Assembly: GCA_022769545.1 (NCBI GenBank)
Contig: JALEJS010000024.1
Span: 1-64,000 of the forward strand
Direction: 5' to 3'
Origin: Blautia sp.
GTDB taxonomy: Bacteria > Bacillota > Clostridia > Lachnospirales > Lachnospiraceae
Length of the DNA stretch: 64,000 nucleotides
This document shows positions 1 to 64,000 of this stretch, piece after piece. Numbering within the stretch: position 1 is the stretch's first letter; each line of letters begins with the position of its first letter. Position numbers and translations under genes: made by a program. The notes beneath the pieces are model-generated. The model made no database searches and was not told the origin of the DNA. It saw only the letters and a program-made list of their open reading frames with translations.

Positions 1-918
1 GAATGGTTATCAGATAACCTTCGCTATTTTATGCTTGGCGGAGCGATTCTGATAATTGTTGCTGTTCTGTTCTTCGGCATTCGGGCATGTACCAGAGCGG
101 GAAGGGGTAACGCTGAGGATGACCAGATGTTTGAAGAAATCGACACTGCAGCAAACGAAGAAAACCAGGACGATACTCCTTCTTCTTCTGTGAGTAATGG
201 GGAGAACAACAACGAGAAGAATGACGAGAATCCCCTGGAGAGTAATAACCAGGAGATATCCACGCTGATTGAGAAGTATTATCAGGCGATGGGCGATAAG
301 GATATCGATACACTGAAGGCTCTGGTGAATCATTTGTCACCATCGGACGAGCCGTTGATTACTGGTACGGATTATATTGTGGGTTATGATGTGAAAAATG
401 CCTTTTACAAAAAAGGGCCTGCAGACGGAACATATGTTGTTTTCGCAGAATTCAGTTATCTGTGTTCCGGAAGTGAGACACCGGTTCCCGGGCTGAGTCA
501 GCTATATGTGGTGACAGAGGCAGACGGAAGTCTGAAAATTGATGCAGATATTGAATCGGATCCGGAATTGAGTTCATATATCAGTGAGATTATGAAAGAT
601 GATGACGTGAAGGCTCTGCAGAAGGAAGTGCAGGACGCATATGACAAGACGCTGGAAGAGAATCCGACTCTTTCTGCTTATCTGTCCGGTCTGGGCGAAG
701 AAACAGCCGTGACACCGGAGCCGGAAGCGGGTGAAGCGATGACAGCAGTAGATGACTGTAACATTCGTGAAGCTGCCGATGGTCAGTCAGATGTGATCGG
801 AGGGGTTCCCTACGGGGAGGAAGTACTGAAAATCGGAGAAGATGGTGAGTGGATCCATATTCAGTACGATGGAATTACCGGTTATGTCTATCATACATTG
901 CTGGAATATAATGAGTAA
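1..918 (+). CDS. Membrane-anchored SH3-domain protein, 5' end outside window
   Basis: The frame is open from base 1, so the true start probably lies just outside the window; the first in-window ATG is at 31 and would cut into the residues preceding the membrane segment. A hydrophobic helix (about residues 12-28) is followed by a long acidic, Asn/Ser/Glu-rich linker, then a folded region of about 130 residues and a C-terminal bacterial SH3 domain (last 60 residues, containing NIREAADG and GYVYHTLL). The middle part resembles nuclear-transport-factor-2-like folds in length but I cannot assign it. Inferred topology is one membrane anchor with the SH3 domain outside, binding peptidoglycan or peptide. 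Function unknown; general class is fairly sure. Confidence 0.75.
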   Translation, partial: EWLSDNLRYFMLGGAILIIVAVLFFGIRACTRAGRGNAEDDQMFEEIDTAANEENQDDTPSSSVSNGENNNEKNDENPLESNNQEISTLIEKYYQAMGDKDIDTLKALVNHLSPSDEPLITGTDYIVGYDVKNAFYKKGPADGTYVVFAEFSYLCSGSETPVPGLSQLYVVTEADGSLKIDADIESDPELSSYISEIMKDDDVKALQKEVQDAYDKTLEENPTLSAYLSGLGEETAVTPEPEAGEAMTAVDDCNIREAADGQSDVIGGVPYGEEVLKIGEDGEWIHIQYDGITGYVYHTLLEYNE

Positions 919-952
919 AAAAACTGCCGCTTTTTTTGCGGCAGTTTTTTAT
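919..952. terminator. Bidirectional intrinsic terminator
   Basis: A perfect stem (aaaaactgccgc, paired with gcggcagttttt) around a seven-T loop separates two convergent genes. The A-run and T-run on the two sides let it act on both strands, and it overlaps the stop codon of the deacetylase gene. Confidence 0.85.
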
Positions 953-2166
953 GTAATGGAACCATAAGCTGTTCCTGGCTTCAGCTCTGTCTGTTTGGCA
1001 GCGGCAAGTTCGTGAACGGTGAGAAGTTCATAGCCTTCTTCCTGAAGTTTCGGGATCAGAATTTTTACCGCTTCCAATGTAGACTTGTATGTATCATGCA
1101 TCAGAATGACGGATCCGTCCTGAACATGATCCAACACTTCGGTTACAATAGAATCCGGATTTTGAGTTTTCCAATCCAGGGTATCTACGGACCAGAGGAT
1201 CATGGGAACCGAAGCGGCAGCTCGCACATCGTCGTTGATGTTGCCATATGGAGGACGAAGAAGTGTCGACTTATGACCTGTCTGTTCAAGGATCAGATCA
1301 TCGACGGACCGGAGTTTATCTGTAATTTCATCCTGTGTGAGTTTGGTAAGATCTGTATGGTCAAAGGAGTGATTTCCGATTTCACATCCCAGCTCATCCA
1401 TACGCTTCAGGACATCCGGATAATTGGGGATTTCCTGACCGACCAGGAAAAATGTGGCTTTTGCCTGTCTTTCTTCCAGAAAATCCAGCAGTTCCGCCGT
1501 AAATTCTCCGGGCCCGTCATCAAAGGTCAGTGCGATCTGCTTAAGGCTTTTTTTTTCTGCGGATTCTGTTTTGGCTGTGTTTTCAGTTTCTTCTCCGGCA
1601 GAAGCTTCCGGAGTCGGTGAAGCTGTCTCTTCTGATTTATAATCCTTCAGAGTTCCGTCTTTCAGAAACTCATACTCTGTTCCATCAATGACAAGTGTAC
1701 CGGTCTGCATGATTCCGTCTTCATCCAGATAATAGCGTTTTCCGTTTTCATCCAGCCATCCGGTCTGCATGATGCCGTCGGAATTGAAATAATAATGATG
1801 ACCGTCTGTATCGTACAGCCATCCGGTATGTGGGATTCCATCTACCAGAAACTGCCAGGAGCTTCCGGAGGCAGTCCAGACTCCCTTTTTTGCTTCCTCA
1901 GAAGCCTCAGGAGAAGGCGACGGTACAGGTGTTGCTGAAACAGCAGGAGTAGGTGTGGCGGTCAATTTGACTGAAACCGGCTCCGGATCATCTGAGGTGC
2001 TGTCATCAGAAGAAGTCTGGGAAGCCACTATGATATCCGATTCGTTTTTTCTTCCCGAAGAGACAGACGAACCGGAGGAATGTGTCAGAAGATATCCGGT
2101 CATGATGCATAGAAGAATGCCTGACAGAAGGAGAAGCCGGCTTGTCTTTTCTTTTCGGCCGGACAT
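949..2166 (-). CDS. Secreted/anchored polysaccharide deacetylase with cell-wall-binding repeats
   Basis: A 405-residue protein of the NodB/carbohydrate esterase 4 family, which removes N-acetyl groups from peptidoglycan or other glycans outside the cell. Start chosen at 2166 because AGGAGG lies 7-8 bases upstream on the minus strand; an upstream in-frame start has no such site. There is an N-terminal membrane or signal segment (about residues 10-30), a Ser/Thr/Pro linker, about three choline/glucan-binding-type repeats (residues 94-177, GWL...YY pattern), then the NodB domain with all five motifs: TFDDGP (214-219), HSFDH (266-270), RPPYG (304-308), DTLDW and LMHD. Metal ligands Asp217, His266 and His270 are present, so it should be active. 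Transcribed convergently with the upstream SH3 gene. Confidence 0.9.
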   Translation of the reverse strand: MSGRKEKTSRLLLLSGILLCIMTGYLLTHSSGSSVSSGRKNESDIIVASQTSSDDSTSDDPEPVSVKLTATPTPAVSATPVPSPSPEASEEAKKGVWTASGSSWQFLVDGIPHTGWLYDTDGHHYYFNSDGIMQTGWLDENGKRYYLDEDGIMQTGTLVIDGTEYEFLKDGTLKDYKSEETASPTPEASAGEETENTAKTESAEKKSLKQIALTFDDGPGEFTAELLDFLEERQAKATFFLVGQEIPNYPDVLKRMDELGCEIGNHSFDHTDLTKLTQDEITDKLRSVDDLILEQTGHKSTLLRPPYGNINDDVRAAASVPMILWSVDTLDWKTQNPDSIVTEVLDHVQDGSVILMHDTYKSTLEAVKILIPKLQEEGYELLTVHELAAAKQTELKPGTAYGSIT

Positions 2167-2277
2167 AAAAATACCTCCTTTCAAGTGTGTTTCTGATTCC
2201 ATCATACAATAATCGACAGAAAAAAACAACCTAAATTGCCCGTTGATATCCGCAGGAAAAAAATATATAATGATACA

Positions 2278-3054
2278 ATGATGAAAAATGAGAGAAACTT
2301 TGAAACAGAAAATAGAATAAGAATCAATAAATATCTGAGTGATGCCGGAATCTGCTCCAGAAGGGAAGCAGATCGCCTGACAGACGAAGGAAGAGTGACC
2401 ATAAATGGAATTCCCGTCAGGACCGGGGAAAAGATTAATGCAGAGGCAATGGTATGCGTGGACGGCCGCGCTGTAAAAAAAGAGGAACGCAAGGTTTTGA
2501 TCTTATTCCAGAAACCACGGGGACTGGTCTGCAGTATGAAGAAACAGGGAAAAGATCCAACGGTAACGGAATTCATCCGTTATCCTCTGAGAATTTATCC
2601 CGTGGGCAGACTGGACAAGGAATCGGAAGGGCTTTTGCTTCTGACCAATCAGGGAGAGCTTGTGAATGCTTTGATGCGGGCAAGAAACGGACACGAGAAG
2701 GAATATCTGGTATCTGTAAATCGAACGGTTACCGGAAGCTTTCTGAAAAAAATGAGGGAGGGTGTCCCTATTTTGAATACGGTTACCAGACCCTGCCAGG
2801 TTCAGAAGACAGGAGAAAAGGAATTTCGCATCATTCTTACGCAGGGACTGAACCGTCAGATTCGCAGAATGTGCGAAGCGCTTGGATATCAGGTCCTTTC
2901 TCTGAGGAGGATCCGCATTATGAATCTTCGCGGAGAGGATCTTCAGATGGGACAGTATCGGGAGATCCGGGAAGAGGAATGGAAGGAGCTGAGTTCTGGC
3001 CTTGGAGTTCCTGAAAGCTTGATTATGTCAGATACAGGAGGTCGCCGTGGATAA
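2278..3054 (+). CDS. rluF: 23S rRNA pseudouridine synthase, RluF-like
   Basis: 258-residue protein with an N-terminal S4 RNA-binding domain (INKYLSDAGICSRREAD) followed by an RsuA/RluB/RluF catalytic domain. The catalytic Asp lies in GRLDKESEGLLLLT. The segments HEKEYLV, GVPIL, QGLNRQIRRMCEALGY and RIMN follow the E. coli RluF pattern more closely than RluB, suggesting modification of the uridine at position 2604 of 23S rRNA. ATGs at 2278 and 2281 are adjacent; upstream a TTG at 2236 is also in frame but has no better signal. Its last 8 bases overlap ligA, so the two are probably cotranscribed and translationally coupled. Subfamily is inferred by eye. Confidence 0.85.
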   Translation: MMKNERNFETENRIRINKYLSDAGICSRREADRLTDEGRVTINGIPVRTGEKINAEAMVCVDGRAVKKEERKVLILFQKPRGLVCSMKKQGKDPTVTEFIRYPLRIYPVGRLDKESEGLLLLTNQGELVNALMRARNGHEKEYLVSVNRTVTGSFLKKMREGVPILNTVTRPCQVQKTGEKEFRIILTQGLNRQIRRMCEALGYQVLSLRRIRIMNLRGEDLQMGQYREIREEEWKELSSGLGVPESLIMSDTGGRRG

Positions 3055-5023
3055 TCAAATGAATCGTATGAAGGAACTGGTCAGACGGCTGAATGAGGCC
3101 GGAAAGGCCTATTATCAGGAAGATCGGGAGATTATGAGCAATCGGGAGTATGACAGGCTGTACGATGAGCTTCTGGCACTGGAAAAGGATATGAAGCTTG
3201 TTCTGGCAGACAGCCCCACAGCTCATGTGGGGTATGAGGCAGTGGATTCTCTTCCGAAAGAAACACATGATTCACCGATGCTGTCTCTGGATAAGACGAA
3301 GGAGCGGGAAACGCTTCGTTCTTTCGTCGGAAATCACAGAACACTCCTTTCCTGGAAAATGGATGGTCTGACAATTGTTCTCACATACCGGAACGGAGAA
3401 CTGGAAAAGGCGGTTACACGAGGAAACGGAATCGTCGGTGAGGTTGTGACAAACAATGCAAAGGTATTTCGGAATATTCCGCTTCATATTCCTTATCAGG
3501 GAGATCTTGTCCTGCGCGGAGAAGCTGTTATCACATATTCTGAATTTGAAAAAATAAATGCAGCCATTGAAGATGTGGATGCAAAATATAAAAATCCCCG
3601 AAATCTTTGCAGCGGTTCCGTGCGGCAGCTCAACAATGCTGTGACCGCTGAACGAAATGTCCGTTTCTATGCTTTCGGACTGGTATCTGCACCGGACGTG
3701 GATTTCCGGAATTCCAGAGAAGCGCAGCTGCGGTGGCTGAGAGAACAGGGATTTGAAATTGTGGAATATCGTGTTGTGACAGCTGAGTCTTTGGATGATG
3801 CGATGGATTATTTCGCCGGACAGATTGCGCGGAATGATTTTCCGTCAGATGGTCTTGTTGCACTGTACGATGATATTTCCTATGGAGAATCCCTTGGGCG
3901 TACTGCAAAATTCCCCCGAAATGCATTTGCATTTAAATGGGCAGATGAGATGAAGGAAACGACCCTCCTGGATATTGAATGGAGTCCGTCCAGAACAGGA
4001 CTGATCAATCCAATCGCTGTTTTTCAGCCGGTGGAACTGGAAGGCACGACGGTCAGCAGGGCCAGCGTTCATAATGTAAGCATTGTCCGGGAACTGGAGC
4101 TTGGAATTGGTGATACAATTCAGGTTTATAAAGCCAATATGATCATTCCGCAGATTGAAGAAAACCTGACGCGCAGCAACCATCTTCAGATTCCGAAGGT
4201 ATGTCCTGCCTGCGGGCATGAGGCAATCATACGTAAAGAGAATGAAGTCGAATCGCTATACTGCACCAATCCGGACTGTGTGGCAAAGAAAATCAAGTCT
4301 TTTACCTTGTTTACCAGCAGAGACGCCATGAACATTGAAGGCCTTTCAGAAGCAACGCTGGAGAAATTTATTGCAAAGGGTTTTATCCATGATTTCGGAG
4401 ATATCTTTGAGATATCGGTGCATCGGGAAGAGATTGTGGAAATGGAGGGCTTTGGAGAGAAATCCTATCAGAAACTGATAGAGAGCCTGGAGAGGGCAAA
4501 AGATACAACGCCTGCCAGGGTGCTCTACAGTCTTGGGATTTCGAATATCGGGCTTGCGAATGCGAAAGTGATCTGCAGACATTTTGACAATGATCTGGAT
4601 GCAATCCGAAAGGCGTCTGCGGAGGAAATATCAGCAATTGATACGATAGGCCCGGTCATTGCCGGAAGTCTGGTGTCATATTTTGAAAATAAGAAAAATA
4701 TCCGTCAGCTGGATCATCTGATGAGTCATCTGCGTATTCGGAAGGAAACCGTATCCGGGGAGCAGATTCTGAAGGGAAAGATATTTGTGGTGACAGGAAG
4801 CGTGCATCATTTTGCAAACCGGTCAGAATTGAAGGCGTATGTGGAAGCGCTGGGAGGTAAGGTTACCGGTTCGGTTACCGGAAAAACAGATTATCTGATC
4901 AATAATGATACCACATCCGGTTCATCGAAAAATAAGAAGGCAAGGGAGCTGGGAATTCCAATTCTTTCAGAAGAAGAATTTCTGGAGCTTGCCAAAGCAG
5001 GAGGAGAAAAAAATGCCGATTAA
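3047..5023 (+). CDS. ligA: NAD-dependent DNA ligase LigA
   Basis: 658 residues, normal length. It seals nicks in DNA using NAD+. Visible in order: Ia/adenylation region starting near residue 8, adenylation motif KMDG with Lys104 as the nucleotide-accepting residue, OB fold, a four-Cys zinc finger (CPAC ... CTNPDC), helix-hairpin-helix region, and a C-terminal BRCT domain (GKIFVVTGS, TDYLI). The start is a GTG at 3047 preceded by AGGAGG at about 3037-3042, inside the end of rluF. The 3' end overlaps metA by 11 bases. The arrangement looks like a compact rluF-ligA-metA operon. Confidence 0.96.
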   Translation: MDNQMNRMKELVRRLNEAGKAYYQEDREIMSNREYDRLYDELLALEKDMKLVLADSPTAHVGYEAVDSLPKETHDSPMLSLDKTKERETLRSFVGNHRTLLSWKMDGLTIVLTYRNGELEKAVTRGNGIVGEVVTNNAKVFRNIPLHIPYQGDLVLRGEAVITYSEFEKINAAIEDVDAKYKNPRNLCSGSVRQLNNAVTAERNVRFYAFGLVSAPDVDFRNSREAQLRWLREQGFEIVEYRVVTAESLDDAMDYFAGQIARNDFPSDGLVALYDDISYGESLGRTAKFPRNAFAFKWADEMKETTLLDIEWSPSRTGLINPIAVFQPVELEGTTVSRASVHNVSIVRELELGIGDTIQVYKANMIIPQIEENLTRSNHLQIPKVCPACGHEAIIRKENEVESLYCTNPDCVAKKIKSFTLFTSRDAMNIEGLSEATLEKFIAKGFIHDFGDIFEISVHREEIVEMEGFGEKSYQKLIESLERAKDTTPARVLYSLGISNIGLANAKVICRHFDNDLDAIRKASAEEISAIDTIGPVIAGSLVSYFENKKNIRQLDHLMSHLRIRKETVSGEQILKGKIFVVTGSVHHFANRSELKAYVEALGGKVTGSVTGKTDYLINNDTTSGSSKNKKARELGIPILSEEEFLELAKAGGEKNAD

Positions 5024-5942
5024 AATACAAAGTGATCTTCCGGTAAAGGAAATACTGGAAAAAGAAAATATATTTGTCATGGACGAGCATCGGGCAATGC
5101 ATCAGGATATCCGGGAGCTGGAGATCCTGATTCTGAATCTGATGCCGCTGAAGGAGGAGACAGAGCTGCAGCTGCTTCGTTCTCTTTCCAATACCCCTCT
5201 GCAGGTCAATGTAACCTTCATGACGGTGGAATCCCATGAATCCAAAAATACGTCCATGAGCCATCTGAATAAGTTTTATCAGACATTTCCGGAGCTTTGC
5301 GACAGGAAGTTTGACGGAATGATCATTACCGGTGCGCCTGTGGAGCAGATGGAATTTGAGGAAGTGGATTACTGGGAGGAACTGGTGGAAATCATGGACT
5401 GGACAACTTCCCATGTGACGTCTACCATATATCTGTGCTGGGCTGCTCAGGCTGGTCTGTATCACCATTACGGACTGAAAAAAAGACCGCTGGACGAGAA
5501 AATGTTCGGACTTTTCTGGCATAAGGTCATGAACCGGAAAATTCCGCTGGTCAGAGGGTTTGATGATATGTTTCTGGCACCCCATTCCAGACACACGGAG
5601 GTTCCGATTGAGGATATTCACAACTGCAGTGAGCTTACCGTGCTTGCGGAATCGGAGGAGGCAGGACTGTTTCTGGCTATGTCCGATGGCGGAAGAAAGA
5701 TTTTTGTCATGGGGCATCCCGAATATGACCGCATCACTCTGGATGGAGAATATAAGCGGGATCTGAGCCGAAATCTGCCCATTGATATCCCGAAAAACTA
5801 TTACAGGGAAGACAATCCCCAAAACAGACCGCTTCTGATGTGGAGGGCTCATGCAAACAATCTGTATACGAACTGGCTGAATTATTATGTATATCAGAGC
5901 ACTCCGTTTGATTTGTACGGTACACCGTTTACCGAAGAATAA
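5013..5942 (+). CDS. metA: Homoserine O-acyltransferase MetA, predicted acetyl-CoA-specific
   Basis: 309 residues, the family length. MetA activates homoserine for methionine synthesis in the cytoplasm. The catalytic Cys142 is in YLCWAAQAGLYHHYG, with His in the RHTE segment and Glu in MGHPEYD. Residue 111 is Glu (TGAPVEQ); published work on this family (Zubieta and colleagues) links Glu111 to acetyl-CoA and Gly111 to succinyl-CoA use, so acetyltransferase activity is predicted despite the usual succinyltransferase name. The start at 5013 has GGAGGAG about 7 bases upstream and lies inside ligA. No S-adenosylmethionine riboswitch or T-box fits, because there is no leader between ligA and metA. 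Confidence 0.94.
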   Translation: MPIKIQSDLPVKEILEKENIFVMDEHRAMHQDIRELEILILNLMPLKEETELQLLRSLSNTPLQVNVTFMTVESHESKNTSMSHLNKFYQTFPELCDRKFDGMIITGAPVEQMEFEEVDYWEELVEIMDWTTSHVTSTIYLCWAAQAGLYHHYGLKKRPLDEKMFGLFWHKVMNRKIPLVRGFDDMFLAPHSRHTEVPIEDIHNCSELTVLAESEEAGLFLAMSDGGRKIFVMGHPEYDRITLDGEYKRDLSRNLPIDIPKNYYREDNPQNRPLLMWRAHANNLYTNWLNYYVYQSTPFDLYGTPFTEE

Positions 5943-5995
5943 AACGGAATCATTGTGATTTTTTGGTTAAATTTTATCTGTTTTGTCCGTCAAGG

Positions 5996-6024
5996 TTGAT
6001 TTTGGAGATCTGGTGTGCTAATAT
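5996..6024 (+). promoter_or_regulatory. Putative sigma-A promoter for the P60 hydrolase
   Basis: TTGATT, a 17-base spacer and TAATAT lie about 95 bases ahead of the next gene. Seen by eye, not verified. Confidence 0.45.
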
Positions 6025-6117
6025 TAGCAGGATATAGTATGAGTTTTTATTAATTGTTGAATGAGGTTTTTTGCAGGAAATAAGTAAAAAACGATCCAGA
6101 AGGGAGTATATCGATTC

Positions 6118-8685
6118 ATGAAATATGAATTTATCCGAAAACATTTGTGTATTACCCTGGCTGTTGCACTGATGACAGTCAGTCCTGCCGCAATTCTGGC
6201 TGAAGATGATTCACCGAATTTGCAGGAAGCTGTAACGACCCCGGCTCCGACAGAACCGGCAGTGGAAGCAACGCCGACGCCGATTCCGGCAGACCCGACG
6301 GCGGCACCGACTCCGGTACCGGCCGATCCGACGGCAACACCGACCCCGGCTCCGACAGAACCGGAAGTGACACCGACTCCGGCTCCGACAGAACCGGAAG
6401 CAACACCGACCCCGGAAGCGACACCGACTCCGATTCCGGAAAATCCCGAAGTGACACCGCTCCCGGAGGATCCGGAAGCAACGCCGACCCCGGTGCCGGA
6501 AAATCCGGAAGCGACACCGACTCCGGTGCCGGCCGACCCGACAGTGACACCGACTCCGGCGCCTACAGTAACTCCGGCTCCGGATTCTGCAGACCGGGAA
6601 AAGGTTAAAAAGGTTATCGAAATGATTGCCGCGCTTGGCAATAAAACCATCACAAAAGCGGACAAAGCGGCCATCGAGGCGGCCCGAAAAGCGTACGATG
6701 CGCTGACGGCGGAGGAAAAGAAGCTTGTCACAAATTATACAACACTGGTTAGTGCGGAAGAAAAATATCGCGCTCTTCCCGATAAGGGTGAGAAGGAGGA
6801 ATCCTCTGCGACGCCTACACCGGATGCAAAACAGGGGACACCTGTCTATTATGGAAATTATGTATCCAATCTTCATGCAGGCAAGGATTTTTATCTGAAC
6901 AGTCTGGAAGCAAATTATTCGCTTTCTTTCTCTGAGGACTTTGCGTCCGTGATGGATGAGATTGAGAGTGAGTATCGTGCGAAAAACGGACTTGGACAGG
7001 GAAAGAGTGTGACGTCATCCACAGATAATTTTCTTGTGCGCAACTGGCAGGATATTCTGGCGGTATATGTTTATGAAGAAAGCAAAAGAGGCGTGCAGTC
7101 GTTTCTGATTGACGATGCGTGCAAAGATGATCTTGCAGAAATATTTGCAATGATGAATCCGGTTGTCCGCGACGAGTCTGACAGTTCCCGGGTTGCGTAT
7201 GCCAACCATCATGTAGATTACTATATAAAAGCAAACAATCTCAGTGCGGAAGAAGAGGCACTGATACGGAAATATGTGGAAACAGACTGTAAGCTTCTCT
7301 GTGCGACTGTGACTGCCGCGAAGGGGTTTGTACGGGAAAGTGTCGGAGATGATGTCTCTGAAGACCGTGTAAACGTCATCGCAGCTGCGTATTCACTGGT
7401 TGGTAAGGTTGGCTATTTCTGGGGCGGAAAATCTACCGCGATCGGAACCGATTCCAGCTGGGGCAGTGCGGCAACCGTGACCGCAGAGGGCAGCAAGAGC
7501 ACAGGAACTTTAAGAGCTTTTGGTCTGGACTGCAGTGGCTTTGTCACATGGGCGGTTATCAACGGATATATGGATCAGGGGATGCAGGGGACCATTGGAG
7601 ACGGTACCAGTGAACAGTGGACGCTGGCCAATACCGTATCTGAGTCAGATGCACAGCCAGGAGACCTTGTATTCCAGAGAGGTCCCGAGGCAGGCAGTGA
7701 CAACCATGTCGGAATCATCTGCGGACAGACAGATTCCGGAGACTGGATTGCGGTGCATTGTTCTTCCTCTCAGAACGGAGTGACTGTCGGTGAGGCATAC
7801 AGCGCCAGCTTCCGTTATATCAGACAGCCGGATTTCTATATGTCGAAAGCGGATTTCCTGGCGATTGAAGACAGTAAATATCAGGTAGATGAGTATTACG
7901 GCCTGGAAGAAGATATGCAGGACAATGCAGGGGAGCAGGAGCTTTCAGAGAATAATGCCAATCCGGAGGAGAATGTGGAAATCATCGTTGCACCGGATCA
8001 GACGGCGGAGGAAGAAAGCGCAGAAACCGTTCCTGCAGATGGTGATGAACGTCCGGATGACGATACAGATGCTTCCGATCCGGAAAATACTGACTCTGAA
8101 GGAAACACTGCAGAGGGAGACGATTCTGCAGATGAGGACAGTGCACAGGGACAGGAGACTTCTTCCGACGGAGTTTCCGAACCGGGTATGAGCGGAGATT
8201 CCGAATACATAGGAGATGAAGAAATACCTGTGATACCAATAGAAGGTATCGGCGAAGAGGCTGCGCAGGAGGAAGATTCGGAGCCCGACAGTATCCTGGC
8301 GGAAGAGGATGCCTTTATCGATGAAGACAGCCTGGATATGACTGCAATTCCTGTGGAAGCGTATGAAGAAGTTCCGGAAGAAGATATCGAATCGGAAGAG
8401 ATGCCGGCAGGTGATATCATTGAGGATTATGATGAGACTGATCCGGAATCATCAGATGAGCCCGAAGAGAAAACAAAAAAAGAGGGAACGGATGCACGTG
8501 AGGAAGAAGAATTTGTAATTGATCCTGTAACAGGCAAGAAGATTCCCAAAAAGAAATCGGCAAAAAAATCAGAAGACGATGAGACCGCACAGAAGGAAAC
8601 GGATTTTGATGAAAGCATTTTTATGGATGTCGATGTAATTGATCCGGAGGATATGGAGAGTATCAGAGGCGTTGTGAAACGATAA
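6118..8685 (+). CDS. Large secreted NlpC/P60 cell-wall hydrolase with Pro-Thr repeats and acidic tail
   Basis: 855 residues. Signal peptide ends near residue 28 (AAILA). Residues 40-155 are proline/threonine-rich repeats built from TPTP and ADP/ENPE units, followed by a short helical module (about 157-222, pattern AARKAYDALTAEEKKLV). A middle unassigned region leads to an NlpC/P60 domain with the nucleophile Cys472 in LDCSGF and His530 in NHVGII; a third polar residue is probably in the HCSS segment. Such enzymes cut D-Glu-diaminopimelate-type peptide bonds in peptidoglycan. After about residue 595 the protein is mainly Asp/Glu-rich and ends with a lysine-rich patch; no LPXTG sorting signal is visible. 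A GGGAG element precedes the ATG at a slightly long spacing. Confidence 0.9.
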   Translation: MKYEFIRKHLCITLAVALMTVSPAAILAEDDSPNLQEAVTTPAPTEPAVEATPTPIPADPTAAPTPVPADPTATPTPAPTEPEVTPTPAPTEPEATPTPEATPTPIPENPEVTPLPEDPEATPTPVPENPEATPTPVPADPTVTPTPAPTVTPAPDSADREKVKKVIEMIAALGNKTITKADKAAIEAARKAYDALTAEEKKLVTNYTTLVSAEEKYRALPDKGEKEESSATPTPDAKQGTPVYYGNYVSNLHAGKDFYLNSLEANYSLSFSEDFASVMDEIESEYRAKNGLGQGKSVTSSTDNFLVRNWQDILAVYVYEESKRGVQSFLIDDACKDDLAEIFAMMNPVVRDESDSSRVAYANHHVDYYIKANNLSAEEEALIRKYVETDCKLLCATVTAAKGFVRESVGDDVSEDRVNVIAAAYSLVGKVGYFWGGKSTAIGTDSSWGSAATVTAEGSKSTGTLRAFGLDCSGFVTWAVINGYMDQGMQGTIGDGTSEQWTLANTVSESDAQPGDLVFQRGPEAGSDNHVGIICGQTDSGDWIAVHCSSSQNGVTVGEAYSASFRYIRQPDFYMSKADFLAIEDSKYQVDEYYGLEEDMQDNAGEQELSENNANPEENVEIIVAPDQTAEEESAETVPADGDERPDDDTDASDPENTDSEGNTAEGDDSADEDSAQGQETSSDGVSEPGMSGDSEYIGDEEIPVIPIEGIGEEAAQEEDSEPDSILAEEDAFIDEDSLDMTAIPVEAYEEVPEEDIESEEMPAGDIIEDYDETDPESSDEPEEKTKKEGTDAREEEEFVIDPVTGKKIPKKKSAKKSEDDETAQKETDFDESIFMDVDVIDPEDMESIRGVVKR

Positions 8686-8692
8686 TGAAATG

Positions 8693-8725
8693 GAAAGGGC
8701 AGCTTTCATGGCTGCCCTTTCTCAT
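8693..8725 (+). terminator. Terminator after the P60 hydrolase
   Basis: An 11-base perfect stem (gaaagggcagc with gctgccctttc) and a seven-base loop directly after the stop codon. The T-run is short and inside the stem, so strength is uncertain. Confidence 0.65.
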
Positions 8726-8791
8726 AATAATATAGGAAATTATGATTTCCAATGTCATAAATCGCTCCGCGAGGATGCGACCAGTGCTCTT

Positions 8792-9430
8792 TTATCTGTG
8801 AATGCCGGAAAGAACTTCTTCAATCCACATATCTGTGTTATAATTGTCATCAAAGAGCTTGACGATGACACCATAGGGTTCTGCGTCGCTGGAAAATGCA
8901 TTTGCCTCGTCGGTATCCACATGCATGGCCAGGCGGAAATCGCGGTTGACTCGGACAACCACATCTGCGTAAATCAGGGCACGGCCGTAGCTTTTTGTCA
9001 GAACAAATACTTCATCGTTATCTTTGACACGAAGAATCAGTGCATCGTCCGGTGTCATATGAATGTGACGTTTGGCGACGATCACACCGTGATCAATATC
9101 CAGCTGACCGTGGGGGCCGATCAGTCTGCAGCCGGGAGTTCCTTTTGTATCACCGGACTGGCGGATGATTCCCTGTACCCCGAGCTTACGCGTGTCGGTT
9201 AATGAAAGTTCTACCTGCGTTTCTTTTCGGAACGGTCCCAGAATGGCAATGTTTTCAAATATGCCCTTCGGTCCTCTGACCGTAAGCCTTTCTTCACACA
9301 GATACTGACCGGGCTGGCTCAGCTCTTTTGTATAGTGAAGTTCGGCATCCGGACCAAAAAGAACTTTAAAATCTTCTTCAGAGACATGAATATGTCTTGC
9401 GGATGTTTCAATTGGAATTTTGACACTCAT
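8792..9430 (-). CDS. pduL: Phosphate propanoyltransferase PduL
   Basis: 212 residues, the family length. PduL interconverts acyl-CoA and acyl phosphate (acetyl or propionyl) without similarity to Pta. The metal-binding His motifs are visible: SARHIHVS near the N terminus and AKRHIHM in the second barrel, plus a later MHVDTDEANA segment that also carries His. GAGG lies 8 bases before the ATG on the minus strand. No microcompartment shell genes or other pdu/eut genes are next to it, and no obvious encapsulation peptide precedes the core, so a housekeeping role in acetate or propionate formation is more likely than a compartment role. Convergent with the P60 gene, divergent from the next. Confidence 0.92.
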   Translation of the reverse strand: MSVKIPIETSARHIHVSEEDFKVLFGPDAELHYTKELSQPGQYLCEERLTVRGPKGIFENIAILGPFRKETQVELSLTDTRKLGVQGIIRQSGDTKGTPGCRLIGPHGQLDIDHGVIVAKRHIHMTPDDALILRVKDNDEVFVLTKSYGRALIYADVVVRVNRDFRLAMHVDTDEANAFSSDAEPYGVIVKLFDDNYNTDMWIEEVLSGIHR

Positions 9431-9534
9431 TATGATACCTCATCTGTTTATTTACTTTACTGCGCTACTGCATAGTTTACAACGAACTCAAAAAAATAGC
9501 AACGCCGTTTTGTGAAGGAAATGTGAGAGATGTT

Positions 9535-10764
9535 ATGAAAAGACAATGGAAGCTGCAAATATTGTACAGTTTTACCGCATTATGGATCATGCTGCTTGCC
9601 GCCGTATCGGCCGGTGCGGCGGAATCTTCTGAAAATACGGTTCTGGGTAGCCTGCGTGATACAATCAGCCGACTGACCAGCGGGGAGCCGGCTGAGATTC
9701 AGAAGCTGCGGGAGCAGGAGCTTGTTACGGAAGAGGAAGGACATCTGGAATATTATTTTTCTTTCCTGGATGAAGATGCCATGAAATGTTACCGGCAGAT
9801 GCTGGCGGGTATCCAAAGAGAGGAAGAATCTTTTTATCTGTCCTATTCTCAGGATGACATTATTGACCGGGCATATCATGCACTGCTCAATGATCATCCG
9901 GAACTGTTCTGGATCCATAATCACGAGAAGGTATATAAGACTACTTATACGCGGGGCGATTACTGTCTGTTTGAACCGGGAAGCTCCTACACACAGGAGG
10001 AAAGACAGCAGATCCGCCAGTGTATGGAGACTGCATATCAGGAAGTTCTTGCGCGGATTCCGGAAGGGGCAGGAGAATATGATATCACAAAGGAAATATA
10101 CACCTATCTGATCGATTCGTCGGATTATGTGGTTTCGGACGACGATCAGAGCATAGCAGGAATTTTCTGGAAAAAGAATGCCGTATGTGCGGGGTATGCA
10201 GGGGCTATGAAGTATCTTCTGGATCGGTTTGGCATCTGGTGCATCTTTGTTGAGGGTGACTCTCTGGACCGGTCGGAAAGCCATGCCTGGAACATTGTGC
10301 GTCTGGATGGCGAATATTATTATGTGGATGTGACAAACGGAGATCAGCCGGATTTTCTTACCGGAGCTGCCGTTCAGATGGCAGAACATAAAACAACGAT
10401 TTACGATTATCTGTGCCCGTTTCCCGAAGAATACGAAAACTGTTATCAGGCACGGAATGAGTTTCCCGTGCCGGACTGCACTTCCCGTGAGAAAAACTTT
10501 TATGTGCTGAACCAGGGCTGTTTTGATACATATGACTGGCAGACAATCTATGATTACTGTAAGATGCGGCTGGATAACGGGGCTGCTGTGGTCCGGTTCA
10601 AATTCTCAGGTGAGGAGGCCTACCAGGAGGCTGCGAAGGAGTGGGTTGACGGAAATTCACCGCAGGAAGTGGCACAGTATTACATGCAGCTTTATGGGCT
10701 GGGACAGGTCGAGTATCACACCGGTGCACTGGACAGTTTCCGAACGATATATTATATATTTTGA
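9535..10764 (+). CDS. Secreted transglutaminase-like protein
   Basis: 409 residues from the ATG at 9535; a GTG at 9523 is a possible alternative with an AAGGA too close to it. A signal peptide (about residues 6-30, ending SAGAA) is followed by an alpha-helical region and a transglutaminase/protease-like core: Cys in NAVCAGYAGAMKYLL, His in ESHAWNIV and Asp in YYYVDVTNGD form the expected triad. Such secreted proteins in Firmicutes may crosslink, hydrolyse or amidate peptides; the substrate is unknown. A C-terminal region of about 130 residues is unassigned. It stands alone between pduL and a membrane protein gene. Confidence 0.8.
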   Translation: MKRQWKLQILYSFTALWIMLLAAVSAGAAESSENTVLGSLRDTISRLTSGEPAEIQKLREQELVTEEEGHLEYYFSFLDEDAMKCYRQMLAGIQREEESFYLSYSQDDIIDRAYHALLNDHPELFWIHNHEKVYKTTYTRGDYCLFEPGSSYTQEERQQIRQCMETAYQEVLARIPEGAGEYDITKEIYTYLIDSSDYVVSDDDQSIAGIFWKKNAVCAGYAGAMKYLLDRFGIWCIFVEGDSLDRSESHAWNIVRLDGEYYYVDVTNGDQPDFLTGAAVQMAEHKTTIYDYLCPFPEEYENCYQARNEFPVPDCTSREKNFYVLNQGCFDTYDWQTIYDYCKMRLDNGAAVVRFKFSGEEAYQEAAKEWVDGNSPQEVAQYYMQLYGLGQVEYHTGALDSFRTIYYIF

Positions 10765-10795
10765 TACCAGAATTGTGGAAGCATGAAATGCGGAA

Positions 10796-10830
10796 CAATC
10801 CGTGTGGTATCTTTTGACCCCAACAACATA
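10796..10830. repeat. Dispersed intergenic repeat, copy 1
   Basis: A 28-base stretch at 10796-10823 is identical to 38287-38314, and the similarity continues to 10830 with three mismatches. It contains ggtatcttttgacccc. Both copies sit in intergenic DNA 40-75 bases ahead of a gene read rightward. A related core occurs inverted at about 58597. Confidence 0.75.
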
Positions 10831-10873
10831 TTGAAGCAATACAATCGTATGAAATGAAAAGAGGAGATAACTT

Positions 10874-11587
10874 ATGATGGATATTCTTTCCAGAATGACA
10901 GGAATTATTGATCGGATTCAGTATATGGACCACCTGAGCCTGGAATCGATGCTGGGATTTGGGATTCTTCTGGTATTTGGCGTTCTGAATGCACTTCTTG
11001 GCTACAGGCTTCTTCGGTTCTGGATGATGCTGTTCGGTTTCGGGCTCGGTGCCATGGGAGGCTTCTTCGTTTCTTCGTTTCTGGATCTGCAGGATAATAC
11101 ATCGCGGATCGGGGTGGTTCTGTTAGGCGGCGTGATTCTGGCAATCATTGCTTTTCTGATTTTCCGGGCCGGTATTTTTATGATGGGAGCCGGTCTTGGA
11201 TTCTGCCTGACGCTTTATGTATCCAGACCAACCACATCCCTTGCATTCTTTCTGTGTATTCTTGCAGGTGTGATTCTCGGTGCTTTGACACTGAAATTTT
11301 CCAGAGGAATCATCATAGTAGGAACGAGTATTCTCGGCGGTACACTTGCCGGAATGTCCCTGGCAAAGCTTGGCGGGATGGATGAGATCCCATTTGGTGT
11401 GGGAATGTCTCTCGGAATCATCGCCCTCGGAATGATTGTTCAGTTTGCCATAAACAGATCTTCCGGGGAAGACGAGGAGGAAGAAGACGAAGATAACGAA
11501 GCATGGTATGCAGACGATGTATACAGGAATCAGACGGAGGAATTTGAGAATCCGGCAGCCTCCGGAAACCGAAGACACGGGGAATAG
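10874..11587 (+). CDS. DUF4203-type multi-pass membrane protein
   Basis: 237 residues with about six hydrophobic segments rich in glycine between residues 25 and 210, followed by a soluble tail with an acidic stretch (EDEEEEDEDNE). This fits the DUF4203/TMEM198-like family, whose function is unknown. GAGGAG lies 8 bases ahead of the start. Preceded by the dispersed repeat and followed by a convergent-free 180-base gap. No function is assigned. Confidence 0.7.
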   Translation: MMDILSRMTGIIDRIQYMDHLSLESMLGFGILLVFGVLNALLGYRLLRFWMMLFGFGLGAMGGFFVSSFLDLQDNTSRIGVVLLGGVILAIIAFLIFRAGIFMMGAGLGFCLTLYVSRPTTSLAFFLCILAGVILGALTLKFSRGIIIVGTSILGGTLAGMSLAKLGGMDEIPFGVGMSLGIIALGMIVQFAINRSSGEDEEEEDEDNEAWYADDVYRNQTEEFENPAASGNRRHGE

Positions 11588-11618
11588 GCAGGGAATTTGT
11601 GATTGTGTAAAAAAGAGA

Positions 11619-11647
11619 TTGACAATCCTGCAGATTGTTTGTAAAAT
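11619..11647 (+). promoter_or_regulatory. Sigma-A promoter of the carbohydrate ABC operon
   Basis: TTGACA, exactly 17 bases, then TAAAAT. The leader to the start codon is about 115 bases and holds an inverted repeat (gcgtaac ... gttacgc, about 11683-11724) that could form a hairpin; no known riboswitch class is recognised. Confidence 0.7.
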
Positions 11648-11768
11648 ATAACCATAAAACAAAGAAGAACGGAGTGTACATAGGCGTAACAAATCAGAGA
11701 TCAACATTCGGATTGCGTTACGCTTTCTTTTATGTTTCGTTTGGAAAAGAAAGGGATGGTGACAAGAT

Positions 11769-12998
11769 ATGAAAAAAAGAATTTTTGCAGCACTCATGGC
11801 AGTGACCATGATCGCTTCTATGTCAACAGCAGCCATGGCTTCCGAGGGGGATAAAGTCGATCTGAATGTTATCGCTGCAGAATATGGTCAGAATACGAAG
11901 GCCTGGTGGGAAGATTTCGTAACCGCTTTTAATGAAGACAATCCCGGAATCAATCTGAATGTGGAGGTTGTATCCTGGAATGACATTTACACCGTTGTAA
12001 ACACACGAATTCAGGGCAACAATGCGCCGGATATTCTGAATATTGATGTTTTCGCAGATTATCAGGCAGACGGTCTTCTGCTTCCGGCACAGGACTATGT
12101 TTCGGAAGAGACTTATGCAAAGATGTATCCTTCTTTCCTGGAGCAGTCCGTAGTGGACGATGTTGTATGGGCAGTTCCGGATCTTGCTTCCGCACGTGCA
12201 CTGTATTACAATGCTGATATTCTTGAGGCAGCCGGTGTTGAGGTTCCGACTACATGGGATGAGCTTACGGCAGCATGCGAGGCAATCAAGGCATACGATG
12301 ACAGTATTTATCCGTGGGGCATTGATATGACCACAGATGAAGGTCAGGCTGCATTTGCATATTATACATGGAACAACGGCGGCGGATTCGTGGATGAGAA
12401 CGGCGACTGGGCTCTGAACAGCGATGCAAACGTTGAGGCTATCGAATATGCGATCAGTCTTGTTAATTCCGGATATACAAACAGTGATCCGGCTAACGAC
12501 ACACGTTATGATCTTCAGGATATGTTCGGTGCCGGACAGGTAGCTATGGTTATCGCTCCGAACAGTCTGCCGACCTACATCGCAGACGGCGGACATGAAG
12601 TAAACTACGGAGTAGCCGCAATTCCTTCCAACAATGTGGATTCTGTTTCTGCAGGCGTTATGGACCGCTTCATGTGCTTCGACAACGGATATTCCGACGA
12701 AGAGCTTGCAGCAGTTACCACCTTCTTTGATTATTTCTACGATGATGAGCGTTACTCTGAATGGGTTCTGATGGAAGGCTTCCTTCCGGCAACCATGGCA
12801 GGCGGTGAGGCAGTTGCAGCTGCAGACGAAAGCATGGCTGCATGGGTTGACATTGTAGGCTCCAGCAAATTCTATCCCACTGCAAAAGCAGAATGGGCAG
12901 ATGTAAAGCAGGGAGTTATCGATGTGGAACAGCGGGCGCTTCTCGGCGAAGACGTAAGAACTCTGTTAGATGAACTGCAGGCTGATATTGCAGGCTGA
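11769..12998 (+). CDS. Carbohydrate ABC transporter substrate-binding protein
   Basis: 409 residues, type of the MalE/UgpB family (solute-binding family 1). It would capture a sugar or glycoside outside the cell and deliver it to the two permeases encoded next. The signal peptide ends at AAMAS; unlike most Gram-positive binding proteins there is no lipobox cysteine, so membrane anchoring is unexplained. The mature domain has the typical NTRIQGNNAPDILNIDV and WDELTAACEAIK segments. The substrate cannot be read from sequence. No ATPase gene is adjacent, so a shared MsmX-like ATPase encoded elsewhere is expected. First gene of the operon. Confidence 0.88.
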   Translation: MKKRIFAALMAVTMIASMSTAAMASEGDKVDLNVIAAEYGQNTKAWWEDFVTAFNEDNPGINLNVEVVSWNDIYTVVNTRIQGNNAPDILNIDVFADYQADGLLLPAQDYVSEETYAKMYPSFLEQSVVDDVVWAVPDLASARALYYNADILEAAGVEVPTTWDELTAACEAIKAYDDSIYPWGIDMTTDEGQAAFAYYTWNNGGGFVDENGDWALNSDANVEAIEYAISLVNSGYTNSDPANDTRYDLQDMFGAGQVAMVIAPNSLPTYIADGGHEVNYGVAAIPSNNVDSVSAGVMDRFMCFDNGYSDEELAAVTTFFDYFYDDERYSEWVLMEGFLPATMAGGEAVAAADESMAAWVDIVGSSKFYPTAKAEWADVKQGVIDVEQRALLGEDVRTLLDELQADIAG

Positions 12999-13026
12999 TA
13001 CAGCGAAACTAGATTCGAAAAATCCG

Positions 13027-13058
13027 GAGCCGGGCTGAAAATTGCCCGGCTCTTTCTG
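13027..13058 (+). terminator. Intercistronic hairpin after the binding-protein gene
   Basis: A perfect 9-base GC-rich stem (gagccgggc with gcccggctc), loop of 8, then tttctg. Such hairpins between binding protein and permease genes usually lower downstream expression or stabilise the upstream message. Confidence 0.7.
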
Positions 13059-13086
13059 AAGAGGAATATGGAACTGGTGGTGAAAT

Positions 13087-13977
13087 ATGAAAAAGAAGAA
13101 AATAATGCAGGCAGTCACACCGTATGTCTGGCTGCTTCCGAGCATATTGCTGATGGTCATTTTTATCCTTTTTCCGATCTTTGAGGTGTTTCGAACCTCA
13201 CTTAGTGAGGTGAGCCGATCCGGAATCATCAAAGGCTTTGCCGGACTTGACAATTTTGTGAAAGTTCTGAAAACGCCTGCGTTTGGGATCGTGCTGAAAA
13301 ATACTCTCGTATGGACAGTGGTGGTTGTGGGACTGTCTACACTGATCGGATTTACACTGGCCATAGTATTAAACAATGAATTCCGCGGCAGAAAAATTGC
13401 CCGTGCAATTATGGTTTTTCCATGGGCAACATCCCTGATTATTCAGGCCAGTGTGTGGAAATTCATTATTGACGGAGATTATGGAACACTAAATACACTT
13501 CTCTTAAAGCTGGGACTGATCAGTAAAGCGGTCAACTGGACACCGACACCGGCAGCTTATTTTGCATGGGAATGCTGGGTCGGAATTTTTGTCACGGTAC
13601 CATTTGTTACATTTTGTGTCCTTTCGGGCCTGCAGAGCATTGACGCTTCCTATTATGAAGCTGCCACTGTGGATGGTGCCGGATTCTGGCAGAAGCTTTT
13701 TCAGATTACTCTGCCTCTTGTAAAATCTTCTCTCACCGTCAGCACGGTACTGAATATCATTTATGTATTTAACTCTTTTCCGATCATATGGACGATCACA
13801 AAAGGCGATCCTGCAAACCGCACCGACACACTGGTTACTTATCTGTATAAGCAGGCATTTTATAAAGGCAGAACCGGTGAAGCTGCTGCAATTTCCGTAA
13901 TCGGTTTTCTGATTCTGTGTGTCTGTGCCTCTGTATATATGGTGGTTTCACTGAGAAAGGAGGAGCAGGATGGCTAG
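13087..13977 (+). CDS. Carbohydrate ABC transporter permease, MalF/UgpA type
   Basis: 296 residues with six predicted membrane helices. The cytoplasmic EAA loop is visible as EAATVDGAGFWQKLFQITLPLV, which docks on the ATPase. It forms a heterodimer with the following permease. Its end overlaps the next gene by 8 bases, indicating translational coupling. Length and motif are typical for the family. Confidence 0.92.
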   Translation: MKKKKIMQAVTPYVWLLPSILLMVIFILFPIFEVFRTSLSEVSRSGIIKGFAGLDNFVKVLKTPAFGIVLKNTLVWTVVVVGLSTLIGFTLAIVLNNEFRGRKIARAIMVFPWATSLIIQASVWKFIIDGDYGTLNTLLLKLGLISKAVNWTPTPAAYFAWECWVGIFVTVPFVTFCVLSGLQSIDASYYEAATVDGAGFWQKLFQITLPLVKSSLTVSTVLNIIYVFNSFPIIWTITKGDPANRTDTLVTYLYKQAFYKGRTGEAAAISVIGFLILCVCASVYMVVSLRKEEQDG

Positions 13978-14842
13978 AACAAAAGAAAAGACATACATCA
14001 AAAAAGCGCGCACTCCAAAGGAAAAAATGCTTCGTGTTCTGCTCTATGTGTCTGTACTGATTGTGATTCTGATCACACTGTATCCCTATTTTGCCATGTT
14101 TACCACTGCTCTGAAGTCCAGAGCAGAGATTTATGCCATGAAGGGTACCGTTTTACCCATTGACTGGGCATGGGAAAACTTTACAGAGATCTGGAGCCTT
14201 GCACCTCTTGCACGATATTTTGTCAATTCGATCATCGTTGCCGGCGGGGCAACTGCCATAGCAATTCTCTGTGGTATCCCTGCTGCATACGCGTTGTCCC
14301 GTATGAAATTTAAGGGAAAGAAATTCTTTCTGGGACTTGTGATCGTTTCCCAGATGTTTGCACCGGTCGTTCTTCTGGTGGGTATTTATAAGGTCATGAG
14401 TGCGCTGCACCTGACGGACACGATTCTTGCCCTTATTTTCATCAATGCAGCCTTTAATCAGGCATTTGCAATCTGGCTTCTGCGCGGTACCTTTATATCC
14501 ATTTCCCCGGAGATGGAACAGGCGGCAACGATTGACGGCTGTAATCAGGTACAGGCTATGATCCGGGTTCTTCTTCCGGTTGCTGCACCTGGTATCGTGA
14601 CGGCACTGATTTTCGTTTTTATCAATGCATGGAATGAATATACAGTGGCACTTACTTTGATCTCCAGTGATCTGCTGAAACCGCTGACGGTTGGTATTAC
14701 GGTATTTAATGGATATAATATGATTGAGTGGCAGTATCTTTTTGCTTCCTCTCTGTTTGCGACCATACCGGTTGTTGTTCTTTTCGTCTGTATTGAAAAA
14801 CATCTGGTTGGCGGTCTTACCTCCGGAGGTGTCAAAGGATAA
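13970..14842 (+). CDS. Carbohydrate ABC transporter permease, MalG/UgpE type
   Basis: 290 residues, six predicted membrane helices and an EAA-type loop (EQAATIDGCNQVQAMIRVLLP). An AGGAGGAG ribosome binding site lies inside the end of the previous gene. It completes the membrane channel of the importer; the energising ATPase is not in this window. The next gene, a secreted serine hydrolase, begins 52 bases downstream with no terminator between, so they may be cotranscribed. Confidence 0.92.
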   Translation: MARTKEKTYIKKARTPKEKMLRVLLYVSVLIVILITLYPYFAMFTTALKSRAEIYAMKGTVLPIDWAWENFTEIWSLAPLARYFVNSIIVAGGATAIAILCGIPAAYALSRMKFKGKKFFLGLVIVSQMFAPVVLLVGIYKVMSALHLTDTILALIFINAAFNQAFAIWLLRGTFISISPEMEQAATIDGCNQVQAMIRVLLPVAAPGIVTALIFVFINAWNEYTVALTLISSDLLKPLTVGITVFNGYNMIEWQYLFASSLFATIPVVVLFVCIEKHLVGGLTSGGVKG

Positions 14843-14894
14843 GCTGCAGAACTTAAGCGTCAGGAAATTCATTATAGGAAAGGAAGCGAACAAA

Positions 14895-15935
14895 ATGCAA
14901 AAAATATTCAGAATGCTTCACAGGAAGCATTCCGGAAGGACAGGATTAGCCGGTGTGCTGCTCTTTCTCATGCTGATCGCAGCCGTCTTGTCTGCACCGG
15001 CTGTGAAGGCAGAGCCTGCTCCCGGAAGTGAGGAAGAAGCAGAGCTGCTCCGTCAGATGGAAACAGAGGTGCAGGAAGAAGCGGTACAGGAGCCTGACGG
15101 GTCCGAAGAAATACTGGAAGGCGAGGGCATGTTATCACCCAGCTCCGAACAGGCATCTGGAAGTGTATTCGGGGAAGCCTCCTCTGAACAGATGTCTGAG
15201 AAGACAGATGAAAAAATGCAGACTATGATTTCCCAGCTTCAGAATTCACTGCCATCCGGAAACGGGGACTGGGCTGTATACGTTTATGATCTGGTCAATC
15301 AGTCGGAGGGAAGTATCAATGAACATCCGATGCAGGCGGCCAGTCTGATAAAGCTGTATATTATGGGAGCTGTATACGAGGTGTATGATTCACTGATTGC
15401 ACAGTACGGACAGGATTCTGTAGACAGCAATCTCTATTATATGATCACTGTGAGTGATAACGACTGTGCCAACACACTGGTGAGCTATCTGGGAGGCGGA
15501 GATACCTCGGCAGGCATGAATGCTGTCAATGCATTCTGTATGGCGCATGGATTCACCAGTTCCAGCATGGGACGGCTGCTGCTTCAGAGTAATGAATTCG
15601 GGGACAATTACACTTCTGTAATGGACTGCGGACGTTTCATGAGGGCTGTATATGCCGGAAACTCGGATGAATATCCTCATGCAGACGACATGCTTTCCCT
15701 TCTGGCATCTCAGCAAAGACGCCATAAGATTCCGTCACAGATACCGGGCGGGGTCAGTGTGGCAAATAAAACAGGGGAGCTTTCTGATGTGGAAAATGAT
15801 GCAGGTATCATCTATAATACGCCAAATGATGTTGTACTGGTATTCATGTCGGAGCATCTGGCTGACGTGGGGGCTGCACAGAGTACGATCGGCTCTCTCA
15901 GCAGACAGATATATGATTACTATTGCCAGTCATAA
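14895..15935 (+). CDS. Secreted beta-lactamase-fold serine hydrolase
   Basis: 346 residues. Signal peptide (about residues 18-38), then a Glu-rich linker, then a class A beta-lactamase/PBP-like domain with the active Ser and Lys in SLIK, the SDN triad in VSDNDCAN and KTG in ANKTGEL. The Glu166-containing omega-loop motif of true class A beta-lactamases is not seen: the corresponding segment reads RLLLQSN. This suggests a slow-turnover penicillin-binding or other peptidase/esterase role rather than antibiotic resistance. The ATG at 14895 has AGGAAAGGAAG ahead; an upstream in-frame extension inside the permease gene is rejected because it precedes the signal peptide. Follows the sugar importer. 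Confidence 0.82.
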   Translation: MQKIFRMLHRKHSGRTGLAGVLLFLMLIAAVLSAPAVKAEPAPGSEEEAELLRQMETEVQEEAVQEPDGSEEILEGEGMLSPSSEQASGSVFGEASSEQMSEKTDEKMQTMISQLQNSLPSGNGDWAVYVYDLVNQSEGSINEHPMQAASLIKLYIMGAVYEVYDSLIAQYGQDSVDSNLYYMITVSDNDCANTLVSYLGGGDTSAGMNAVNAFCMAHGFTSSSMGRLLLQSNEFGDNYTSVMDCGRFMRAVYAGNSDEYPHADDMLSLLASQQRRHKIPSQIPGGVSVANKTGELSDVENDAGIIYNTPNDVVLVFMSEHLADVGAAQSTIGSLSRQIYDYYCQS

Positions 15936-15978
15936 TATGTACAGCAGATGATTAATTAGAAATGGAGGAAGAAAAACG

Positions 15979-16929
15979 ATGAAAAAAGAAAATGTATGGA
16001 GCGGAATACTGAAATGGGCAGTGATGCTTGTATTTGTATTTGTTCTTTCTGTTCCGGCCGGCAGCTGGATCTGTAAAGCGGCAACGACCTATACCGTCAG
16101 TGTATCCAGCGGATATCTGGCACTGCGCACGGCAAAAGCATATGATGAAAGAAATGAGATCGGGGAGCTTTATACCGGCGATACCGTACAGGTACAGGAT
16201 ACCAGCGATTCGACCTACTGGTATGTTTATTCTCCGAAGCTTGGAAAATCCGGTTATGTCAATAAAAATTATCTTGTCGGAACAGGATCCTCCTCGTCCG
16301 GAACGACCTATACCGTCAGTGTATCCAGCGGATATCTGGCACTGCGCACGGCAAAAGCATATGATGAAAGAAATGAGATCGGTGAGCTTTATACCGGCGA
16401 CACCGTACAGGTACAGGATACCAGTGATGCAACCTACTGGTACGTTTATTCTCCGAAACATGGAAAATCCGGCTATGTAAACCGAAATTATCTGATCGGA
16501 GCAGGTTCTTCCGTAGGTTCCACCTGGACGGTTCGTGTGGCCAGCGGATATCTGGCCCTTCGTACAGCAAAGGCCTATGATTCCAGAAATGAAATCGGAG
16601 AGCTCTACACCGGCGATACCGTACAGGTGCAGGATACCAGCGATGCAACGTACTGGTATGTCTATTCCCCGAAACATGGAAAATCCGGTTATGTAAACAA
16701 AAACTATCTCTACAGCAGCGGTTCTTCCTGTGTGACAAAAACGGTCCGTGTAGCCACCGGATATCTGGCCCTTCGTACGGCAAAAGCATATGATGAAAGA
16801 AATGAGATCGGTGAGCTTTATACCGGTGATACCGTACAGGTACAGGATACCAGCGATTCGACTTACTGGTATGTATATTCTCCAAAACACGGAAAATATG
16901 GTTATGTGAATAAAAATTATCTCTACTAA
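15979..16929 (+). CDS. Secreted protein of four near-identical SH3 repeats
   Basis: 316 residues: a signal peptide (about residues 12-36) and then nothing but four bacterial SH3 domains of about 72 residues, each with GYLALRTAKAYD, NEIGELYTGDTVQVQDTSD and TYWYVYSPK elements. Repeats 1 and 2 are spaced exactly 219 bases apart and nearly identical in DNA, indicating recent duplication. Bacterial SH3 domains commonly bind peptidoglycan peptides, so the protein is probably a wall-binding factor without its own enzyme. It follows the serine hydrolase gene by 43 bases with GGAGG before the ATG. Confidence 0.85.
   Translation: MKKENVWSGILKWAVMLVFVFVLSVPAGSWICKAATTYTVSVSSGYLALRTAKAYDERNEIGELYTGDTVQVQDTSDSTYWYVYSPKLGKSGYVNKNYLVGTGSSSSGTTYTVSVSSGYLALRTAKAYDERNEIGELYTGDTVQVQDTSDATYWYVYSPKHGKSGYVNRNYLIGAGSSVGSTWTVRVASGYLALRTAKAYDSRNEIGELYTGDTVQVQDTSDATYWYVYSPKHGKSGYVNKNYLYSSGSSCVTKTVRVATGYLALRTAKAYDERNEIGELYTGDTVQVQDTSDSTYWYVYSPKHGKYGYVNKNYLY
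16087..16926 (+). repeat. Tandem SH3-coding repeats (four units)
   Basis: Four direct repeats of about 213-219 bases starting near 16087, 16306, 16519 and 16735. Units 1, 2 and 4 share long identical runs (for example caaaagcatatgatgaaag); unit 3 is more diverged. Confidence 0.85.
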
Positions 16930-16974
16930 AGCATACAGTAAACCACACAGAAAACAGGAAAAATAATTTTTTGC

Positions 16975-17003
16975 TTGCAAAATAAAGGTATTCGTAGTAT
17001 TCT
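16975..17003 (+). promoter_or_regulatory. Putative promoter of the Lys/Ala-tailed protein gene
   Basis: TTGCAA, 17 bases, TATTCT, located 55 bases ahead of the start codon in an AT-rich gap. Confidence 0.45.
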
Positions 17004-17057
17004 GTTCATTGTTATTTTATTAAATTATTGTTTTTTTATATTTAAGGAGGCTATTTT

Positions 17058-17441
17058 ATGGCTAGAACAACTGCTAAAGCTGTCGCAGAAACAGTGGAAA
17101 CAGTAGCAGAAAAGAAACCTGCTGAGAAGAAACCGGCTGCAAAAAAGACAGCAGCTAAGACAACAACAAGAAAAACAGCTACGAAAACAACAGCAAAGAA
17201 GACAACGGCAGCCAAAGCTGCAGAGGAGAAAAAACCTGCTGTAAATACAGAAGTTTATGTTCAGTTCTGGGGAAAAGAAGTATATGCAAAAGATCTCGTG
17301 GAATCTGTTAAGAGAATCTGGACAGATGAGATGGGCAAGGATGCATCGGAACTTCTGGATCTCAAAATTTACATCAAGCCGGAAGACAATGGTGCACACT
17401 ATGTAATCAACGGTGAGATTACCGGATTTATCGGATTATAA
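17058..17441 (+). CDS. DUF6465-like small protein with histone-H1-like N-terminal tail
   Basis: 127 residues. Residues 1-62 are almost only Lys, Ala, Thr and Glu ([20 protein letters not shown]), like eukaryotic H1 tails and bacterial HU-tail proteins. Residues 64-127 form a small conserved domain beginning [15 protein letters not shown] and ending GEITGFIGL, which I recognise as the DUF6465 type common in Lachnospiraceae. No signal peptide. A very strong AAGGAGG precedes the start. The tail suggests nucleic-acid binding but this is inference; the domain function is unknown. Compare the similar tail on the glycogen synthase at 60885. Confidence 0.75.
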
Positions 17442-17473
17442 TGTGTTGTATCACAAAGACAGGAAGGAAAAGG

Positions 17474-17513
17474 AAACGGGGTATATCAGGAGCGGTATAT
17501 CCCGTTTTATCAT
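17474..17513 (+). terminator. Intrinsic terminator after the DUF6465-like gene
   Basis: Stem of about 13 pairs including two G-U pairs (aaacggg core with cccgttt), loop of 8, followed by a T-rich stretch. Confidence 0.75.
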
Positions 17514-17587
17514 TATTGTTTCTATTTTGTTTCTGTATGGATTCCGGGTAACCTGGAAACAGATAGAACAGGGAATGGAGGATAAAT

Positions 17588-18499
17588 ATGAGAAGAAAAA
17601 TCCAGAAATGTATATTAGAAAAGAGAATAGATCGTACTGTTTTGACCGCAGCACTTATGTTGACGGGAACATTTTTGTTCTGTGATACCACTATGGCGCA
17701 GGTGAATGAGCCCCTGATGTCACTGGCAGAGTATCCTGTCGTTGACGGTTCTACCGCATGTATTCCTCTGTGCGAAAATCTGGCCCTCCGTCTGACGGGA
17801 TGTTCGCAGGCTGAGGCGGAAGAAACACTGGACAGTTATTCCAATACGAATCCAAGTTATCTGCACCTTGCGGGCGGTTCCTGTGATATCATATTTTCCT
17901 ATGAACCGGCGCAGGAGACGGTGGAGGAGCTGAAGGCATATGATCCGCTGAATTCTGTTCCGATCGGGAAGGATGCACTTGTATTTATCACAAATGTTTC
18001 CAATCCTGTGGAAAGTCTGACAGTAGATCAGATTCGGGACATTTTTGCCGGTGAGATCACAAACTGGAGTGAAGTTGGCGGAGCAGATATGGAAATCAGG
18101 GCATTTCAGCGGCCTGAGACCAGTGGAAGTCAGACATTGATGCGGAAGCTGGTGATGGGAGATACGGTTATGGAAGAAAGTGATGTGGAGCTGGTGCCTA
18201 CTATGGAAGGAATGATAGAGGCGCTGAAGGAATATGATAATTCCGTAAACTCCATCGGTTTTTCCGTGTATTACTATGCTTCTCAGATGTACGAACAGCC
18301 GGATCTGAAGTTCCTCCAGATAGACGGTGTGGAACCGTCCAATGATTCGATCCGCTCCGGAAAATATCCTCTGATCAATGAATTTTACTGTGTCACAAAT
18401 GAACAGTCTTCGGACAGTGCAAAGAAAATTCAGGAGTGGATGGTTACGGAAGAAGGCCAGCAGTTTGTGGAGGAGTGCGGTTATGTGGCGATGCAGTAA
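17588..18499 (+). CDS. PstS-like secreted substrate-binding protein
   Basis: 303 residues. Signal segment about residues 17-37 (ends TTMAQ), no lipobox cysteine at the expected place. The mature part follows the phosphate-binding-protein superfamily: VDGSTACIPL near the start, DALVFITNVSNPVESLT, IRDIFAGEITNWSEVGG and a RPETSGSQ anion-binding loop. Pst permease genes are absent nearby, so phosphate uptake is not shown; similar stand-alone proteins may sense or bind anions at the surface. GGAGG lies 7 bases before the ATG. The last 17 bases overlap the following gene, so the pair is probably coupled. Confidence 0.8.
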   Translation: MRRKIQKCILEKRIDRTVLTAALMLTGTFLFCDTTMAQVNEPLMSLAEYPVVDGSTACIPLCENLALRLTGCSQAEAEETLDSYSNTNPSYLHLAGGSCDIIFSYEPAQETVEELKAYDPLNSVPIGKDALVFITNVSNPVESLTVDQIRDIFAGEITNWSEVGGADMEIRAFQRPETSGSQTLMRKLVMGDTVMEESDVELVPTMEGMIEALKEYDNSVNSIGFSVYYYASQMYEQPDLKFLQIDGVEPSNDSIRSGKYPLINEFYCVTNEQSSDSAKKIQEWMVTEEGQQFVEECGYVAMQ

Positions 18500-19937
18500 A
18501 AAGAGATGGATGAAGCTCACGGCAATCGTTCTGGCACTGACCGTACAAACCGGAAAAAACATTGCATATGCTCAGGAGGAGCCTTCGACGGAAACAATGG
18601 TACAGCAGCTGCAGCTATATGAGGAGGGAACCGGATTTTATATTCCCTACATGGAGGGAAGGGCAAGACTGTATGACAGTCACGGAAATTTCTGCAGTAT
18701 CCTCTCCCTCTATGACAATTTCTTTTTCATTCCGACGATTGATCTGAACAGTGTTCTGGTTCGTGAGGAAAGTGACCGGGACTGCGCGTATCGTGTGAGA
18801 GACGGAAAAGTCATTTATGAGGCAGCTCATGAATCCAAAGAAATCCTGGCTCTGAAAGACAGCTTTCTTGTCTATGATTCACATACCGGTCTGATGGAAT
18901 TATATGACAATGAGGGAAAGATTTTTTACAGCGGTCCGGAAAAATTTCCGGAGGGGGCCGAAATATATCATTCAGTGGAGCATCTGACACAGGGATGCCT
19001 CATAGATTGCCATTCCAGGAACTATACCACATGTCCCTTTTCATCATCTTACTATCTGTATGTGGATGATGAAACCCATCAGACCACACGGCTGGATAAG
19101 GATGTATTTGGTTCATCCAGTTATGATCTGATCAATTTTGGAACGAACATTCTTGTCAGAGGAGATTCAGAAGATTTAGAAGATTCCTGGAGTCTGAAGC
19201 TTCTGGATCTGGAAGGAAACTGCATTTATGACAATATAGAAGATTACGGGGACAGAATTTTTTCACCGCGTGATTTCTACGGGTCTCTGGACGCAGATCA
19301 TATCTATATCCGAGACGGAGAGACATACCTGGAATTGAACGAACAACTGGAAGTAACCGATGAGATCACATTTCCGGAAAATACAGAACCGGAGATGTCC
19401 TATGAAAATTATTATGTGGGTGCTGCATATCAGAGTCTGAACTGGCAGATCTGTGCGGGAAGTGTCGCATACAATGATGAAAGACGTGTTCCGTATGTAG
19501 AGGAAGCAGGCGGTATCCGTGTTTATGCGCCGGAGGAGAATTTCTTTATTCCGGTGCCGGAGAATTTCCGGGTGGAAAGCGTCAATCATTCTCTGGCCGT
19601 ACTTCGGTCGGATATGCCGGAATATTCAGATTATTATTTCGTGATCAATTACCGCACCGGAGAAAATGTTTATAATGATCCCGACAAACCGGCAGAATGG
19701 AAAAAGGGAAATGCAGAGCTGAATAAGGATTACTGTCTGATCAGCTTTTATGACAATGGAATCAGCTCCTATTCTGTATTAGATAACGAAGGGACACTAA
19801 GTTTTTCGGCAGATTCACCAGTGCGCTGCATGGCATCCTGTGACAGTTATCTGTATATGAGTCGGGGACCATACTGTGGATTCATTGATACAGAGGGAAA
19901 CTGGGTATTTAAAATCCTTCGTGAATATTCGGACTGA
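18483..19937 (+). CDS. Secreted WG/beta-propeller-like repeat protein of unknown function
   Basis: 484 residues. The start at 18483 has GGAGGAG 7-8 bases upstream within the PstS-like gene; ATG at 18510 is an alternative. A signal peptide (residues 9-30, ends AYAQ) is followed by about eight loosely repeated beta-rich units, each with a turn such as LYDSHGN, LYDNEGK, LLDLEGN, VLDNEGT or FIDTEGN. The last unit, CGFIDTEGNWVFK, matches the WG-repeat pattern. This suggests a propeller or solenoid fold displayed outside the cell. No catalytic motif is visible. Tight overlap with the PstS-like gene implies a joint role; I do not recognise the pair as a known system. Confidence 0.72.
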   Translation: MWRCSKKRWMKLTAIVLALTVQTGKNIAYAQEEPSTETMVQQLQLYEEGTGFYIPYMEGRARLYDSHGNFCSILSLYDNFFFIPTIDLNSVLVREESDRDCAYRVRDGKVIYEAAHESKEILALKDSFLVYDSHTGLMELYDNEGKIFYSGPEKFPEGAEIYHSVEHLTQGCLIDCHSRNYTTCPFSSSYYLYVDDETHQTTRLDKDVFGSSSYDLINFGTNILVRGDSEDLEDSWSLKLLDLEGNCIYDNIEDYGDRIFSPRDFYGSLDADHIYIRDGETYLELNEQLEVTDEITFPENTEPEMSYENYYVGAAYQSLNWQICAGSVAYNDERRVPYVEEAGGIRVYAPEENFFIPVPENFRVESVNHSLAVLRSDMPEYSDYYFVINYRTGENVYNDPDKPAEWKKGNAELNKDYCLISFYDNGISSYSVLDNEGTLSFSADSPVRCMASCDSYLYMSRGPYCGFIDTEGNWVFKILREYSD

Positions 19938-19990
19938 TTACATATAAAAATAATATGCATTTGATGGAAATGCATGAAAGAACTGCTAGT

Positions 19991-20017
19991 GTATTATTTG
20001 ACAGATTTCACATACTA
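19991..20017 (+). promoter_or_regulatory. Putative forespore (sigma-G-like) promoter of the SASP gene
   Basis: CATACTA at 20011-20017 matches the sigma-G -10 consensus, with a weak GTATT upstream at slightly short spacing. An overlapping TTGACA at 19998 paired with a poor -10 is an alternative sigma-A reading. The gene's function favours sigma-G. Confidence 0.45.
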
Positions 20018-20056
20018 CCATTGTAACATCAAACAAACAACAAGGAGGAAACAATC

Positions 20057-20293
20057 ATGTCAAATAACAACACTTCTTCTAACAGAGCAGCTGTGCCGGA
20101 AGCGAAAGGCGCATTAAACCGATTTAAATTTGAGGTTGCCAATGAGCTTGGCGTTCCTCTTACAGATGGTTATAACGGAAACCTCACATCCAAACAGAAC
20201 GGAAGCGTTGGCGGCTATATGGTCAAGAAGATGATTGAGGCACAGGAGAGACAGATGTCATCCGGAAGCCAGGCGCAGCAGACACAGCTTTAA
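20057..20293 (+). CDS. Alpha/beta-type small acid-soluble spore protein
   Basis: 78 residues. SASPs coat and protect DNA in dormant spores and are degraded at germination by GPR protease. The family's two conserved blocks are visible: FEVANELGV (containing the GPR cleavage Glu) and LTSKQNGSVGGYMVKKMIE. AAGGAGG precedes the start. A stem-loop follows the stop codon. Its presence shows that the organism or its recent ancestor forms spores. Confidence 0.95.
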   Translation: MSNNNTSSNRAAVPEAKGALNRFKFEVANELGVPLTDGYNGNLTSKQNGSVGGYMVKKMIEAQERQMSSGSQAQQTQL

Positions 20294-20302
20294 GAAGCAG
20301 AC

Positions 20303-20333
20303 CAGGAGATCCTTTTTGGATCTCCTGATTTGA
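20303..20333 (+). terminator. Stem-loop after the SASP gene
   Basis: Perfect 10-base stem (caggagatcc with ggatctcctg) with a T5 loop; the following T content is low, so it may act mainly as an RNA 3' end. Confidence 0.65.
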
Positions 20334-20413
20334 TGAGCCAAGGCACAAACGGACTAGCGGAAAAATCGTAATTATTAAAATTATATGAATTGTGTATGTT
20401 TTGACAGAAAATA

Positions 20414-20442
20414 TTGCGTTTCTTTTAGTTATTTGTTATAAT
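20414..20442 (+). promoter_or_regulatory. Promoter of the mgsA-rsmD-coaD operon
   Basis: TTGCGT, 17 bases, and TATAAT preceded by TG (extended -10). It lies 59 bases ahead of mgsA. Confidence 0.7.
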
Positions 20443-20500
20443 GCTTGTGCAAGTACGAGAGTTTTTGGGCGCAAACTGACTTGGAAACGGAGGGTGATTT

Positions 20501-20896
20501 ATGAATTTAGGAATTATTGCCCACAATAGCAAGAAAGTGCTGATTGAGGATTTTTGTATTGCGTATAAAAACATCCTTGCAAAGCACGAGGTATATGCCA
20601 CCGGTACAACGGGAAGACGAATTGAGGAAGCCACAAGCCTGCATGTACATAAATTTCTTGCAGGAAGTATCGGTGGGGACAAACAGTTTATGGACATGGT
20701 GGAGAGAGAGGATCTGGATATGGTGATCCTGTTTTACAATCCTACCATGATCGATCCGAAAGAACCGGATATCATGAGCATTGTGAAACGATGTGATCAG
20801 TATAATATTCCGGTTGCCACGAATATTGCGACGGCAGAGTTGCTGATTCTCGGGCTGGCAAGAGGAGATCTTGACTGGAGACTGAATCTGAAATGA
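20501..20896 (+). CDS. mgsA: Methylglyoxal synthase
   Basis: 131 residues. MgsA converts dihydroxyacetone phosphate to methylglyoxal and phosphate, a bypass used when phosphate is short or sugar phosphates accumulate. The phosphate-binding ATGTTGRRIEE, the catalytic Asp in GSIGGDKQ, the EPDI segment and VATNIATAELL are all in place. The family's usual FFWDP is LFYNP here, a variation in a non-catalytic strand. First gene of an operon; its stop overlaps the rsmD start as ATGA. Confidence 0.95.
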   Translation: MNLGIIAHNSKKVLIEDFCIAYKNILAKHEVYATGTTGRRIEEATSLHVHKFLAGSIGGDKQFMDMVEREDLDMVILFYNPTMIDPKEPDIMSIVKRCDQYNIPVATNIATAELLILGLARGDLDWRLNLK

Positions 20897-21450
20897 GAGT
20901 AATAGCCGGAAAAGCCAGACGACTGAATTTGAAAACCATACCTGGTATGGACACACGGCCCACGACAGACCGGATTAAGGAAACACTGTTTAATATGCTG
21001 CAGCCCTGGATCTGCGGATGCCGCTTTCTGGATCTGTTCAGCGGCAGCGGAGGAATTGGAATCGAGGCATTAAGCCGCGGTGCGGATCATGCTGTCTTTG
21101 TGGAGAAAAATCCGAAGGCATGTTCCTGCATCAGGGAAAATCTGTCATTTACCAGACTGTCTGATGATGCACAGCTTTTGAATATGGATGCTCTTCAGGC
21201 TCTGCGTTCGCTGGAAGGCAGAGAAGCTTTTGATATTATTTTTATGGATCCTCCGTACGGAAAGGATCTGGAGAAACAGATACTGGAATATCTGACAGAC
21301 AGCTCCCTTTTGAATGAGCATACGTTGATCATCGTTGAGGCGGATCTGAAAACATCTTTTGATTATGTGGATTCTCTTGGATTTTCTGTTTGCCGGATCA
21401 AGGAATATAAAACCAATAAGCATGTTTTTTTAAACAGAAAGAGTGAATGA
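20893..21450 (+). CDS. rsmD: 16S rRNA (guanine966-N2)-methyltransferase RsmD
   Basis: 185 residues. N-terminal [26 protein letters not shown], the SAM-binding [20 protein letters not shown] and the catalytic DPPYG are all diagnostic. It methylates G966 of 16S rRNA during 30S assembly. Start overlaps the mgsA stop (ATGA); coaD follows at once, the usual rsmD-coaD pairing in Firmicutes. Confidence 0.95.
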
Positions 21451-21451
21451 T

Positions 21452-21940
21452 ATGATTACAGCAGTATACCCGGGCAGTTTTGACCCGGCTACATATGGGC
21501 ATCTGGATGTCATTCGTCGAGCCAGTGTCTCATTTGACAGAATAATTGTTGGGGTTTTGCATAATTCTGCAAAAAGTCCGTTGTTTTCTGTGGAGGAACG
21601 TGTTAATATACTGGAAAGGGCTACAGAATCCCTCCATAATGTTGAGGTAAAGCCCTTTGACGGATTGTCCGTAAATTTTGCAAGAGAGAATGGTGCGCAG
21701 GTAATTGTCAGAGGACTTCGGGCAGTTACCGATTTTGAGTATGAACTGCAGATGGCCCAGACCAACAGGGTGCTCGCTCCGGATGTGGACACCGTATTTC
21801 TGACGACCAGTCTGGAATATGCGTATTTAAGCTCCACCATCATGAAGGAAGTGGCACGGTTTGGGGGAGACCTGAGTAAATTTGCACCGCCGGAAATTAC
21901 CGATGCGGTACGGGCGAAGCTGAATCTAATGAATTTGTAA
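21452..21940 (+). CDS. coaD: Phosphopantetheine adenylyltransferase
   Basis: 162 residues. CoaD transfers AMP to 4'-phosphopantetheine in coenzyme A synthesis. Motifs: [12 protein letters not shown] (nucleotidyltransferase T/HxGH), [13 protein letters not shown], and SSTIMKEVA. The ATG at 21452 gives the standard N terminus; GTG at 21443 would add three residues. One base separates it from rsmD. Confidence 0.96.
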
Positions 21941-21958
21941 CAATAAGGAGAATATGTA

Positions 21959-22573
21959 ATGAGCAGCAGAATTGAACAGATTATTGAAGAAATTGAAGAG
22001 TATGTGGACAGCTGTAAATACCAGCCGCTTTCCACTACGAAAATTGTTGTAAACAAAGAAGAAATCGAAGAGTTGCTTCGTGAACTTCGTCTGAAAACAC
22101 CGGACGAGATCAAGCGTTATCAGAAGATCATCAGCAACAAGGATGCGATCCTGGAGGATGCGCAGGCAAAGGCAGATGCCATTATTGCGGATGCACAGGC
22201 AAAAGCGCAGGAACTGGTAACACAGCATGAAATTATGCAGAGGGCGTATGCACAGGCAAATGAGACCATCAATGCTGCAAACAAACAGGCGCAGGATATT
22301 CTCGATTCTGCGACGCAGGATGCGAACAGCATCCGTCTCAGTGCCATTACCTACACAGATGATATGATGGCAAACATCGGTTCTGTTGTGAGTCAGACGC
22401 TTGAGGACGCCGGCGGAAAATATAAAATGTTTATTGATGCCCTGCAGAGCTGCCTGGACATCGTAAATGCAAATCGTCAGGAGCTTGCTCCGCAGACGGC
22501 ACAGGCTGCTGCAATGAACAACAGCTATCAGGATGACTCGGATGACGAGTTAGATGATCTTCCGGAGGAATAA
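21959..22573 (+). CDS. Coiled-coil protein, DivIVA/SepF-neighbour type
   Basis: 204 residues, no signal peptide. Residues 30-125 are a long coiled coil rich in Ala, Gln and Glu (for example DAQAKADAIIADAQAKAQEL, repeated twice) like DivIVA or the ATP synthase b subunit; the C terminus is acidic (DDSDDELDDLPEE). Proteins of this kind commonly follow coaD in Lachnospiraceae and are annotated as ATPase or hypothetical. A scaffold or division-linked role is possible but unproven. AAGGAG precedes the ATG. The last 24 bases overlap the convergent ylbJ gene. Confidence 0.75.
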   Translation: MSSRIEQIIEEIEEYVDSCKYQPLSTTKIVVNKEEIEELLRELRLKTPDEIKRYQKIISNKDAILEDAQAKADAIIADAQAKAQELVTQHEIMQRAYAQANETINAANKQAQDILDSATQDANSIRLSAITYTDDMMANIGSVVSQTLEDAGGKYKMFIDALQSCLDIVNANRQELAPQTAQAAAMNNSYQDDSDDELDDLPEE

Positions 22574-23488
22574 AATCAGGAGAGCAGTGATACCGGTGTT
22601 GATACATTTGGCGCAGAGATAGTATTTTAATGGAATGTGCGGATGGCTTACACTTCGGGTCTGACATACGACGCACAGTCCGCCGAAGCTGGTCAGTACC
22701 ATACTGTATAGGTATTTTGTTTCAGTGGACAGATCAGTGCCTGCGATCATGTGCAGTCCGTTTGTGAGCTCCATGGATCCGGTGAGAAGATAAAAAATAC
22801 TTCCACGATACGGAAGATATTCCTTCAGCATTGCGCCGGCCAGAGAGAACAGCAGTATGTAACCGCCCAGGCGGGCCATCGTTTCAAAACCGTTCATAAT
22901 CGAGACATCAACGAAAGCGTCAAAACCGCTGGCGAAAGATGTCTCTTTTTTTGGCAGAACACAGGAGACGGGCATGATGGTTTTCCGGTGAAAGATAATG
23001 ATACGGAAAAAAAGCATTACTGTAATATCTGCAATGATCAGTGGAAAAAGAATGTATTTCAGCGGGATGACCTTTTTCAGACAGGTAAGATATACATAGC
23101 CTGTGAGAAAGGCCGGGCTGGCATTGTTGGAGAACGTCATGAGATAGCAGCTTTCCCGCAGGGACAGCTTTCCCTGGCGGTACAGATCTGAAGTGATTTT
23201 TGCACCCATGGGGTAGCCGCACAGCAGACCTGCAAACAATGCATATCCCCCGCAGGGAGAAAGTCCGAACAGATATTTCAGCAGGATCCGTGCAGGATAA
23301 AATAATGATTCCATCAGTTCGGTTCTCATCAGAATGCCGGTAAGAATGATAAACGGCAGGAGTGTGGGAAACAAAGTGTTCAGCCATAAATTCATTCCGG
23401 CCCGCGCTGCAGGAATCGCGCTGTCGGTATGAAGCAGTGTAAAAAGGAGCAGAATAACAGAAACGAAAGCGAATAATATTTTTTTCAT
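22550..23488 (-). CDS. ylbJ: YlbJ-like sporulation integral membrane protein
   Basis: 312 residues with about eight hydrophobic segments. Conserved pieces include LNTLFPTLLPFIILTGIL, FGLSPCGGYALFAGLLCGYPMGAK and FSNNASPAFL, typical of the nucleoside-recognition/YlbJ family required for spore cortex integrity. The start is set at 23488 where GGATG lies just upstream; an ATG at 23518 adds ten residues. A much longer open frame upstream overlaps pepD antisense and is rejected as noise. Divergent from pepD, 90 bases apart. Confidence 0.85.
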   Translation of the reverse strand: MKKILFAFVSVILLLFTLLHTDSAIPAARAGMNLWLNTLFPTLLPFIILTGILMRTELMESLFYPARILLKYLFGLSPCGGYALFAGLLCGYPMGAKITSDLYRQGKLSLRESCYLMTFSNNASPAFLTGYVYLTCLKKVIPLKYILFPLIIADITVMLFFRIIIFHRKTIMPVSCVLPKKETSFASGFDAFVDVSIMNGFETMARLGGYILLFSLAGAMLKEYLPYRGSIFYLLTGSMELTNGLHMIAGTDLSTETKYLYSMVLTSFGGLCVVCQTRSVSHPHIPLKYYLCAKCINTGITALLILFLRKII

Positions 23489-23578
23489 AACATCCGGATC
23501 CGAAATACCGTTGTTCATGTATATGGTTATTTTATCCGGAGTATGTCTGAAACAAAAAGAATATATGGAGGTGCTGTG

Positions 23579-25030
23579 ATGGCAGTATTGGAAAATCTGG
23601 AACCGAAAAAAGTATTTGAGTATTTTGAACAAATCTGCAGGATCCCGCATGGGTCCGGCAATACAAAGGAAATCAGCGATTATCTTGTCCGTTTTGCACA
23701 GGAACATTCTCTTGCGTATGTGCAGGATGAGATGAATAATGTTGTGATTTTCAAACCAGGTACTGCCGGATACGAAGATGCACCTGCAGTGATTCTTCAG
23801 GGACATATGGACATGGTCTGCGAAAAAAGACCGGATGTCGAGCATGATTTTGAGAAAGACGGACTGAAGCTTTCGGTGGAAAACGGATATATTCATGCAA
23901 ACGGCACCACACTTGGAGGAGATGACGGAATTGCAGTTGCCTACGGTCTGGCTGTCCTCGACAGTACAGATCTTTCGCATCCGCCTCTGGAGGTTCTGAT
24001 CACGGTAGATGAAGAAATCGGTCTGCTGGGGGCAAAGGATTTTGACTGCAGCGTGCTGAAGAGTTCCAGACTGATCAATCTTGATTCGGAGGCAGAGGGA
24101 AGTCTCTGGATCAGCTGCGCAGGAGGTGTGACGGCTGTCAGTCGTATTCCGCTGCGAAGAGTTGAGGCCAGCGGAATGGGAATCCGGATTCGAATCAGCG
24201 GCCTTATGGGCGGTCATTCTGGAGCGGAAATTGACAAAAAGCGTGCAAATGCAAATCTTCTGATGGGAAGACTTCTCTATGGTATGAAAAAACACGGAGA
24301 ATATGAACTGGTTTGTGTGAACGGCGGTCAGAAAGACAATGCCATTACAAGAGAGTGTACTGCAAAAGTGCTGATTGATCCGCAGGAAGAGGCAGATTTT
24401 TGCGAGTACATCAACTGGCTGGAGGAAAGAATCCGCGAGGAATATACCGGAAGTGATGAAAATATTTCCATAGAGTTTCTTCCGGACGGAAAGGATGAGG
24501 AGATGGTGCTCCATCCGGTCAGTCGGGAAAAAGTACTGTTTTATCTGATGAACGTTCCGCAGGGAATTCAGAAGATGAGCGGTTCGATCGAAGATCTGGT
24601 GGAAACTTCCACCAATGTGGGAATTGTGAGAACATCGGAAACGGAGTTTGTGGCGAGCTCCGGTGTGAGAAGCTCCCTGGCGGCTGCCAGAGATGCACTT
24701 TCAGACAGGATCGAATACCTCACAGAATTTCTGGGAGGAGAATTTGAGCGGCAGGGAGAGTATCCTGCCTGGGAATACCGGAAGGATTCTCCGCTTCGTG
24801 ACCGCATGGTGAAGGTATACGAGGAGATGTATGGAGAAGAGCCTGCAGTGGTTGCAATACATGCCGGACTGGAATGCGGGCTTTTCTATGAAAAAATTCA
24901 TAATCTGGATTGTGTATCTCTTGGACCGGATATGAAGGATATTCATACTTCTGAAGAGCGGTTGGATGTTGAATCTGTTCGCCGTGTGTGGGAATATCTC
25001 GTCAAAGTTCTGGAGGAACTGAAAAACTGA
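23579..25030 (+). CDS. pepD: Aminoacyl-histidine dipeptidase (PepD, M20 family)
   Basis: 483 residues, usual length. Cytoplasmic dipeptidase of broad specificity including Xaa-His. Two-metal M20 centre visible: QGHMDMV (His, Asp), GGDDGIA (bridging Asp), VDEEIGLLGA (general base Glu pair), NLDSEAEG (Asp) and IHAGLECG (His, Glu). The lid domain contains GGHSGAEIDKKRANAN. Start at 23579 follows GGAGG by 7 bases; the GTG at 23576 is adjacent. Single gene with its own terminator. Confidence 0.94.
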   Translation: MAVLENLEPKKVFEYFEQICRIPHGSGNTKEISDYLVRFAQEHSLAYVQDEMNNVVIFKPGTAGYEDAPAVILQGHMDMVCEKRPDVEHDFEKDGLKLSVENGYIHANGTTLGGDDGIAVAYGLAVLDSTDLSHPPLEVLITVDEEIGLLGAKDFDCSVLKSSRLINLDSEAEGSLWISCAGGVTAVSRIPLRRVEASGMGIRIRISGLMGGHSGAEIDKKRANANLLMGRLLYGMKKHGEYELVCVNGGQKDNAITRECTAKVLIDPQEEADFCEYINWLEERIREEYTGSDENISIEFLPDGKDEEMVLHPVSREKVLFYLMNVPQGIQKMSGSIEDLVETSTNVGIVRTSETEFVASSGVRSSLAAARDALSDRIEYLTEFLGGEFERQGEYPAWEYRKDSPLRDRMVKVYEEMYGEEPAVVAIHAGLECGLFYEKIHNLDCVSLGPDMKDIHTSEERLDVESVRRVWEYLVKVLEELKN

Positions 25031-25081
25031 CAGATAACAGAATAAAAGAACAAATTGGTGTAATTTCCTAAGAAATAAAAG

Positions 25082-25123
25082 AATTTCCCGGCGGGATGAA
25101 AATCCTGTACGGGAAATTTTTTC
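25082..25123 (+). terminator. Intrinsic terminator after pepD
   Basis: Nine-base outer stem (aatttcccg with cgggaaatt) with a smaller inner pairing and a T-run at 25117-25122. Confidence 0.8.
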
Positions 25124-25198
25124 GTTTGAGAAATGCCATACACGCAGTCATAATGCTTTATCTTCTCTCATATACTGTATAGGATATGGGGGGATTTC

Positions 25199-26008
25199 AT
25201 GAACCTTGGAAGAAAGTGGTGGATTGCCGCCTTCGCTGTGCTAACTGTGGCAGTCTCCGTCCTTACAAATGTGATTGATATGCGCAGCAGCGTATCCATC
25301 CTTACATATCGTTCCTGTGAAAGTATGGATTTCCGGAAACAGGAACTGGATCCACATCTATATAAAAAGCTGATCTGTGAAGTTCCATCCTCCGCATTTT
25401 CGCAGGTACTGACTGTAACAATGCTGGATGGAAAGTTTCATCCGGCCGTATTGTCCACAAATGCAGCACGATACCGAAAATATAAGAAGGGAGAATTCCG
25501 GGAACTGGAACAGTGTTATCAGGCAGTATGGGAAGATATCTTCTGTTTTCCGGTAAAAACGGACGAATCTGTTTTTTTCGAAAATACATTTGGGGAACCG
25601 AGAACTTATGGCGGAACCCGTACGCATGAAGGAACGGATATTTACGGTGAAAAGAATCTGTCCGGATATTATCCGATCCAGTCGATGACTTCCGGAACAG
25701 TGGAACAGGTAGGATGGCTTCCTCTGGGAGGATACCGGATCGGAATCCGAGCATTGCACGGAGGTTACTTTTACTATGCACATCTTTCTGGCTACAGCAG
25801 AGATTTCCGGGTAGGGGAGACCGTGAACGCAGGAGATCTTCTCGGATTTATGGGGAATACCGGATATGGCCCCGAAGGAACTGCAGGAGTCTTTCCGGTT
25901 CATCTTCACCTGGGGATTTATATCAGGACTCCGTATTCGGATGAAATGAGTGTGAATCCATATTACGTTTTGAAAGCTTCAGAGATAAAAAATTCTTTTT
26001 CCATGTAA
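25199..26008 (+). CDS. Membrane-anchored M23 peptidase-like protein
   Basis: 269 residues. N-terminal membrane segment (residues 7-26), an unassigned middle, then a LytM/M23 domain with HEGTDI (first His and Asp ligands) and HLHLGI (HxH), so all zinc ligands are present. M23 enzymes cut peptidoglycan cross-bridges or stem peptides; related clostridial proteins act in the spore-forming septum, but no direct sign here. Strong G-rich site (GGGGGG) ahead of the ATG. Confidence 0.85.
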   Translation: MNLGRKWWIAAFAVLTVAVSVLTNVIDMRSSVSILTYRSCESMDFRKQELDPHLYKKLICEVPSSAFSQVLTVTMLDGKFHPAVLSTNAARYRKYKKGEFRELEQCYQAVWEDIFCFPVKTDESVFFENTFGEPRTYGGTRTHEGTDIYGEKNLSGYYPIQSMTSGTVEQVGWLPLGGYRIGIRALHGGYFYYAHLSGYSRDFRVGETVNAGDLLGFMGNTGYGPEGTAGVFPVHLHLGIYIRTPYSDEMSVNPYYVLKASEIKNSFSM

Positions 26009-26084
26009 CAATAAACAGAAGAAGCAGAAGAAAATAAAAAAAATGTAAAGTACAGAATTATAAGGAGATATTTCAGGAAATTTA

Positions 26085-26093
26085 TGCTATAAT
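26085..26093 (+). promoter_or_regulatory. Extended -10 promoter of the alarmone synthetase gene
   Basis: TGCTATAAT, an extended -10 element, 33 bases ahead of the start; the -35 region is poor. Confidence 0.55.
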
Positions 26094-26125
26094 AAAAATG
26101 TTATGTAAAAGTGAGGAGTAATACA

Positions 26126-26938
26126 ATGGAAATACAGTTGTGGAGAAGCATACTCTGTCCCTATGAACTGGCTGTCAGAGAACTGATGGTTAAGTTTGAA
26201 CATATTATCGAAGAACACAGACAGAAGGATCTTTATTCCCCCATTGAACAGGTATGCGGGCGTGTGAAGACGATTTCCAGTCTTCTTGAGAAAATGCAGC
26301 GCAAGCATGTTCCGATGGAACGCATGGAAGAAGAAATTGAAGATATTGCGGGAGTGCGCCTGATCTGTCAGTTCGAAGAGGATATTGAGACCGTTGCTTC
26401 ACTGATTAAGAAGCGGGCGGATATGACGGTGAAAAGTGAGAAGGATTATCTGACCCATATTAAGCAGAGTGGATACCGCAGTTTTCATATGATCGTGTAC
26501 TATACCGTGGAGACCATCGACGGACCGAAAAGACTCCAGGTGGAAATCCAGATCCGTACCATGGCCATGAATTTCTGGGCAACGATTGAACACTCTCTTC
26601 AGTACAAATACAAAGGTGATATGCCGGAGCATGTGGCGGAGCGTCTGAGCAAAGCTGCGGATGCGATCATATCGCTGGATAAGGAAATGTCCTCGGTGCG
26701 CACGGAGATCATGGACGCTCAGATATCCTCTCAGATGCAGTCGAACCTGGTAAAAGATATTCTGAACAATATCGAAAACCTGTATAAGCTGTCGAACAAG
26801 CGTGAGGTTATGAAAATTCAGGATGAATTCCTGCGTGTATATGAGACAAAGGATATCCAGCAGCTGCAGCGTTTCCACAGACAGCTGGATATCATATCCG
26901 AAGGATACCGTGCACAGTCTGTGGAGATCAATATATGA
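26126..26938 (+). CDS. Small alarmone synthetase, RelQ/YjbM type (GTP pyrophosphokinase)
   Basis: 270 residues holding only a RelA/SpoT synthetase domain, with no hydrolase or regulatory domains. It makes (p)ppGpp from GTP or GDP. Motifs: DIAGVRLICQF, SGYRSFHMIVYY, VEIQIRTMAMNFWATIEH. The C-terminal helices probably mediate tetramer formation, as in RelQ. Start at 26126 follows GAGGAG by 7 bases. The HAD phosphatase gene begins 10 bases downstream. Confidence 0.92.
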   Translation: MEIQLWRSILCPYELAVRELMVKFEHIIEEHRQKDLYSPIEQVCGRVKTISSLLEKMQRKHVPMERMEEEIEDIAGVRLICQFEEDIETVASLIKKRADMTVKSEKDYLTHIKQSGYRSFHMIVYYTVETIDGPKRLQVEIQIRTMAMNFWATIEHSLQYKYKGDMPEHVAERLSKAADAIISLDKEMSSVRTEIMDAQISSQMQSNLVKDILNNIENLYKLSNKREVMKIQDEFLRVYETKDIQQLQRFHRQLDIISEGYRAQSVEINI

Positions 26939-26948
26939 GAGGTAAGCT

Positions 26949-27611
26949 ATGCTGAAAAATAAAAAAGCAGTTTTGTTTGATCTGGATGGTACCCTGGTGG
27001 ATTCCATGGGCGTATGGGAAGAGATAGATATCGAATATCTTTCCATGCACGGACTTGAAGTTCCGCAGGGACTGCAGCATGAAATAGAAGGAATCCCTTT
27101 CACGGAAGTAGCCGTTTATTTTCGCAAGCGGTTTCAGCTTCAGGAATCACTGGAAGAAATCATGCAGACCTGGCTGGATATGGCCATGGATAAGTATTGT
27201 TATGAGATACCGCTGAAGAAAGGGGCCGGTGAATTTGTTCGCTGTCTGGAAAAACAGGGAATCCGGATGGCAGTTGTGTCCAGCAATCATCTGGAACTGA
27301 TCCGGGCATGTCTGGAAGCGCATGGCATTGCGGACTGTTTTTCTGTGATCATCACTGCAGATGATGTGGAAAAAGGAAAACCGGAACCGGATGTTTATCT
27401 GGAAGCGGCGGCCCGTCTGAAGGTGAAACCGGAAGAATGCCTTGTTTTTGAGGACATTGTTCCCGGAATCACAGCGGGAAAAAGGGCAGGGATGCAGGTC
27501 TGTGCTGTAGAAGACAGCTACAGTGAATATCAGAAGCTTGAAAAAATGAAGTATGCCGATTATTACATCCATTCCTTTGAGGATGTGCTGAATCATACAT
27601 ATGAGGGTTAA
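26949..27611 (+). CDS. HAD-superfamily phosphatase, beta-phosphoglucomutase-like
   Basis: 220 residues. HAD motifs: I DLDGTLVDS (nucleophile Asp), II VVSSN, III KGKPEPDVY (Lys), IV FEDIVPGI. The helical cap after motif I is of the beta-PGM/PGP type. Substrate cannot be stated. Between the alarmone synthetase (10 bases) and the YgiQ gene (1 base), so part of one transcript. Confidence 0.88.
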   Translation: MLKNKKAVLFDLDGTLVDSMGVWEEIDIEYLSMHGLEVPQGLQHEIEGIPFTEVAVYFRKRFQLQESLEEIMQTWLDMAMDKYCYEIPLKKGAGEFVRCLEKQGIRMAVVSSNHLELIRACLEAHGIADCFSVIITADDVEKGKPEPDVYLEAAARLKVKPEECLVFEDIVPGITAGKRAGMQVCAVEDSYSEYQKLEKMKYADYYIHSFEDVLNHTYEG

Positions 27612-27612
27612 T

Positions 27613-29496
27613 ATGCAGGGATTTTTGCCCGTCACGGGAAAAGAAATGAAGGAACGGGGCTGGGAACAGCCTGATTTTGTATACATCACCGGGGATGCCT
27701 ATGTAGACCATTCCTCCTTTGGAACGGCGATCATCAGCAGAGTGCTCGAGAGCCGGGGGTATCGTGTCTGCATTCTGCCTCAGCCGGACTGGAAGGATAA
27801 AAGCAGTGTGACGGAATTCGGAGAACCCCGTCTGGGATTTCTGGTTTCTGCAGGAAACATGGATTCCATGGTAAATCACTATACGGTTTCCGGAAAACGA
27901 AGGCAGAAGGATTCCTATTCACCGGGAGGAAAAGCCGGTCTTCGCCCGGATCGCGCCGTGATTGTCTACAGCAATCTGATCCGGCAGACCTATAAGCATA
28001 CCCCCATTATTCTGGGAGGAATTGAGGCAAGCCTTCGTCGCCTTGCCCATTATGATTACTGGGAAAACAAAGTCAAGCGAAGTGTACTGATCGATTCCGG
28101 TGCAGATATCATATCCTATGGAATGGGGGAACATTCCATTCTGGAAATTGCGGAGGCGCTGCAGAACGGGATTCCCATTGAGGAGATCACCTACGTCCCG
28201 GGAACCGTTTTCCGGACAAAATCACCGGAACGTATTTACCACTGTGAGATTCTGCCTTCCTTTGCGGAGGTTCAGACGGACCGGAAGGCCTATGCGGAAA
28301 GCTTTGCCTGCCAGTATCGCAACACAGATCCTTTTACGGCGAATCCCATGGCAGAGTCTTATGGTTCCAGAGGATTTGTTGTGCAGAATCCTCCGGCGAA
28401 GCCGCTGACAATGCAGGAGATGGATGATATATACGATCTGCCGTATATGGGAACCAGCCATCCGATGTATGACAGCGAAGGCGGCGTTCCTGCACTGGAA
28501 GAGGTTAAATTCAGCCTGACCAGCAACCGGGGATGTTTTGGAAGCTGCAGCTTCTGTGCGCTTACCTTTCACCAGGGACGAATTCTTCAGGCAAGGAGTC
28601 ATGACTCTCTGATTCGGGAAGCCTGTAAAATGACAGAAGATCCCCTGTTTAAGGGATATATTCATGATGTGGGAGGACCTACGGCAGATTTCCGGCAGCC
28701 TTCCTGCGAAAAACAGCTGACTGCAGGTGTCTGCAGGAACCGTCAATGTCTCTTTCCGTCACCCTGCAAAAATCTGAGAGCAGATCACAGTGATTACGTA
28801 CAGCTGCTTCGGAAACTGCGTGCGATTCCCCGTGTGAAAAAGGTTTTTATTCGATCCGGTGTGCGTTTTGATTATGTGATGGCGGATCCCAGCCCGGAAT
28901 TTCTGGAAGAACTGGTGAAATATCATGTGAGCGGGCAGCTACGTGTGGCTCCGGAGCATGTGTCGGATTCTGTGCTGAAATATATGGGAAAACCGGGACA
29001 TGATGTATACCAGAGATTTCTGAAACGTTATGAGCAGATCAATGAAAAATACGGAATGAAACAGTATGCGGTGCCGTATTTTATGTCATCCCATCCGGGA
29101 TGTACGGTAAAGGATGCGGTTAAGCTGGCGGAATATATCCGTGATCTCGGATTTACGCCCGAGCAGGTACAGGATTTTTATCCGACACCTTCTACGCTGT
29201 CCACCTGCATGTACTATACCGGCATTCATCCGCTTACAAAAGAGAAGGTGTATGTTCCGAAGGATCCTCACGAAAAAGCAATTCAGAGAGCTTTGCTGCA
29301 GTACAGAAATCCTGCAAACCGGAAACTGGTTCTGGAAGGCCTGAAGATGGCAAATCGAATGGATCTGGTCGGCTATGACCGGAAATGTCTGCTCCGTCCG
29401 GACAAAAAACAAAAGGAAGACTGCGGCGCCAGAAGCGCAGACAGAAGAAAAACCAGACCGAAAAAGACAATACGTAATATTCATAAAAAGAAATAA
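27613..29496 (+). CDS. YgiQ-family radical SAM protein
   Basis: 627 residues. N-terminal domain (UPF0313/B12-binding-like fold), then a radical SAM core with CFGSCSFC (Cys308, Cys312, Cys315), which binds a 4Fe-4S cluster and SAM. Further landmarks: GGIEASLRRLAHYDYW, RVAPEHVSDSVL and DFYPTPSTLSTCMYYTG, characteristic of YgiQ. The C terminus is lysine/arginine-rich. Reaction unknown. Start at 27613 chosen because GAGGG lies 5-6 bases upstream; an ATG at 27601 also exists. Confidence 0.93.
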   Translation: MQGFLPVTGKEMKERGWEQPDFVYITGDAYVDHSSFGTAIISRVLESRGYRVCILPQPDWKDKSSVTEFGEPRLGFLVSAGNMDSMVNHYTVSGKRRQKDSYSPGGKAGLRPDRAVIVYSNLIRQTYKHTPIILGGIEASLRRLAHYDYWENKVKRSVLIDSGADIISYGMGEHSILEIAEALQNGIPIEEITYVPGTVFRTKSPERIYHCEILPSFAEVQTDRKAYAESFACQYRNTDPFTANPMAESYGSRGFVVQNPPAKPLTMQEMDDIYDLPYMGTSHPMYDSEGGVPALEEVKFSLTSNRGCFGSCSFCALTFHQGRILQARSHDSLIREACKMTEDPLFKGYIHDVGGPTADFRQPSCEKQLTAGVCRNRQCLFPSPCKNLRADHSDYVQLLRKLRAIPRVKKVFIRSGVRFDYVMADPSPEFLEELVKYHVSGQLRVAPEHVSDSVLKYMGKPGHDVYQRFLKRYEQINEKYGMKQYAVPYFMSSHPGCTVKDAVKLAEYIRDLGFTPEQVQDFYPTPSTLSTCMYYTGIHPLTKEKVYVPKDPHEKAIQRALLQYRNPANRKLVLEGLKMANRMDLVGYDRKCLLRPDKKQKEDCGARSADRRKTRPKKTIRNIHKKK

Positions 29497-29517
29497 AGAT
29501 ACAAAGGAGCTTATTAC

Positions 29518-30141
29518 ATGAGCAAAATGAAATCCTGCGGAAAAATCCGAAAGGGTGATTTTGGTTACTTTTTCAGCGAAAAGAAACGGCAGGCACTGAT
29601 TACCGGAATCTTATTCGCGGTTCCGCTGTTTATTTTTTTTACGGCATGGATCTATCATCATTCCAGAATGACTGTTTGGACCGTGGTGGCAGTGGTCGGA
29701 TGTCTTCCGGCGTGCCGGTCCATGGTGAATCTCATCATGATCCTGATGCGTAAACCCATGAACAGGGAACTGTATCAGAAGATCTCATCCCATGCAGGGA
29801 AACTGGTAATGTCATATGAGATGTACATTACCTTTTACGAAAAAAGCAGTGTCGTGGATGCATTTGCAGTCTGCGGAAATGAGATGGTTGGATACAGCTC
29901 AGATCCGAAAATAGATATCAGCTTTATGACGAAGGAGATTCAGAAAATCATCAGGAAGAACGGGTACAAGGTCAATGTTCGAATTCTGAAAGATCTGAAA
30001 CCGTACCTGCAGCAGCTGGATTCCCTGAATGCGCATTACGATTCGCTTCATGAGGGAATCAAATATGTTCCGGATGAGCGGTACCCCGATCTTTCCAGAG
30101 ATGAACTGATCAAGCATACCCTGCTTGCAATCTGTCTATAG
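29518..30141 (+). CDS. Two-helix membrane protein of unknown function
   Basis: 207 residues. Two hydrophobic segments at about residues 27-46 and 52-76, then a soluble C-terminal domain of about 130 residues with the segments LYQKISSHAGKLVMSYEMY and KNGYKVNVRILKDL. I do not recognise the family. No catalytic motif. AAAGGAG precedes the start. It lies between ygiQ and the rluD-like gene (9 bases), so it is cotranscribed with housekeeping genes. Confidence 0.7.
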   Translation: MSKMKSCGKIRKGDFGYFFSEKKRQALITGILFAVPLFIFFTAWIYHHSRMTVWTVVAVVGCLPACRSMVNLIMILMRKPMNRELYQKISSHAGKLVMSYEMYITFYEKSSVVDAFAVCGNEMVGYSSDPKIDISFMTKEIQKIIRKNGYKVNVRILKDLKPYLQQLDSLNAHYDSLHEGIKYVPDERYPDLSRDELIKHTLLAICL

Positions 30142-30150
30142 GAGAGTGCT

Positions 30151-31134
30151 ATGAAGGAATACAGCATCGGGCCAAACGAGGCCGGACAGCGGCTGGACAA
30201 GTATCTTGGAAAGCTTCTGCCGCAGGCTCCGAAGAGCTTTGTTTACAAAATGCTTCGCAAGAAAAATATAACGCTCAACGGCAAAAAAGCAGATGGAAGT
30301 GAAAAGCTTCGGGAAGAAGATCTTGTCAGACTATTTTTCAGTGATGATACACTGGAAAAATTCTCCGGAGGAACGCAGATTTCCATGGCTCACGGGAATC
30401 TGGAACGGATTTATGAAGATGAGAATGTTTTGCTGGTAAACAAACCGGCAGGAATGCTTTCTCAGCCCTCCGGGGAAAAGTGTCCTTCCCTTGTGGAATA
30501 TCTTACCGGATATCTGTTTGATACCGGTCAGCTTACACAGGAGCAGTATCGTACCTTTCATCCGGCTGTCTGCAACCGTCTGGACCGGAATACCAGCGGA
30601 ATCGTGGCTGCGGGAAAGACACTGGCAGGTCTTCAGGAACTGTCCAGGGTATTCCATGACCGGAGTATTCACAAATATTACTGCTGTCTGGTCCATGGGA
30701 TTCTGGAGGAAGAAAAACAAATCAAGGGATTTCTGCTCAAGGATGAGACAAACAATACGGTTACTGTTTATCCGGATGAGCACGAAGGGGCTGCACCCAT
30801 TGAAACACGGTATCGTCCGCTGGCACATGGAAAGACCTGTACGCTTCTTGAAGTGGAACTGGTGACCGGTCGGACCCATCAGATTCGTGCACATCTTGCC
30901 TCCACAGGAAATCCTGTGATCGGTGACCGGAAATATGGGAATCCGATGATAAATCAGAAATACTATCAGAAATACCATTTAAGATATCAGCTGCTTCATG
31001 CACACCGGATCGTTTTTCCGCAAATGAAGGGAAAACTGGAAAATCTGTCCGGCAGGACATTTTCGGCAGAACTGCCGCAGCTGTTTCAAAAAATACAAAA
31101 AGATGAAATAACAGAGGAGAGTATAAGATTATGA
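30151..31134 (+). CDS. RluD/RluC-family pseudouridine synthase
   Basis: 327 residues. S4 domain at the N terminus (GQRLDKYLGKLLPQ), then a catalytic domain with NRLDRNTSGIVAAGKT (catalytic Asp), KYYCCLVHG and LVTGRTHQIRAHLASTGNPV. Modifies 23S rRNA uridines; the exact sites cannot be assigned. Its stop overlaps the lepB start as ATGA. Confidence 0.92.
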   Translation: MKEYSIGPNEAGQRLDKYLGKLLPQAPKSFVYKMLRKKNITLNGKKADGSEKLREEDLVRLFFSDDTLEKFSGGTQISMAHGNLERIYEDENVLLVNKPAGMLSQPSGEKCPSLVEYLTGYLFDTGQLTQEQYRTFHPAVCNRLDRNTSGIVAAGKTLAGLQELSRVFHDRSIHKYYCCLVHGILEEEKQIKGFLLKDETNNTVTVYPDEHEGAAPIETRYRPLAHGKTCTLLEVELVTGRTHQIRAHLASTGNPVIGDRKYGNPMINQKYYQKYHLRYQLLHAHRIVFPQMKGKLENLSGRTFSAELPQLFQKIQKDEITEESIRL

Positions 31135-31718
31135 AATTTTGGAATGAATTCTGGGACTATGTAAAGATGATCGTGTGTGTGGTTCTGGTTGTACTGGTGA
31201 TCAATAATGTGATTCTGATCAATGCCAAGATACCGTCTGCCTCCATGGAAAAAACCATCATGACCGGTGACCGTGTATTTGGTTTCCGCCTTGCGTACGG
31301 AATCAATCTGGATCTGTTCGGAAAGCATATTTCCAAAAAAACAAAGGATCCGGAGCGTTTCGACATTGTGATCTTCAAGTATCCCGACAATGAGAAAGAG
31401 CTGTTTATCAAACGTGTCATCGGTCTTCCCGGAGAGACCGTGGAGATTGTAGATGGAAAGGTTTACATAGACGGCTCTGAGACACCTCTGGATGATTCCT
31501 TTGTTGCGGAAATGCCGCTGGGCAGCTTTGGACCTTATGAAGTTCCGGAGGACTGCTACTTTATGCTCGGAGACAACCGGAATAATTCCAAAGACTCAAG
31601 ATTCTGGGACAATACATTCGTCCGCTTTGACCAGATTGTAGGAAAGGCTGTCATACGTTATTTCCCGTCCATTAAGCTTCTGGGTTATCAGGAGCCGGAG
31701 GGCAGTGCACAGCAATGA
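31131..31718 (+). CDS. lepB: Signal peptidase I
   Basis: 195 residues. One N-terminal membrane helix (residues 11-30), then the catalytic Ser38 in PSASME and Lys94 in FIKRVIGLPGE, with GDNRNNSKDSR as box E. It removes signal peptides from secreted proteins, of which this window encodes many. Overlaps the gene on each side by four bases (ATGA). Confidence 0.95.
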   Translation: MKFWNEFWDYVKMIVCVVLVVLVINNVILINAKIPSASMEKTIMTGDRVFGFRLAYGINLDLFGKHISKKTKDPERFDIVIFKYPDNEKELFIKRVIGLPGETVEIVDGKVYIDGSETPLDDSFVAEMPLGSFGPYEVPEDCYFMLGDNRNNSKDSRFWDNTFVRFDQIVGKAVIRYFPSIKLLGYQEPEGSAQQ

Positions 31719-32248
31719 GTACCTGGAACAGCAGAGGGCTTCGTGGTTCCACGCTGGAGGATCTTGTGAACAGAAGCAACGAACAGTATGGAGAAAAAGG
31801 TCTGGCGCTGATCCAGAAGATTCCCACTCCAATCACACCTGTGAAAATAGATAAAGAAAACCGCCATATTACACTGGCTTATTTCGACCAGAGAAGTACG
31901 GTGGATTATATTGGTGTGGTTCAGGGGATTCCGGTATGCTTCGATGCGAAGGAATGCAGTGTGGATACCTTTCCGCTGGCTAACATCCACCCTCATCAGG
32001 TGAAATTTATGGAGAACTTTGAAAAACAGAGCGGGATCGCTTTTATCCTGATTTTTTTCAGCCATGTGGACGAATTCTATTATCTGCCTTTCCGGACACT
32101 GTTATGTTTCTGGAATCGAATGCAGGAGGGCGGAAGAAAAAGCTTCCGGAGGGAAGAACTGGATCCGGCTTATTATCTTCCAAAGAAAAGCGGATTTCTG
32201 GTTCCCTATCTGGAGGGGCTTTCTCTGGATCTGAAAATGCGGGATTGA
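31715..32248 (+). CDS. recU: Holliday junction resolvase RecU
   Basis: 177 residues. Segments RGSTLEDLVNRSNEQYGEKG, IQKIPTPITPV and STVDYIGVVQGIPVCFDAKE carry the RecU catalytic carboxylates and lysine. RecU cuts Holliday junctions in Firmicutes. Slightly shorter than B. subtilis RecU, lacking part of the N-terminal extension. Starts inside the lepB stop. The TTGACA of the his promoter overlaps its stop codon. Confidence 0.93.
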   Translation: MSTWNSRGLRGSTLEDLVNRSNEQYGEKGLALIQKIPTPITPVKIDKENRHITLAYFDQRSTVDYIGVVQGIPVCFDAKECSVDTFPLANIHPHQVKFMENFEKQSGIAFILIFFSHVDEFYYLPFRTLLCFWNRMQEGGRKSFRREELDPAYYLPKKSGFLVPYLEGLSLDLKMRD

Positions 32249-32273
32249 CAAGGAACCTTGTATGGCTTATAAT
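32245..32273 (+). promoter_or_regulatory. Perfect-consensus sigma-A promoter of the his operon
   Basis: TTGACA, exactly 17 bases, TATAAT. The -35 overlaps the recU stop codon. The leader to hisZ is about 55 bases, with no T-box or histidine-rich leader peptide visible. Confidence 0.85.
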
Positions 32274-32335
32274 CCTATAAGGTTTCACATGGCAGCGTGT
32301 TAGCAAACTAAAGTAAAACCATTGTTCTGGAGGAA

Positions 32336-33463
32336 ATGAAATTGCAGCGTATTTTTCACACCCCGGAAGGAGTCCGGGATATTTATAATGGAGAATGCAG
32401 TCAGAAGCGGATATTGCAGAAAAAACTGCACCGTGTATTCCAGCTTTATGGCTGTAAGGATATTGAAACACCTACGTTTGAATATTTTGAGGTTTTCAGC
32501 AATGAAGTGGGGACCATTCCGTCAAAGGATTTATATAAATTTTTTGACAGGGAAGGAAACACTCTGGTTCTGCGGCCGGATTTTACCCCGTCTGTGACCA
32601 GGGCGTGTTCTACATACTACTCACCGGACAAAGATCCGGTGACACTTTGCTATACAGGAAATACCTTTATCAATAATTCCAGCCTGCGGGGACGCTTAAA
32701 GGAGACGACGCAGATGGGAGTGGAACGTTTCGGTGATGCGTCGGCTCAGGCGGATGCCGAAATTCTTGCCATGACCATAGAATGTCTCATAGCATCCGGA
32801 CTGACGGAATTTCAGGTAAGTATCGGACAGGTGGATTATTTTAAATCCCTTCTTTGCGAGGCTGAAATGGATAAAGAAGCGGAAGAGCGGTTAAGAGAGC
32901 TGATCTCCCAGAAAAACTACTTTGGTGTGGAGGAACTGATTCAGGAGCAGAAACTGAAAAAGTCTCTGGGAAAAGCTTTTCAGGAGCTTCCCCAGATGTT
33001 TGGCTCTGTAGAAATACTGGAAAAGGCAAAATCCCTCACCAATAATGACTGTGCATTGAGTGCCGTTTACCGGCTGGAAGAGATTTATGACATTCTGAAA
33101 GTATACGGCTATGAAAAATACATCAGCTTTGATTTTGGCATGCTCAGTAAATTCCGGTATTATACCGGAATCATTTTTCAGGCCTATACCTATGGCACAG
33201 GAGAACCGCTGATTAAGGGAGGCCGTTACAATCATCTGATGCAGCATTTCGGAACACCGGCGGCTGCAGTCGGTTTTGCCATCGTGGTTGATACACTGTT
33301 CCAGGCTGTTTCCCGGCAGAAGATTCCCATGGAAACAGAAGAAGATGTGAAAGTGATCTGCTACGATAAAGAGGATTACAGAAATGCCATACTGGAAGCC
33401 AGAAAGCTTCGGGAAAAAGGAATTGCAGTGGCTCTGTATCCAAAGAAGGAGAACAAATCATGA
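32336..33463 (+). CDS. hisZ: ATP phosphoribosyltransferase regulatory subunit HisZ
   Basis: 375 residues, resembling the histidyl-tRNA synthetase catalytic core but lacking the anticodon domain. HisZ is needed by short-form HisG and carries histidine feedback. Motifs: HTPEGVRDIY, VLRPDFTPSVTR, KETTQMGVERFG, and FDFGMLSKFRYYTGIIFQAY. GGAGG is only 2 bases from the ATG at 32336; a TTG at 32342 has better spacing (8) and would give a protein two residues shorter, so the start is slightly uncertain. hisG overlaps its stop (ATGA). Confidence 0.94.
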   Translation: MKLQRIFHTPEGVRDIYNGECSQKRILQKKLHRVFQLYGCKDIETPTFEYFEVFSNEVGTIPSKDLYKFFDREGNTLVLRPDFTPSVTRACSTYYSPDKDPVTLCYTGNTFINNSSLRGRLKETTQMGVERFGDASAQADAEILAMTIECLIASGLTEFQVSIGQVDYFKSLLCEAEMDKEAEERLRELISQKNYFGVEELIQEQKLKKSLGKAFQELPQMFGSVEILEKAKSLTNNDCALSAVYRLEEIYDILKVYGYEKYISFDFGMLSKFRYYTGIIFQAYTYGTGEPLIKGGRYNHLMQHFGTPAAAVGFAIVVDTLFQAVSRQKIPMETEEDVKVICYDKEDYRNAILEARKLREKGIAVALYPKKENKS

Positions 33464-34095
33464 GATACCTGACATTTGCACTGACAAAGGGAAGACTTGC
33501 GGAAAAAACCATGGATATGCTGGAAAAAGTCGGCATTACCTGCGAGGAAATGCGGGATAAACATACCCGGAAACTGATCTTTGTCAACGAAGAACTGAAA
33601 CTGAAATTTTTTCTGGCGAAGGGTCCGGATGTTCCGACTTACGTAGAATACGGGGCGGCAGATATCGGAGTTGTGGGAAAAGACACCATTCTCGAGGAAG
33701 GCCGGAAGCTTTATGAAGTGATGGATCTCGGCTTTGGGACATGCCGTATGTGTGTGTGCGGTCCCGAGAGTGCCGCAGAATTGCTTCACTCCAATCAGCT
33801 GATCCGCGTCGCCACAAAATATCCCAATATTGCAAAAGACTATTTTTATAACAAAAAACATCAGACGGTTGAGATTATCAAACTGAACGGCTCCATTGAA
33901 CTGGCACCGATCGTTGGTCTATCGGAAGTGATCGTGGATATTGTGGAAACAGGAAGTACACTGAAGGAAAACGGGCTGAAGGTTCTGGAGGAAGTTTGTC
34001 CGCTTTCTGCCAGAGTCGTTGTCAATCAGGTGAGTATGAAGATGGAGGATGAGAGAATCCGCACCCTGATCAATAATCTGAGAAATGTACTCTGA
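33460..34095 (+). CDS. hisG: ATP phosphoribosyltransferase, short form
   Basis: 211 residues, the short HisG type without the C-terminal regulatory domain, which fits the adjacent hisZ. It condenses ATP with PRPP as the first histidine-biosynthetic step. Motifs: ALTKGRL, YVEYGAADIGVVGKDT, and the PRPP loop region IVDIVETGSTLKENGL. Followed by 74 bases before hisD. Confidence 0.96.
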   Translation: MRYLTFALTKGRLAEKTMDMLEKVGITCEEMRDKHTRKLIFVNEELKLKFFLAKGPDVPTYVEYGAADIGVVGKDTILEEGRKLYEVMDLGFGTCRMCVCGPESAAELLHSNQLIRVATKYPNIAKDYFYNKKHQTVEIIKLNGSIELAPIVGLSEVIVDIVETGSTLKENGLKVLEEVCPLSARVVVNQVSMKMEDERIRTLINNLRNVL

Positions 34096-34169
34096 TTTGC
34101 GGTAAAGGACCCGTACATGGACTATGAAACAGACATGTCTGTTCAGAAATAAAAAAAGAGGTTATGGAT

Positions 34170-35468
34170 ATGCGTACTGTAAAACTTACAAAAGAATCGA
34201 CCAAAGATATCTTGGAGAATCTTCTGAAAAGGAGTCCGAATCATTACGGTAAATTTGAGGAAACGGTTGCCGGAATTCTGAATCGCGTCAGAAACGAAGG
34301 AGATCAGGCCCTTTTTTCCTATACAAAAGAATTTGACAAGGTGGAGATTACCAAAGAGACCATCCTTGTGACAGAGGAGGAAATCCGGGAAGCTTATGAG
34401 GCGGTAGATCCTGCACTGGTGGAGGTGATCCGTAAGGCACTGGTAAACATCCGGGATTATCATGAAAAGCAGCGTCAGAACAGCTGGTTTACTTCTACAG
34501 AGAAAGGAACCATGCTCGGACAGAAGGTGACACCGCTTCAGCGGGTAGGGGTATATGTTCCGGGCGGAAAGGCTGTTTACCCGTCGTCTGTACTGATGAA
34601 TATCGTTCCGGCCAAGGTTGCCGGTGTTCCGAATATTATTATGACAACACCTCCGGGAAAAGACGGAAAAGTAAATCCTTCCACTCTGGTAGCGGCAAAA
34701 GAAGCCGGGGCGGATCAGATTTACAAGGTTGGAGGTGCACAGGCAATCGGTGCACTTGCCTACGGCACACAGAGTATTCCGAAGGTGGATAAGATCGTTG
34801 GCCCGGGAAACATTTTTGTTGCTCTTGCCAAAAAGGCGGTGTATGGATATGTGAGTATTGATTCCATTGCGGGACCAAGTGAGATCCTGGTTCTGGCAGA
34901 TGACAGCGCAAATCCGCGATATGTGGCTGCAGATCTTCTTTCTCAGGCAGAACATGACGAACTGGCATCGGCCATTCTCATTACTACCAGTGAAGAACTG
35001 GCGAAGCAGGTGGAAAAGGAAATCTGCGGATTTGTGGAAATTCTTTCCAGAAAAAATATCATCGAAAAATCTCTTGAGAATTTCGGATACATTCTGATTG
35101 CAGATTCCATGGATGAGGCGATTGAGGCGGCAAACGAAATTGCGTCCGAACACATGGAAATCGTAACCAGAAATCCTTTTGAAGTGATGATGAAAGTGCG
35201 GAATGCGGGAGCGATCTTTATTGGAGAGTACAGCTCCGAGCCGCTTGGGGACTATTTTGCCGGTCCGAATCATGTACTTCCCACAAACGGAACCGCAAAA
35301 TTTTTCTCGGCATTGTCAGTGGATGACTTTGTGAAAAAATCCAGTATTGTATACTATTCCAGAGAAGCGCTGCAGGAAATTCACAGAGATATCGAACAGT
35401 TTGCCACATCGGAGCAGCTGACCGCGCATGCAAATTCCATCGCGGTACGATTTGAAGAAGAATCCTAA
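34170..35468 (+). CDS. hisD: Histidinol dehydrogenase
   Basis: 432 residues. Converts histidinol to histidine with two NAD+. Motifs: [66 protein letters not shown] (zinc and base residues), and [12 protein letters not shown]. The ATG at 34170 is 8 bases from GAGG; ATG at 34164 would be too close. A 14-base palindrome (acagacatgtctgt, 34130-34143) lies in the gap after hisG. Confidence 0.96.
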
Positions 35469-35479
35469 GGAGTATCATT

Positions 35480-36760
35480 ATGAGTAAATTATTTATTCCA
35501 TGTCTGTATCTTTCCCAGGGCACTGCGGTAAAGGGTTTTGGAACACAGGAGCCGGCAGGGGACGGAGATATTCTCCGTCTTGCCCATGATTATTTTGACC
35601 GCGGAGCGGACCAGCTTCTGGTGTTTGATCTTTCTTCGGGGGACACAGAACATGAGCATGCCATCGCGGATCTGAAGAAAATCTGCCTTGCTGCAAAAAT
35701 CCCGGTGATTGCAGCCGGAAATGTGAAGCGGATGGAGGATGTCAAAAAGCTGATCTATGCAGGCTGTGCCAGAACGGTGCTGAATTTCTCCAAAGAAAGC
35801 AATGTAACGCTTCTGGAAGAGGTTTCCAGACGATTCGGAAAAGAAAAAATGATTGTCAGCATTTCAGCGCTGGAGCAGTTTACGGAAAACCAGAAGCTGA
35901 TTGAAGAGTATGCCGGTGCTGTTCTGGTGTGGAATACACTCCAGGATAAAATTGAAGAGCTTTCCTCCATGCCAATGATTGTCTATTCTGAAAAAGGCAG
36001 CCGTGAGGCAGATACGCAGGCGCTGCGGGGCCGTACGGTATGCGGACTGAGCGGAAGCTATATTTCTGCGGCAGATACCGATCTGATTGCATATAAGGAA
36101 GCGTGCAGAAATGCCGGAATTGATGTCCTGATCTGTGAGAGCGCTGTTGCATGGTCAGAGTTCAGGCTGAACAGTGACGGAATGATACCCGTTGTTGTCC
36201 AGGATTATAAAACGGATGAGGTTCTCATGGTTGCCTATATGAATGAAGAAGCGTTTCAGACAACCCTGAAAACAGGAAAAATGACCTACTGGAGCCGAAG
36301 CCGCAATGAATTGTGGACCAAAGGACTTACTTCCGGACATGTGCAGTATGTGAAGTCGCTTTCCCTGGACTGCGACAATGACACAATTCTGGCAAAAGTT
36401 GACCAGGTGGGCGTCGCATGTCACACAGGAAATCGCAGCTGCTTCTTCCGCGCCCTGATGAAGAAAGAGTATGATGACACCAATCCGCTGCATGTGTTCC
36501 AGGATGTGTATGATGTGATACTGGACCGGAAGGAACATCCGAAGGAAGGCTCCTACACAAATTACCTTTTTGATAAAGGGATTGACAAGATCCTGAAAAA
36601 GGTGGGAGAGGAATGTACGGAAATTGTGATTGCCGCCAAGAATCCGGATAAGGAAGAAATCAAATATGAGATTTCGGATTTTCTTTATCATGTGATGGTT
36701 CTGATGGCGGAAAAAGGGGTTACCTGGGAAGAAATCACCCGGGAACTGGCCCGCAGATAA
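35480..36760 (+). CDS. hisIE: HisIE with an N-terminal degenerate HisA/HisF-like domain
   Basis: 426 residues, about twice the size of ordinary HisIE. Residues 1-220 resemble the HisA/HisF barrel ([36 protein letters not shown]), but the catalytic Asp of CLD is Tyr10, so this part is probably not an active cyclase or isomerase. Residues 224-328 are phosphoribosyl-AMP cyclohydrolase ([35 protein letters not shown]). Residues 335-426 are phosphoribosyl-ATP pyrophosphatase ([23 protein letters not shown]). It catalyses steps 2 and 3 of histidine synthesis. Last gene of this his cluster; hisA, hisB, hisC, hisF and hisH are not in the window. Confidence 0.93.
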
Positions 36761-36824
36761 TATTCTGATCTGTGACAGGAAAGCGCTAATATATCAGGGA
36801 ATGTACTGAGGAATGAGGAATACA

Positions 36825-38261
36825 ATGAAGAAAAAACTGGGGATTGCCGCCGGAATCCTTCTGGTACTGGCTGCAGCAGCAGTCGGTGGTTATCTGATCT
36901 GGTGCAGCAGTCTGGAAGATGATGTGATCTGGCCGGATTATCGCATCAATCAGGTTTCCATAAAAGGTATGACCATAGAGGAAGCCCGGGATGCCGTACA
37001 GAAAAAGTTTGAAGAGGATTATGGAGATGCTTCGATCACTGTGACGATCGATGATCGGGAATATGAACTGCCCGCATTTTCTGCACTGGATATCAATGTG
37101 GATGAAATACTGGAAAATGCCTATTTGCCCGGTCACCGGGAATGGTATAAAAGAGGTGTGGACCGTTATCGTCTGGACAAAAACGAGCCGGTTTATTCCT
37201 GTGAGGTTCTGCCGTTCATCGCGGATGAGGATGTCCTGTACGATGCTCTGGAAGAAACAGATATCCGTCAGATCGATACCGTAGTGCAGACCACATGGAA
37301 AAAATATGAAGACAGACTTGTCATTGCCAAGGGAAGCAGTGGAATCATGGCAGATGTGGATCGGCTGAAAGAAGAAATCCGGGATGCTCTGTATGCTCTT
37401 TCGTTTGACACCGTGATCGATTGTCCGGTGATCGAGACAACCCCAGAGCCGCTGGATCTGAAACCGTTTTATGAGGAAATATATCAGGAAAAGACGGAAG
37501 CTGTGATGGATAAGCATGATTACCGTAAGATCAGCCAGTCACAGACAGGGGTATCTTTTGATCTGGAGCAGGCGGAAAAAGATTTTGAAGCGGCTGCGGA
37601 CGGTGAAGTACTCACCATCTCTTACATATATGAGGAGCCGGAGCTTACGACTGAGGAACTCAGGTCCATGATTTTCCGTGATGTTCTGGGAGAAGCTTCC
37701 AGTGTGGGCGGAGGTACTGCTGCCAGAAAAAACAATATTACACTTGCTTCGGACTACTGTAACGAGACAGTTCTCATGCCAGGAGAAATCTTTTCCTACA
37801 ATGACACGGTAGGAGAGAGAACCTCAGAAAGAGGCTTCCAGGTTGCAACGGTTTATGCAAACGGTACGGCAGTTCCCGGAATCGGCGGCGGTATCTGTCA
37901 GGTTTCTTCCACGATTTTTGATGCAGCTCTGTATGCGGATCTGGAAATTGTGGAGCGGAAAAACCATTCTCTCACCGTTTCCTATCTCCCGCTTGGGCTG
38001 GATGCAACCGTAAACTGGGGAACACAGGATCTGAAATTTAAAAATACTACAGATTATCCCGTAAAACTGCTTGTCACCTATACGGACGGAGAAGTACGGG
38101 CAGTGATTATGGGTACAAAGACAGATGACACACAGGTGGAGATTACGACAGAGAGTCTCGGTGGACTTGGTGTTGTCACTTACCGGATCCACAAAGACAA
38201 ATCTGGTAACGAAATTGATAAAGAAGAGGTTGCCGTCAGTCGGTATCAGGGCTACCATTGA
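36825..38261 (+). CDS. VanW-family membrane-anchored protein
   Basis: 478 residues. Membrane helix at residues 5-26, two putative peptidoglycan-binding (PG_binding_4-like) regions, then a C-terminal VanW domain (residues 300-440) with MPGEIFSYNDTVGERT, GGGICQVSSTIFDAAL and the following YLPLGLDATVNWG. VanW proteins are linked to envelope functions; the biochemical role is unclear and no van genes are present, so no glycopeptide resistance is implied. Start at 36825 follows GAGG by 6 bases; ATG at 36813 is an alternative. Confidence 0.88.
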   Translation: MKKKLGIAAGILLVLAAAAVGGYLIWCSSLEDDVIWPDYRINQVSIKGMTIEEARDAVQKKFEEDYGDASITVTIDDREYELPAFSALDINVDEILENAYLPGHREWYKRGVDRYRLDKNEPVYSCEVLPFIADEDVLYDALEETDIRQIDTVVQTTWKKYEDRLVIAKGSSGIMADVDRLKEEIRDALYALSFDTVIDCPVIETTPEPLDLKPFYEEIYQEKTEAVMDKHDYRKISQSQTGVSFDLEQAEKDFEAAADGEVLTISYIYEEPELTTEELRSMIFRDVLGEASSVGGGTAARKNNITLASDYCNETVLMPGEIFSYNDTVGERTSERGFQVATVYANGTAVPGIGGGICQVSSTIFDAALYADLEIVERKNHSLTVSYLPLGLDATVNWGTQDLKFKNTTDYPVKLLVTYTDGEVRAVIMGTKTDDTQVEITTESLGGLGVVTYRIHKDKSGNEIDKEEVAVSRYQGYH

Positions 38262-38286
38262 TGAATCATCATTGCCGTCCATATTG

Positions 38287-38321
38287 CAATCCGTGTGGTA
38301 TCTTTTGACCCCAATATCATA
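38287..38321. repeat. Dispersed intergenic repeat, copy 2
   Basis: Identical over 28 bases to 10796-10823 and near-identical over 35. It lies between the VanW gene and the SipW-like gene, 40 bases ahead of the latter. Confidence 0.75.
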
Positions 38322-38360
38322 CAAAAGAACGATACATAACATTATAACAGGGAACGATCT

Positions 38361-38816
38361 ATGGCAAATCAGGTAAAAAAATCTGTAAAGGCGGGTTCCG
38401 GTTATATCCTTCTGCTGCTTTTTATTTTCGCGGCATGCTTTTTTGGCTTTGGCAGACTGAAATGTTATACGGTCCTGTCCGGCTCCATGGAACCGGAGTA
38501 TCCCACCGGATGTCTGATTTTTGTGAAGCCTGCGGGGAAACAGAATTTGAAGGAGGGCGATGTTATCACCTTTCGTCGCGGTGATATGATCGTTACACAT
38601 CGCATTACAGAGGTTTTTACAAAAGAGAATAATTCTTCGGAGGTTCTTTTCCGAACCAAAGGAGATGCCAATGATACAGAAGATGAAGGCATTGTGAAAA
38701 GAGAAGATGTCATTGGTGTTCCGGTATGGAAAATACCGGGTCTTGGATATGCCGTGATATTTTTTCAGAATCTGGTGCTGAGGCTTTTTGAAAGCCTGCA
38801 TACATTTCTGACATAA
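38361..38816 (+). CDS. SipW-like (ER-type) signal peptidase I
   Basis: 151 residues with membrane segments at both ends. Catalytic Ser42 in LSGSMEPEY and His80 in VTHRI replace the Ser/Lys dyad of LepB, the pattern of SipW and archaeal/ER peptidases. In B. subtilis SipW processes biofilm and spore-coat proteins; the substrates here are unknown because no TasA-like gene is adjacent. RBS CAGGGA ahead of the ATG. Confidence 0.88.
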   Translation: MANQVKKSVKAGSGYILLLLFIFAACFFGFGRLKCYTVLSGSMEPEYPTGCLIFVKPAGKQNLKEGDVITFRRGDMIVTHRITEVFTKENNSSEVLFRTKGDANDTEDEGIVKREDVIGVPVWKIPGLGYAVIFFQNLVLRLFESLHTFLT

Positions 38817-38823
38817 TTTACGA

Positions 38824-38876
38824 GGCTGCTGCAAAACAGATGATTGATTCGTCTGCGGAGCAGCAGTTTCTTTATA
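38824..38876 (+). terminator. Stem-loop after the SipW-like gene
   Basis: A ctgctgc/gcagcag stem with a long loop, followed by tttcttt. Moderate terminator candidate. Confidence 0.5.
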
Positions 38877-38927
38877 CCATTCAGATTAATGTACGGTGAA
38901 AGATACAAGAAATAAAGACAGAGACGA

Positions 38928-38956
38928 TTGACGAAAAGCGGCGGAACTTATACAAT
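38928..38956 (+). promoter_or_regulatory. Promoter of the hydrogenase gene
   Basis: TTGACG, 17 bases, TACAAT. Because the -10 ends at 38956, translation cannot begin at the in-frame ATG at 38957; this fixes the start at 39002. Confidence 0.65.
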
Positions 38957-39001
38957 ATGCTCGAAGAGAAGTGCGCGAATATCATTCAGGAGGAATTACA
39001 A

Positions 39002-40516
39002 ATGAGAGGACTTTATTCATCAAAAACGAAAATTCGTCATCAGATTTTTACTGAAATCGCCCGACTGGCTTATGAGGACAGAGACCCTGCCCAGCTGGAA
39101 GAACTGCCTTACAAAATTCTGCCTGGGGAAGTGGCATCTTACCGTGAAAGTATTTTTCTGGAGCGGGCAGTTGTGGGAGAACGACTTCGTGTTGCTATGG
39201 GAATGTCTCTTCGTAAAATTTCAGAACATGCACCGATTTCTCAGGGAGTGGAGGCGAGTGTGATTGAGGAAAAGTATTATGAACCCCCTCTGATCAATGT
39301 GATCAAATTTGCCTGTAATTCCTGTGCGGAAAAGAGAGTGCTTGTGACAGAGGGCTGCCAGGGCTGCCTGGAGCATCCATGTATGGAAGTCTGCCCGAAG
39401 GGTGCCATCTCAATGGTGAATGGCAAATCACATATCGATGAAGAAAAATGTATCAAGTGCGGAAAATGTGCCGATGCATGCCCATATAATGCGATTATCC
39501 GCCAGGAACGGCCCTGTGCAAAAGCCTGTGGGATGGGCGCTATTGGCTCTGATGAATATGGAAGAGCCGAAATTGATCAGGAAAAATGTGTTTCCTGCGG
39601 GATGTGCCTGGTAAGCTGCCCGTTCAGTGCAATCGTGGACAAAGGTCAGATCTATCAGACGATCATGGCAATCAAAAGTAAGACACCGGTATATGCGATT
39701 GTTGCACCTGCAGTTGCGGGGCAGTTTGAAGGACTGAAAAATACCCAGATCCGAAGCGCATTCCAGGCGCTTGGTTTTACGGATATCCGGGAGGTTGCAA
39801 TCGGTGCGGATCTTTGTACCATTGAGGAAGCGAAGGATTTTATGGATGAGGTACCGGAAAAGCTTCCATTTATGGCTACCTCCTGTTGTCCGGCCTGGTC
39901 GATGATGGCAAAGAAAATGTTTCCGAAGCAGGCTGACTGTATATCCATGGCTCTGACACCGATGGTACTGACAGCGAGGCTGATCAAGCAGAAGGAACCG
40001 AACTGTAAAATTGTCTTTGTCGGTCCCTGTGCTGCAAAAAAACTGGAGGCAAGCAGAAAAACGATCCGCAGCTATGTCGATTTTGTACTTACATTTGAGG
40101 AGGTTGCCGGAATGTTTGATGCCCGGGGAGTTGATTTTGCAGAACTTCCGGAAGGAGAACCTCTTGCAAGGGCCAGTGCAGACGGACGGGGATTTGCAGC
40201 CAGCGGCGGTGTTGCGGCTGCTGTTGTGAAAGCTGTGAAACGAATGGATCCGTCCAGAGAAGTGAAGATTGCCAGTGCAGATGGACTGCAGAACTGTAAA
40301 AAAATGCTTCAGATGGCAAAGGCAGGAAAGTATAACGGCTATCTTCTGGAGGGGATGGCTTGTCCAGGCGGATGTATTGCCGGTGCCGGAACGATTCAGC
40401 CTATTAAAAAATCAGCAGCCTCTCTTGAAAAAATGAAAAAAGAGGCAGCCTTTGAGGAATGTATGGATACGGTTTATGAGGATCGTCTGAAATCGCTGGA
40501 ACATCTTGATCTGTAA
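39002..40516 (+). CDS. Monomeric [FeFe] hydrogenase with ferredoxin-like clusters
   Basis: 504 residues. Start at 39002 with AGGAGG 8 bases upstream. An N-terminal region of about 110 residues is followed by Cys-rich segments for several 4Fe-4S clusters (CIKCGKCADACP and CVSCGMCLVSCP among them), then the H-cluster domain: TSCCPAW (P1), VGPCAAKKLEA (P2, Gly instead of the usual Met before Pro) and EGMACPGGCIAGAG (P3). All four Cys ligands of the H-cluster and the proton-relay Cys in TSCCP are present, so hydrogen activity is plausible. The P2 form fits group B-type enzymes. No partner subunits adjoin it. Confidence 0.92.
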   Translation: MRGLYSSKTKIRHQIFTEIARLAYEDRDPAQLEELPYKILPGEVASYRESIFLERAVVGERLRVAMGMSLRKISEHAPISQGVEASVIEEKYYEPPLINVIKFACNSCAEKRVLVTEGCQGCLEHPCMEVCPKGAISMVNGKSHIDEEKCIKCGKCADACPYNAIIRQERPCAKACGMGAIGSDEYGRAEIDQEKCVSCGMCLVSCPFSAIVDKGQIYQTIMAIKSKTPVYAIVAPAVAGQFEGLKNTQIRSAFQALGFTDIREVAIGADLCTIEEAKDFMDEVPEKLPFMATSCCPAWSMMAKKMFPKQADCISMALTPMVLTARLIKQKEPNCKIVFVGPCAAKKLEASRKTIRSYVDFVLTFEEVAGMFDARGVDFAELPEGEPLARASADGRGFAASGGVAAAVVKAVKRMDPSREVKIASADGLQNCKKMLQMAKAGKYNGYLLEGMACPGGCIAGAGTIQPIKKSAASLEKMKKEAAFEECMDTVYEDRLKSLEHLDL

Positions 40517-40522
40517 GTAACG

Positions 40523-40571
40523 GGAGTCTCACAAATAACTGAGTGTTCAGTTGTGGAGTGAGACTCCTTTT
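40523..40571 (+). terminator. Terminator after the hydrogenase gene
   Basis: Perfect outer stem (ggagtctcac with gtgagactcc) plus an inner aactga/tcagtt stem, followed by TTTT. Confidence 0.85.
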
Positions 40572-40600
40572 GATTATCTGAAAATATAAAATAAAATGGA

Positions 40601-40629
40601 TTGACTTCCTGATACATTTGGCATATAAT
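40601..40629 (+). promoter_or_regulatory. Sigma-A promoter of the metal ATPase gene
   Basis: TTGACT, 17 bases, TATAAT; near-perfect consensus. Confidence 0.8.
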
Positions 40630-40653
40630 GAACATATGAATAAATGAACATAT
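40629..40653 (+). promoter_or_regulatory. Candidate metal-sensor operator
   Basis: TGAACATAT occurs twice (40629-40637 and 40645-40653), 16 bases apart, over the expected transcription start. This resembles half-sites bound by ArsR/SmtB-family repressors, but no such regulator gene is in the window. Confidence 0.4.
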
Positions 40654-40684
40654 ATAAAAATGTAGAAATAGACAGGAGGCTGCT

Positions 40685-43021
40685 ATGAAAAGAACAGAGC
40701 AACAGGAACATCCTCACGGACAGGAATGCAATTGCGGCTGCAGCCATGGACATGAGCATGAACATCACCATGAGCACGGGGAAAGCTGCAGCTGCGGGCA
40801 TGAGCACGAACATCACCATGAGCACGGGGAAAGCTGCAGCTGCGGACACGATCATGTACACGAGCATCATCACGCTCAGAAAAAGGGAACTGCGGACCAT
40901 AGAAACCAGAGCGTTTTTATTCTGGAAAATCTTGGCTGTGCCAACTGTGCAGCAAAAATGGAGAAAAAAATCAATGAGCTGCCGGGTGTTTCGGAAGCAA
41001 CCATAACATTTGCAACAAAACAGCTCCGTCTGTGTGCAGATGATCCGGAGCGTTTACTTCCGCAGATCAGACAGATCTGCTCCTCAATCGAATCCGAAGT
41101 GAAGGTGGTTCCGAGAAACATACCTTCTTCTGTGAAAGAACCCACACATACAGGTACCGAGAAGACAAAGGATGAAAAAAAATCGGAGACACGGAAAGAA
41201 CTCTGTTTGATCATAGCAGGGGCTGTACTGTTTCTTCTTGGGAAATTGCCGGAGCATCAGCTGAGCAATAGCCTTCCTTCTTTTGTCGCTTATCTGACTG
41301 CATTTGTGATCCTTGGCGGCAGAATTGTTCTGACGGCATTAAAAAACCTGACCAGAGGTCAGATTCTGGACGAGAATTTCCTGATGAGCATTGCCACACT
41401 TGGAGCAATGGCTATCGGAGATTATCCGGAAGCAGTCGGAGTCATGCTTTTTTACAGAATCGGTGAATTTCTGGAGGAACTTGCGGTTGAACGAAGCCGG
41501 TCTCAGATTATGGATGCAGTGGATCTCCGTCCGGAAACAGTAAATCTTATAAAAGGTGACACCGTTCAGGTAATCGATGCGAAAGAAGCACAGATTGGAG
41601 ATCTGCTGCTGGTTCGGCCGGGAGACAGAATTCCCCTGGACAGTGTGATTGCGGAAGGAGAAAGTCGTCTGGACACATCCCCCATCACCGGAGAACCGGT
41701 TCCGGTGACGGTCAGATCCGGCGACCGTGTTACTTCTGGGTGTATGAATACTTCCGGGCAGCTGAGAGTCCGTGTGGAAAAGCCGCTGTCGGAATCCATG
41801 GTTACCAGGATTCTGGATTCGGTGGAAAATGCCGCGGCAAGCAAACCAAAAATCGATCGTTTCATTACACGTTTTGCCCGAATTTATACGCCTTTTGTAG
41901 TGGCACTTGCCCTGTGTATTGCCATTCTCCCTTCGGCACTGACAGGTGACTGGGAAAAATGGGTCTACACTGCGCTGACCTTCCTGGTCATCAGCTGTCC
42001 CTGCGCGCTGGTTCTCAGTGTTCCGCTTACATTTTTCTCGGGAATCGGTGCAGGATCACGAAAGGGGATCCTGTTTAAAGGCGGTGTTGCACTGGAGCAG
42101 CTTTCCACCGTTCGAGCAGTCGTCATGGATAAGACAGGAACCATTACCCGTGGTGATTTTGCTGTGCAGAGTGTGGACAGCAGCGGAACGCTTTCTCCGG
42201 ATCAGATTCTTACACTGGCTGCAGAGTGTGAACAGAATTCCACACATCCGATCGCAAGCAGTATCACGGCGGCAGCTTCTGCGAAAAATATGTATCTGGA
42301 GCAGCCGGCAGAACTGGAAGAAATTGCAGGACATGGTATCTGTGCAAAAAGAAAAGGTCAGATCATACTCGTAGGCAATACGAAACTGATGAAAAAGTAT
42401 CATGTGGATCTGTCGGGCTATCAGAAAAATGATAGCGGAAGTGAAGTGCTCGTTGCGATAAACGGAAAACTGGAAGGATGGATAAATGTTTCGGATACTG
42501 TGAAGGAAGATGCTGCAGATTCCGTCAGGGCCTTGAAAAAGCTTGGCATTGTAACGGCAATGCTGACCGGAGATGCGCAAAACAGCGCTGAGACGGTGGC
42601 AAAAGAAACCGGAATTGATGAGGTTTATGCAAAGCTTCTTCCTCAGGATAAGCTGACCGAATTGAAAAAAATCCGGGAGCATCACGGAAGTGTCATGTTT
42701 GTGGGGGACGGAATCAACGATGCACCCGTTCTTGCAGGAGCAGATGTCGGCGCGGCTATGGGCAGCGGTGCAGATGCAGCGATTGAAGCCGCAGATGTGG
42801 TATTTATGAATTCCAATATGGAGGCGATACCTCAGGCAATTCATATTGCCAGAATGTCCGGACGTATTTCGAAGCAGAATGTGATTTTTGCACTTGTTGT
42901 GAAAGCATTGGTCATGATATTGGGAATTGCCGGTTTTGCCTCTATGTGGATGGCAGTGTTTGCAGATACAGGCGTGGCAATGCTCTGTGTTTTGAATTCT
43001 ATACGGATTCTTTACAAATAG
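40685..43021 (+). CDS. Zn/Cd/Pb-type heavy-metal P1B-ATPase with His-rich N terminus
   Basis: 778 residues. Residues 1-65 are His/Cys-rich with a 16-residue unit repeated twice; residues 76-140 form an HMA domain with GCANC (84-88). Then eight membrane helices, the TGEP actuator loop, the CPC ion-site motif in SCPCALVLS (about 439-441), the phosphorylated Asp in DKTGT (about 482), an HP locus (STHP) and GDGINDAP. CPC with this HMA sequence points to export of Zn2+, Cd2+ or Pb2+ rather than Cu+. Strong promoter and AGGAGG upstream. Single-gene unit. Confidence 0.92.
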   Translation: MKRTEQQEHPHGQECNCGCSHGHEHEHHHEHGESCSCGHEHEHHHEHGESCSCGHDHVHEHHHAQKKGTADHRNQSVFILENLGCANCAAKMEKKINELPGVSEATITFATKQLRLCADDPERLLPQIRQICSSIESEVKVVPRNIPSSVKEPTHTGTEKTKDEKKSETRKELCLIIAGAVLFLLGKLPEHQLSNSLPSFVAYLTAFVILGGRIVLTALKNLTRGQILDENFLMSIATLGAMAIGDYPEAVGVMLFYRIGEFLEELAVERSRSQIMDAVDLRPETVNLIKGDTVQVIDAKEAQIGDLLLVRPGDRIPLDSVIAEGESRLDTSPITGEPVPVTVRSGDRVTSGCMNTSGQLRVRVEKPLSESMVTRILDSVENAAASKPKIDRFITRFARIYTPFVVALALCIAILPSALTGDWEKWVYTALTFLVISCPCALVLSVPLTFFSGIGAGSRKGILFKGGVALEQLSTVRAVVMDKTGTITRGDFAVQSVDSSGTLSPDQILTLAAECEQNSTHPIASSITAAASAKNMYLEQPAELEEIAGHGICAKRKGQIILVGNTKLMKKYHVDLSGYQKNDSGSEVLVAINGKLEGWINVSDTVKEDAADSVRALKKLGIVTAMLTGDAQNSAETVAKETGIDEVYAKLLPQDKLTELKKIREHHGSVMFVGDGINDAPVLAGADVGAAMGSGADAAIEAADVVFMNSNMEAIPQAIHIARMSGRISKQNVIFALVVKALVMILGIAGFASMWMAVFADTGVAMLCVLNSIRILYK
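40751..40846 (+). repeat. Two 48-base direct repeats encoding a His/Cys-rich unit
   Basis: 40751-40798 and 40799-40846 differ at about two positions and encode GESCSCG flanked by HEHHHEH. Confidence 0.85.
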
Positions 43022-43034
43022 TTTTTGAAATTCA

Positions 43035-43063
43035 TTGACAAAATGCTTTAGCCGTTTTATACT
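43035..43063 (+). promoter_or_regulatory. Promoter of the aldolase gene
   Basis: TTGACA, 17 bases, TATACT, immediately after the ATPase gene. Confidence 0.75.
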
Positions 43064-43099
43064 TTAAACTGTTAAATTAAAGACGTTGGGAGAAGCATT

Positions 43100-44077
43100 A
43101 TGAAAGAAGTAGAGAAACTGATGAATTATCGCTCCGATGTTCGTGTGATTGACGCAACACTGAGAGATGGTGGACTGGTAAATGATTTCTTTTTTTCGGA
43201 TGAATTTGTAAAAGCGCTGTATCTTACTAATATCCGTGCCGGTGTTGATTACATGGAGTTTGGATATAAAGCATCCAGAGAGCTTTTTGACGAGACGAAG
43301 TATGGAAAATGGAAGTTCTGCAGGGATGAGGATATCCGAAAAATCGTAGGAGAAAATCCGACCGATCTGAAAATTGCTGTTATGGCAGATGTGGGAAGAT
43401 GTGACTATAAAAAGGATATCCTTCCGAAGCAGGAAAGCCCGATTGATCTGATTCGTGTTGCCACATATATCAATACGATTCCGACCGCTGTGCAGATGAT
43501 CGAAGATGCTGCGGCAAAAGGGTATGAGACCACCTGCAACATCATGGCACTTTCCAATTCACAGGAAGCAGATGTGAAAGCTGCACTGGAAATTCTCGCG
43601 CAGACACCGGTTAACTGTCTGTATATTGTTGACAGCTACGGTGCGCTGTATCCGGAACAGATTGCCCGGGTTGCAGATATGTTCTGCAGTGTCGCGGAAA
43701 AATATAATAAAAAAGTGGGAATTCATGCACATAACAATCAGCAGCTTGCGTTTGCCAATACCATTGAAGCCGTTGGAGACGGTGTTGACTGGCTGGATGC
43801 CACTTATGCCAACATGGGGCGCGGCGCCGGAAACTGTGCCATGGAGCTGCTGTTAGGTTTCCTCCGCAATCCAAAATACAATATTTATCCTGCCGTACAG
43901 TTTATTGAAAGCTATATGAATCCTCTGAAAGAGCAGGGAATCACCTGGGGATATGATGCGCAGTATCTTATTACCGGAATATTAAATCAGCATCCGAGAA
44001 CAGCGATTGCATTTACAAAAGAAAAGCGAACAGATTATGCGGAGTTCTACAAAGAACTGGTGGTGCATGACGACTAA
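43100..44077 (+). CDS. DRE-TIM metallolyase, HMGL-like aldolase
   Basis: 325 residues. The DATLRDGG motif and HAHNN metal-binding motif place it with HMG-CoA lyase, isopropylmalate synthase and 4-hydroxy-2-oxovalerate aldolase. The C-terminal LeuA regulatory domain is absent and the length fits the aldolase group. The substrate cannot be told; no aromatic-degradation genes adjoin, and such stand-alone genes are common in Lachnospiraceae. ATG at 43100 follows GGGAGAAG; Met8 is an alternative. Confidence 0.82.
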   Translation: MKEVEKLMNYRSDVRVIDATLRDGGLVNDFFFSDEFVKALYLTNIRAGVDYMEFGYKASRELFDETKYGKWKFCRDEDIRKIVGENPTDLKIAVMADVGRCDYKKDILPKQESPIDLIRVATYINTIPTAVQMIEDAAAKGYETTCNIMALSNSQEADVKAALEILAQTPVNCLYIVDSYGALYPEQIARVADMFCSVAEKYNKKVGIHAHNNQQLAFANTIEAVGDGVDWLDATYANMGRGAGNCAMELLLGFLRNPKYNIYPAVQFIESYMNPLKEQGITWGYDAQYLITGILNQHPRTAIAFTKEKRTDYAEFYKELVVHDD

Positions 44078-44081
44078 GAAA

Positions 44082-44114
44082 GGACTGTCCCGATATCAGG
44101 GGCAGTTCTTTTAT
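44082..44114 (+). terminator. Terminator after the aldolase gene
   Basis: Imperfect stem (ggactgtccc with gggcagttct) followed by TTTTATTTC. Confidence 0.65.
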
Positions 44115-44215
44115 TTCGTGGAAATAACTCCGCTTGTCCTGATTCGTCTGATTATTACAGAATATTACAAGTTGTTACGTCATGGTTAAATAAGACCTGA
44201 AGGGGGAATAAATCG

Positions 44216-44245
44216 TTGACATTTTACAGTGCAAAAGGATAGAAT
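44216..44245 (+). promoter_or_regulatory. Promoter of the secreted-protein cluster
   Basis: TTGACA, 18 bases, TAGAAT, about 70 bases ahead of the first gene. The gap 44115-44316 holds nothing else that I recognise. Confidence 0.65.
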
Positions 44246-44316
44246 GAAGATGATTCGGTGAAAACAGACAAAAAGTGTATACCGATACAATATGTATATA
44301 AAAAATGGAAGGAAAA

Positions 44317-45273
44317 ATGAAAATGAATAATCATTCTGGAAGGATTCTCCGGAGCGGCCTGTTTTTGCTGCTTTGTATTATGATGTGTTCGACGGGGATT
44401 AAACAGGTATCTGCACAGAGCAGTCTGCCTGCATCTTCAAAACTCTTATCAGAGACAAGGAAAGCAGGGTGGGTGAAACAGAAGAACGGGCAGTACCTCT
44501 GGCGAAAAGCCGATGGTTCCTATATCCGGAAAAAAGGCTGGCAGATTCTGAATAAGAAAAAATACTATCTTCTGGATGGAGGATACCGTGCCGGCGGCTG
44601 GCAGCGAATTCATGGGAAATATTACTATTTTTATCAGACGACCGGTGTTCTATACGCAAAAAAGGGAATGGTCCGGATTGGAGCCTATCGCTATTATATT
44701 TTCAGTGACGGATCGGCGGCTACCGGGATGACGAAGTTCGGAAATTATCTTTTCTATTTCAGTCCTACCGGCAAGCTGGTGGAAAGCAAAAGAGGAGTGC
44801 GCTGTGGAACAAAATATTATAATACCACGCAAAACGGCCTGGCTACGGAAATTACGGTCAATCAGGCAATGTGTGAGCGAGCGGCAAATGAATTTATCCG
44901 GAAGCACAGCAGTGCCTCTGACAGTAATGCTGTAAAATTCCGTAAATGCTTTAACTATCTTGTTGCATATATGCGCTATTCTCCGGGCTACTTCAGTGTG
45001 AGCGGGGATTACGCCGCCTTTAATCAGCCGGAGTGGCAATACAGGCTGGCACTCCAGTGTTTTCAGTCACCGGATCTGAGAGGAAACTGCCACCGTTTTG
45101 CCTGCTGTGTGGCAGCAATTGCAAAGGAACTGGGATATCGTCCCTATGTAATCGTGACAACCGGTGATCACAGCTTTGTTATGATCGACGGAAAATATTA
45201 TGACAATATGGGACCATTGTTCGGCGCATCCGGACACAGTTCCTACAGTATTCACAGAAAGGTTGCATTTTAA
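44317..45273 (+). CDS. Secreted transglutaminase-like protein with cell-wall-binding repeats
   Basis: 318 residues. Signal peptide ends near QVSAQ. Residues 45-175 hold choline/glucan-binding-like repeats (GWQ/GWV, KYYY, DG patterns). The C-terminal half is a transglutaminase-like domain with Cys in GNCHRFACCVAA, His in TGDHSFVMIDG and Asp in YYDNMG. Start at 44317 chosen from the AAGGAAA 5 bases upstream; ATGs at 44305 and 44323 are alternatives. First of four closely spaced secreted-protein genes (20-27 base gaps), so an operon is likely. Substrate unknown. Confidence 0.82.
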   Translation: MKMNNHSGRILRSGLFLLLCIMMCSTGIKQVSAQSSLPASSKLLSETRKAGWVKQKNGQYLWRKADGSYIRKKGWQILNKKKYYLLDGGYRAGGWQRIHGKYYYFYQTTGVLYAKKGMVRIGAYRYYIFSDGSAATGMTKFGNYLFYFSPTGKLVESKRGVRCGTKYYNTTQNGLATEITVNQAMCERAANEFIRKHSSASDSNAVKFRKCFNYLVAYMRYSPGYFSVSGDYAAFNQPEWQYRLALQCFQSPDLRGNCHRFACCVAAIAKELGYRPYVIVTTGDHSFVMIDGKYYDNMGPLFGASGHSSYSIHRKVAF

Positions 45274-45293
45274 AGAGAAGGGGGAAATTTTCA

Positions 45294-45941
45294 ATGCGCA
45301 AAAAAATAAAAAACCTGTTTCTGGTACTTCTTTGTCTTTTGATGGTACAGGCACCGGTAACATATCTCACACAGCCGGAAACGGTTCAGGCTGCAGCAGC
45401 AAAAAAGAACGGATTATACCATCTGAAGCTGTCCAATGGAAACTATTATTACTTTTATTATGAGAACGGAAAATGGGTAAAAAATGCATGGCGTACCGTA
45501 AAGCAGAACGTAAACGGCAAATCCGTGGCATACCGGTATTATTTTACTGCTTCCGGAATCGGATATCAGGCACCGTCCTACACAGGAATGACATTCAATG
45601 TGGTTGCGAGAAAAATCGGAAATTACTGGTACGGATTTTACAAAAACGGTCGTATGGTAAAGAGCGGCTATTACTGTGATCCTAAAACGGAAACACTGTT
45701 TTATTTCGATGCCAACGGACATTATAATTCCGCAAAAAGTGTGGCAATCCGAAAGGCAAGTACCTATAAGGCAAACGCGGCAAAGCTTCGCAGCATCCTT
45801 GGAAAACCCATCAGCACGAAAACGAGTACCAGCTGTTACGGTCCGGGAAAGGACCTGACGCTGACATATCCGAAAATGATTGTCAGCCTGTACCGTGACA
45901 ACAGCGGCAAGGAAATCGTTCTTGGTGTTTATCCGAGATAA
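45294..45941 (+). CDS. Secreted protein with cell-wall-binding repeats
   Basis: 215 residues. Signal peptide (residues 5-35, ends VQAAA), then aromatic-rich repeat segments (NYYYFYYENGKWV, YWYGFYKNGRMV, LFYFDANG) similar to the wall-binding parts of the neighbours. The C-terminal 70 residues (KLRSILGKP, KMIVSLYRD) are unassigned and carry no transglutaminase triad. Probably a wall-associated accessory to the flanking enzymes. Confidence 0.72.
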   Translation: MRKKIKNLFLVLLCLLMVQAPVTYLTQPETVQAAAAKKNGLYHLKLSNGNYYYFYYENGKWVKNAWRTVKQNVNGKSVAYRYYFTASGIGYQAPSYTGMTFNVVARKIGNYWYGFYKNGRMVKSGYYCDPKTETLFYFDANGHYNSAKSVAIRKASTYKANAAKLRSILGKPISTKTSTSCYGPGKDLTLTYPKMIVSLYRDNSGKEIVLGVYPR

Positions 45942-45967
45942 GCTGTAAAGAATAAGGAGGAAAGAAT

Positions 45968-46807
45968 ATGAAAAAGTGCAGAAAACTGCTGTTGACAGCA
46001 CTTGTTTTTGCAGTGCTGTCCATAGGAATTTTCGGAACAGCATCTACAGTATCGGCAGCAGCCAAAAACGGATGGGTAACATCAAAAGGCTCCAGATACT
46101 ATTATGTAAACGGAAAAAAACAGACCGGTCTTCTCAAACCCAGTGTCTCCGGTGAATCATACTATTATTATCTGGATCCGAAGAAAAGCGGTGCAGCTGT
46201 AAAAAATCAGATTGTGACACTGAATAAGAAGAAATATTATTTTGACTCCAGCTATCATCTGGTTAGAAACAGTCATTCGGTTCGTGTCGGAAGCAATTAT
46301 TATTATGCTTCTTCCACCGGACAGCTGAAAAAGGTTTCTCTGGTAGAATATTATGCCGGATACCGTCTGGACAAATGCGGTTCCATCCGCAATGCCTTTC
46401 TCTGGAGTGCAAACCTGAAATATGTGGGATCTCTTCCGGCCAATTATAAAACACCTGCAAATTACGCATTTTATGGATTTGTGAAAGGAGCCGGTGACTG
46501 TAAAGTTCAGGCGGCAACCTTTTACTACATGGCAAAAGCTGCCGGATTTAATGCAAAATACAAAAGCGGATATGTCACGAACCGGACGATGACAGCAAAA
46601 CCAAATGTACATGCATGGGTACAGATCACCACAAAAGCAGGCGCAAATTATGTGTTTGATCCGAATTTTGTATCCTATGTACAGACGAATCTTCGCGTGA
46701 CATATGCAAAAGCGGTTCAGCTGTCCTATAATTTCCCTTATACTGCGTATCGTGATAAACAGCATCTGGTATACTGCAGTGCACCAGGTATTCCAATTTT
46801 AAAATAA
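45968..46807 (+). CDS. Secreted transglutaminase-like protein with wall-binding repeats
   Basis: 279 residues. Signal peptide (6-31, ends VSAAA), short tyrosine-rich repeats (SRYYYVNGKKQTG, KKYYFDSSYH), then a transglutaminase-like domain with Cys in GDCKVQAATFYYMAKAAGF, His in NVHAWVQI and Asp in FDPNF. Paralogous in layout to the protein at 44317 but shorter and diverged. AAGGAGG precedes the start. Confidence 0.82.
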   Translation: MKKCRKLLLTALVFAVLSIGIFGTASTVSAAAKNGWVTSKGSRYYYVNGKKQTGLLKPSVSGESYYYYLDPKKSGAAVKNQIVTLNKKKYYFDSSYHLVRNSHSVRVGSNYYYASSTGQLKKVSLVEYYAGYRLDKCGSIRNAFLWSANLKYVGSLPANYKTPANYAFYGFVKGAGDCKVQAATFYYMAKAAGFNAKYKSGYVTNRTMTAKPNVHAWVQITTKAGANYVFDPNFVSYVQTNLRVTYAKAVQLSYNFPYTAYRDKQHLVYCSAPGIPILK

Positions 46808-46831
46808 CAGAGCAGGAGCAGAAGATTAAAA

Positions 46832-47548
46832 ATGAAAAACAGATTAAAAGCAATTCTTGCAATCGGAGTGATCAGTACGGGACTTCTTGCAGGCAGCACT
46901 GCAGTGGTTTCTGCAGAACAAAGTACAGCAGCAGAAGCACCTTCCCAGGAGTCGGACAAAGAGTCGGCTGTTGAGCTAAAAACAATCGGTAAAGAAGAAA
47001 AAGACTGTTTTCAGGTGAAGCTGAAAAACGCCACAGGAAAAGATCTGAAAGCCATTTCCATTATGTCTACAGCGGAAAAAGAATTTCCGGAAAATATGCT
47101 GGAGGAAAAAGACATCTTTGTCAAAGACGAGGAACGGATGCTTTTTTATACGGCGCCGGAAATCACCCCGGAAGAAGATGTGCGAAAATATGATGTGGAA
47201 CTGACTTTTGAAGATGATTCAAAAGCTGTTCTTCACACATTTCCCTTTGGAGATACCGAAGAAGCGGAAATCCGGCTGGAAGAGAAGGTCGCATACATTG
47301 TGTTCGAGAGTACCAGTCTGAAAAAGGAGATTATTACAAAAGAGACGGAAACATCACTGGCTCAGGAGGCAGCAGCACCTGCTGAGACCGCGCCTGCAGA
47401 AAGTTCCTCCTACACGGACAGCAGTTCTGATTATGGATATGATTACGGCTACGATTACAGCTATGATTACAGTTACAGCATCAGCACAGATTATGGCAGC
47501 GGAGGCGGTGGCACAGAGCAGTGTCTGACGGACGGTCTGCTTGGCTGA
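46832..47548 (+). CDS. Secreted protein with Tyr/Asp/Gly/Ser-rich tail
   Basis: 238 residues. Signal peptide ends VVSAE. The mature region (30-165) has beta-rich segments (FQVKLKNATGKDLKAISI, YDVELTFEDDSKAVLHTF) suggesting one small immunoglobulin-like domain. Residues 190-230 are low complexity, alternating Tyr with Asp, Gly or Ser (YDYGYDYSYDYSYS). No family recognised. Followed by an intrinsic terminator, so it closes the secreted-protein operon. Its Tyr-rich tail next to transglutaminase-like enzymes is suggestive only. Confidence 0.7.
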   Translation: MKNRLKAILAIGVISTGLLAGSTAVVSAEQSTAAEAPSQESDKESAVELKTIGKEEKDCFQVKLKNATGKDLKAISIMSTAEKEFPENMLEEKDIFVKDEERMLFYTAPEITPEEDVRKYDVELTFEDDSKAVLHTFPFGDTEEAEIRLEEKVAYIVFESTSLKKEIITKETETSLAQEAAAPAETAPAESSSYTDSSSDYGYDYGYDYSYDYSYSISTDYGSGGGGTEQCLTDGLLG

Positions 47549-47575
47549 TGGCAGGAAATTTACATAACTTGTAAA

Positions 47576-47605
47576 ATATGACACAGGAAGCTGTGTCATA
47601 TTTTC
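47576..47605 (+). terminator. Terminator between the secreted cluster and the dlt-like genes
   Basis: Perfect 11-base stem (atatgacacag with ctgtgtcatat), GAAG loop, then TTTTCT. Confidence 0.8.
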
Positions 47606-47634
47606 TGTATACGAAACAGAAACGGAGGACGATG

Positions 47635-49149
47635 ATGTCTTTAGTATCGAATGCATTTCTGCTATTTGTCATAGCAGCAGTCATTTTGTATTATGTGGTT
47701 CCCGGAAAGCTTCAGTGGATTGTTCTGCTTATTTTCAGCTATCTCTATTATCTTTCCGGAAATGCAAAATATCTCTTTTTTATTCTGTTTTCGACCTGTG
47801 TGACATATGGCTTTGGTCTTGTCATTGACCGTATGAACGAAGCGGGAATGGAACAGAAAAAAATAAAACGAATGCTGGTGATCGGGCTGATCTGCAATCT
47901 GGGAATGCTTGGGATCGTAAAATACACCGGATTTTTCATAGACAATCTGAATGCACTGTTTCATCTGGAATGGAAAGGCTTCGAAGTATTGTTTCCCCTG
48001 GGAATCTCGTTTTATACTTTTCAGTCTTCCGGCTATCTTCTGGATGTCTACTGGAAAAAGACCCGTGCTGAAAAAAATCCTTTCCGGTATGCCCTGTTTG
48101 TCGCGTTCTTTCCACAGCTGCTGCAGGGACCGATCGGGAAATGGGAGCGTTTGGGAACACAGCTGTCGATACCGCATCCTTTTGCGATGGAAAATATCAG
48201 TCGCGGAGTTCAGCGTATGATCTGGGGCTATGCCAAAAAAATGATCATTGCAGACTGGGCAGGTGTGTTTGCAGATGCCATATGGGGGGATCTGGACCGG
48301 TTTAACGGCATCGCACTGTTTGGCCTTGTTTTCTACGGAATCCAGCTTTATGCTGACTTTTCCGGAGCGATGGATGTGGTGATCGGAATTGGCAATCTGT
48401 TCGGGATTACGATGGATGAAAATTTCCGAAGACCATATCTTGCCACATCGATGGCTGATTTCTGGAAGCGCTGGCATATCACACTCGGTGAATGGATGAT
48501 GAATTATGTTTTCTACCCGGTGTCTCTGTCCAAATGGATGATGCGTTTTTCCAAATGGTCCAAAGCAAGATTCGGGCGAAAGACCGGCCGGGTCGTACCC
48601 ATTGCCCTTGCCGATCTGATTGTATTTTTTCTTGTCGGAATCTGGCATGGTGCCAGCTGGAAATACGTGGCATATGGACTCATGAACGGGGGAATTATCG
48701 CATTCAGTGAACTGATGGCCGGAAAATACCGTTCCATGAGAAAGGCCCTTCACATAAAAGGAACGGAAACCTGGTACCATATATTTGCCATTGTACGAAC
48801 CTTTATTCTGGTAAATCTGCGATGGTTTTTTGACCGTTCTGAAAATCTTTCTCAGGGCTTTTATATGATTCGTCAGGCCTTTACACATTTTAATCCCTCA
48901 CAGCTGTTTATGATTAGTGCAGGAAGCGGAGGAACCGCGTTTGTTCCCTGGGCACTGCTGATCATTTTTGTGGGTTGTGTCATTATGGTGACTGTAGGAT
49001 GTTTTCAGGAAAAGGGTCATGAGATCCGGAAAGAACTTTCCAGACTGCCATTTCCTGTGACAGCGGCTATATATGTGCTTTTGTTGATTGCAATCGGTGT
49101 ATTTGGATCAACTGCGGCACCAAGAGGATTTATCTATGCACAATTTTAA
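47635..49149 (+). CDS. dltB: MBOAT acyltransferase, DltB-like
   Basis: 504 residues, many membrane helices. MBOAT proteins pass an acyl group from a cytoplasmic carrier across the membrane; DltB does so with D-alanine for teichoic acids. Landmarks: LFVAFFPQLLQGPI, FYGIQLYADFSGAMDVVIGIG, FWKRWHITLGEWM and the catalytic His338 in GIWHGASW. Start at 47635 gives 6 bases from GGAGG; ATG at 47632 is adjacent. Overlaps the next gene by 14 bases. Related MBOATs O-acetylate alginate or peptidoglycan, but the downstream ligase and carrier favour a Dlt-type system. Confidence 0.87.
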   Translation: MSLVSNAFLLFVIAAVILYYVVPGKLQWIVLLIFSYLYYLSGNAKYLFFILFSTCVTYGFGLVIDRMNEAGMEQKKIKRMLVIGLICNLGMLGIVKYTGFFIDNLNALFHLEWKGFEVLFPLGISFYTFQSSGYLLDVYWKKTRAEKNPFRYALFVAFFPQLLQGPIGKWERLGTQLSIPHPFAMENISRGVQRMIWGYAKKMIIADWAGVFADAIWGDLDRFNGIALFGLVFYGIQLYADFSGAMDVVIGIGNLFGITMDENFRRPYLATSMADFWKRWHITLGEWMMNYVFYPVSLSKWMMRFSKWSKARFGRKTGRVVPIALADLIVFFLVGIWHGASWKYVAYGLMNGGIIAFSELMAGKYRSMRKALHIKGTETWYHIFAIVRTFILVNLRWFFDRSENLSQGFYMIRQAFTHFNPSQLFMISAGSGGTAFVPWALLIIFVGCVIMVTVGCFQEKGHEIRKELSRLPFPVTAAIYVLLLIAIGVFGSTAAPRGFIYAQF

Positions 49150-50119
49150 AAAGGGACTGCGTATGATTCTCATTCTGTGCATATCCGGCGGAATTCTGTT
49201 TGCGCTTGATTTCGCTCTGTATCCGTGCACGTTTATGAGAAATGACATCCATACAGTCAGTACCACACAATTTGATGATATATATATGGGAACTTCCCAT
49301 GGAAAAATGGATATTTCGCCTTCCGAAGCGCAGAAGGTGAACGGAAGAACGGGCCACAATGTATGTGTCGGCGGAGAATATGCCGTGGATACCTATTACA
49401 TTGCCAGACTGATGCTGGAAAAGGGGTGTAAGCCATCCCGGATTATTTATGAAGTCTCTCCCGGCTATTTTACCATGGAAAAGGAAGAGGGTAACAATTA
49501 TCTTCTGTTTTATCATGAATTTCCTCTGTCCAGAGCGAAACTGGACTATTTCAGAGATACCCTGCTGAAATGTAATTTCCGCACAATGCTGTTTCCATGG
49601 TATGAATATCCCATTTCTTATGAACTGTCGCATCTTAAGGAAAATGTACGAAAGAAGTGGAGCCGGGATTATGACACAGAGGATCTGAAAAGCGACACGC
49701 AGATCTATCATGAAGACGGCTTTATTGAGCGTTATCCGGTGGACAGTGCTTCCTTTACCATGGATGGCCTTTCGGAATTTCATCCAGAGGATGTATGTGA
49801 AACCAATATGATTTATCTTGAAAAACTGATCGATCTGTGCAGAGAAAATGAGATTACATTTGTCGCAGTGACAACACCCCTTCCCCGGGCAACGCTGGAG
49901 CATTTTGCAGACGGTTACCAGGCGGCAGATGAATATTTCAGCGCATTTTTCGAGGAACAGGGAGTACCCTATGTGAATTTCAACAATCAGAAATATTTTA
50001 AAACCTTTACACACAAGATTGAGAATTATACCGATTTTGACGGACACATGAACGGAGAGACGGCAAAGGCTTTTTCCAGACTTCTGGCGGAAGTGCTGGA
50101 ACGTGTCTGTAAATCATAA
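49136..50119 (+). CDS. dltD: DltD-like SGNH acyltransferase
   Basis: 327 residues. N-terminal membrane anchor (7-28), then a SGNH/GDSL-like extracellular domain: Ser in MGTSHGKMD and Asp/His in DFDGHMNGE. In the Dlt pathway DltD transfers D-alanine from the membrane intermediate to lipoteichoic acid. It is shorter than canonical DltD and only loosely similar, so the name is by context. Start within the dltB-like gene after AAGAGG. Confidence 0.75.
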   Translation: MHNFKKGLRMILILCISGGILFALDFALYPCTFMRNDIHTVSTTQFDDIYMGTSHGKMDISPSEAQKVNGRTGHNVCVGGEYAVDTYYIARLMLEKGCKPSRIIYEVSPGYFTMEKEEGNNYLLFYHEFPLSRAKLDYFRDTLLKCNFRTMLFPWYEYPISYELSHLKENVRKKWSRDYDTEDLKSDTQIYHEDGFIERYPVDSASFTMDGLSEFHPEDVCETNMIYLEKLIDLCRENEITFVAVTTPLPRATLEHFADGYQAADEYFSAFFEEQGVPYVNFNNQKYFKTFTHKIENYTDFDGHMNGETAKAFSRLLAEVLERVCKS

Positions 50120-50136
50120 ATAAGAGGGAGTGGCCC

Positions 50137-51660
50137 ATGAAAAGCATTATCGAATATCTGGAGCATTCTTCAGAACAATATCCGGACAAAACCGCGTTCG
50201 CGGACGAAAAATCCAGCTGTACTTTTTCGCAGCTGAAGTGTGATGCCAGAAAAATCGGAGGCGTGCTTTCTTCCATGGATGTGTACGGAAAACCGGTTCC
50301 TGTTATGATGGAGAAAAGCGTTCTGACAATCAAAGTAATGATGGGAATTGTATACGCAGGCGGATTTTATGTCATTCTGGATTCTTCACAGCCTGCGGTG
50401 CGTCTGAATCAGATTCTGGACACACTTTCCCCGGAAGTGATGATTGTTCCCCGTGAAAATAAGATCACTGCAGAAGGGCTTTCCTGCCAGGCAGTGAGAT
50501 TGTCACCGGAGGAACTGCTGCAGCCGCTCACAACCGAGGCGGAAAAGAATCTGGACCGGATAGCCGGGCAGAGACTGGATATTGATCCGCTATATGGGAT
50601 TTTTACTTCCGGTTCCACCGGTACTCCCAAGGGAGTGGTAATCAGTCATCGTTCAGTCATTGATTTTATGGGGCCGTTTACAGAAATTTTCGGTATCACA
50701 CGGGACGATGTTCTTGGAAATCAGGCCCCCTGGGATTTTGATGTCTCGGTAAAGGATATCTATGCCGGACTGAAAACCGGAGCAGAAGTACAGATTATTC
50801 CAAGAAAGCTGTTTTCCTTTCCGGCAATGCTGCTTGATTTTCTGGAGGAAAGAAAGGTGACGAGCCTGACCTGGGCGGTGTCTGCACTTTGTATTGTCTC
50901 AGTTCTCAATGGTCTGGATTACAAGGTGCCCGGCAGTCTGAAGCGAATCATGTTCTCCGGGGAGACCATGCCCGTTCGTCATTTGAATTACTGGCGCGAA
51001 CATCTGCCGGATGCCATGTTTGTGAATCTTTACGGACCTACCGAAATCACCTGCAACTGCACATATTATATCCTTGACCGTGAATTTCAGGCAGGAGATG
51101 TCCTTCCCATCGGAGTGCCATTTCCAAACGAGCGGGTTTTTCTGTTGGATGAAAATGATCAGCTGGTTACAGAGCAAAACCGACAGGGAGAAATCTGTGT
51201 TTCCGGCACGGCACTTGCACTGGGATATTTTAACAACGAAGAACAGACAAAAAAATCCTTTGTCCAGAATCCGCTGAATCACCGTTATATGGAGACGATA
51301 TACCGTACCGGCGATATAGGCATCTACAATTCACGGAATGAGCTGTGCTTTGCGTCCAGAAAAGATTTTCAGATCAAGCACATGGGGCATCGTATTGAGC
51401 TTGGAGAGATTGAAGCGGCACTGGAAAAAATAAGTGAAATACAGAGAAGCTGCTGCTTTTTTGATGAAAAACGGAATAAGATCGTCTGTTTTTATCAGGG
51501 AAAGACGGACAAAAAGCAGATTTGCAGAGAACTGGCAAACTATGTACCGGATTATATGATTCCCAATGTATTTCGGAGCATTGATACCATGCCCGTCACA
51601 AAAAATGGAAAAATTGACAGAAACCGGTTAAAAGAAATTTACAGCACAAAGAAATGCTGA
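50137..51660 (+). CDS. dltA: D-alanine-carrier protein ligase, DltA-like
   Basis: 507 residues, an ANL adenylating enzyme. P-loop TSGSTGTPKGVVISH (about 157-171), later NQAPWDFDVSVKD, NLYGPTEITCNCTYY, YRTGDIGIYN, and C-terminal Lys in VTKNGKIDRNRL. NQAPFSFDLSV-type and YGPTEATV-type motifs are typical of DltA, which loads D-alanine on the carrier. The adenylated amino acid should be checked, since the neighbours are divergent. GGGAG ahead of the start. Confidence 0.85.
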   Translation: MKSIIEYLEHSSEQYPDKTAFADEKSSCTFSQLKCDARKIGGVLSSMDVYGKPVPVMMEKSVLTIKVMMGIVYAGGFYVILDSSQPAVRLNQILDTLSPEVMIVPRENKITAEGLSCQAVRLSPEELLQPLTTEAEKNLDRIAGQRLDIDPLYGIFTSGSTGTPKGVVISHRSVIDFMGPFTEIFGITRDDVLGNQAPWDFDVSVKDIYAGLKTGAEVQIIPRKLFSFPAMLLDFLEERKVTSLTWAVSALCIVSVLNGLDYKVPGSLKRIMFSGETMPVRHLNYWREHLPDAMFVNLYGPTEITCNCTYYILDREFQAGDVLPIGVPFPNERVFLLDENDQLVTEQNRQGEICVSGTALALGYFNNEEQTKKSFVQNPLNHRYMETIYRTGDIGIYNSRNELCFASRKDFQIKHMGHRIELGEIEAALEKISEIQRSCCFFDEKRNKIVCFYQGKTDKKQICRELANYVPDYMIPNVFRSIDTMPVTKNGKIDRNRLKEIYSTKKC

Positions 51661-51700
51661 TATGATAAAGGTATACAAAAGGGAAAGGCAGGGACCTGAT

Positions 51701-51925
51701 ATGGAAGAATTAATGGAAATTCTGGAAGAAATTTGTCCGGATGTGGATTTTGAAGAGGAGACTTCTCTGATCGATGACAAAATTTTAAGTTCATTTGATA
51801 TTTTATCCATCATCAGTGAAATCAGTGATGTTTTTGATATTACACTGACTCCGGCGGAAATAATTCCGGAAAACTTTAACTCCGCACAGGCAATGTGGGA
51901 AATGATCTGTCACTTGAGAGACTGA
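51701..51925 (+). CDS. dltC: Acyl carrier protein, DltC-like, altered Ser motif
   Basis: 74 residues from the ATG at 51701 (AGGGAC 8 bases upstream); an upstream ATG at 51662 gives 13 extra basic residues and is less likely. Helical carrier fold: MEELMEILEEICPDVDFEEETSLIDD, then ILSSFDIL where relatives have a DSFD motif. The phosphopantetheine Ser is still available (the second of the SS pair), but the preceding conserved Asp is replaced by Ser. Carries the activated D-alanine for the MBOAT. Confidence 0.8.
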   Translation: MEELMEILEEICPDVDFEEETSLIDDKILSSFDILSIISEISDVFDITLTPAEIIPENFNSAQAMWEMICHLRD

Positions 51926-51931
51926 TAGAGT

Positions 51932-51986
51932 AAAAAACCTCTCTTTCTGCAGAAGCATGATCTTTTTCAGAAAGAGAGGTTTTTTT
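51932..51986. terminator. Long bidirectional terminator
   Basis: Stem of 18 perfect pairs (aaaaaacctctctttctg with cagaaagagaggtttttt), serving both the dlt-like operon and the opposing lrgAB operon. Confidence 0.9.
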
Positions 51987-52034
51987 ATGATATGGGGAAT
52001 TCAAAACGGATTTGTCCGCTTTGTTCTGCCTTAT

Positions 52035-52727
52035 TTACAGCAGCGGTGCAAAGAAAGAGGCTCCGATGACGGTCAGAAGTCCGGCTACCGCGATGGCAAG
52101 GCTGCTCATGGCTCCTTCGACCTGTCCAAGCTCCATGGCTTTTGCAGTCCCGATTGCGTGGGAAGCCGTTCCAAGCGCCAGTCCTTTTGCCACAGGCTCC
52201 TCGATGCGGAAAATTCGGTATACAAAATCAGCGATCACATTGCCCAGAATTCCCGTAATGATAATGACGGCAACCGTAATGGTGACCATTCCGCCAAGCT
52301 CTTCGGAAATGCCCATGCCGATGGCTGTCGTGATGGATTTCGGCAGAAGCGTAACATATTGTTCGTGGGTGAGGCAAAACAGCCTTGCCAGAAGATACAC
52401 ACTGCAAAGACTGGCAAGCACACCGGAAAGAATTCCGGCAGCCACTGCTTTCAGATTCTTTTTCAGCAGGGACATCTGCCGGTAGAGCGGAACGGCCAGG
52501 CAGACGGTTGCCGGGGTAAGGAGGTAGCTGATATATTTCGCTCCTTCCTGATACTGTGCATAATCCACCTTCAACACCAGAAGAATCCCCATGACACAGA
52601 TGGTCGCGATCAGAAGCGGATTTAAAATCGCCAGACGGAATTTTCTTTTTAAGAGAAGCCCAGCCTCATAGGCAGCCAGACTGATAAAAGCACCGAAAAA
52701 AACAGAATTTGTGAGAAATTCTTTCAT
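52035..52727 (-). CDS. lrgB: LrgB/CidB family membrane protein
   Basis: 230 residues, many hydrophobic helices. Signature LLPKSITTAIGMGISEELGG and GTASHAIGTAKAMELGQVEGAMSSLA are diagnostic of LrgB. LrgA and LrgB form a holin/antiholin-like pair that modulates murein hydrolase activity or exports pyruvate, depending on the species. Start at 52727 overlaps the lrgA stop. Confidence 0.93.
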   Translation of the reverse strand: MKEFLTNSVFFGAFISLAAYEAGLLLKRKFRLAILNPLLIATICVMGILLVLKVDYAQYQEGAKYISYLLTPATVCLAVPLYRQMSLLKKNLKAVAAGILSGVLASLCSVYLLARLFCLTHEQYVTLLPKSITTAIGMGISEELGGMVTITVAVIIITGILGNVIADFVYRIFRIEEPVAKGLALGTASHAIGTAKAMELGQVEGAMSSLAIAVAGLLTVIGASFFAPLL

Positions 52728-53080
52728 TTTTTCTTTTTCTCCTTTCGAATCATGAATTGTGTCACTCGTCCAGTCACAGCCATAACGATCACGGTTGTCA
52801 GAGCTGTGATGATGATAAACGGCCCGCACACCGGCCGGAGATCGGTCCACGATTCCAGAAGACCAACGGCTGCCGGAATGAACATGACCGGCATGATTTC
52901 AATCAGAAAGCCGGACGCATCCTGAACCTGTTCCAGCTTAATGATTCCGCTGCAAAGTGCGGCGAGCATCAGAAGAAGTCCGTAAACACTGGCCGGAACC
53001 GGAAGAGGAATCAGCATTCGCAGCAGCTCTCCCAGAAAAGAAACAAAAAGGATTATGGAAAATTGTCTAAGATATTTCAT
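52724..53080 (-). CDS. lrgA: LrgA/CidA family holin-like protein
   Basis: 118 residues, four hydrophobic segments. PLPVPASVYGLLLM and MPVMFIPAAVGLLE are the family signatures. GGGAGG lies about 6 bases from the start. Overlaps lrgB by four bases; the two are an operon. No LytTR regulators are adjacent. Confidence 0.92.
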   Translation of the reverse strand: MKYLRQFSIILFVSFLGELLRMLIPLPVPASVYGLLLMLAALCSGIIKLEQVQDASGFLIEIMPVMFIPAAVGLLESWTDLRPVCGPFIIITALTTVIVMAVTGRVTQFMIRKEKKKK

Positions 53081-53215
53081 AATAACCTCCCGGTGCAGAT
53101 GGTTTGCGTATCCAGATCATACCATCCGCTGAATTTACGGTTATCCCGTATTTATACATCTGGATTATATAGCAATATATTAAGGAAATCAACTGGGATC
53201 TTCTGTCGGTTTCTA

Positions 53216-53244
53216 TTGAAATCGGCAGGGGAATTCAGTATAAT
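53216..53244 (+). promoter_or_regulatory. Promoter of the cardiolipin synthase gene
   Basis: TTGAAA, 17 bases, TATAAT, about 90 bases ahead of the start. The divergent lrgA promoter should also be in the 53081-53336 gap but is not clear. Confidence 0.7.
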
Positions 53245-53336
53245 CTATAGAATGGGCCAGGGAAAAATCGTCATCAGGCTCAGTTCTCGGTCAACTCGTA
53301 AGATAATGAAATTTCATCTCGAAGGAGTGATAAAAC

Positions 53337-54854
53337 ATGAGACATATCATAAATCGCGTGATCGGCGTGATCCCGGCTGTTCTTCTCCAGCTGTTGTGGC
53401 TTCTGATCCTGTTTCGCTGGCTTTCAAAGTATGCCACACTTCTGAATCTGCTTCTCACGTTTCTGGCATTTTTGTATGTTCTCTATATTATTTCCAGCAG
53501 AAACGAAAGTACCTATAAGACGTTGTGGCTTCTGGTGATTTTATCGTTTCCCATCGCCGGAACAATCCTGTACCTCTGTTTCGGAAATAAAAGAGCTGCC
53601 AATCCTCTGAAGAAAAAGCTTGCCGGCGTTGCTCGCCCTGCCTTATTGGATACCGGTGTCTGTTCTTCTGTCTGTCCGGAATTATTCAAAGAAGATGCAC
53701 GTACAGCTCAGACTTTTGAATATGTTCAGAAAAAGACCGGAATGCCGGTTTTTCCCTGCGAAGAAGCGACGTATTTTCCCCTTGGGGAAAAAGCATGGGA
53801 GCAGATGCTGGAGGATCTGAAATCTGCAGAACATTTTATTTATGCAGAATACTTTATTGTGGAAAAGGGAATCATGTGGGATTCCATCGTGGAAATCATG
53901 GAGCAGAAAGCGTCTGCCGGAGTGGATGTGCGTGTAATGTACGATGATCTTGGAAGTATTTCCACTTATTCCCGGAAGGAAAGACTGCAGCTGCAGAAAA
54001 AAGGAATTCAGTGTATTGCATTCAATCCACTGGTCTGCGTGAAGGGAACGGTAAATTATCGTGATCACAGGAAAATGATGATCATCGACAATCGTGTCGC
54101 ATTCAGCGGAGGGATTAACCTTGCAGATGAATACATAAACAGGACAGAAAAATTCGGACACTGGAAGGATATCGGTTATCGTATTACCGGCAGACCGGTG
54201 CAGAATTTCACCCGCATGTTCACAGAATTCTGGAATGCTTTCTCCGGAACCCCCATACCGGTCGATGAGCTGAAACCACTGACGCTCCCGAAAGCAAAAC
54301 AGCCCTCCGGCGGATATGTACTGTCCTACTATGATTCTCCGCTGTATTCCGACGCGGTCAGCAATCATCTGTATATGGAACTGCTGTCCAGGGCAACCGG
54401 ATATGCCTGGTTTTTCACTCCTTATCTCATGCTGGGTGATTCTCTGCTGGAGGCGTTTGTGCTTGCCGCTCAGAGAGGTGTGGATGTAAGGATCATCATG
54501 CCTGGAATTCCGGACAAAAAAATCGTTTACCGTATGTCACGCAGCTATTATCAGCCTTTGCTGGAAGCAGGCGTGAAAATATATGAATATACACCCGGGT
54601 TTGTTCATGCAAAGGCCTGTATTGTAGATGATGTGTTTGGAACCATGGGAACCGTCAATCTGGACTATCGGAGCCTGTTCCTCCATTTTGAGAACAATTC
54701 GCTGTTTTATCGCGCATCCATTCTGGATGATCTGAAAAAGGATTTTCTTGAAACGCAGGAAAAATGCCGGCCGCGTACGTTGGAAAACATGAAAATCAGC
54801 TTTGGAAGATGGCTGATTGACGGAGTGCTTCGTATTTTTGCCCCGCTGTGCTGA
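53337..54854 (+). CDS. cls: Cardiolipin synthase
   Basis: 505 residues. Two N-terminal membrane helices (about 7-60) and a PLDNc anchor region, then two phospholipase D HKD motifs: HRKMMIIDNRVAFSGGIN and HAKACIVDDVFGTMGTVN. It condenses two phosphatidylglycerols into cardiolipin and glycerol at the membrane. AAGGAG precedes the ATG. Monocistronic; the next transcript starts at the cobalamin riboswitch. Confidence 0.94.
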   Translation: MRHIINRVIGVIPAVLLQLLWLLILFRWLSKYATLLNLLLTFLAFLYVLYIISSRNESTYKTLWLLVILSFPIAGTILYLCFGNKRAANPLKKKLAGVARPALLDTGVCSSVCPELFKEDARTAQTFEYVQKKTGMPVFPCEEATYFPLGEKAWEQMLEDLKSAEHFIYAEYFIVEKGIMWDSIVEIMEQKASAGVDVRVMYDDLGSISTYSRKERLQLQKKGIQCIAFNPLVCVKGTVNYRDHRKMMIIDNRVAFSGGINLADEYINRTEKFGHWKDIGYRITGRPVQNFTRMFTEFWNAFSGTPIPVDELKPLTLPKAKQPSGGYVLSYYDSPLYSDAVSNHLYMELLSRATGYAWFFTPYLMLGDSLLEAFVLAAQRGVDVRIIMPGIPDKKIVYRMSRSYYQPLLEAGVKIYEYTPGFVHAKACIVDDVFGTMGTVNLDYRSLFLHFENNSLFYRASILDDLKKDFLETQEKCRPRTLENMKISFGRWLIDGVLRIFAPLC

Positions 54855-54890
54855 TTTCTTTACAGAAACGGATACAATTTGGTTCTTTAC

Positions 54891-54919
54891 TTGACACATG
54901 GCCATATTTGTGGTAAAAA
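54891..54919 (+). promoter_or_regulatory. Putative promoter of the riboswitch operon
   Basis: TTGACA, 17 bases, TAAAAA, about 40 bases ahead of the riboswitch; -10 is weak. Confidence 0.5.
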
Positions 54920-54954
54920 AATAGTATCCGAATTGAATATGTGCAATAGTTATA

Positions 54955-55125
54955 ACGCGAAGGTTACATCATGAAATGATGTGCAAAAGAGAATCCGGTG
55001 GGAATCCGGAGCGATACCGTCACTGTGTAAGGGAGCCAAACTCAAAACCACTGGGAAACCGGGAAGGGAGGGCGGCGATGAACGAAGTCAGGAGAACTGC
55101 CCGCGCGTGGAATTTCAGGTCTGCG
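54955..55125 (+). ncRNA. Cobalamin (adenosylcobalamin) riboswitch aptamer
   Basis: The conserved cobalamin class elements are present in order: AATCCGGTGGGAATCCGGAG, then CGTCACTGTG, CCACTGGGAAACCGGGAAGG, and the B12 box region GAAGTCAGGAGAACTGCCCG. This RNA binds cobalamin and should turn the downstream operon off when cobalamin is ample. It controls cobK/cbiK- and transport-type genes in known cases. Confidence 0.93.
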
Positions 55126-55214
55126 GTATACATGACCTATGTTCTCATAGCTATACATAGTTCTTATATATTTTCGTGTGATTCATACAGAACCGTGTAT
55201 TTATGGGAAAGGAA

Positions 55215-55243
55215 GCGGCTGCAGAGCGCAGCCGCGTTTTTTT
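55215..55243 (+). terminator. Riboswitch expression-platform terminator
   Basis: Stem gcggctgc/gcagccgc with a five-base loop and TTTTTTT, about 90 bases after the aptamer and 45 bases before the chelatase start. The likely transcription-termination output. Confidence 0.85.
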
Positions 55244-55288
55244 GCTCATTTCATCCGGAAATATATGAAGAAAAAAGAGGATAAAAAA

Positions 55289-56503
55289 ATGAAAAGAAAA
55301 ACGTTGGTAGCTTTACTTTCAGCAATTTCCGTAACTTGCGGAATGTTTTCGGCAGGCAGTGTTTCCGTCATTGCAGAAGAGACAGCTGCAGAAGAGGAAG
55401 TACAGGAGGAATCCGGGGATGCAGATCAGGCTGCAGCGGATCATGTGGCTGAACTGATTGACAAGATCTATGTACAGGAAAGAACCGAGACGACCGATGA
55501 GGACTGTACAGCAGCCAAAGAGGCGTGGGACAGCCTCTCAGATGTACAGAAGGAACTGGTAGAAGGAGAGGAAGCCAGCCCGGATTATTTTGGACTGGAT
55601 ACCGGAGATGCATCCGGAGATGATGTACGAAATGCGGATGAAATCGGAGAGAATGAGCTGCTTGTCGTAAGCTTCGGTACTTCCTATAATGACAGCCGTA
55701 TCGAAGATATCAAAGGAATCGAGGATGCACTTCAGGAAGCATATCCGGACTGGTCCGTGAGAAGAGCATTCACAGCACAGATCATCATCAATCATGTTCA
55801 GGCAAGAGACGGCGAGCAGATCGATAATATGCAGCAGGCACTGGATCGTGCTGTTGCAAACGGCGTAAAAAATCTTGTGGTTCAGCCGACGCATCTGATG
55901 CATGGTGCAGAATACGATGAGATGACCGAGGCGATTGATGCATATCGCGATCAGTTCGAGACCGTTGCTGTCGCAGAACCGATGCTCGGCGAGGTGGGTG
56001 ACGACGCATCCGTAATTAACGAAGATAAGGCAGCCGTTGCCAAAGCCGTTGCTGAAGCAGCAGTGGCAGATGCCGGATATGACAGCATGGAAGCAGCTGC
56101 AGAAGATGGAACCGCCATTGTATTCCTCGGACATGGAACCTCCCATACAGCGAAGATATCCTACAGCCAGATGCAGACGCAGATGAATGAGCTCGGATAC
56201 ACCAATGCATTTATCGGTACCGTAGAAGGAGAGCCGGAAGAAACCGCCTGTGATGCAGTTGTGGAATCGGTGAAGGATGCCGGATTCAGCAAAGTCATTC
56301 TTCGTCCTCTTATGGTGGTCGCAGGTGACCATGCCAATAATGATATGGCAGGTGCGGAAGAGGATTCCTGGAAGAGCATCTTTGAAGCATCCGGAAGCTT
56401 TGACAGTGTGGATGCACAGATTGCCGGACTTGGAAGAATTGATGCTGTGAAGCAGCTTTACGTAGAGCATACAAAAGCAGCCATTGATTCTGTCGCTGAA
56501 TAA
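55289..56503 (+). CDS. cbiK: Secreted sirohydrochlorin cobaltochelatase, CbiK-like
   Basis: 404 residues. Start at 55289 with AAGAGGA ahead; a signal peptide (residues 5-28, ends SVIA|EE) puts it outside the membrane. An acidic helical module (about 45-85, with CTAAKEAWDSLSDVQKELV) precedes the chelatase core: ELLVVSFGTSYNDSR, PTHLMHGAEYDEM (His202, His205), FLGHGTSHTAKISYSQMQ (His282, His286) and RPLMVVAGDHANNDMAG (His348). CbiK inserts Co2+ into sirohydrochlorin in anaerobic cobalamin synthesis; an extracellular copy suggests metal or tetrapyrrole capture. First gene of the riboswitch operon. Confidence 0.85.
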   Translation: MKRKTLVALLSAISVTCGMFSAGSVSVIAEETAAEEEVQEESGDADQAAADHVAELIDKIYVQERTETTDEDCTAAKEAWDSLSDVQKELVEGEEASPDYFGLDTGDASGDDVRNADEIGENELLVVSFGTSYNDSRIEDIKGIEDALQEAYPDWSVRRAFTAQIIINHVQARDGEQIDNMQQALDRAVANGVKNLVVQPTHLMHGAEYDEMTEAIDAYRDQFETVAVAEPMLGEVGDDASVINEDKAAVAKAVAEAAVADAGYDSMEAAAEDGTAIVFLGHGTSHTAKISYSQMQTQMNELGYTNAFIGTVEGEPEETACDAVVESVKDAGFSKVILRPLMVVAGDHANNDMAGAEEDSWKSIFEASGSFDSVDAQIAGLGRIDAVKQLYVEHTKAAIDSVAE

Positions 56504-56528
56504 GTAAAAATACAGAACAGAAAAAAAC

Positions 56529-56562
56529 ACTGCCCGGATGCTTTTCCTGCATTCCGGGCAGT
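56529..56562 (+). terminator. Intercistronic hairpin after cbiK
   Basis: Ten-base perfect stem (actgcccgga with tccgggcagt) with a 14-base loop and no T-run; likely an attenuator or RNA-stability element rather than a full stop. Confidence 0.5.
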
Positions 56563-56585
56563 CACTGTAAGAGGAGAGAATGAAG

Positions 56586-57380
56586 ATGAAACGATTTTTC
56601 GCAATGATTTTGTCAATCCTGGGGATACAGGCTGTGCTGATGGGGGCCTGTACCGTACTTGCTTCAGAAATTCCGGAGGATGGTGTATATCGTGCCATAT
56701 TTGACACAGACAGCAGCATGTTTCATGTAAATGAAGCAAATGACGGTCGGGGAATCCTTACCGTGGAAGATGGAAAAATGACAATTCATGTCAGTCTTGC
56801 CTCCAAAGGTATTCTGAATCTTTTTGCAGGTCTTGCAGAGGACGCAAAAAAGGATGGGGCAGAGCTGCTTCAGCCAACCACAGATACCGTGACCTACAGC
56901 GACGGCATGACAGAAGAAGTGTATGGTTTCGATATTCCGGTTCCTGCGCTGGATGAGGAATTTGATGTTGCACTTATCGGGAAAAAGGGTAAATGGTATG
57001 ATCATAAAGTCTGCGTATCTGATCCGGTTGCAGAAGACAGCAGTTCTTCTGTGGAGCTGGAAGACGGTGATTACACCATGGAAGTAACATTTGCAGGCGG
57101 AACCGGCAAAGCAACCGTAGAATCTCCTGCATCAGTTCGGATCGCAGAAGGAAAAGCCATGGCCACGATCGTATGGAGCAGTCCGAATTATGACTATATG
57201 ATCGTAGACGGAGAAAAATATGAACTCACGAACACGGATGGAAATTCGGTCTTTGAGATTCCGATCGCTGCGTTTGATACGGAACTGCAGGTAATTGCGG
57301 ACACGACAGCGATGAGTACACCTCACGAAATTGAGTATACACTGATATTTGATTCCACATCCGCGAAAAAGGCAGAATAA
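56586..57380 (+). CDS. Secreted two-domain beta-rich protein, NEAT-like, of unknown ligand
   Basis: 264 residues. Start at 56586 (9 bases from GAGGAG); 56580 is too close. Signal segment about residues 3-27; a Cys at about residue 22 (MGAC) is a weak lipobox alternative. Two similar domains follow (about 29-142 and 148-255), each starting with DG(V/D)Y and containing beta strands and a tyrosine-rich loop (SPNYDYMIVDGEKYEL). This loosely resembles iron-transport-associated (NEAT) domains that bind heme, but I cannot confirm it. Two bases separate it from the binding-protein gene, so it belongs to the same operon. Confidence 0.68.
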   Translation: MKRFFAMILSILGIQAVLMGACTVLASEIPEDGVYRAIFDTDSSMFHVNEANDGRGILTVEDGKMTIHVSLASKGILNLFAGLAEDAKKDGAELLQPTTDTVTYSDGMTEEVYGFDIPVPALDEEFDVALIGKKGKWYDHKVCVSDPVAEDSSSSVELEDGDYTMEVTFAGGTGKATVESPASVRIAEGKAMATIVWSSPNYDYMIVDGEKYELTNTDGNSVFEIPIAAFDTELQVIADTTAMSTPHEIEYTLIFDSTSAKKAE

Positions 57381-57382
57381 TT

Positions 57383-58528
57383 ATGAAAAAAACAGTTCTT
57401 CAATTTATTACGGTACTGATATGTTTACTGATGTACACACCATGTATTTACGCTTCGGAGGAAGATACCGATTCTGTTTCTCTGCCCGGACTGACGTTTG
57501 ATCACAGCATGGAGCTTTCCTATGCGGAAGAATTCCATGTGGATTATTACGAAGATGGATATGCCCTGATCACCATTGAGCAGGAAGGACAGTATCTGGT
57601 TGTTCCGGAAGGAAAAGAGGTGCCGGAAGATCTGGACGTATCTGTTACGGTACTGAAGCAGCCGCTGAATCAGGTCTATCTGGTCGCAACTTCTGCCATG
57701 GATCTTTTCCGGGCTATCGATTGTATGGACCGAATTCGCCTGTCCGGAACCAGGGAAGACGGATGGTATATTCCGGAAGCTGTGGAGGAAATGAAGGAAG
57801 GAAATATCATTTACGCAGGAAAGTACAATGCTCCGGATTACGAGCAGATCCTGAATCAGAGCTGTGGGCTCGCAGTAGAGTCTACGATGATTCATCACAA
57901 TCCGGAGGTGAAAGAAAAACTGGAACAGTTTGGAATACCTGTTCTGGTGGAGCGTTCCAGCTATGAAAATCATCCTCTTGGAAGGACAGAATGGATGAAG
58001 CTGTACGCAGTGCTGTTTGATAAAGAAGAACTTGCAGAACAGCTCTTTCAGGAACAGACCGACAGACTGGATGCGGTTCTGTCCGCGGACGCGACCGGAA
58101 AAACAGTAGCCTTTTTCTATATTAATTCCACCGGAGCAGTCAATATCCGCAAAAGCAATGATTATGTTTCCAGAATGATTGAACTGGCAGGAGGAACCTA
58201 TCTTCCTGAGGATACGGGAGAGGATGATAATGCATTGTCAACGATGAATATGCAGATGGAAGAGTTTTATGCAAAGGCAAAGGAAGCAGATTATATCATA
58301 TATAACAGTACGATTGACGGGGAACTGAACACGATCGATGATCTGCTTACCAAGAGCAGTCTTCTTTCTGATTTCAAAGCGGTAAAAAATCAGAATGTGT
58401 GGTGTACGGGCAAGAATCTGTTTCAGGAGACGACCGGTCTCGGAACCATGATCGAGGACATTCACACCTTACTGACGACAGAGGATCCTTCTCTGGATAA
58501 ACTCACCTACATGCATCGCCTGAAATGA
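57383..58528 (+). CDS. FecB/BtuF-type ABC substrate-binding protein
   Basis: 381 residues. Signal peptide ends IYASEE; no proper lipobox. The mature part has the two-lobed class III pattern: VYLVATSAMDLFRAIDCMDRIRLSG, GKYNAPDYEQILNQSCGLAVEST, FGIPVLVERSSYENHPLGRTEWMKLYAVLF, and a C-terminal SDFKAVKNQNVW. With the FecCD-like permease and ATPase that follow, it would import a cobalamin, heme or siderophore-like ligand. The N-terminal 75 residues are longer than usual and unassigned. Confidence 0.85.
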   Translation: MKKTVLQFITVLICLLMYTPCIYASEEDTDSVSLPGLTFDHSMELSYAEEFHVDYYEDGYALITIEQEGQYLVVPEGKEVPEDLDVSVTVLKQPLNQVYLVATSAMDLFRAIDCMDRIRLSGTREDGWYIPEAVEEMKEGNIIYAGKYNAPDYEQILNQSCGLAVESTMIHHNPEVKEKLEQFGIPVLVERSSYENHPLGRTEWMKLYAVLFDKEELAEQLFQEQTDRLDAVLSADATGKTVAFFYINSTGAVNIRKSNDYVSRMIELAGGTYLPEDTGEDDNALSTMNMQMEEFYAKAKEADYIIYNSTIDGELNTIDDLLTKSSLLSDFKAVKNQNVWCTGKNLFQETTGLGTMIEDIHTLLTTEDPSLDKLTYMHRLK

Positions 58529-58596
58529 TAATATATGAGTCAGGGGACAGATGGACATAAAATACGTCGTGCACATTTGTCGTGTAACTCTAAATA

Positions 58597-58620
58597 TATG
58601 AGTTGAGGTCAAAAGGAGAT
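58597..58620 (+). repeat. Partial match to the dispersed repeat core, inverted
   Basis: TATGAGTTGAGGTCAAAAGG resembles the complement of copies 1 and 2 (tatg, then ttggggtcaaaag). Here it includes the AAGGAG site of the permease gene. A 10-base ATATATGAGT also occurs at 58531 and 58594. Confidence 0.4.
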
Positions 58621-58625
58621 CAAAC

Positions 58626-59648
58626 ATGGATGAAAGAAAACGGGCAGCAAGATATGTGTCTGCCTTTTTCATATTGGGAACATTGCTGTTCATATTTTTT
58701 GTCTGGAATGTAAATTCCGGGAGCATTCATCTTTCCGTTGGAGAAATTCTGAATATCATTTTTCGCCGTCAGGGAGAGGAAACCGCTTACAATATCATAT
58801 GGGAAATCCGTCTTCCAAGAATTCTTTCGGTGATTATTCTGGGCGGCGCACTTTCGGTTTCCGGTTTCCTTCTTCAGACTTTTTTTAACAATCCCATTGC
58901 AGGTCCGTTTGTACTGGGAATCTCTTCCGGTGCCAAGCTGGTCGTGGCACTTCTGATGATCTGTTTTCTCAGTCATTCTGTATCGATGGGTTCCGGTGCC
59001 ATGATTCTGGCTGCTTTTTTGGGATCCATGATTTCTATGGGATTTGTTCTTCTTGTGGCAAAAAAGGTACAGAATATGTCCATGCTGGTCATCAGTGGCG
59101 TCATGATCGGATATATCTGTTCCGCAATCACAGATTTTGTGGTTACTTTTGCAGATGATTCCAATATCGTAAATCTTCACAACTGGTCACTGGGAAGTTT
59201 TTCCGGCATGTCCTGGGACAATGTGACCGTAATGGCTGTCGTCGTCTGTATTTCCATGGTGATTGTATTTTTTATGTCCAAACCAATCAGTGCCTATCAG
59301 CTTGGTGAGGCATATGCGCAGAACATGGGAGTAAACATTAAGCTGTTTCGTGTTATGCTGATCCTTCTGTCCAGCGTATTGTCGGCATGCGTCACTGCTT
59401 TTGCAGGTCCGATTTCCTTTGTGGGGATCGCAGTTCCCCATATTGCAAAAAGCCTGCTGAAAACAGCCCGGCCGATTCTGGTAATTCCGGCTTGTTTTCT
59501 GGGCGGCGCTGTTTTCTGCCTGCTTTGTGATCTGATCGCACGGACCGTATTTGCACCGACAGAACTCAGCATCAGCTCCGTGACAGCTGTTTTCGGGGCC
59601 CCCGTCGTGATTTACATTATGATTCGCCGACAGAAGAAGAGGGTATGA
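58626..59648 (+). CDS. FecCD/BtuC-type ABC permease
   Basis: 340 residues, about nine to ten membrane helices. PFVLGISSGAKLVVAL, GPISFVGIAVPHIAKSLLKT and the cytoplasmic coupling segment are typical of the BtuC/FhuB/HmuU family. Partner of the following ATPase. AAGGAG precedes the ATG. Confidence 0.93.
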   Translation: MDERKRAARYVSAFFILGTLLFIFFVWNVNSGSIHLSVGEILNIIFRRQGEETAYNIIWEIRLPRILSVIILGGALSVSGFLLQTFFNNPIAGPFVLGISSGAKLVVALLMICFLSHSVSMGSGAMILAAFLGSMISMGFVLLVAKKVQNMSMLVISGVMIGYICSAITDFVVTFADDSNIVNLHNWSLGSFSGMSWDNVTVMAVVVCISMVIVFFMSKPISAYQLGEAYAQNMGVNIKLFRVMLILLSSVLSACVTAFAGPISFVGIAVPHIAKSLLKTARPILVIPACFLGGAVFCLLCDLIARTVFAPTELSISSVTAVFGAPVVIYIMIRRQKKRV

Positions 59649-59652
59649 TATT

Positions 59653-60747
59653 ATGAAATCATTTTATTTCCATACAGATCAGCTCACAGTGGGATACAAC
59701 GGCAAGCCGCTGATACGAAAAATCAATATCCAGCTTCAAAAAGGAGAGATACTGACTCTGATCGGACCGAATGGAGCCGGAAAATCCACAATTCTGAAAA
59801 GCATAACCCGCCAGCTTCAGGTAATAGGCGGAACGGTTTTCCTGGAACAGAAAAATATGAATGCCATGTCCGGTAAAGAGATATCCAGGAAGCTTTCTGT
59901 GGTCCTCACAGAACGGATGAATCCGGAACTGATGACCTGTGAAGATGTTGTGGAAACCGGGCGTTACCCGTATACCGGCACGCTGGGAATCCTTTCTGCA
60001 AAGGACCGTGAAAAAGTCAGAGAGGCCATGGAAATGGTTCATGCCTGGGATCTGAGAGAGAGGGATTTCACTGCAATCAGTGACGGTCAGAGACAGCGGA
60101 TCCTTCTTGCAAGAGCCATCTGTCAGGAGCCGGAGATCATTATCCTTGACGAACCGACTTCTTTTCTGGATATCCGTCATAAACTGGAGCTGCTTACAAT
60201 TCTGAAAAATATGGTGATGGAAAAGCAGGTTGCAGTAATCATGTCGCTGCATGAACTGGACCTGGCCCAGAAAATATCGGATAAAGTAATCTGTGTCCAT
60301 GGGGAATATATTGAGAAATACGGCACTCCGGAAGATATTTTTACTTCTGCCTATATCCGTGAACTGTATGGGATCACAAAGGGCAGCTATAATGCATCGT
60401 TCGGGTGTATTGAGATGGAACCGCCAAAGGGAGAACCGCAGGTGTTTGTCATTGGAGGAAATGGCAGTGGAATCCCATTGTTCCGGAAACTGCAGCGGCA
60501 GGGAATTCCATTTGCAGCCGGCGTACTGCATGTCAATGATGCCGATTACCAGGTGGCAAGTGCGCTTGCATGCCGTGTCGTTTCCGAAGATCCCTTTGCA
60601 TGTATTTCACAGGAACATTTTGAGCAGGCTCTGGAGCTTCTGAAACAATGCAGGACCGTCTGCTGTCCGCTGGAAGACTTCGGTCCAATGAATGAGAAAA
60701 ACAGAATCCTGGCCGAAATGGCCAGGAAAATGGGAAAGCTTGTGTGA
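59653..60747 (+). CDS. FecE/BtuD-type ABC ATPase with extra C-terminal domain
   Basis: 364 residues; ordinary FecE/BtuD proteins are about 250-260. Walker A GPNGAGKST, signature ISDGQRQR, Walker B IIILDEPTS and switch His in MSLHELDLA lie in the first 255 residues. The last 107 residues (GEPQVFVIGGNGSGIP, VLHVNDADYQVASAL) form an extra domain with a glycine-rich loop and an unknown function; such extensions recur in clostridial and archaeal cobalamin/heme ATPases. Four bases after the permease gene. Confidence 0.92.
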   Translation: MKSFYFHTDQLTVGYNGKPLIRKINIQLQKGEILTLIGPNGAGKSTILKSITRQLQVIGGTVFLEQKNMNAMSGKEISRKLSVVLTERMNPELMTCEDVVETGRYPYTGTLGILSAKDREKVREAMEMVHAWDLRERDFTAISDGQRQRILLARAICQEPEIIILDEPTSFLDIRHKLELLTILKNMVMEKQVAVIMSLHELDLAQKISDKVICVHGEYIEKYGTPEDIFTSAYIRELYGITKGSYNASFGCIEMEPPKGEPQVFVIGGNGSGIPLFRKLQRQGIPFAAGVLHVNDADYQVASALACRVVSEDPFACISQEHFEQALELLKQCRTVCCPLEDFGPMNEKNRILAEMARKMGKLV

Positions 60748-60761
60748 CCATACGATGTTAT

Positions 60762-60790
60762 TTGCCTATCCAGGTTTTCTATGCTATAAT
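60762..60790 (+). promoter_or_regulatory. Promoter of glgA
   Basis: TTGCCT, 17 bases, TATAAT preceded by TGC (extended -10); about 95 bases ahead of the start. Confidence 0.7.
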
Positions 60791-60884
60791 CAATCTGAGG
60801 AAATTCACGAAGACTTCAGATTATGGACATCGTATTTATGTGAAAATCAAAATGAAACAGAATGGTTAATCCTGGAGGTAAGAA

Positions 60885-62978
60885 ATGGCAAGGAAAAAAG
60901 TAAACACAGCATCTGTTGAAAAGACACCTGCAAAAGCAGAGGTAAAAAAAGAAGTAAAGACAAAGGCTCCCAAAGCCGATGAAAAAAAGGTAACGACGAC
61001 TGAGGCTTCCAAGGCTGATGAGAAAAAAGAAACCAATACGCAGGCTCCCAAGGCTGAGGTAAAAGCCGCAGAAACAAAGTCAGAAGAAATAAAAGCAGAA
61101 ACGGTAAAAGAAGAAGCAGAAGTGAAACCGAAAAAACGGGCTGCAAGAAAAACAGCCGCAAAGGCGGTAAAGGAAGAAAAGGAAGAAACGCCAAAGGCGA
61201 AAACAACCAGAAAAGCCAGAACCACAAAAGCCGTGAAAGCAGCGGAAGTAACAGCAGCGGAAGAAACAGCTGTGAAGGAAAAAACAGCGGAAGAAAAAAC
61301 AGCAGAAGAAACGGTTGAAACAGCTGTGAAAAAGCCTAAGAAACGTACGGTGCGAAAAGCAAAAACCGAAGAACCAAAGGCAGCACCGGCTGAGGAAACA
61401 AAAACAGAAGAAGTAAAGAGCGAAGAACCCAAAGCAGAAGAACCGAAAACAGAAGAACCGAAAGCGGAAGAGGCAGTTGTGGAAGAGACGAAGGAAGAAG
61501 TGCCTGTTCAGGAAGTGTATTCTTCCCCTCGAAGAAGTGTTGCATTTATTGGTTCCGAATGTTATCCGTTTGTGAAGACCGGCGGACTGGGCGATGTTAT
61601 GTATGCGCTTCCGAAGGCTCTGGTAAAGCAGAACTGTGATGTGAAGGTAATCCTTCCGCGCTATAAATGTATTCCGTGGGAATATCAGCAGAAAATGGTT
61701 TATAAAGGATCCTTCCAGATGGATTTGTGTGCAGACGGAAGATCCTATTATGTTGGTATTATGGAATATGTCTGGGATGGTGTGGTATATGATTTTATTG
61801 ATAATGAAGAATTCTTCAGTGATGGAAATCCGTACACCAATCTGATCGATGATATTCCGAAATACTGCTATTTTGCAAAGGCTGCACTGGCTGCCTTGAA
61901 TTTTATGGATTGGGTTCCGGATATCATCCATTGTCATGACTGGCAGGCAGCGCTTGTTCCGGTATATTTAAGAACCATGTTTGAACATACAAAGCTGACC
62001 GGTGCAAAGACGATCCTTACAATCCATAATCTGCGGTTCCAGGGAATTTACAACATTCCCACTATCCGCTACTGGTCCGGACTGCCGGATTATGTATTCA
62101 ATAAGGATGCATTAAAGGTGGGATATCGTGATGCTAATATGTTAAAAGGCGGTCTGGCATATGCCAATGTTATCACAACCGTCAGCCATACATATGCAGG
62201 GGAAATCCAGACGGCATATTATGGTGAAAAACTGGATGCACATCTGAGATATCATTCCGGAAAGCTTCGCGGAATTGTGAACGGAATTGATTACGATATC
62301 TGGAATACAGCAACCGATTCCAGACTGTATGCAAATTATGACATAACAAACGTTCTGGAAAAGAAAAAAGAAAACAAACGCAATCTTCAGGAAGAGCTTG
62401 GACTGGTACAGGATGACCACAAGTTTGTGATCGGTCTGATTTCCAGACTGACAGATCAGAAAGGTCTGGATCTGGTAAATGCCATTATTCCACAGGTGAT
62501 GGATGAGCATACACAGATCGTTGTTCTTGGAACAGGAGATGCCGTATACGAAAATTCGTTCCGCTATTATGAAAATGCATATAAGGGAAATGTCTGCTCC
62601 AACATCATGTATGATGAGACGAGAGCTCACAAAATCTATGCAGGCGCTGATGCGCTTCTGGTTCCTTCCCAGTTTGAGCCATGTGGTCTGACACAGCTCA
62701 TTGCCATGCATTATGGTACGGTTCCGATCGTCCGTGAAACCGGCGGTCTGAAAGATACCGTAGAACCATACAACATGTTTACCAATTCCGGGAATGGATT
62801 TACATTTAACCATTATGATGCAGGTCTTCTTCTGGATGCGATCAACCGTGCCAAAACCCTGTACTTTACAAATCGCTGGTGCTGGGATGAAATGGTGCAA
62901 AGAGATATGGACAAAAACTTCTCCTGGGATAATTCCGCAAAACAGTACAAGGATCTGTATCTGGAATTAACCTGGTAA
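60885..62978 (+). CDS. glgA: Glycogen synthase with histone-H1-like N-terminal tail
   Basis: 697 residues. Residues 1-217 are low-complexity Lys/Glu/Ala/Thr with basic patches (KPKKRAARKTAAKA, KKPKKRTVRKAK) and repeated KAEEPKTEEP units. The core (218-697) is a full GlgA: FVKTGGLGDVMYALPKAL (ADP-glucose binding), HCHDWQAALVP, TIHNLRFQG, SRLTDQKGLDLV and the C-terminal GADALLVPSQFEPCGLTQ. It elongates alpha-1,4-glucan from ADP-glucose. The only ordinary start is the ATG after GGAGG at 60885, so the tail is part of the protein; a GTG at 61500 with AAGGA ahead could theoretically give a tail-less form. Confidence 0.92.
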   Translation: MARKKVNTASVEKTPAKAEVKKEVKTKAPKADEKKVTTTEASKADEKKETNTQAPKAEVKAAETKSEEIKAETVKEEAEVKPKKRAARKTAAKAVKEEKEETPKAKTTRKARTTKAVKAAEVTAAEETAVKEKTAEEKTAEETVETAVKKPKKRTVRKAKTEEPKAAPAEETKTEEVKSEEPKAEEPKTEEPKAEEAVVEETKEEVPVQEVYSSPRRSVAFIGSECYPFVKTGGLGDVMYALPKALVKQNCDVKVILPRYKCIPWEYQQKMVYKGSFQMDLCADGRSYYVGIMEYVWDGVVYDFIDNEEFFSDGNPYTNLIDDIPKYCYFAKAALAALNFMDWVPDIIHCHDWQAALVPVYLRTMFEHTKLTGAKTILTIHNLRFQGIYNIPTIRYWSGLPDYVFNKDALKVGYRDANMLKGGLAYANVITTVSHTYAGEIQTAYYGEKLDAHLRYHSGKLRGIVNGIDYDIWNTATDSRLYANYDITNVLEKKKENKRNLQEELGLVQDDHKFVIGLISRLTDQKGLDLVNAIIPQVMDEHTQIVVLGTGDAVYENSFRYYENAYKGNVCSNIMYDETRAHKIYAGADALLVPSQFEPCGLTQLIAMHYGTVPIVRETGGLKDTVEPYNMFTNSGNGFTFNHYDAGLLLDAINRAKTLYFTNRWCWDEMVQRDMDKNFSWDNSAKQYKDLYLELTW

Positions 62979-63270
62979 CATGAATAATGAAACAATCTGC
63001 GGCGTTTTGTAAACGACCGGATGAGAAAATGAATGTGAGGTGAGAGAATGGACGGCAGCAGTTGCAGTTGTGATCGAAGTCTGGACATGGTATTCATAGA
63101 CAGACGACACGCAGATTCTTCTGTGCCGTCTGTTTTCTGACCGGAAATACCCGGATGGTGTTTCATCGTCTCTGCGGATTTGGCAGAGAGCGTAATGAAA
63201 AGAATATAACTCAGAAGAATGGATACCATTGTCCCAAAACACATGTTTTGCAGGTGACAGTGGTATTTTT
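62979..63270. other. Non-coding gap between glgA and the mgtE remnant
   Basis: Contains the glgA terminator and no gene I can support. I looked for an M-box magnesium riboswitch ahead of the mgtE remnant and could not find its conserved elements. Confidence 0.6.
63101..63138 (+). terminator. Terminator after glgA
   Basis: Stem cagacg(a)cac with gtg(c)cgtctg (one mismatch) and TTTTCTG, about 120 bases after the stop codon. Confidence 0.65.
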
Positions 63271-63719
63271 ATGCCCTTTTGCCTGTATACGCTTCTTGAT
63301 TCTGAGACGCTGGCAGGAATTCTGGAATATTCGGAAAAACTTCCGGATTATATGGGACAAGACTTGTAGACGATGAAATGGGAGATGACTATGCAAAACT
63401 TGCCGGTTTAACCGCAGAGGAAGATCTGCAGGAGCCAATAAAGAAAAGTATGAAAAAAAGACTTCCATGGCTGATCATTCTGCTTGCCCTTGGAATGGTG
63501 GTATCCAGTGTGGTAGGAGTGTTTGAAAAAGTGGTTGCAGAACTGGCCATGATTGTATGCTTTCAGTCCCTGGTTCTGGATATGGCGGGAAATGTGGGAA
63601 CACAGTCACTGGCAGTAACCATCCGCGTGTCGCTGATCACGACAGTCAATGACCTGGTTGCCGTTGTCACTTAATACGGTCTGGCATGGTTTATGCTGAT
63701 ACATGTACTGCAGCTCTGA
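63271..63719 (+). pseudogene. mgtE: Decayed mgtE magnesium transporter remnant
   Basis: Three MgtE segments remain. 63271-63358 encodes LLDSETLAGILEYSEKLPDYMG, but in another frame from the next part. From about 63360 the frame reads RLVDDEMGDDYAKLAGL and continues through the first membrane helices to NVGTQSLAVTIRV, skipping the roughly 200-residue CBS region. That jumps to SLITTVNDLVAVV, the last helix, with a TAA at 63672 in place of a Tyr codon before YGLAWFMLIHVLQL ends at 63717. So there are at least two internal deletions, a frameshift and a nonsense codon. Not functional. Confidence 0.8.
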
Positions 63720-63734
63720 ACTGGCTGTGCCCGG

Positions 63735-64000
63735 TCAAAACGATATGTCTTTTTTTTCTTCCGGAAGGGGATCCCAGTCATTCAGACCGAGGCTCTGCCT
63801 GTATTTTGCCTCCTCCAGTGTCAGCTTTGGCAGATCCTCTTCCAGATATTCGATCAGTTCATGAATTCCTTCCCTTGTCACATTATTTACAAGAAAAATA
63901 CGTTCACAGCCTGCATTGATCATCCACTGCCTTACCATGGGAATATTGGCATACGGGGAATCGGTTTTTGTGATAATACCGATGAGCGGGCGAAGAATAA
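63735..64000 (-). CDS. eutP: EutP/PduV-like GTPase, 5' end outside window
   Basis: Only the C-terminal 87 residues are visible; the frame stays open to base 64000. Segments PLIGIITKTDSPYANI (the TKxD guanine-specificity motif) and AGCERIFLVNNVTREGIHELIEYLEEDLP match the end of the small EutP/PduV GTPases linked to ethanolamine or propanediol utilisation. The last 30 residues (LTLEEAKYRQSLGLNDWDPLPEE) are an extra tail not typical of the family. Whether a eut locus follows lies beyond the window. Faces the mgtE remnant. Confidence 0.8.
   Translation of the reverse strand, partial: ILRPLIGIITKTDSPYANIPMVRQWMINAGCERIFLVNNVTREGIHELIEYLEEDLPKLTLEEAKYRQSLGLNDWDPLPEEKKDISF

Follow-up and report, generated by a model that had tools for sequence, protein, structure and literature searches.

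Introduction

What would a CbiK-type chelatase do outside the cytoplasmic membrane, next to a binding protein and an ABC importer? The question is raised by a 64,000-nucleotide stretch of a Blautia sp. genome (contig JALEJS010000024.1, positions 1 to 64,000; hereafter, the window). A first-pass annotation, made from the letters and their open reading frames (ORFs), had described a cobalamin riboswitch and a terminator heading an operon for a signal-peptide CbiK, a two-domain secreted protein with a possible NEAT fold, and a BtuF/C/D-like importer. It had proposed uptake of cobalt-tetrapyrroles, precursors or heme-like compounds, with metal insertion or removal at the cell surface. In our analysis, the exported CbiK, the NEAT fold and the B12-regulated unit were supported, as was precursor uptake as the likeliest role, and the heme cargo, the metal removal and the BtuF-like binder were not. 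The link with corrin-ring synthesis and with genomes lacking early tetrapyrrole steps goes beyond that account.

Organization of the locus

The annotated order of riboswitch, terminator, exported CbiK, two-domain protein and importer was confirmed:

54944..55118, + strand: cobalamin riboswitch aptamer RF00174 (covariance model, 85.7 bits against a gathering threshold of 31.5; E 1e-19)
55215..55242, + strand: terminator-like stem (55215-55235) and T run, GTTTTTTT, between the aptamer and the CbiK gene
55289..56503, + strand: exported CbiK-type class II chelatase (PF06180, E 2.6e-70)
56580..57380, + strand: exported protein with two NEAT-like domains, 266 aa
57383..58528, + strand: exported class III substrate-binding protein (PF01497, E 9.3e-29)
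58626..59648, + strand: FecCD-family permease (PF01032, E 4.2e-83)
59653..60747, + strand: ABC ATPase extended at its C terminus by about 110 residues (PF00005, E 2.7e-31)

The terminator was called on its position between the aptamer and the start codon, which outweighs the number of terminator-like sites in the whole scan (10 found, 5.1 expected in shuffles). A TTGACA at 54891, where the first-pass annotation began the unit, is followed 17 bases further on by TAAAAA; this pair was not among the sites listed by the promoter scan. The gene for the NEAT-like protein has a possible start at 56580, and the previously given 56586 is the second ATG.

Between the CbiK and NEAT genes lies a G+C-rich inverted repeat without a T run (56527-56565), perhaps an mRNA-stabilizing hairpin. 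Directly downstream of the operon is a glycogen-synthase-like ORF (60885-62978) whose N terminus is extended by a long stretch enriched in K, E, A, and T. Elsewhere in the same genome (L036, contig C29), two more cobalamin riboswitches were found close to a leucine-rich-repeat-like ORF and a secreted protein of 1950 aa, which are not known B12 genes.

Conservation of the operon and its riboswitch

Conservation was assessed in 150 genomes, drawn evenly as one per genus of the family, and in named loci, which were the best 80 of at least 588 matching stretches and a non-random set picked by similarity to the query. The NEAT protein was matched in 53 and PF06180 in 84 of the 150 genomes. In every one of the 80 named loci (the best 80 of at least 588), CbiK lay directly before the NEAT gene, which argues against chance adjacency, and the binding protein, permease and ATPase followed the NEAT gene in most of these 80 best matches. 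The gene order was thus widespread rather than unique to one assembly; carriers among the records included Blautia, Sellimonas, Roseburia, Butyrivibrio, Faecalibacterium, and Gemmiger. Fusions of CbiK with NEAT, NEAT with the binding protein, and permease with ATPase were also found.

RF00174 was detected in the 1.8 kb ahead of 33 of 36 CbiK genes linked to NEAT (35 genomes), in the same orientation as the gene. Two of the three misses were at contig edges and one (G010) was real. The riboswitch also preceded CbiK in seven of seven named loci tested, so in relatives it does not regulate the importer alone; together with the match ahead of the window's operon, this linkage supports a single B12-regulated unit. 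In two loci (L113, L144), one riboswitch stands before the CbiK-NEAT unit and another before the importer unit. Six riboswitch-led operons (L052, L063, L064, L069, L070, and L073) encoded NEAT proteins and an importer and no CbiK; in the first five of these, the NEAT-matching proteins were very large (619 to 1812 aa).

Export of the chelatase

The window CbiK consists of a signal peptide, a helical spacer and a chelatase domain (residues 123-401), with residues 124-399 matching PF06180 at 237.2 bits (cut-off 26.2). A rule-based test called a signal peptide without a lipobox, which bears out the annotated export and does not place the chelatase in the cytoplasm. The score against the sirohydrochlorin cobaltochelatase equivalog NF047852 was 197.1 bits, below its curated cut-off of 400. 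Sequence relatives in the PDB were 1qgo (S. Typhimurium CbiK), 9b86 (FetB, the second match) and 2xvx (D. vulgaris chelatase). The metal-site histidines of CbiK are given as H145 and H207 in the relevant passage of PMC7689651. Those of the window CbiK, in the motifs GHG and GDHA, line up with 1qgo, and H282 and H348 were invariant in 36 of 36 aligned CbiKs, exported or not, which argues against the exported form being a degenerate copy.

Among the best 80 of at least 588 named loci, 77 of the 79 scored type-A CbiKs possessed an export signal (58 with a lipobox, 19 without), the rest being at contig edges. A cytoplasmic CbiK with a mis-called start was set aside on this count. The 85 genomes with CbiC over the cut-off were then divided into those with exported CbiK only (28), both kinds (17), cytoplasmic CbiK only (34) and no CbiK (6); grouping was first by adjacency to a NEAT match under 3 kb, and two genomes (G058, G121) were shifted by hand to "both". 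The two kinds of CbiK avoided each other (Fisher p-value 2e-6, on the first grouping of 15/28/36/6).

All 28 CbiKs of the exported-only genomes possessed an export signal, 27 of them with a lipobox. Where both kinds were present, 16 of 17 operon CbiKs passed the test, including that of the window's own genome; the one missed (G105) looked exported by eye. The stand-alone CbiKs examined came from 25 of the 34 cytoplasmic-only genomes and 14 of the 17 with both kinds, with none recovered from G053 at E 1e-15 and that of G010 cut by a contig end. By the same rule-based test, 35 of 38 lacked an export signal, starting at or near the chelatase domain, and in two (G028, G059) the signal call sits in a long fused N-terminal part. 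A first, looser census had given 81 of 83, yet two stand-alone CbiKs passed it too.

Several cytoplasmic CbiKs had unusual architectures. One (L232, G081) is fused to HemC (PF01379 in the same frame), and five (L213, L216, L218, L229, and L236) carry fused N-terminal parts of about 265-345 aa. In L096 and L126, a cytoplasmic-type CbiK gene is located directly ahead of the exported one.

The NEAT-like protein and the importer

The two-domain protein scored 21.6 bits against PF05031, below the cut-off of 32.8, with relatives reaching E 2.2e-9. Searches of PDB sequences with phmmer and profiles gave no match at E ≤ 1. The predicted fold of domain 2 is the NEAT fold, as had been guessed for this product; domain 1 aligned only inside tandem NEAT chains (rmsd 13-15). 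On these models, the protein is NEAT-like in its second domain. NEAT domains bind tetrapyrroles, and the PDB rows included IsdA with cobalt-protoporphyrin. The window's own genome encodes a second NEAT-like protein of 374 aa (L035:9566-10690, contig C46) that ends in a membrane anchor and has neither importer nor riboswitch beside it.

The binding protein was modeled at a pLDDT of 91.3. In Foldseek, BtuF, CeuE, RhuT, and HutB all matched this model near E 1e-12, with BtuF in the first row. Given this tie among BtuF, siderophore and heme proteins, the structure does not single out BtuF, and the annotated BtuF-like character of the binding protein was not supported. Its score against the IsdE equivalog was 19.5 bits, below the cut-off of 298.65, and the best sequence match of its profile was Lmo2184 (5.7e-8), a protein with a heme role. 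The best NCBIfam match of the permease was BtuC (218.4 bits, under the cut-off of 334), and residues 9-337 of the ATPase matched the corrinoid ABC ATPase NF007082 (203.5 bits, under the cut-off of 537).

Link to corrin-ring synthesis

In 42 of the 80 named loci (the best 80 of at least 588), the operon ran on, on the same strand, into cob/cbi genes. In G131, one cluster begins with the riboswitch, CbiK, NEAT, binding protein, permease, and ATPase, goes on with CbiP, CobT, CobU, CobS, CobC, CbiB, and CobD, and continues after CobD with CbiC, CbiD, CbiF, CbiG, CbiH, CbiJ-E-T, and CbiA. Seven ATPase ORFs were long. Five of these formed a single frame with CbiD (F. prausnitzii, F. longum, Gemmiger, an Oscillospiraceae isolate, and G004), one (G080) was fused to a CobQ/CbiP-type protein, and one (L123) carried neither CbiD nor CbiP. 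CbiD acts only during ring making, between cobalt-precorrin-5B and 6A, and is useless to an importer of finished corrinoids; its fusion to the ATPase therefore suggests that the cargo should lie upstream of the CbiD step.

The operon context is corrin synthesis, not heme, and the proposed heme-like cargo and metal removal found no support in it. Acquisition of heme or iron-porphyrin with metal removal outside, like the role proposed for IhtB/FetB, would be in keeping with the NEAT fold, with FetB as the second PDB match of CbiK and with Lmo2184 as the best profile match of the binding protein; set against the cobalamin riboswitch, the corrin operon, the CbiD and CbiP fusions and the confinement to corrin makers described below, it appears highly improbable.

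Genome distribution and missing early steps

Among the 150 genera, with one genome each, exported CbiK was present in 45 of 85 genomes with CbiC and in two of 65 without it; these two (G023, G063) are 60% and 89% complete. Exported-only and cytoplasmic-only genomes differed in HemC (7 of 28 versus 32 of 34), CobA (9 of 28 versus 32 of 34), SirC/Met8-like proteins (10 of 28 versus 32 of 34), CbiL (14 of 28 versus 33 of 34), and strong CbiM (7 of 28 versus 25 of 34). SirC/Met8-like was defined as PF13241 at E below about 1e-15 and strong CbiM as E below 1e-50, both thresholds being our own; weaker CbiM matches (e.g., G025, G066) were left out of the count.

Both HemC and CobA were absent from 19 of the 28 exported-only genomes, which keep corrin-ring genes and whose 19 CbiKs all have a lipobox. 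Incomplete assembly was set aside as the cause, as completeness is 90% or more in 15 of the 19. We also set aside a CbiX distinct from CbiK in the exported-only group, where all listed PF01903 places are, by their coordinates, on the CbiK ORF. Without HemC no tetrapyrrole can be made, and without CobA no precorrin-2, so these 19 carriers should need a tetrapyrrole from outside. Eleven of them (G004, G043, G066, G072, G075, G079, G092, G100, G129, G131, and G135) had no strong CbiL match and possessed later corrin genes; CbiL of G009 was under the cut-off by less than 1 bit. With no CbiL over the cut-off, sirohydrochlorin would be insufficient as cargo in the 11, which may import a ring one methylation further on or have an unrecognized enzyme for that step.

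Importation of finished corrinoids (cobamides, cobinamide), with NEAT and a catalytically idle CbiK as surface binders that pass the cargo to a Btu-like transporter in an Isd-type relay, leaves the missing HemC and CobA unaccounted for. It is in line with the cobalamin riboswitch, the BtuC and corrinoid-transporter matches of permease and ATPase (both below cut-off), BtuF in Foldseek's first row, and the adjoining CbiP, CobT, CobU, and CobS, which serve salvage too. Hardly any genome without CbiC carries the system, although it is auxotrophs that most need to take up B12, and this, with the CbiD fusion and the retained catalytic histidines, makes such an importer unlikely in our view.

Need is not the whole story, since 24 of 57 genomes with CbiC and HemC carry the system too. 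One is the window's own genome, which encodes HemC, CobA, a SirC-like protein, a cytoplasmic CbiK, CbiL, CbiC, CobS, and two CbiM; with this full internal route present, the system would be a supplement. Two genomes with CbiC and without HemC (G062, G149) had cytoplasmic CbiK only, and five more had no CbiK, three of them (G040, G094, G142) with NEAT matches.

The association with HemC loss was also assessed, with our own script, on 20 disjoint pairs of rows from the best CbiC tree, on which HemC loss needs 20 changes. This tree is weak, with three of 82 inner branches well supported, and on supported branches the test comes down to one or two pairs and has no power. Over the 20 pairs, cytoplasmic CbiK was missing on the HemC-less side in 12 and the reverse occurred in none (p-value 5e-4), and the exported-only state went with HemC loss nine times versus none (p-value 0.004). 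Mere presence of exported CbiK did not do so significantly (7 versus 2, p-value 0.18). These pairs suggest that loss of the internal route takes the internal chelatase along and leaves the exported one in place.

The CbiM counts bear on cobalt scavenging, in which a tetrapyrrole, own or foreign, would be loaded outside by CbiK and imported mainly for its cobalt. The scarcity of strong CbiM in exported-only genomes speaks for this, but the difference was non-significant on the paired rows (3 versus 7 in 20 pairs, p-value 0.34), carriers without HemC cannot make the carrier, and no exporter was seen. We consider cobalt scavenging quite improbable.

Proposed role

On balance, we think it probable that the operon is a B12-repressed system salvaging early tetrapyrroles from outside for cobamide synthesis, with cobalt inserted outside the membrane. 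This keeps, as the likeliest role given the corrin linkage, export and riboswitch, the earlier suggestion of cobalt-tetrapyrrole or precursor uptake with metal insertion outside. Low B12 would open the riboswitch, and rings of the sirohydrochlorin or precorrin-2 kind, shed by neighbors or the host, would reach surface CbiK and be loaded with cobalt there. The cobalt-loaded ring would be bound by the NEAT domains and handed to the binding protein; the FecCD permease and ATPase would pump it in, and Cbi/Cob enzymes would finish it. Chelatase metal choice follows availability, according to a passage of PMC7689651, so a CbiK placed outside would face another pool of competing metals, a benefit that we infer.

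Early-tetrapyrrole salvage is favored by the riboswitch in 33 of 36 cases, the CbiD and CbiP fusions, the run-on into cob/cbi genes in 42 of the best 80 of at least 588 loci, the confinement to CbiC genomes and the absence of HemC and CobA. It is weakened by the six NEAT-importer operons without CbiK, the carriers with HemC, the genomes G062 and G149, the non-significant 7 versus 2 and the absence of CbiL; it would also call for an exporter or an outside source to provide the cargo, and neither is known here.

More tentatively, we raise the possibility of a class of gut Firmicutes that make no tetrapyrroles of their own, harvest them from neighbors or the host, metallate them on surface CbiK-NEAT lipoproteins and import the cobalt complex by an ABC transporter coupled, or even fused, to corrin enzymes. 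Their B12-type cofactors would come from a shared outside pool, and cobalt insertion, as the committing step of the anaerobic cobamide route, would take place outside the cytoplasmic membrane. If true, a metal-selection step of B12 synthesis would shift to the cell surface and half-finished B12 rings would become a traded good in the gut.

Comparison with known systems

The operon shares its transporter class and B12 control with BtuCDF. It differs in missing all NCBIfam cut-offs, in its surface chelatase and NEAT protein, and in its confinement to corrin makers. With the Isd heme relay, it shares a surface NEAT fold, a class III binding protein and a FecCD permease; unlike Isd, it includes a chelatase, a cobalamin riboswitch and corrin genes, and domain 2 of the window protein has HxxxY where the Isd NEAT motif is YxxxY. 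CbiK(P) of Desulfovibrio vulgaris (2xvx) is, like the window CbiK, a class II chelatase of the same family. It is periplasmic, and we know of no NEAT or importer partner for it.

Searches of an open-licence library of papers returned no paper on this operon. In a review (PMC8123684), the name "cbtFACDX" is given among the cobalt-uptake genes of a gut survey, and it is absent from the text of that survey; the operon may have been annotated earlier under a name like this. Tetrapyrrole precursor salvagers were defined from genomes, with 180 species (Shelton 2018, PMC6461909), and the carriers resemble them in having corrin genes with early steps missing. In the relevant passages of that paper, salvagers either import a precursor or rely on a novel pathway, dependence on ALA is all that was tested, and the importer is unnamed. 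The operon would supply one, and is a concrete, widespread candidate for their uptake system, with records from Blautia, Roseburia, Butyrivibrio, Faecalibacterium, and Gemmiger, among others.

The nearest known relative is the Iht/FetB system of Porphyromonas. In P. gingivalis, IhtB/FetB is described as a CbiK-like surface lipoprotein encoded with IhtCDE (passage in PMC10913741), and it is discussed as a heme/iron or Mn-porphyrin chelatase (passage in PMC13402209). Both systems encode a surface CbiK-like protein with a binding protein, a permease and an ATPase, and FetB is a sequence relative of the window CbiK. Unlike Iht, the operon includes NEAT, and the TonB receptor of Iht has no counterpart among the operon's own five genes. 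P. gingivalis is itself listed without the steps to precorrin-2 (passage in PMC6461909), as are the carriers without HemC and CobA by our counts, and the same reasoning would allow Iht/FetB to be reinterpreted in this host.
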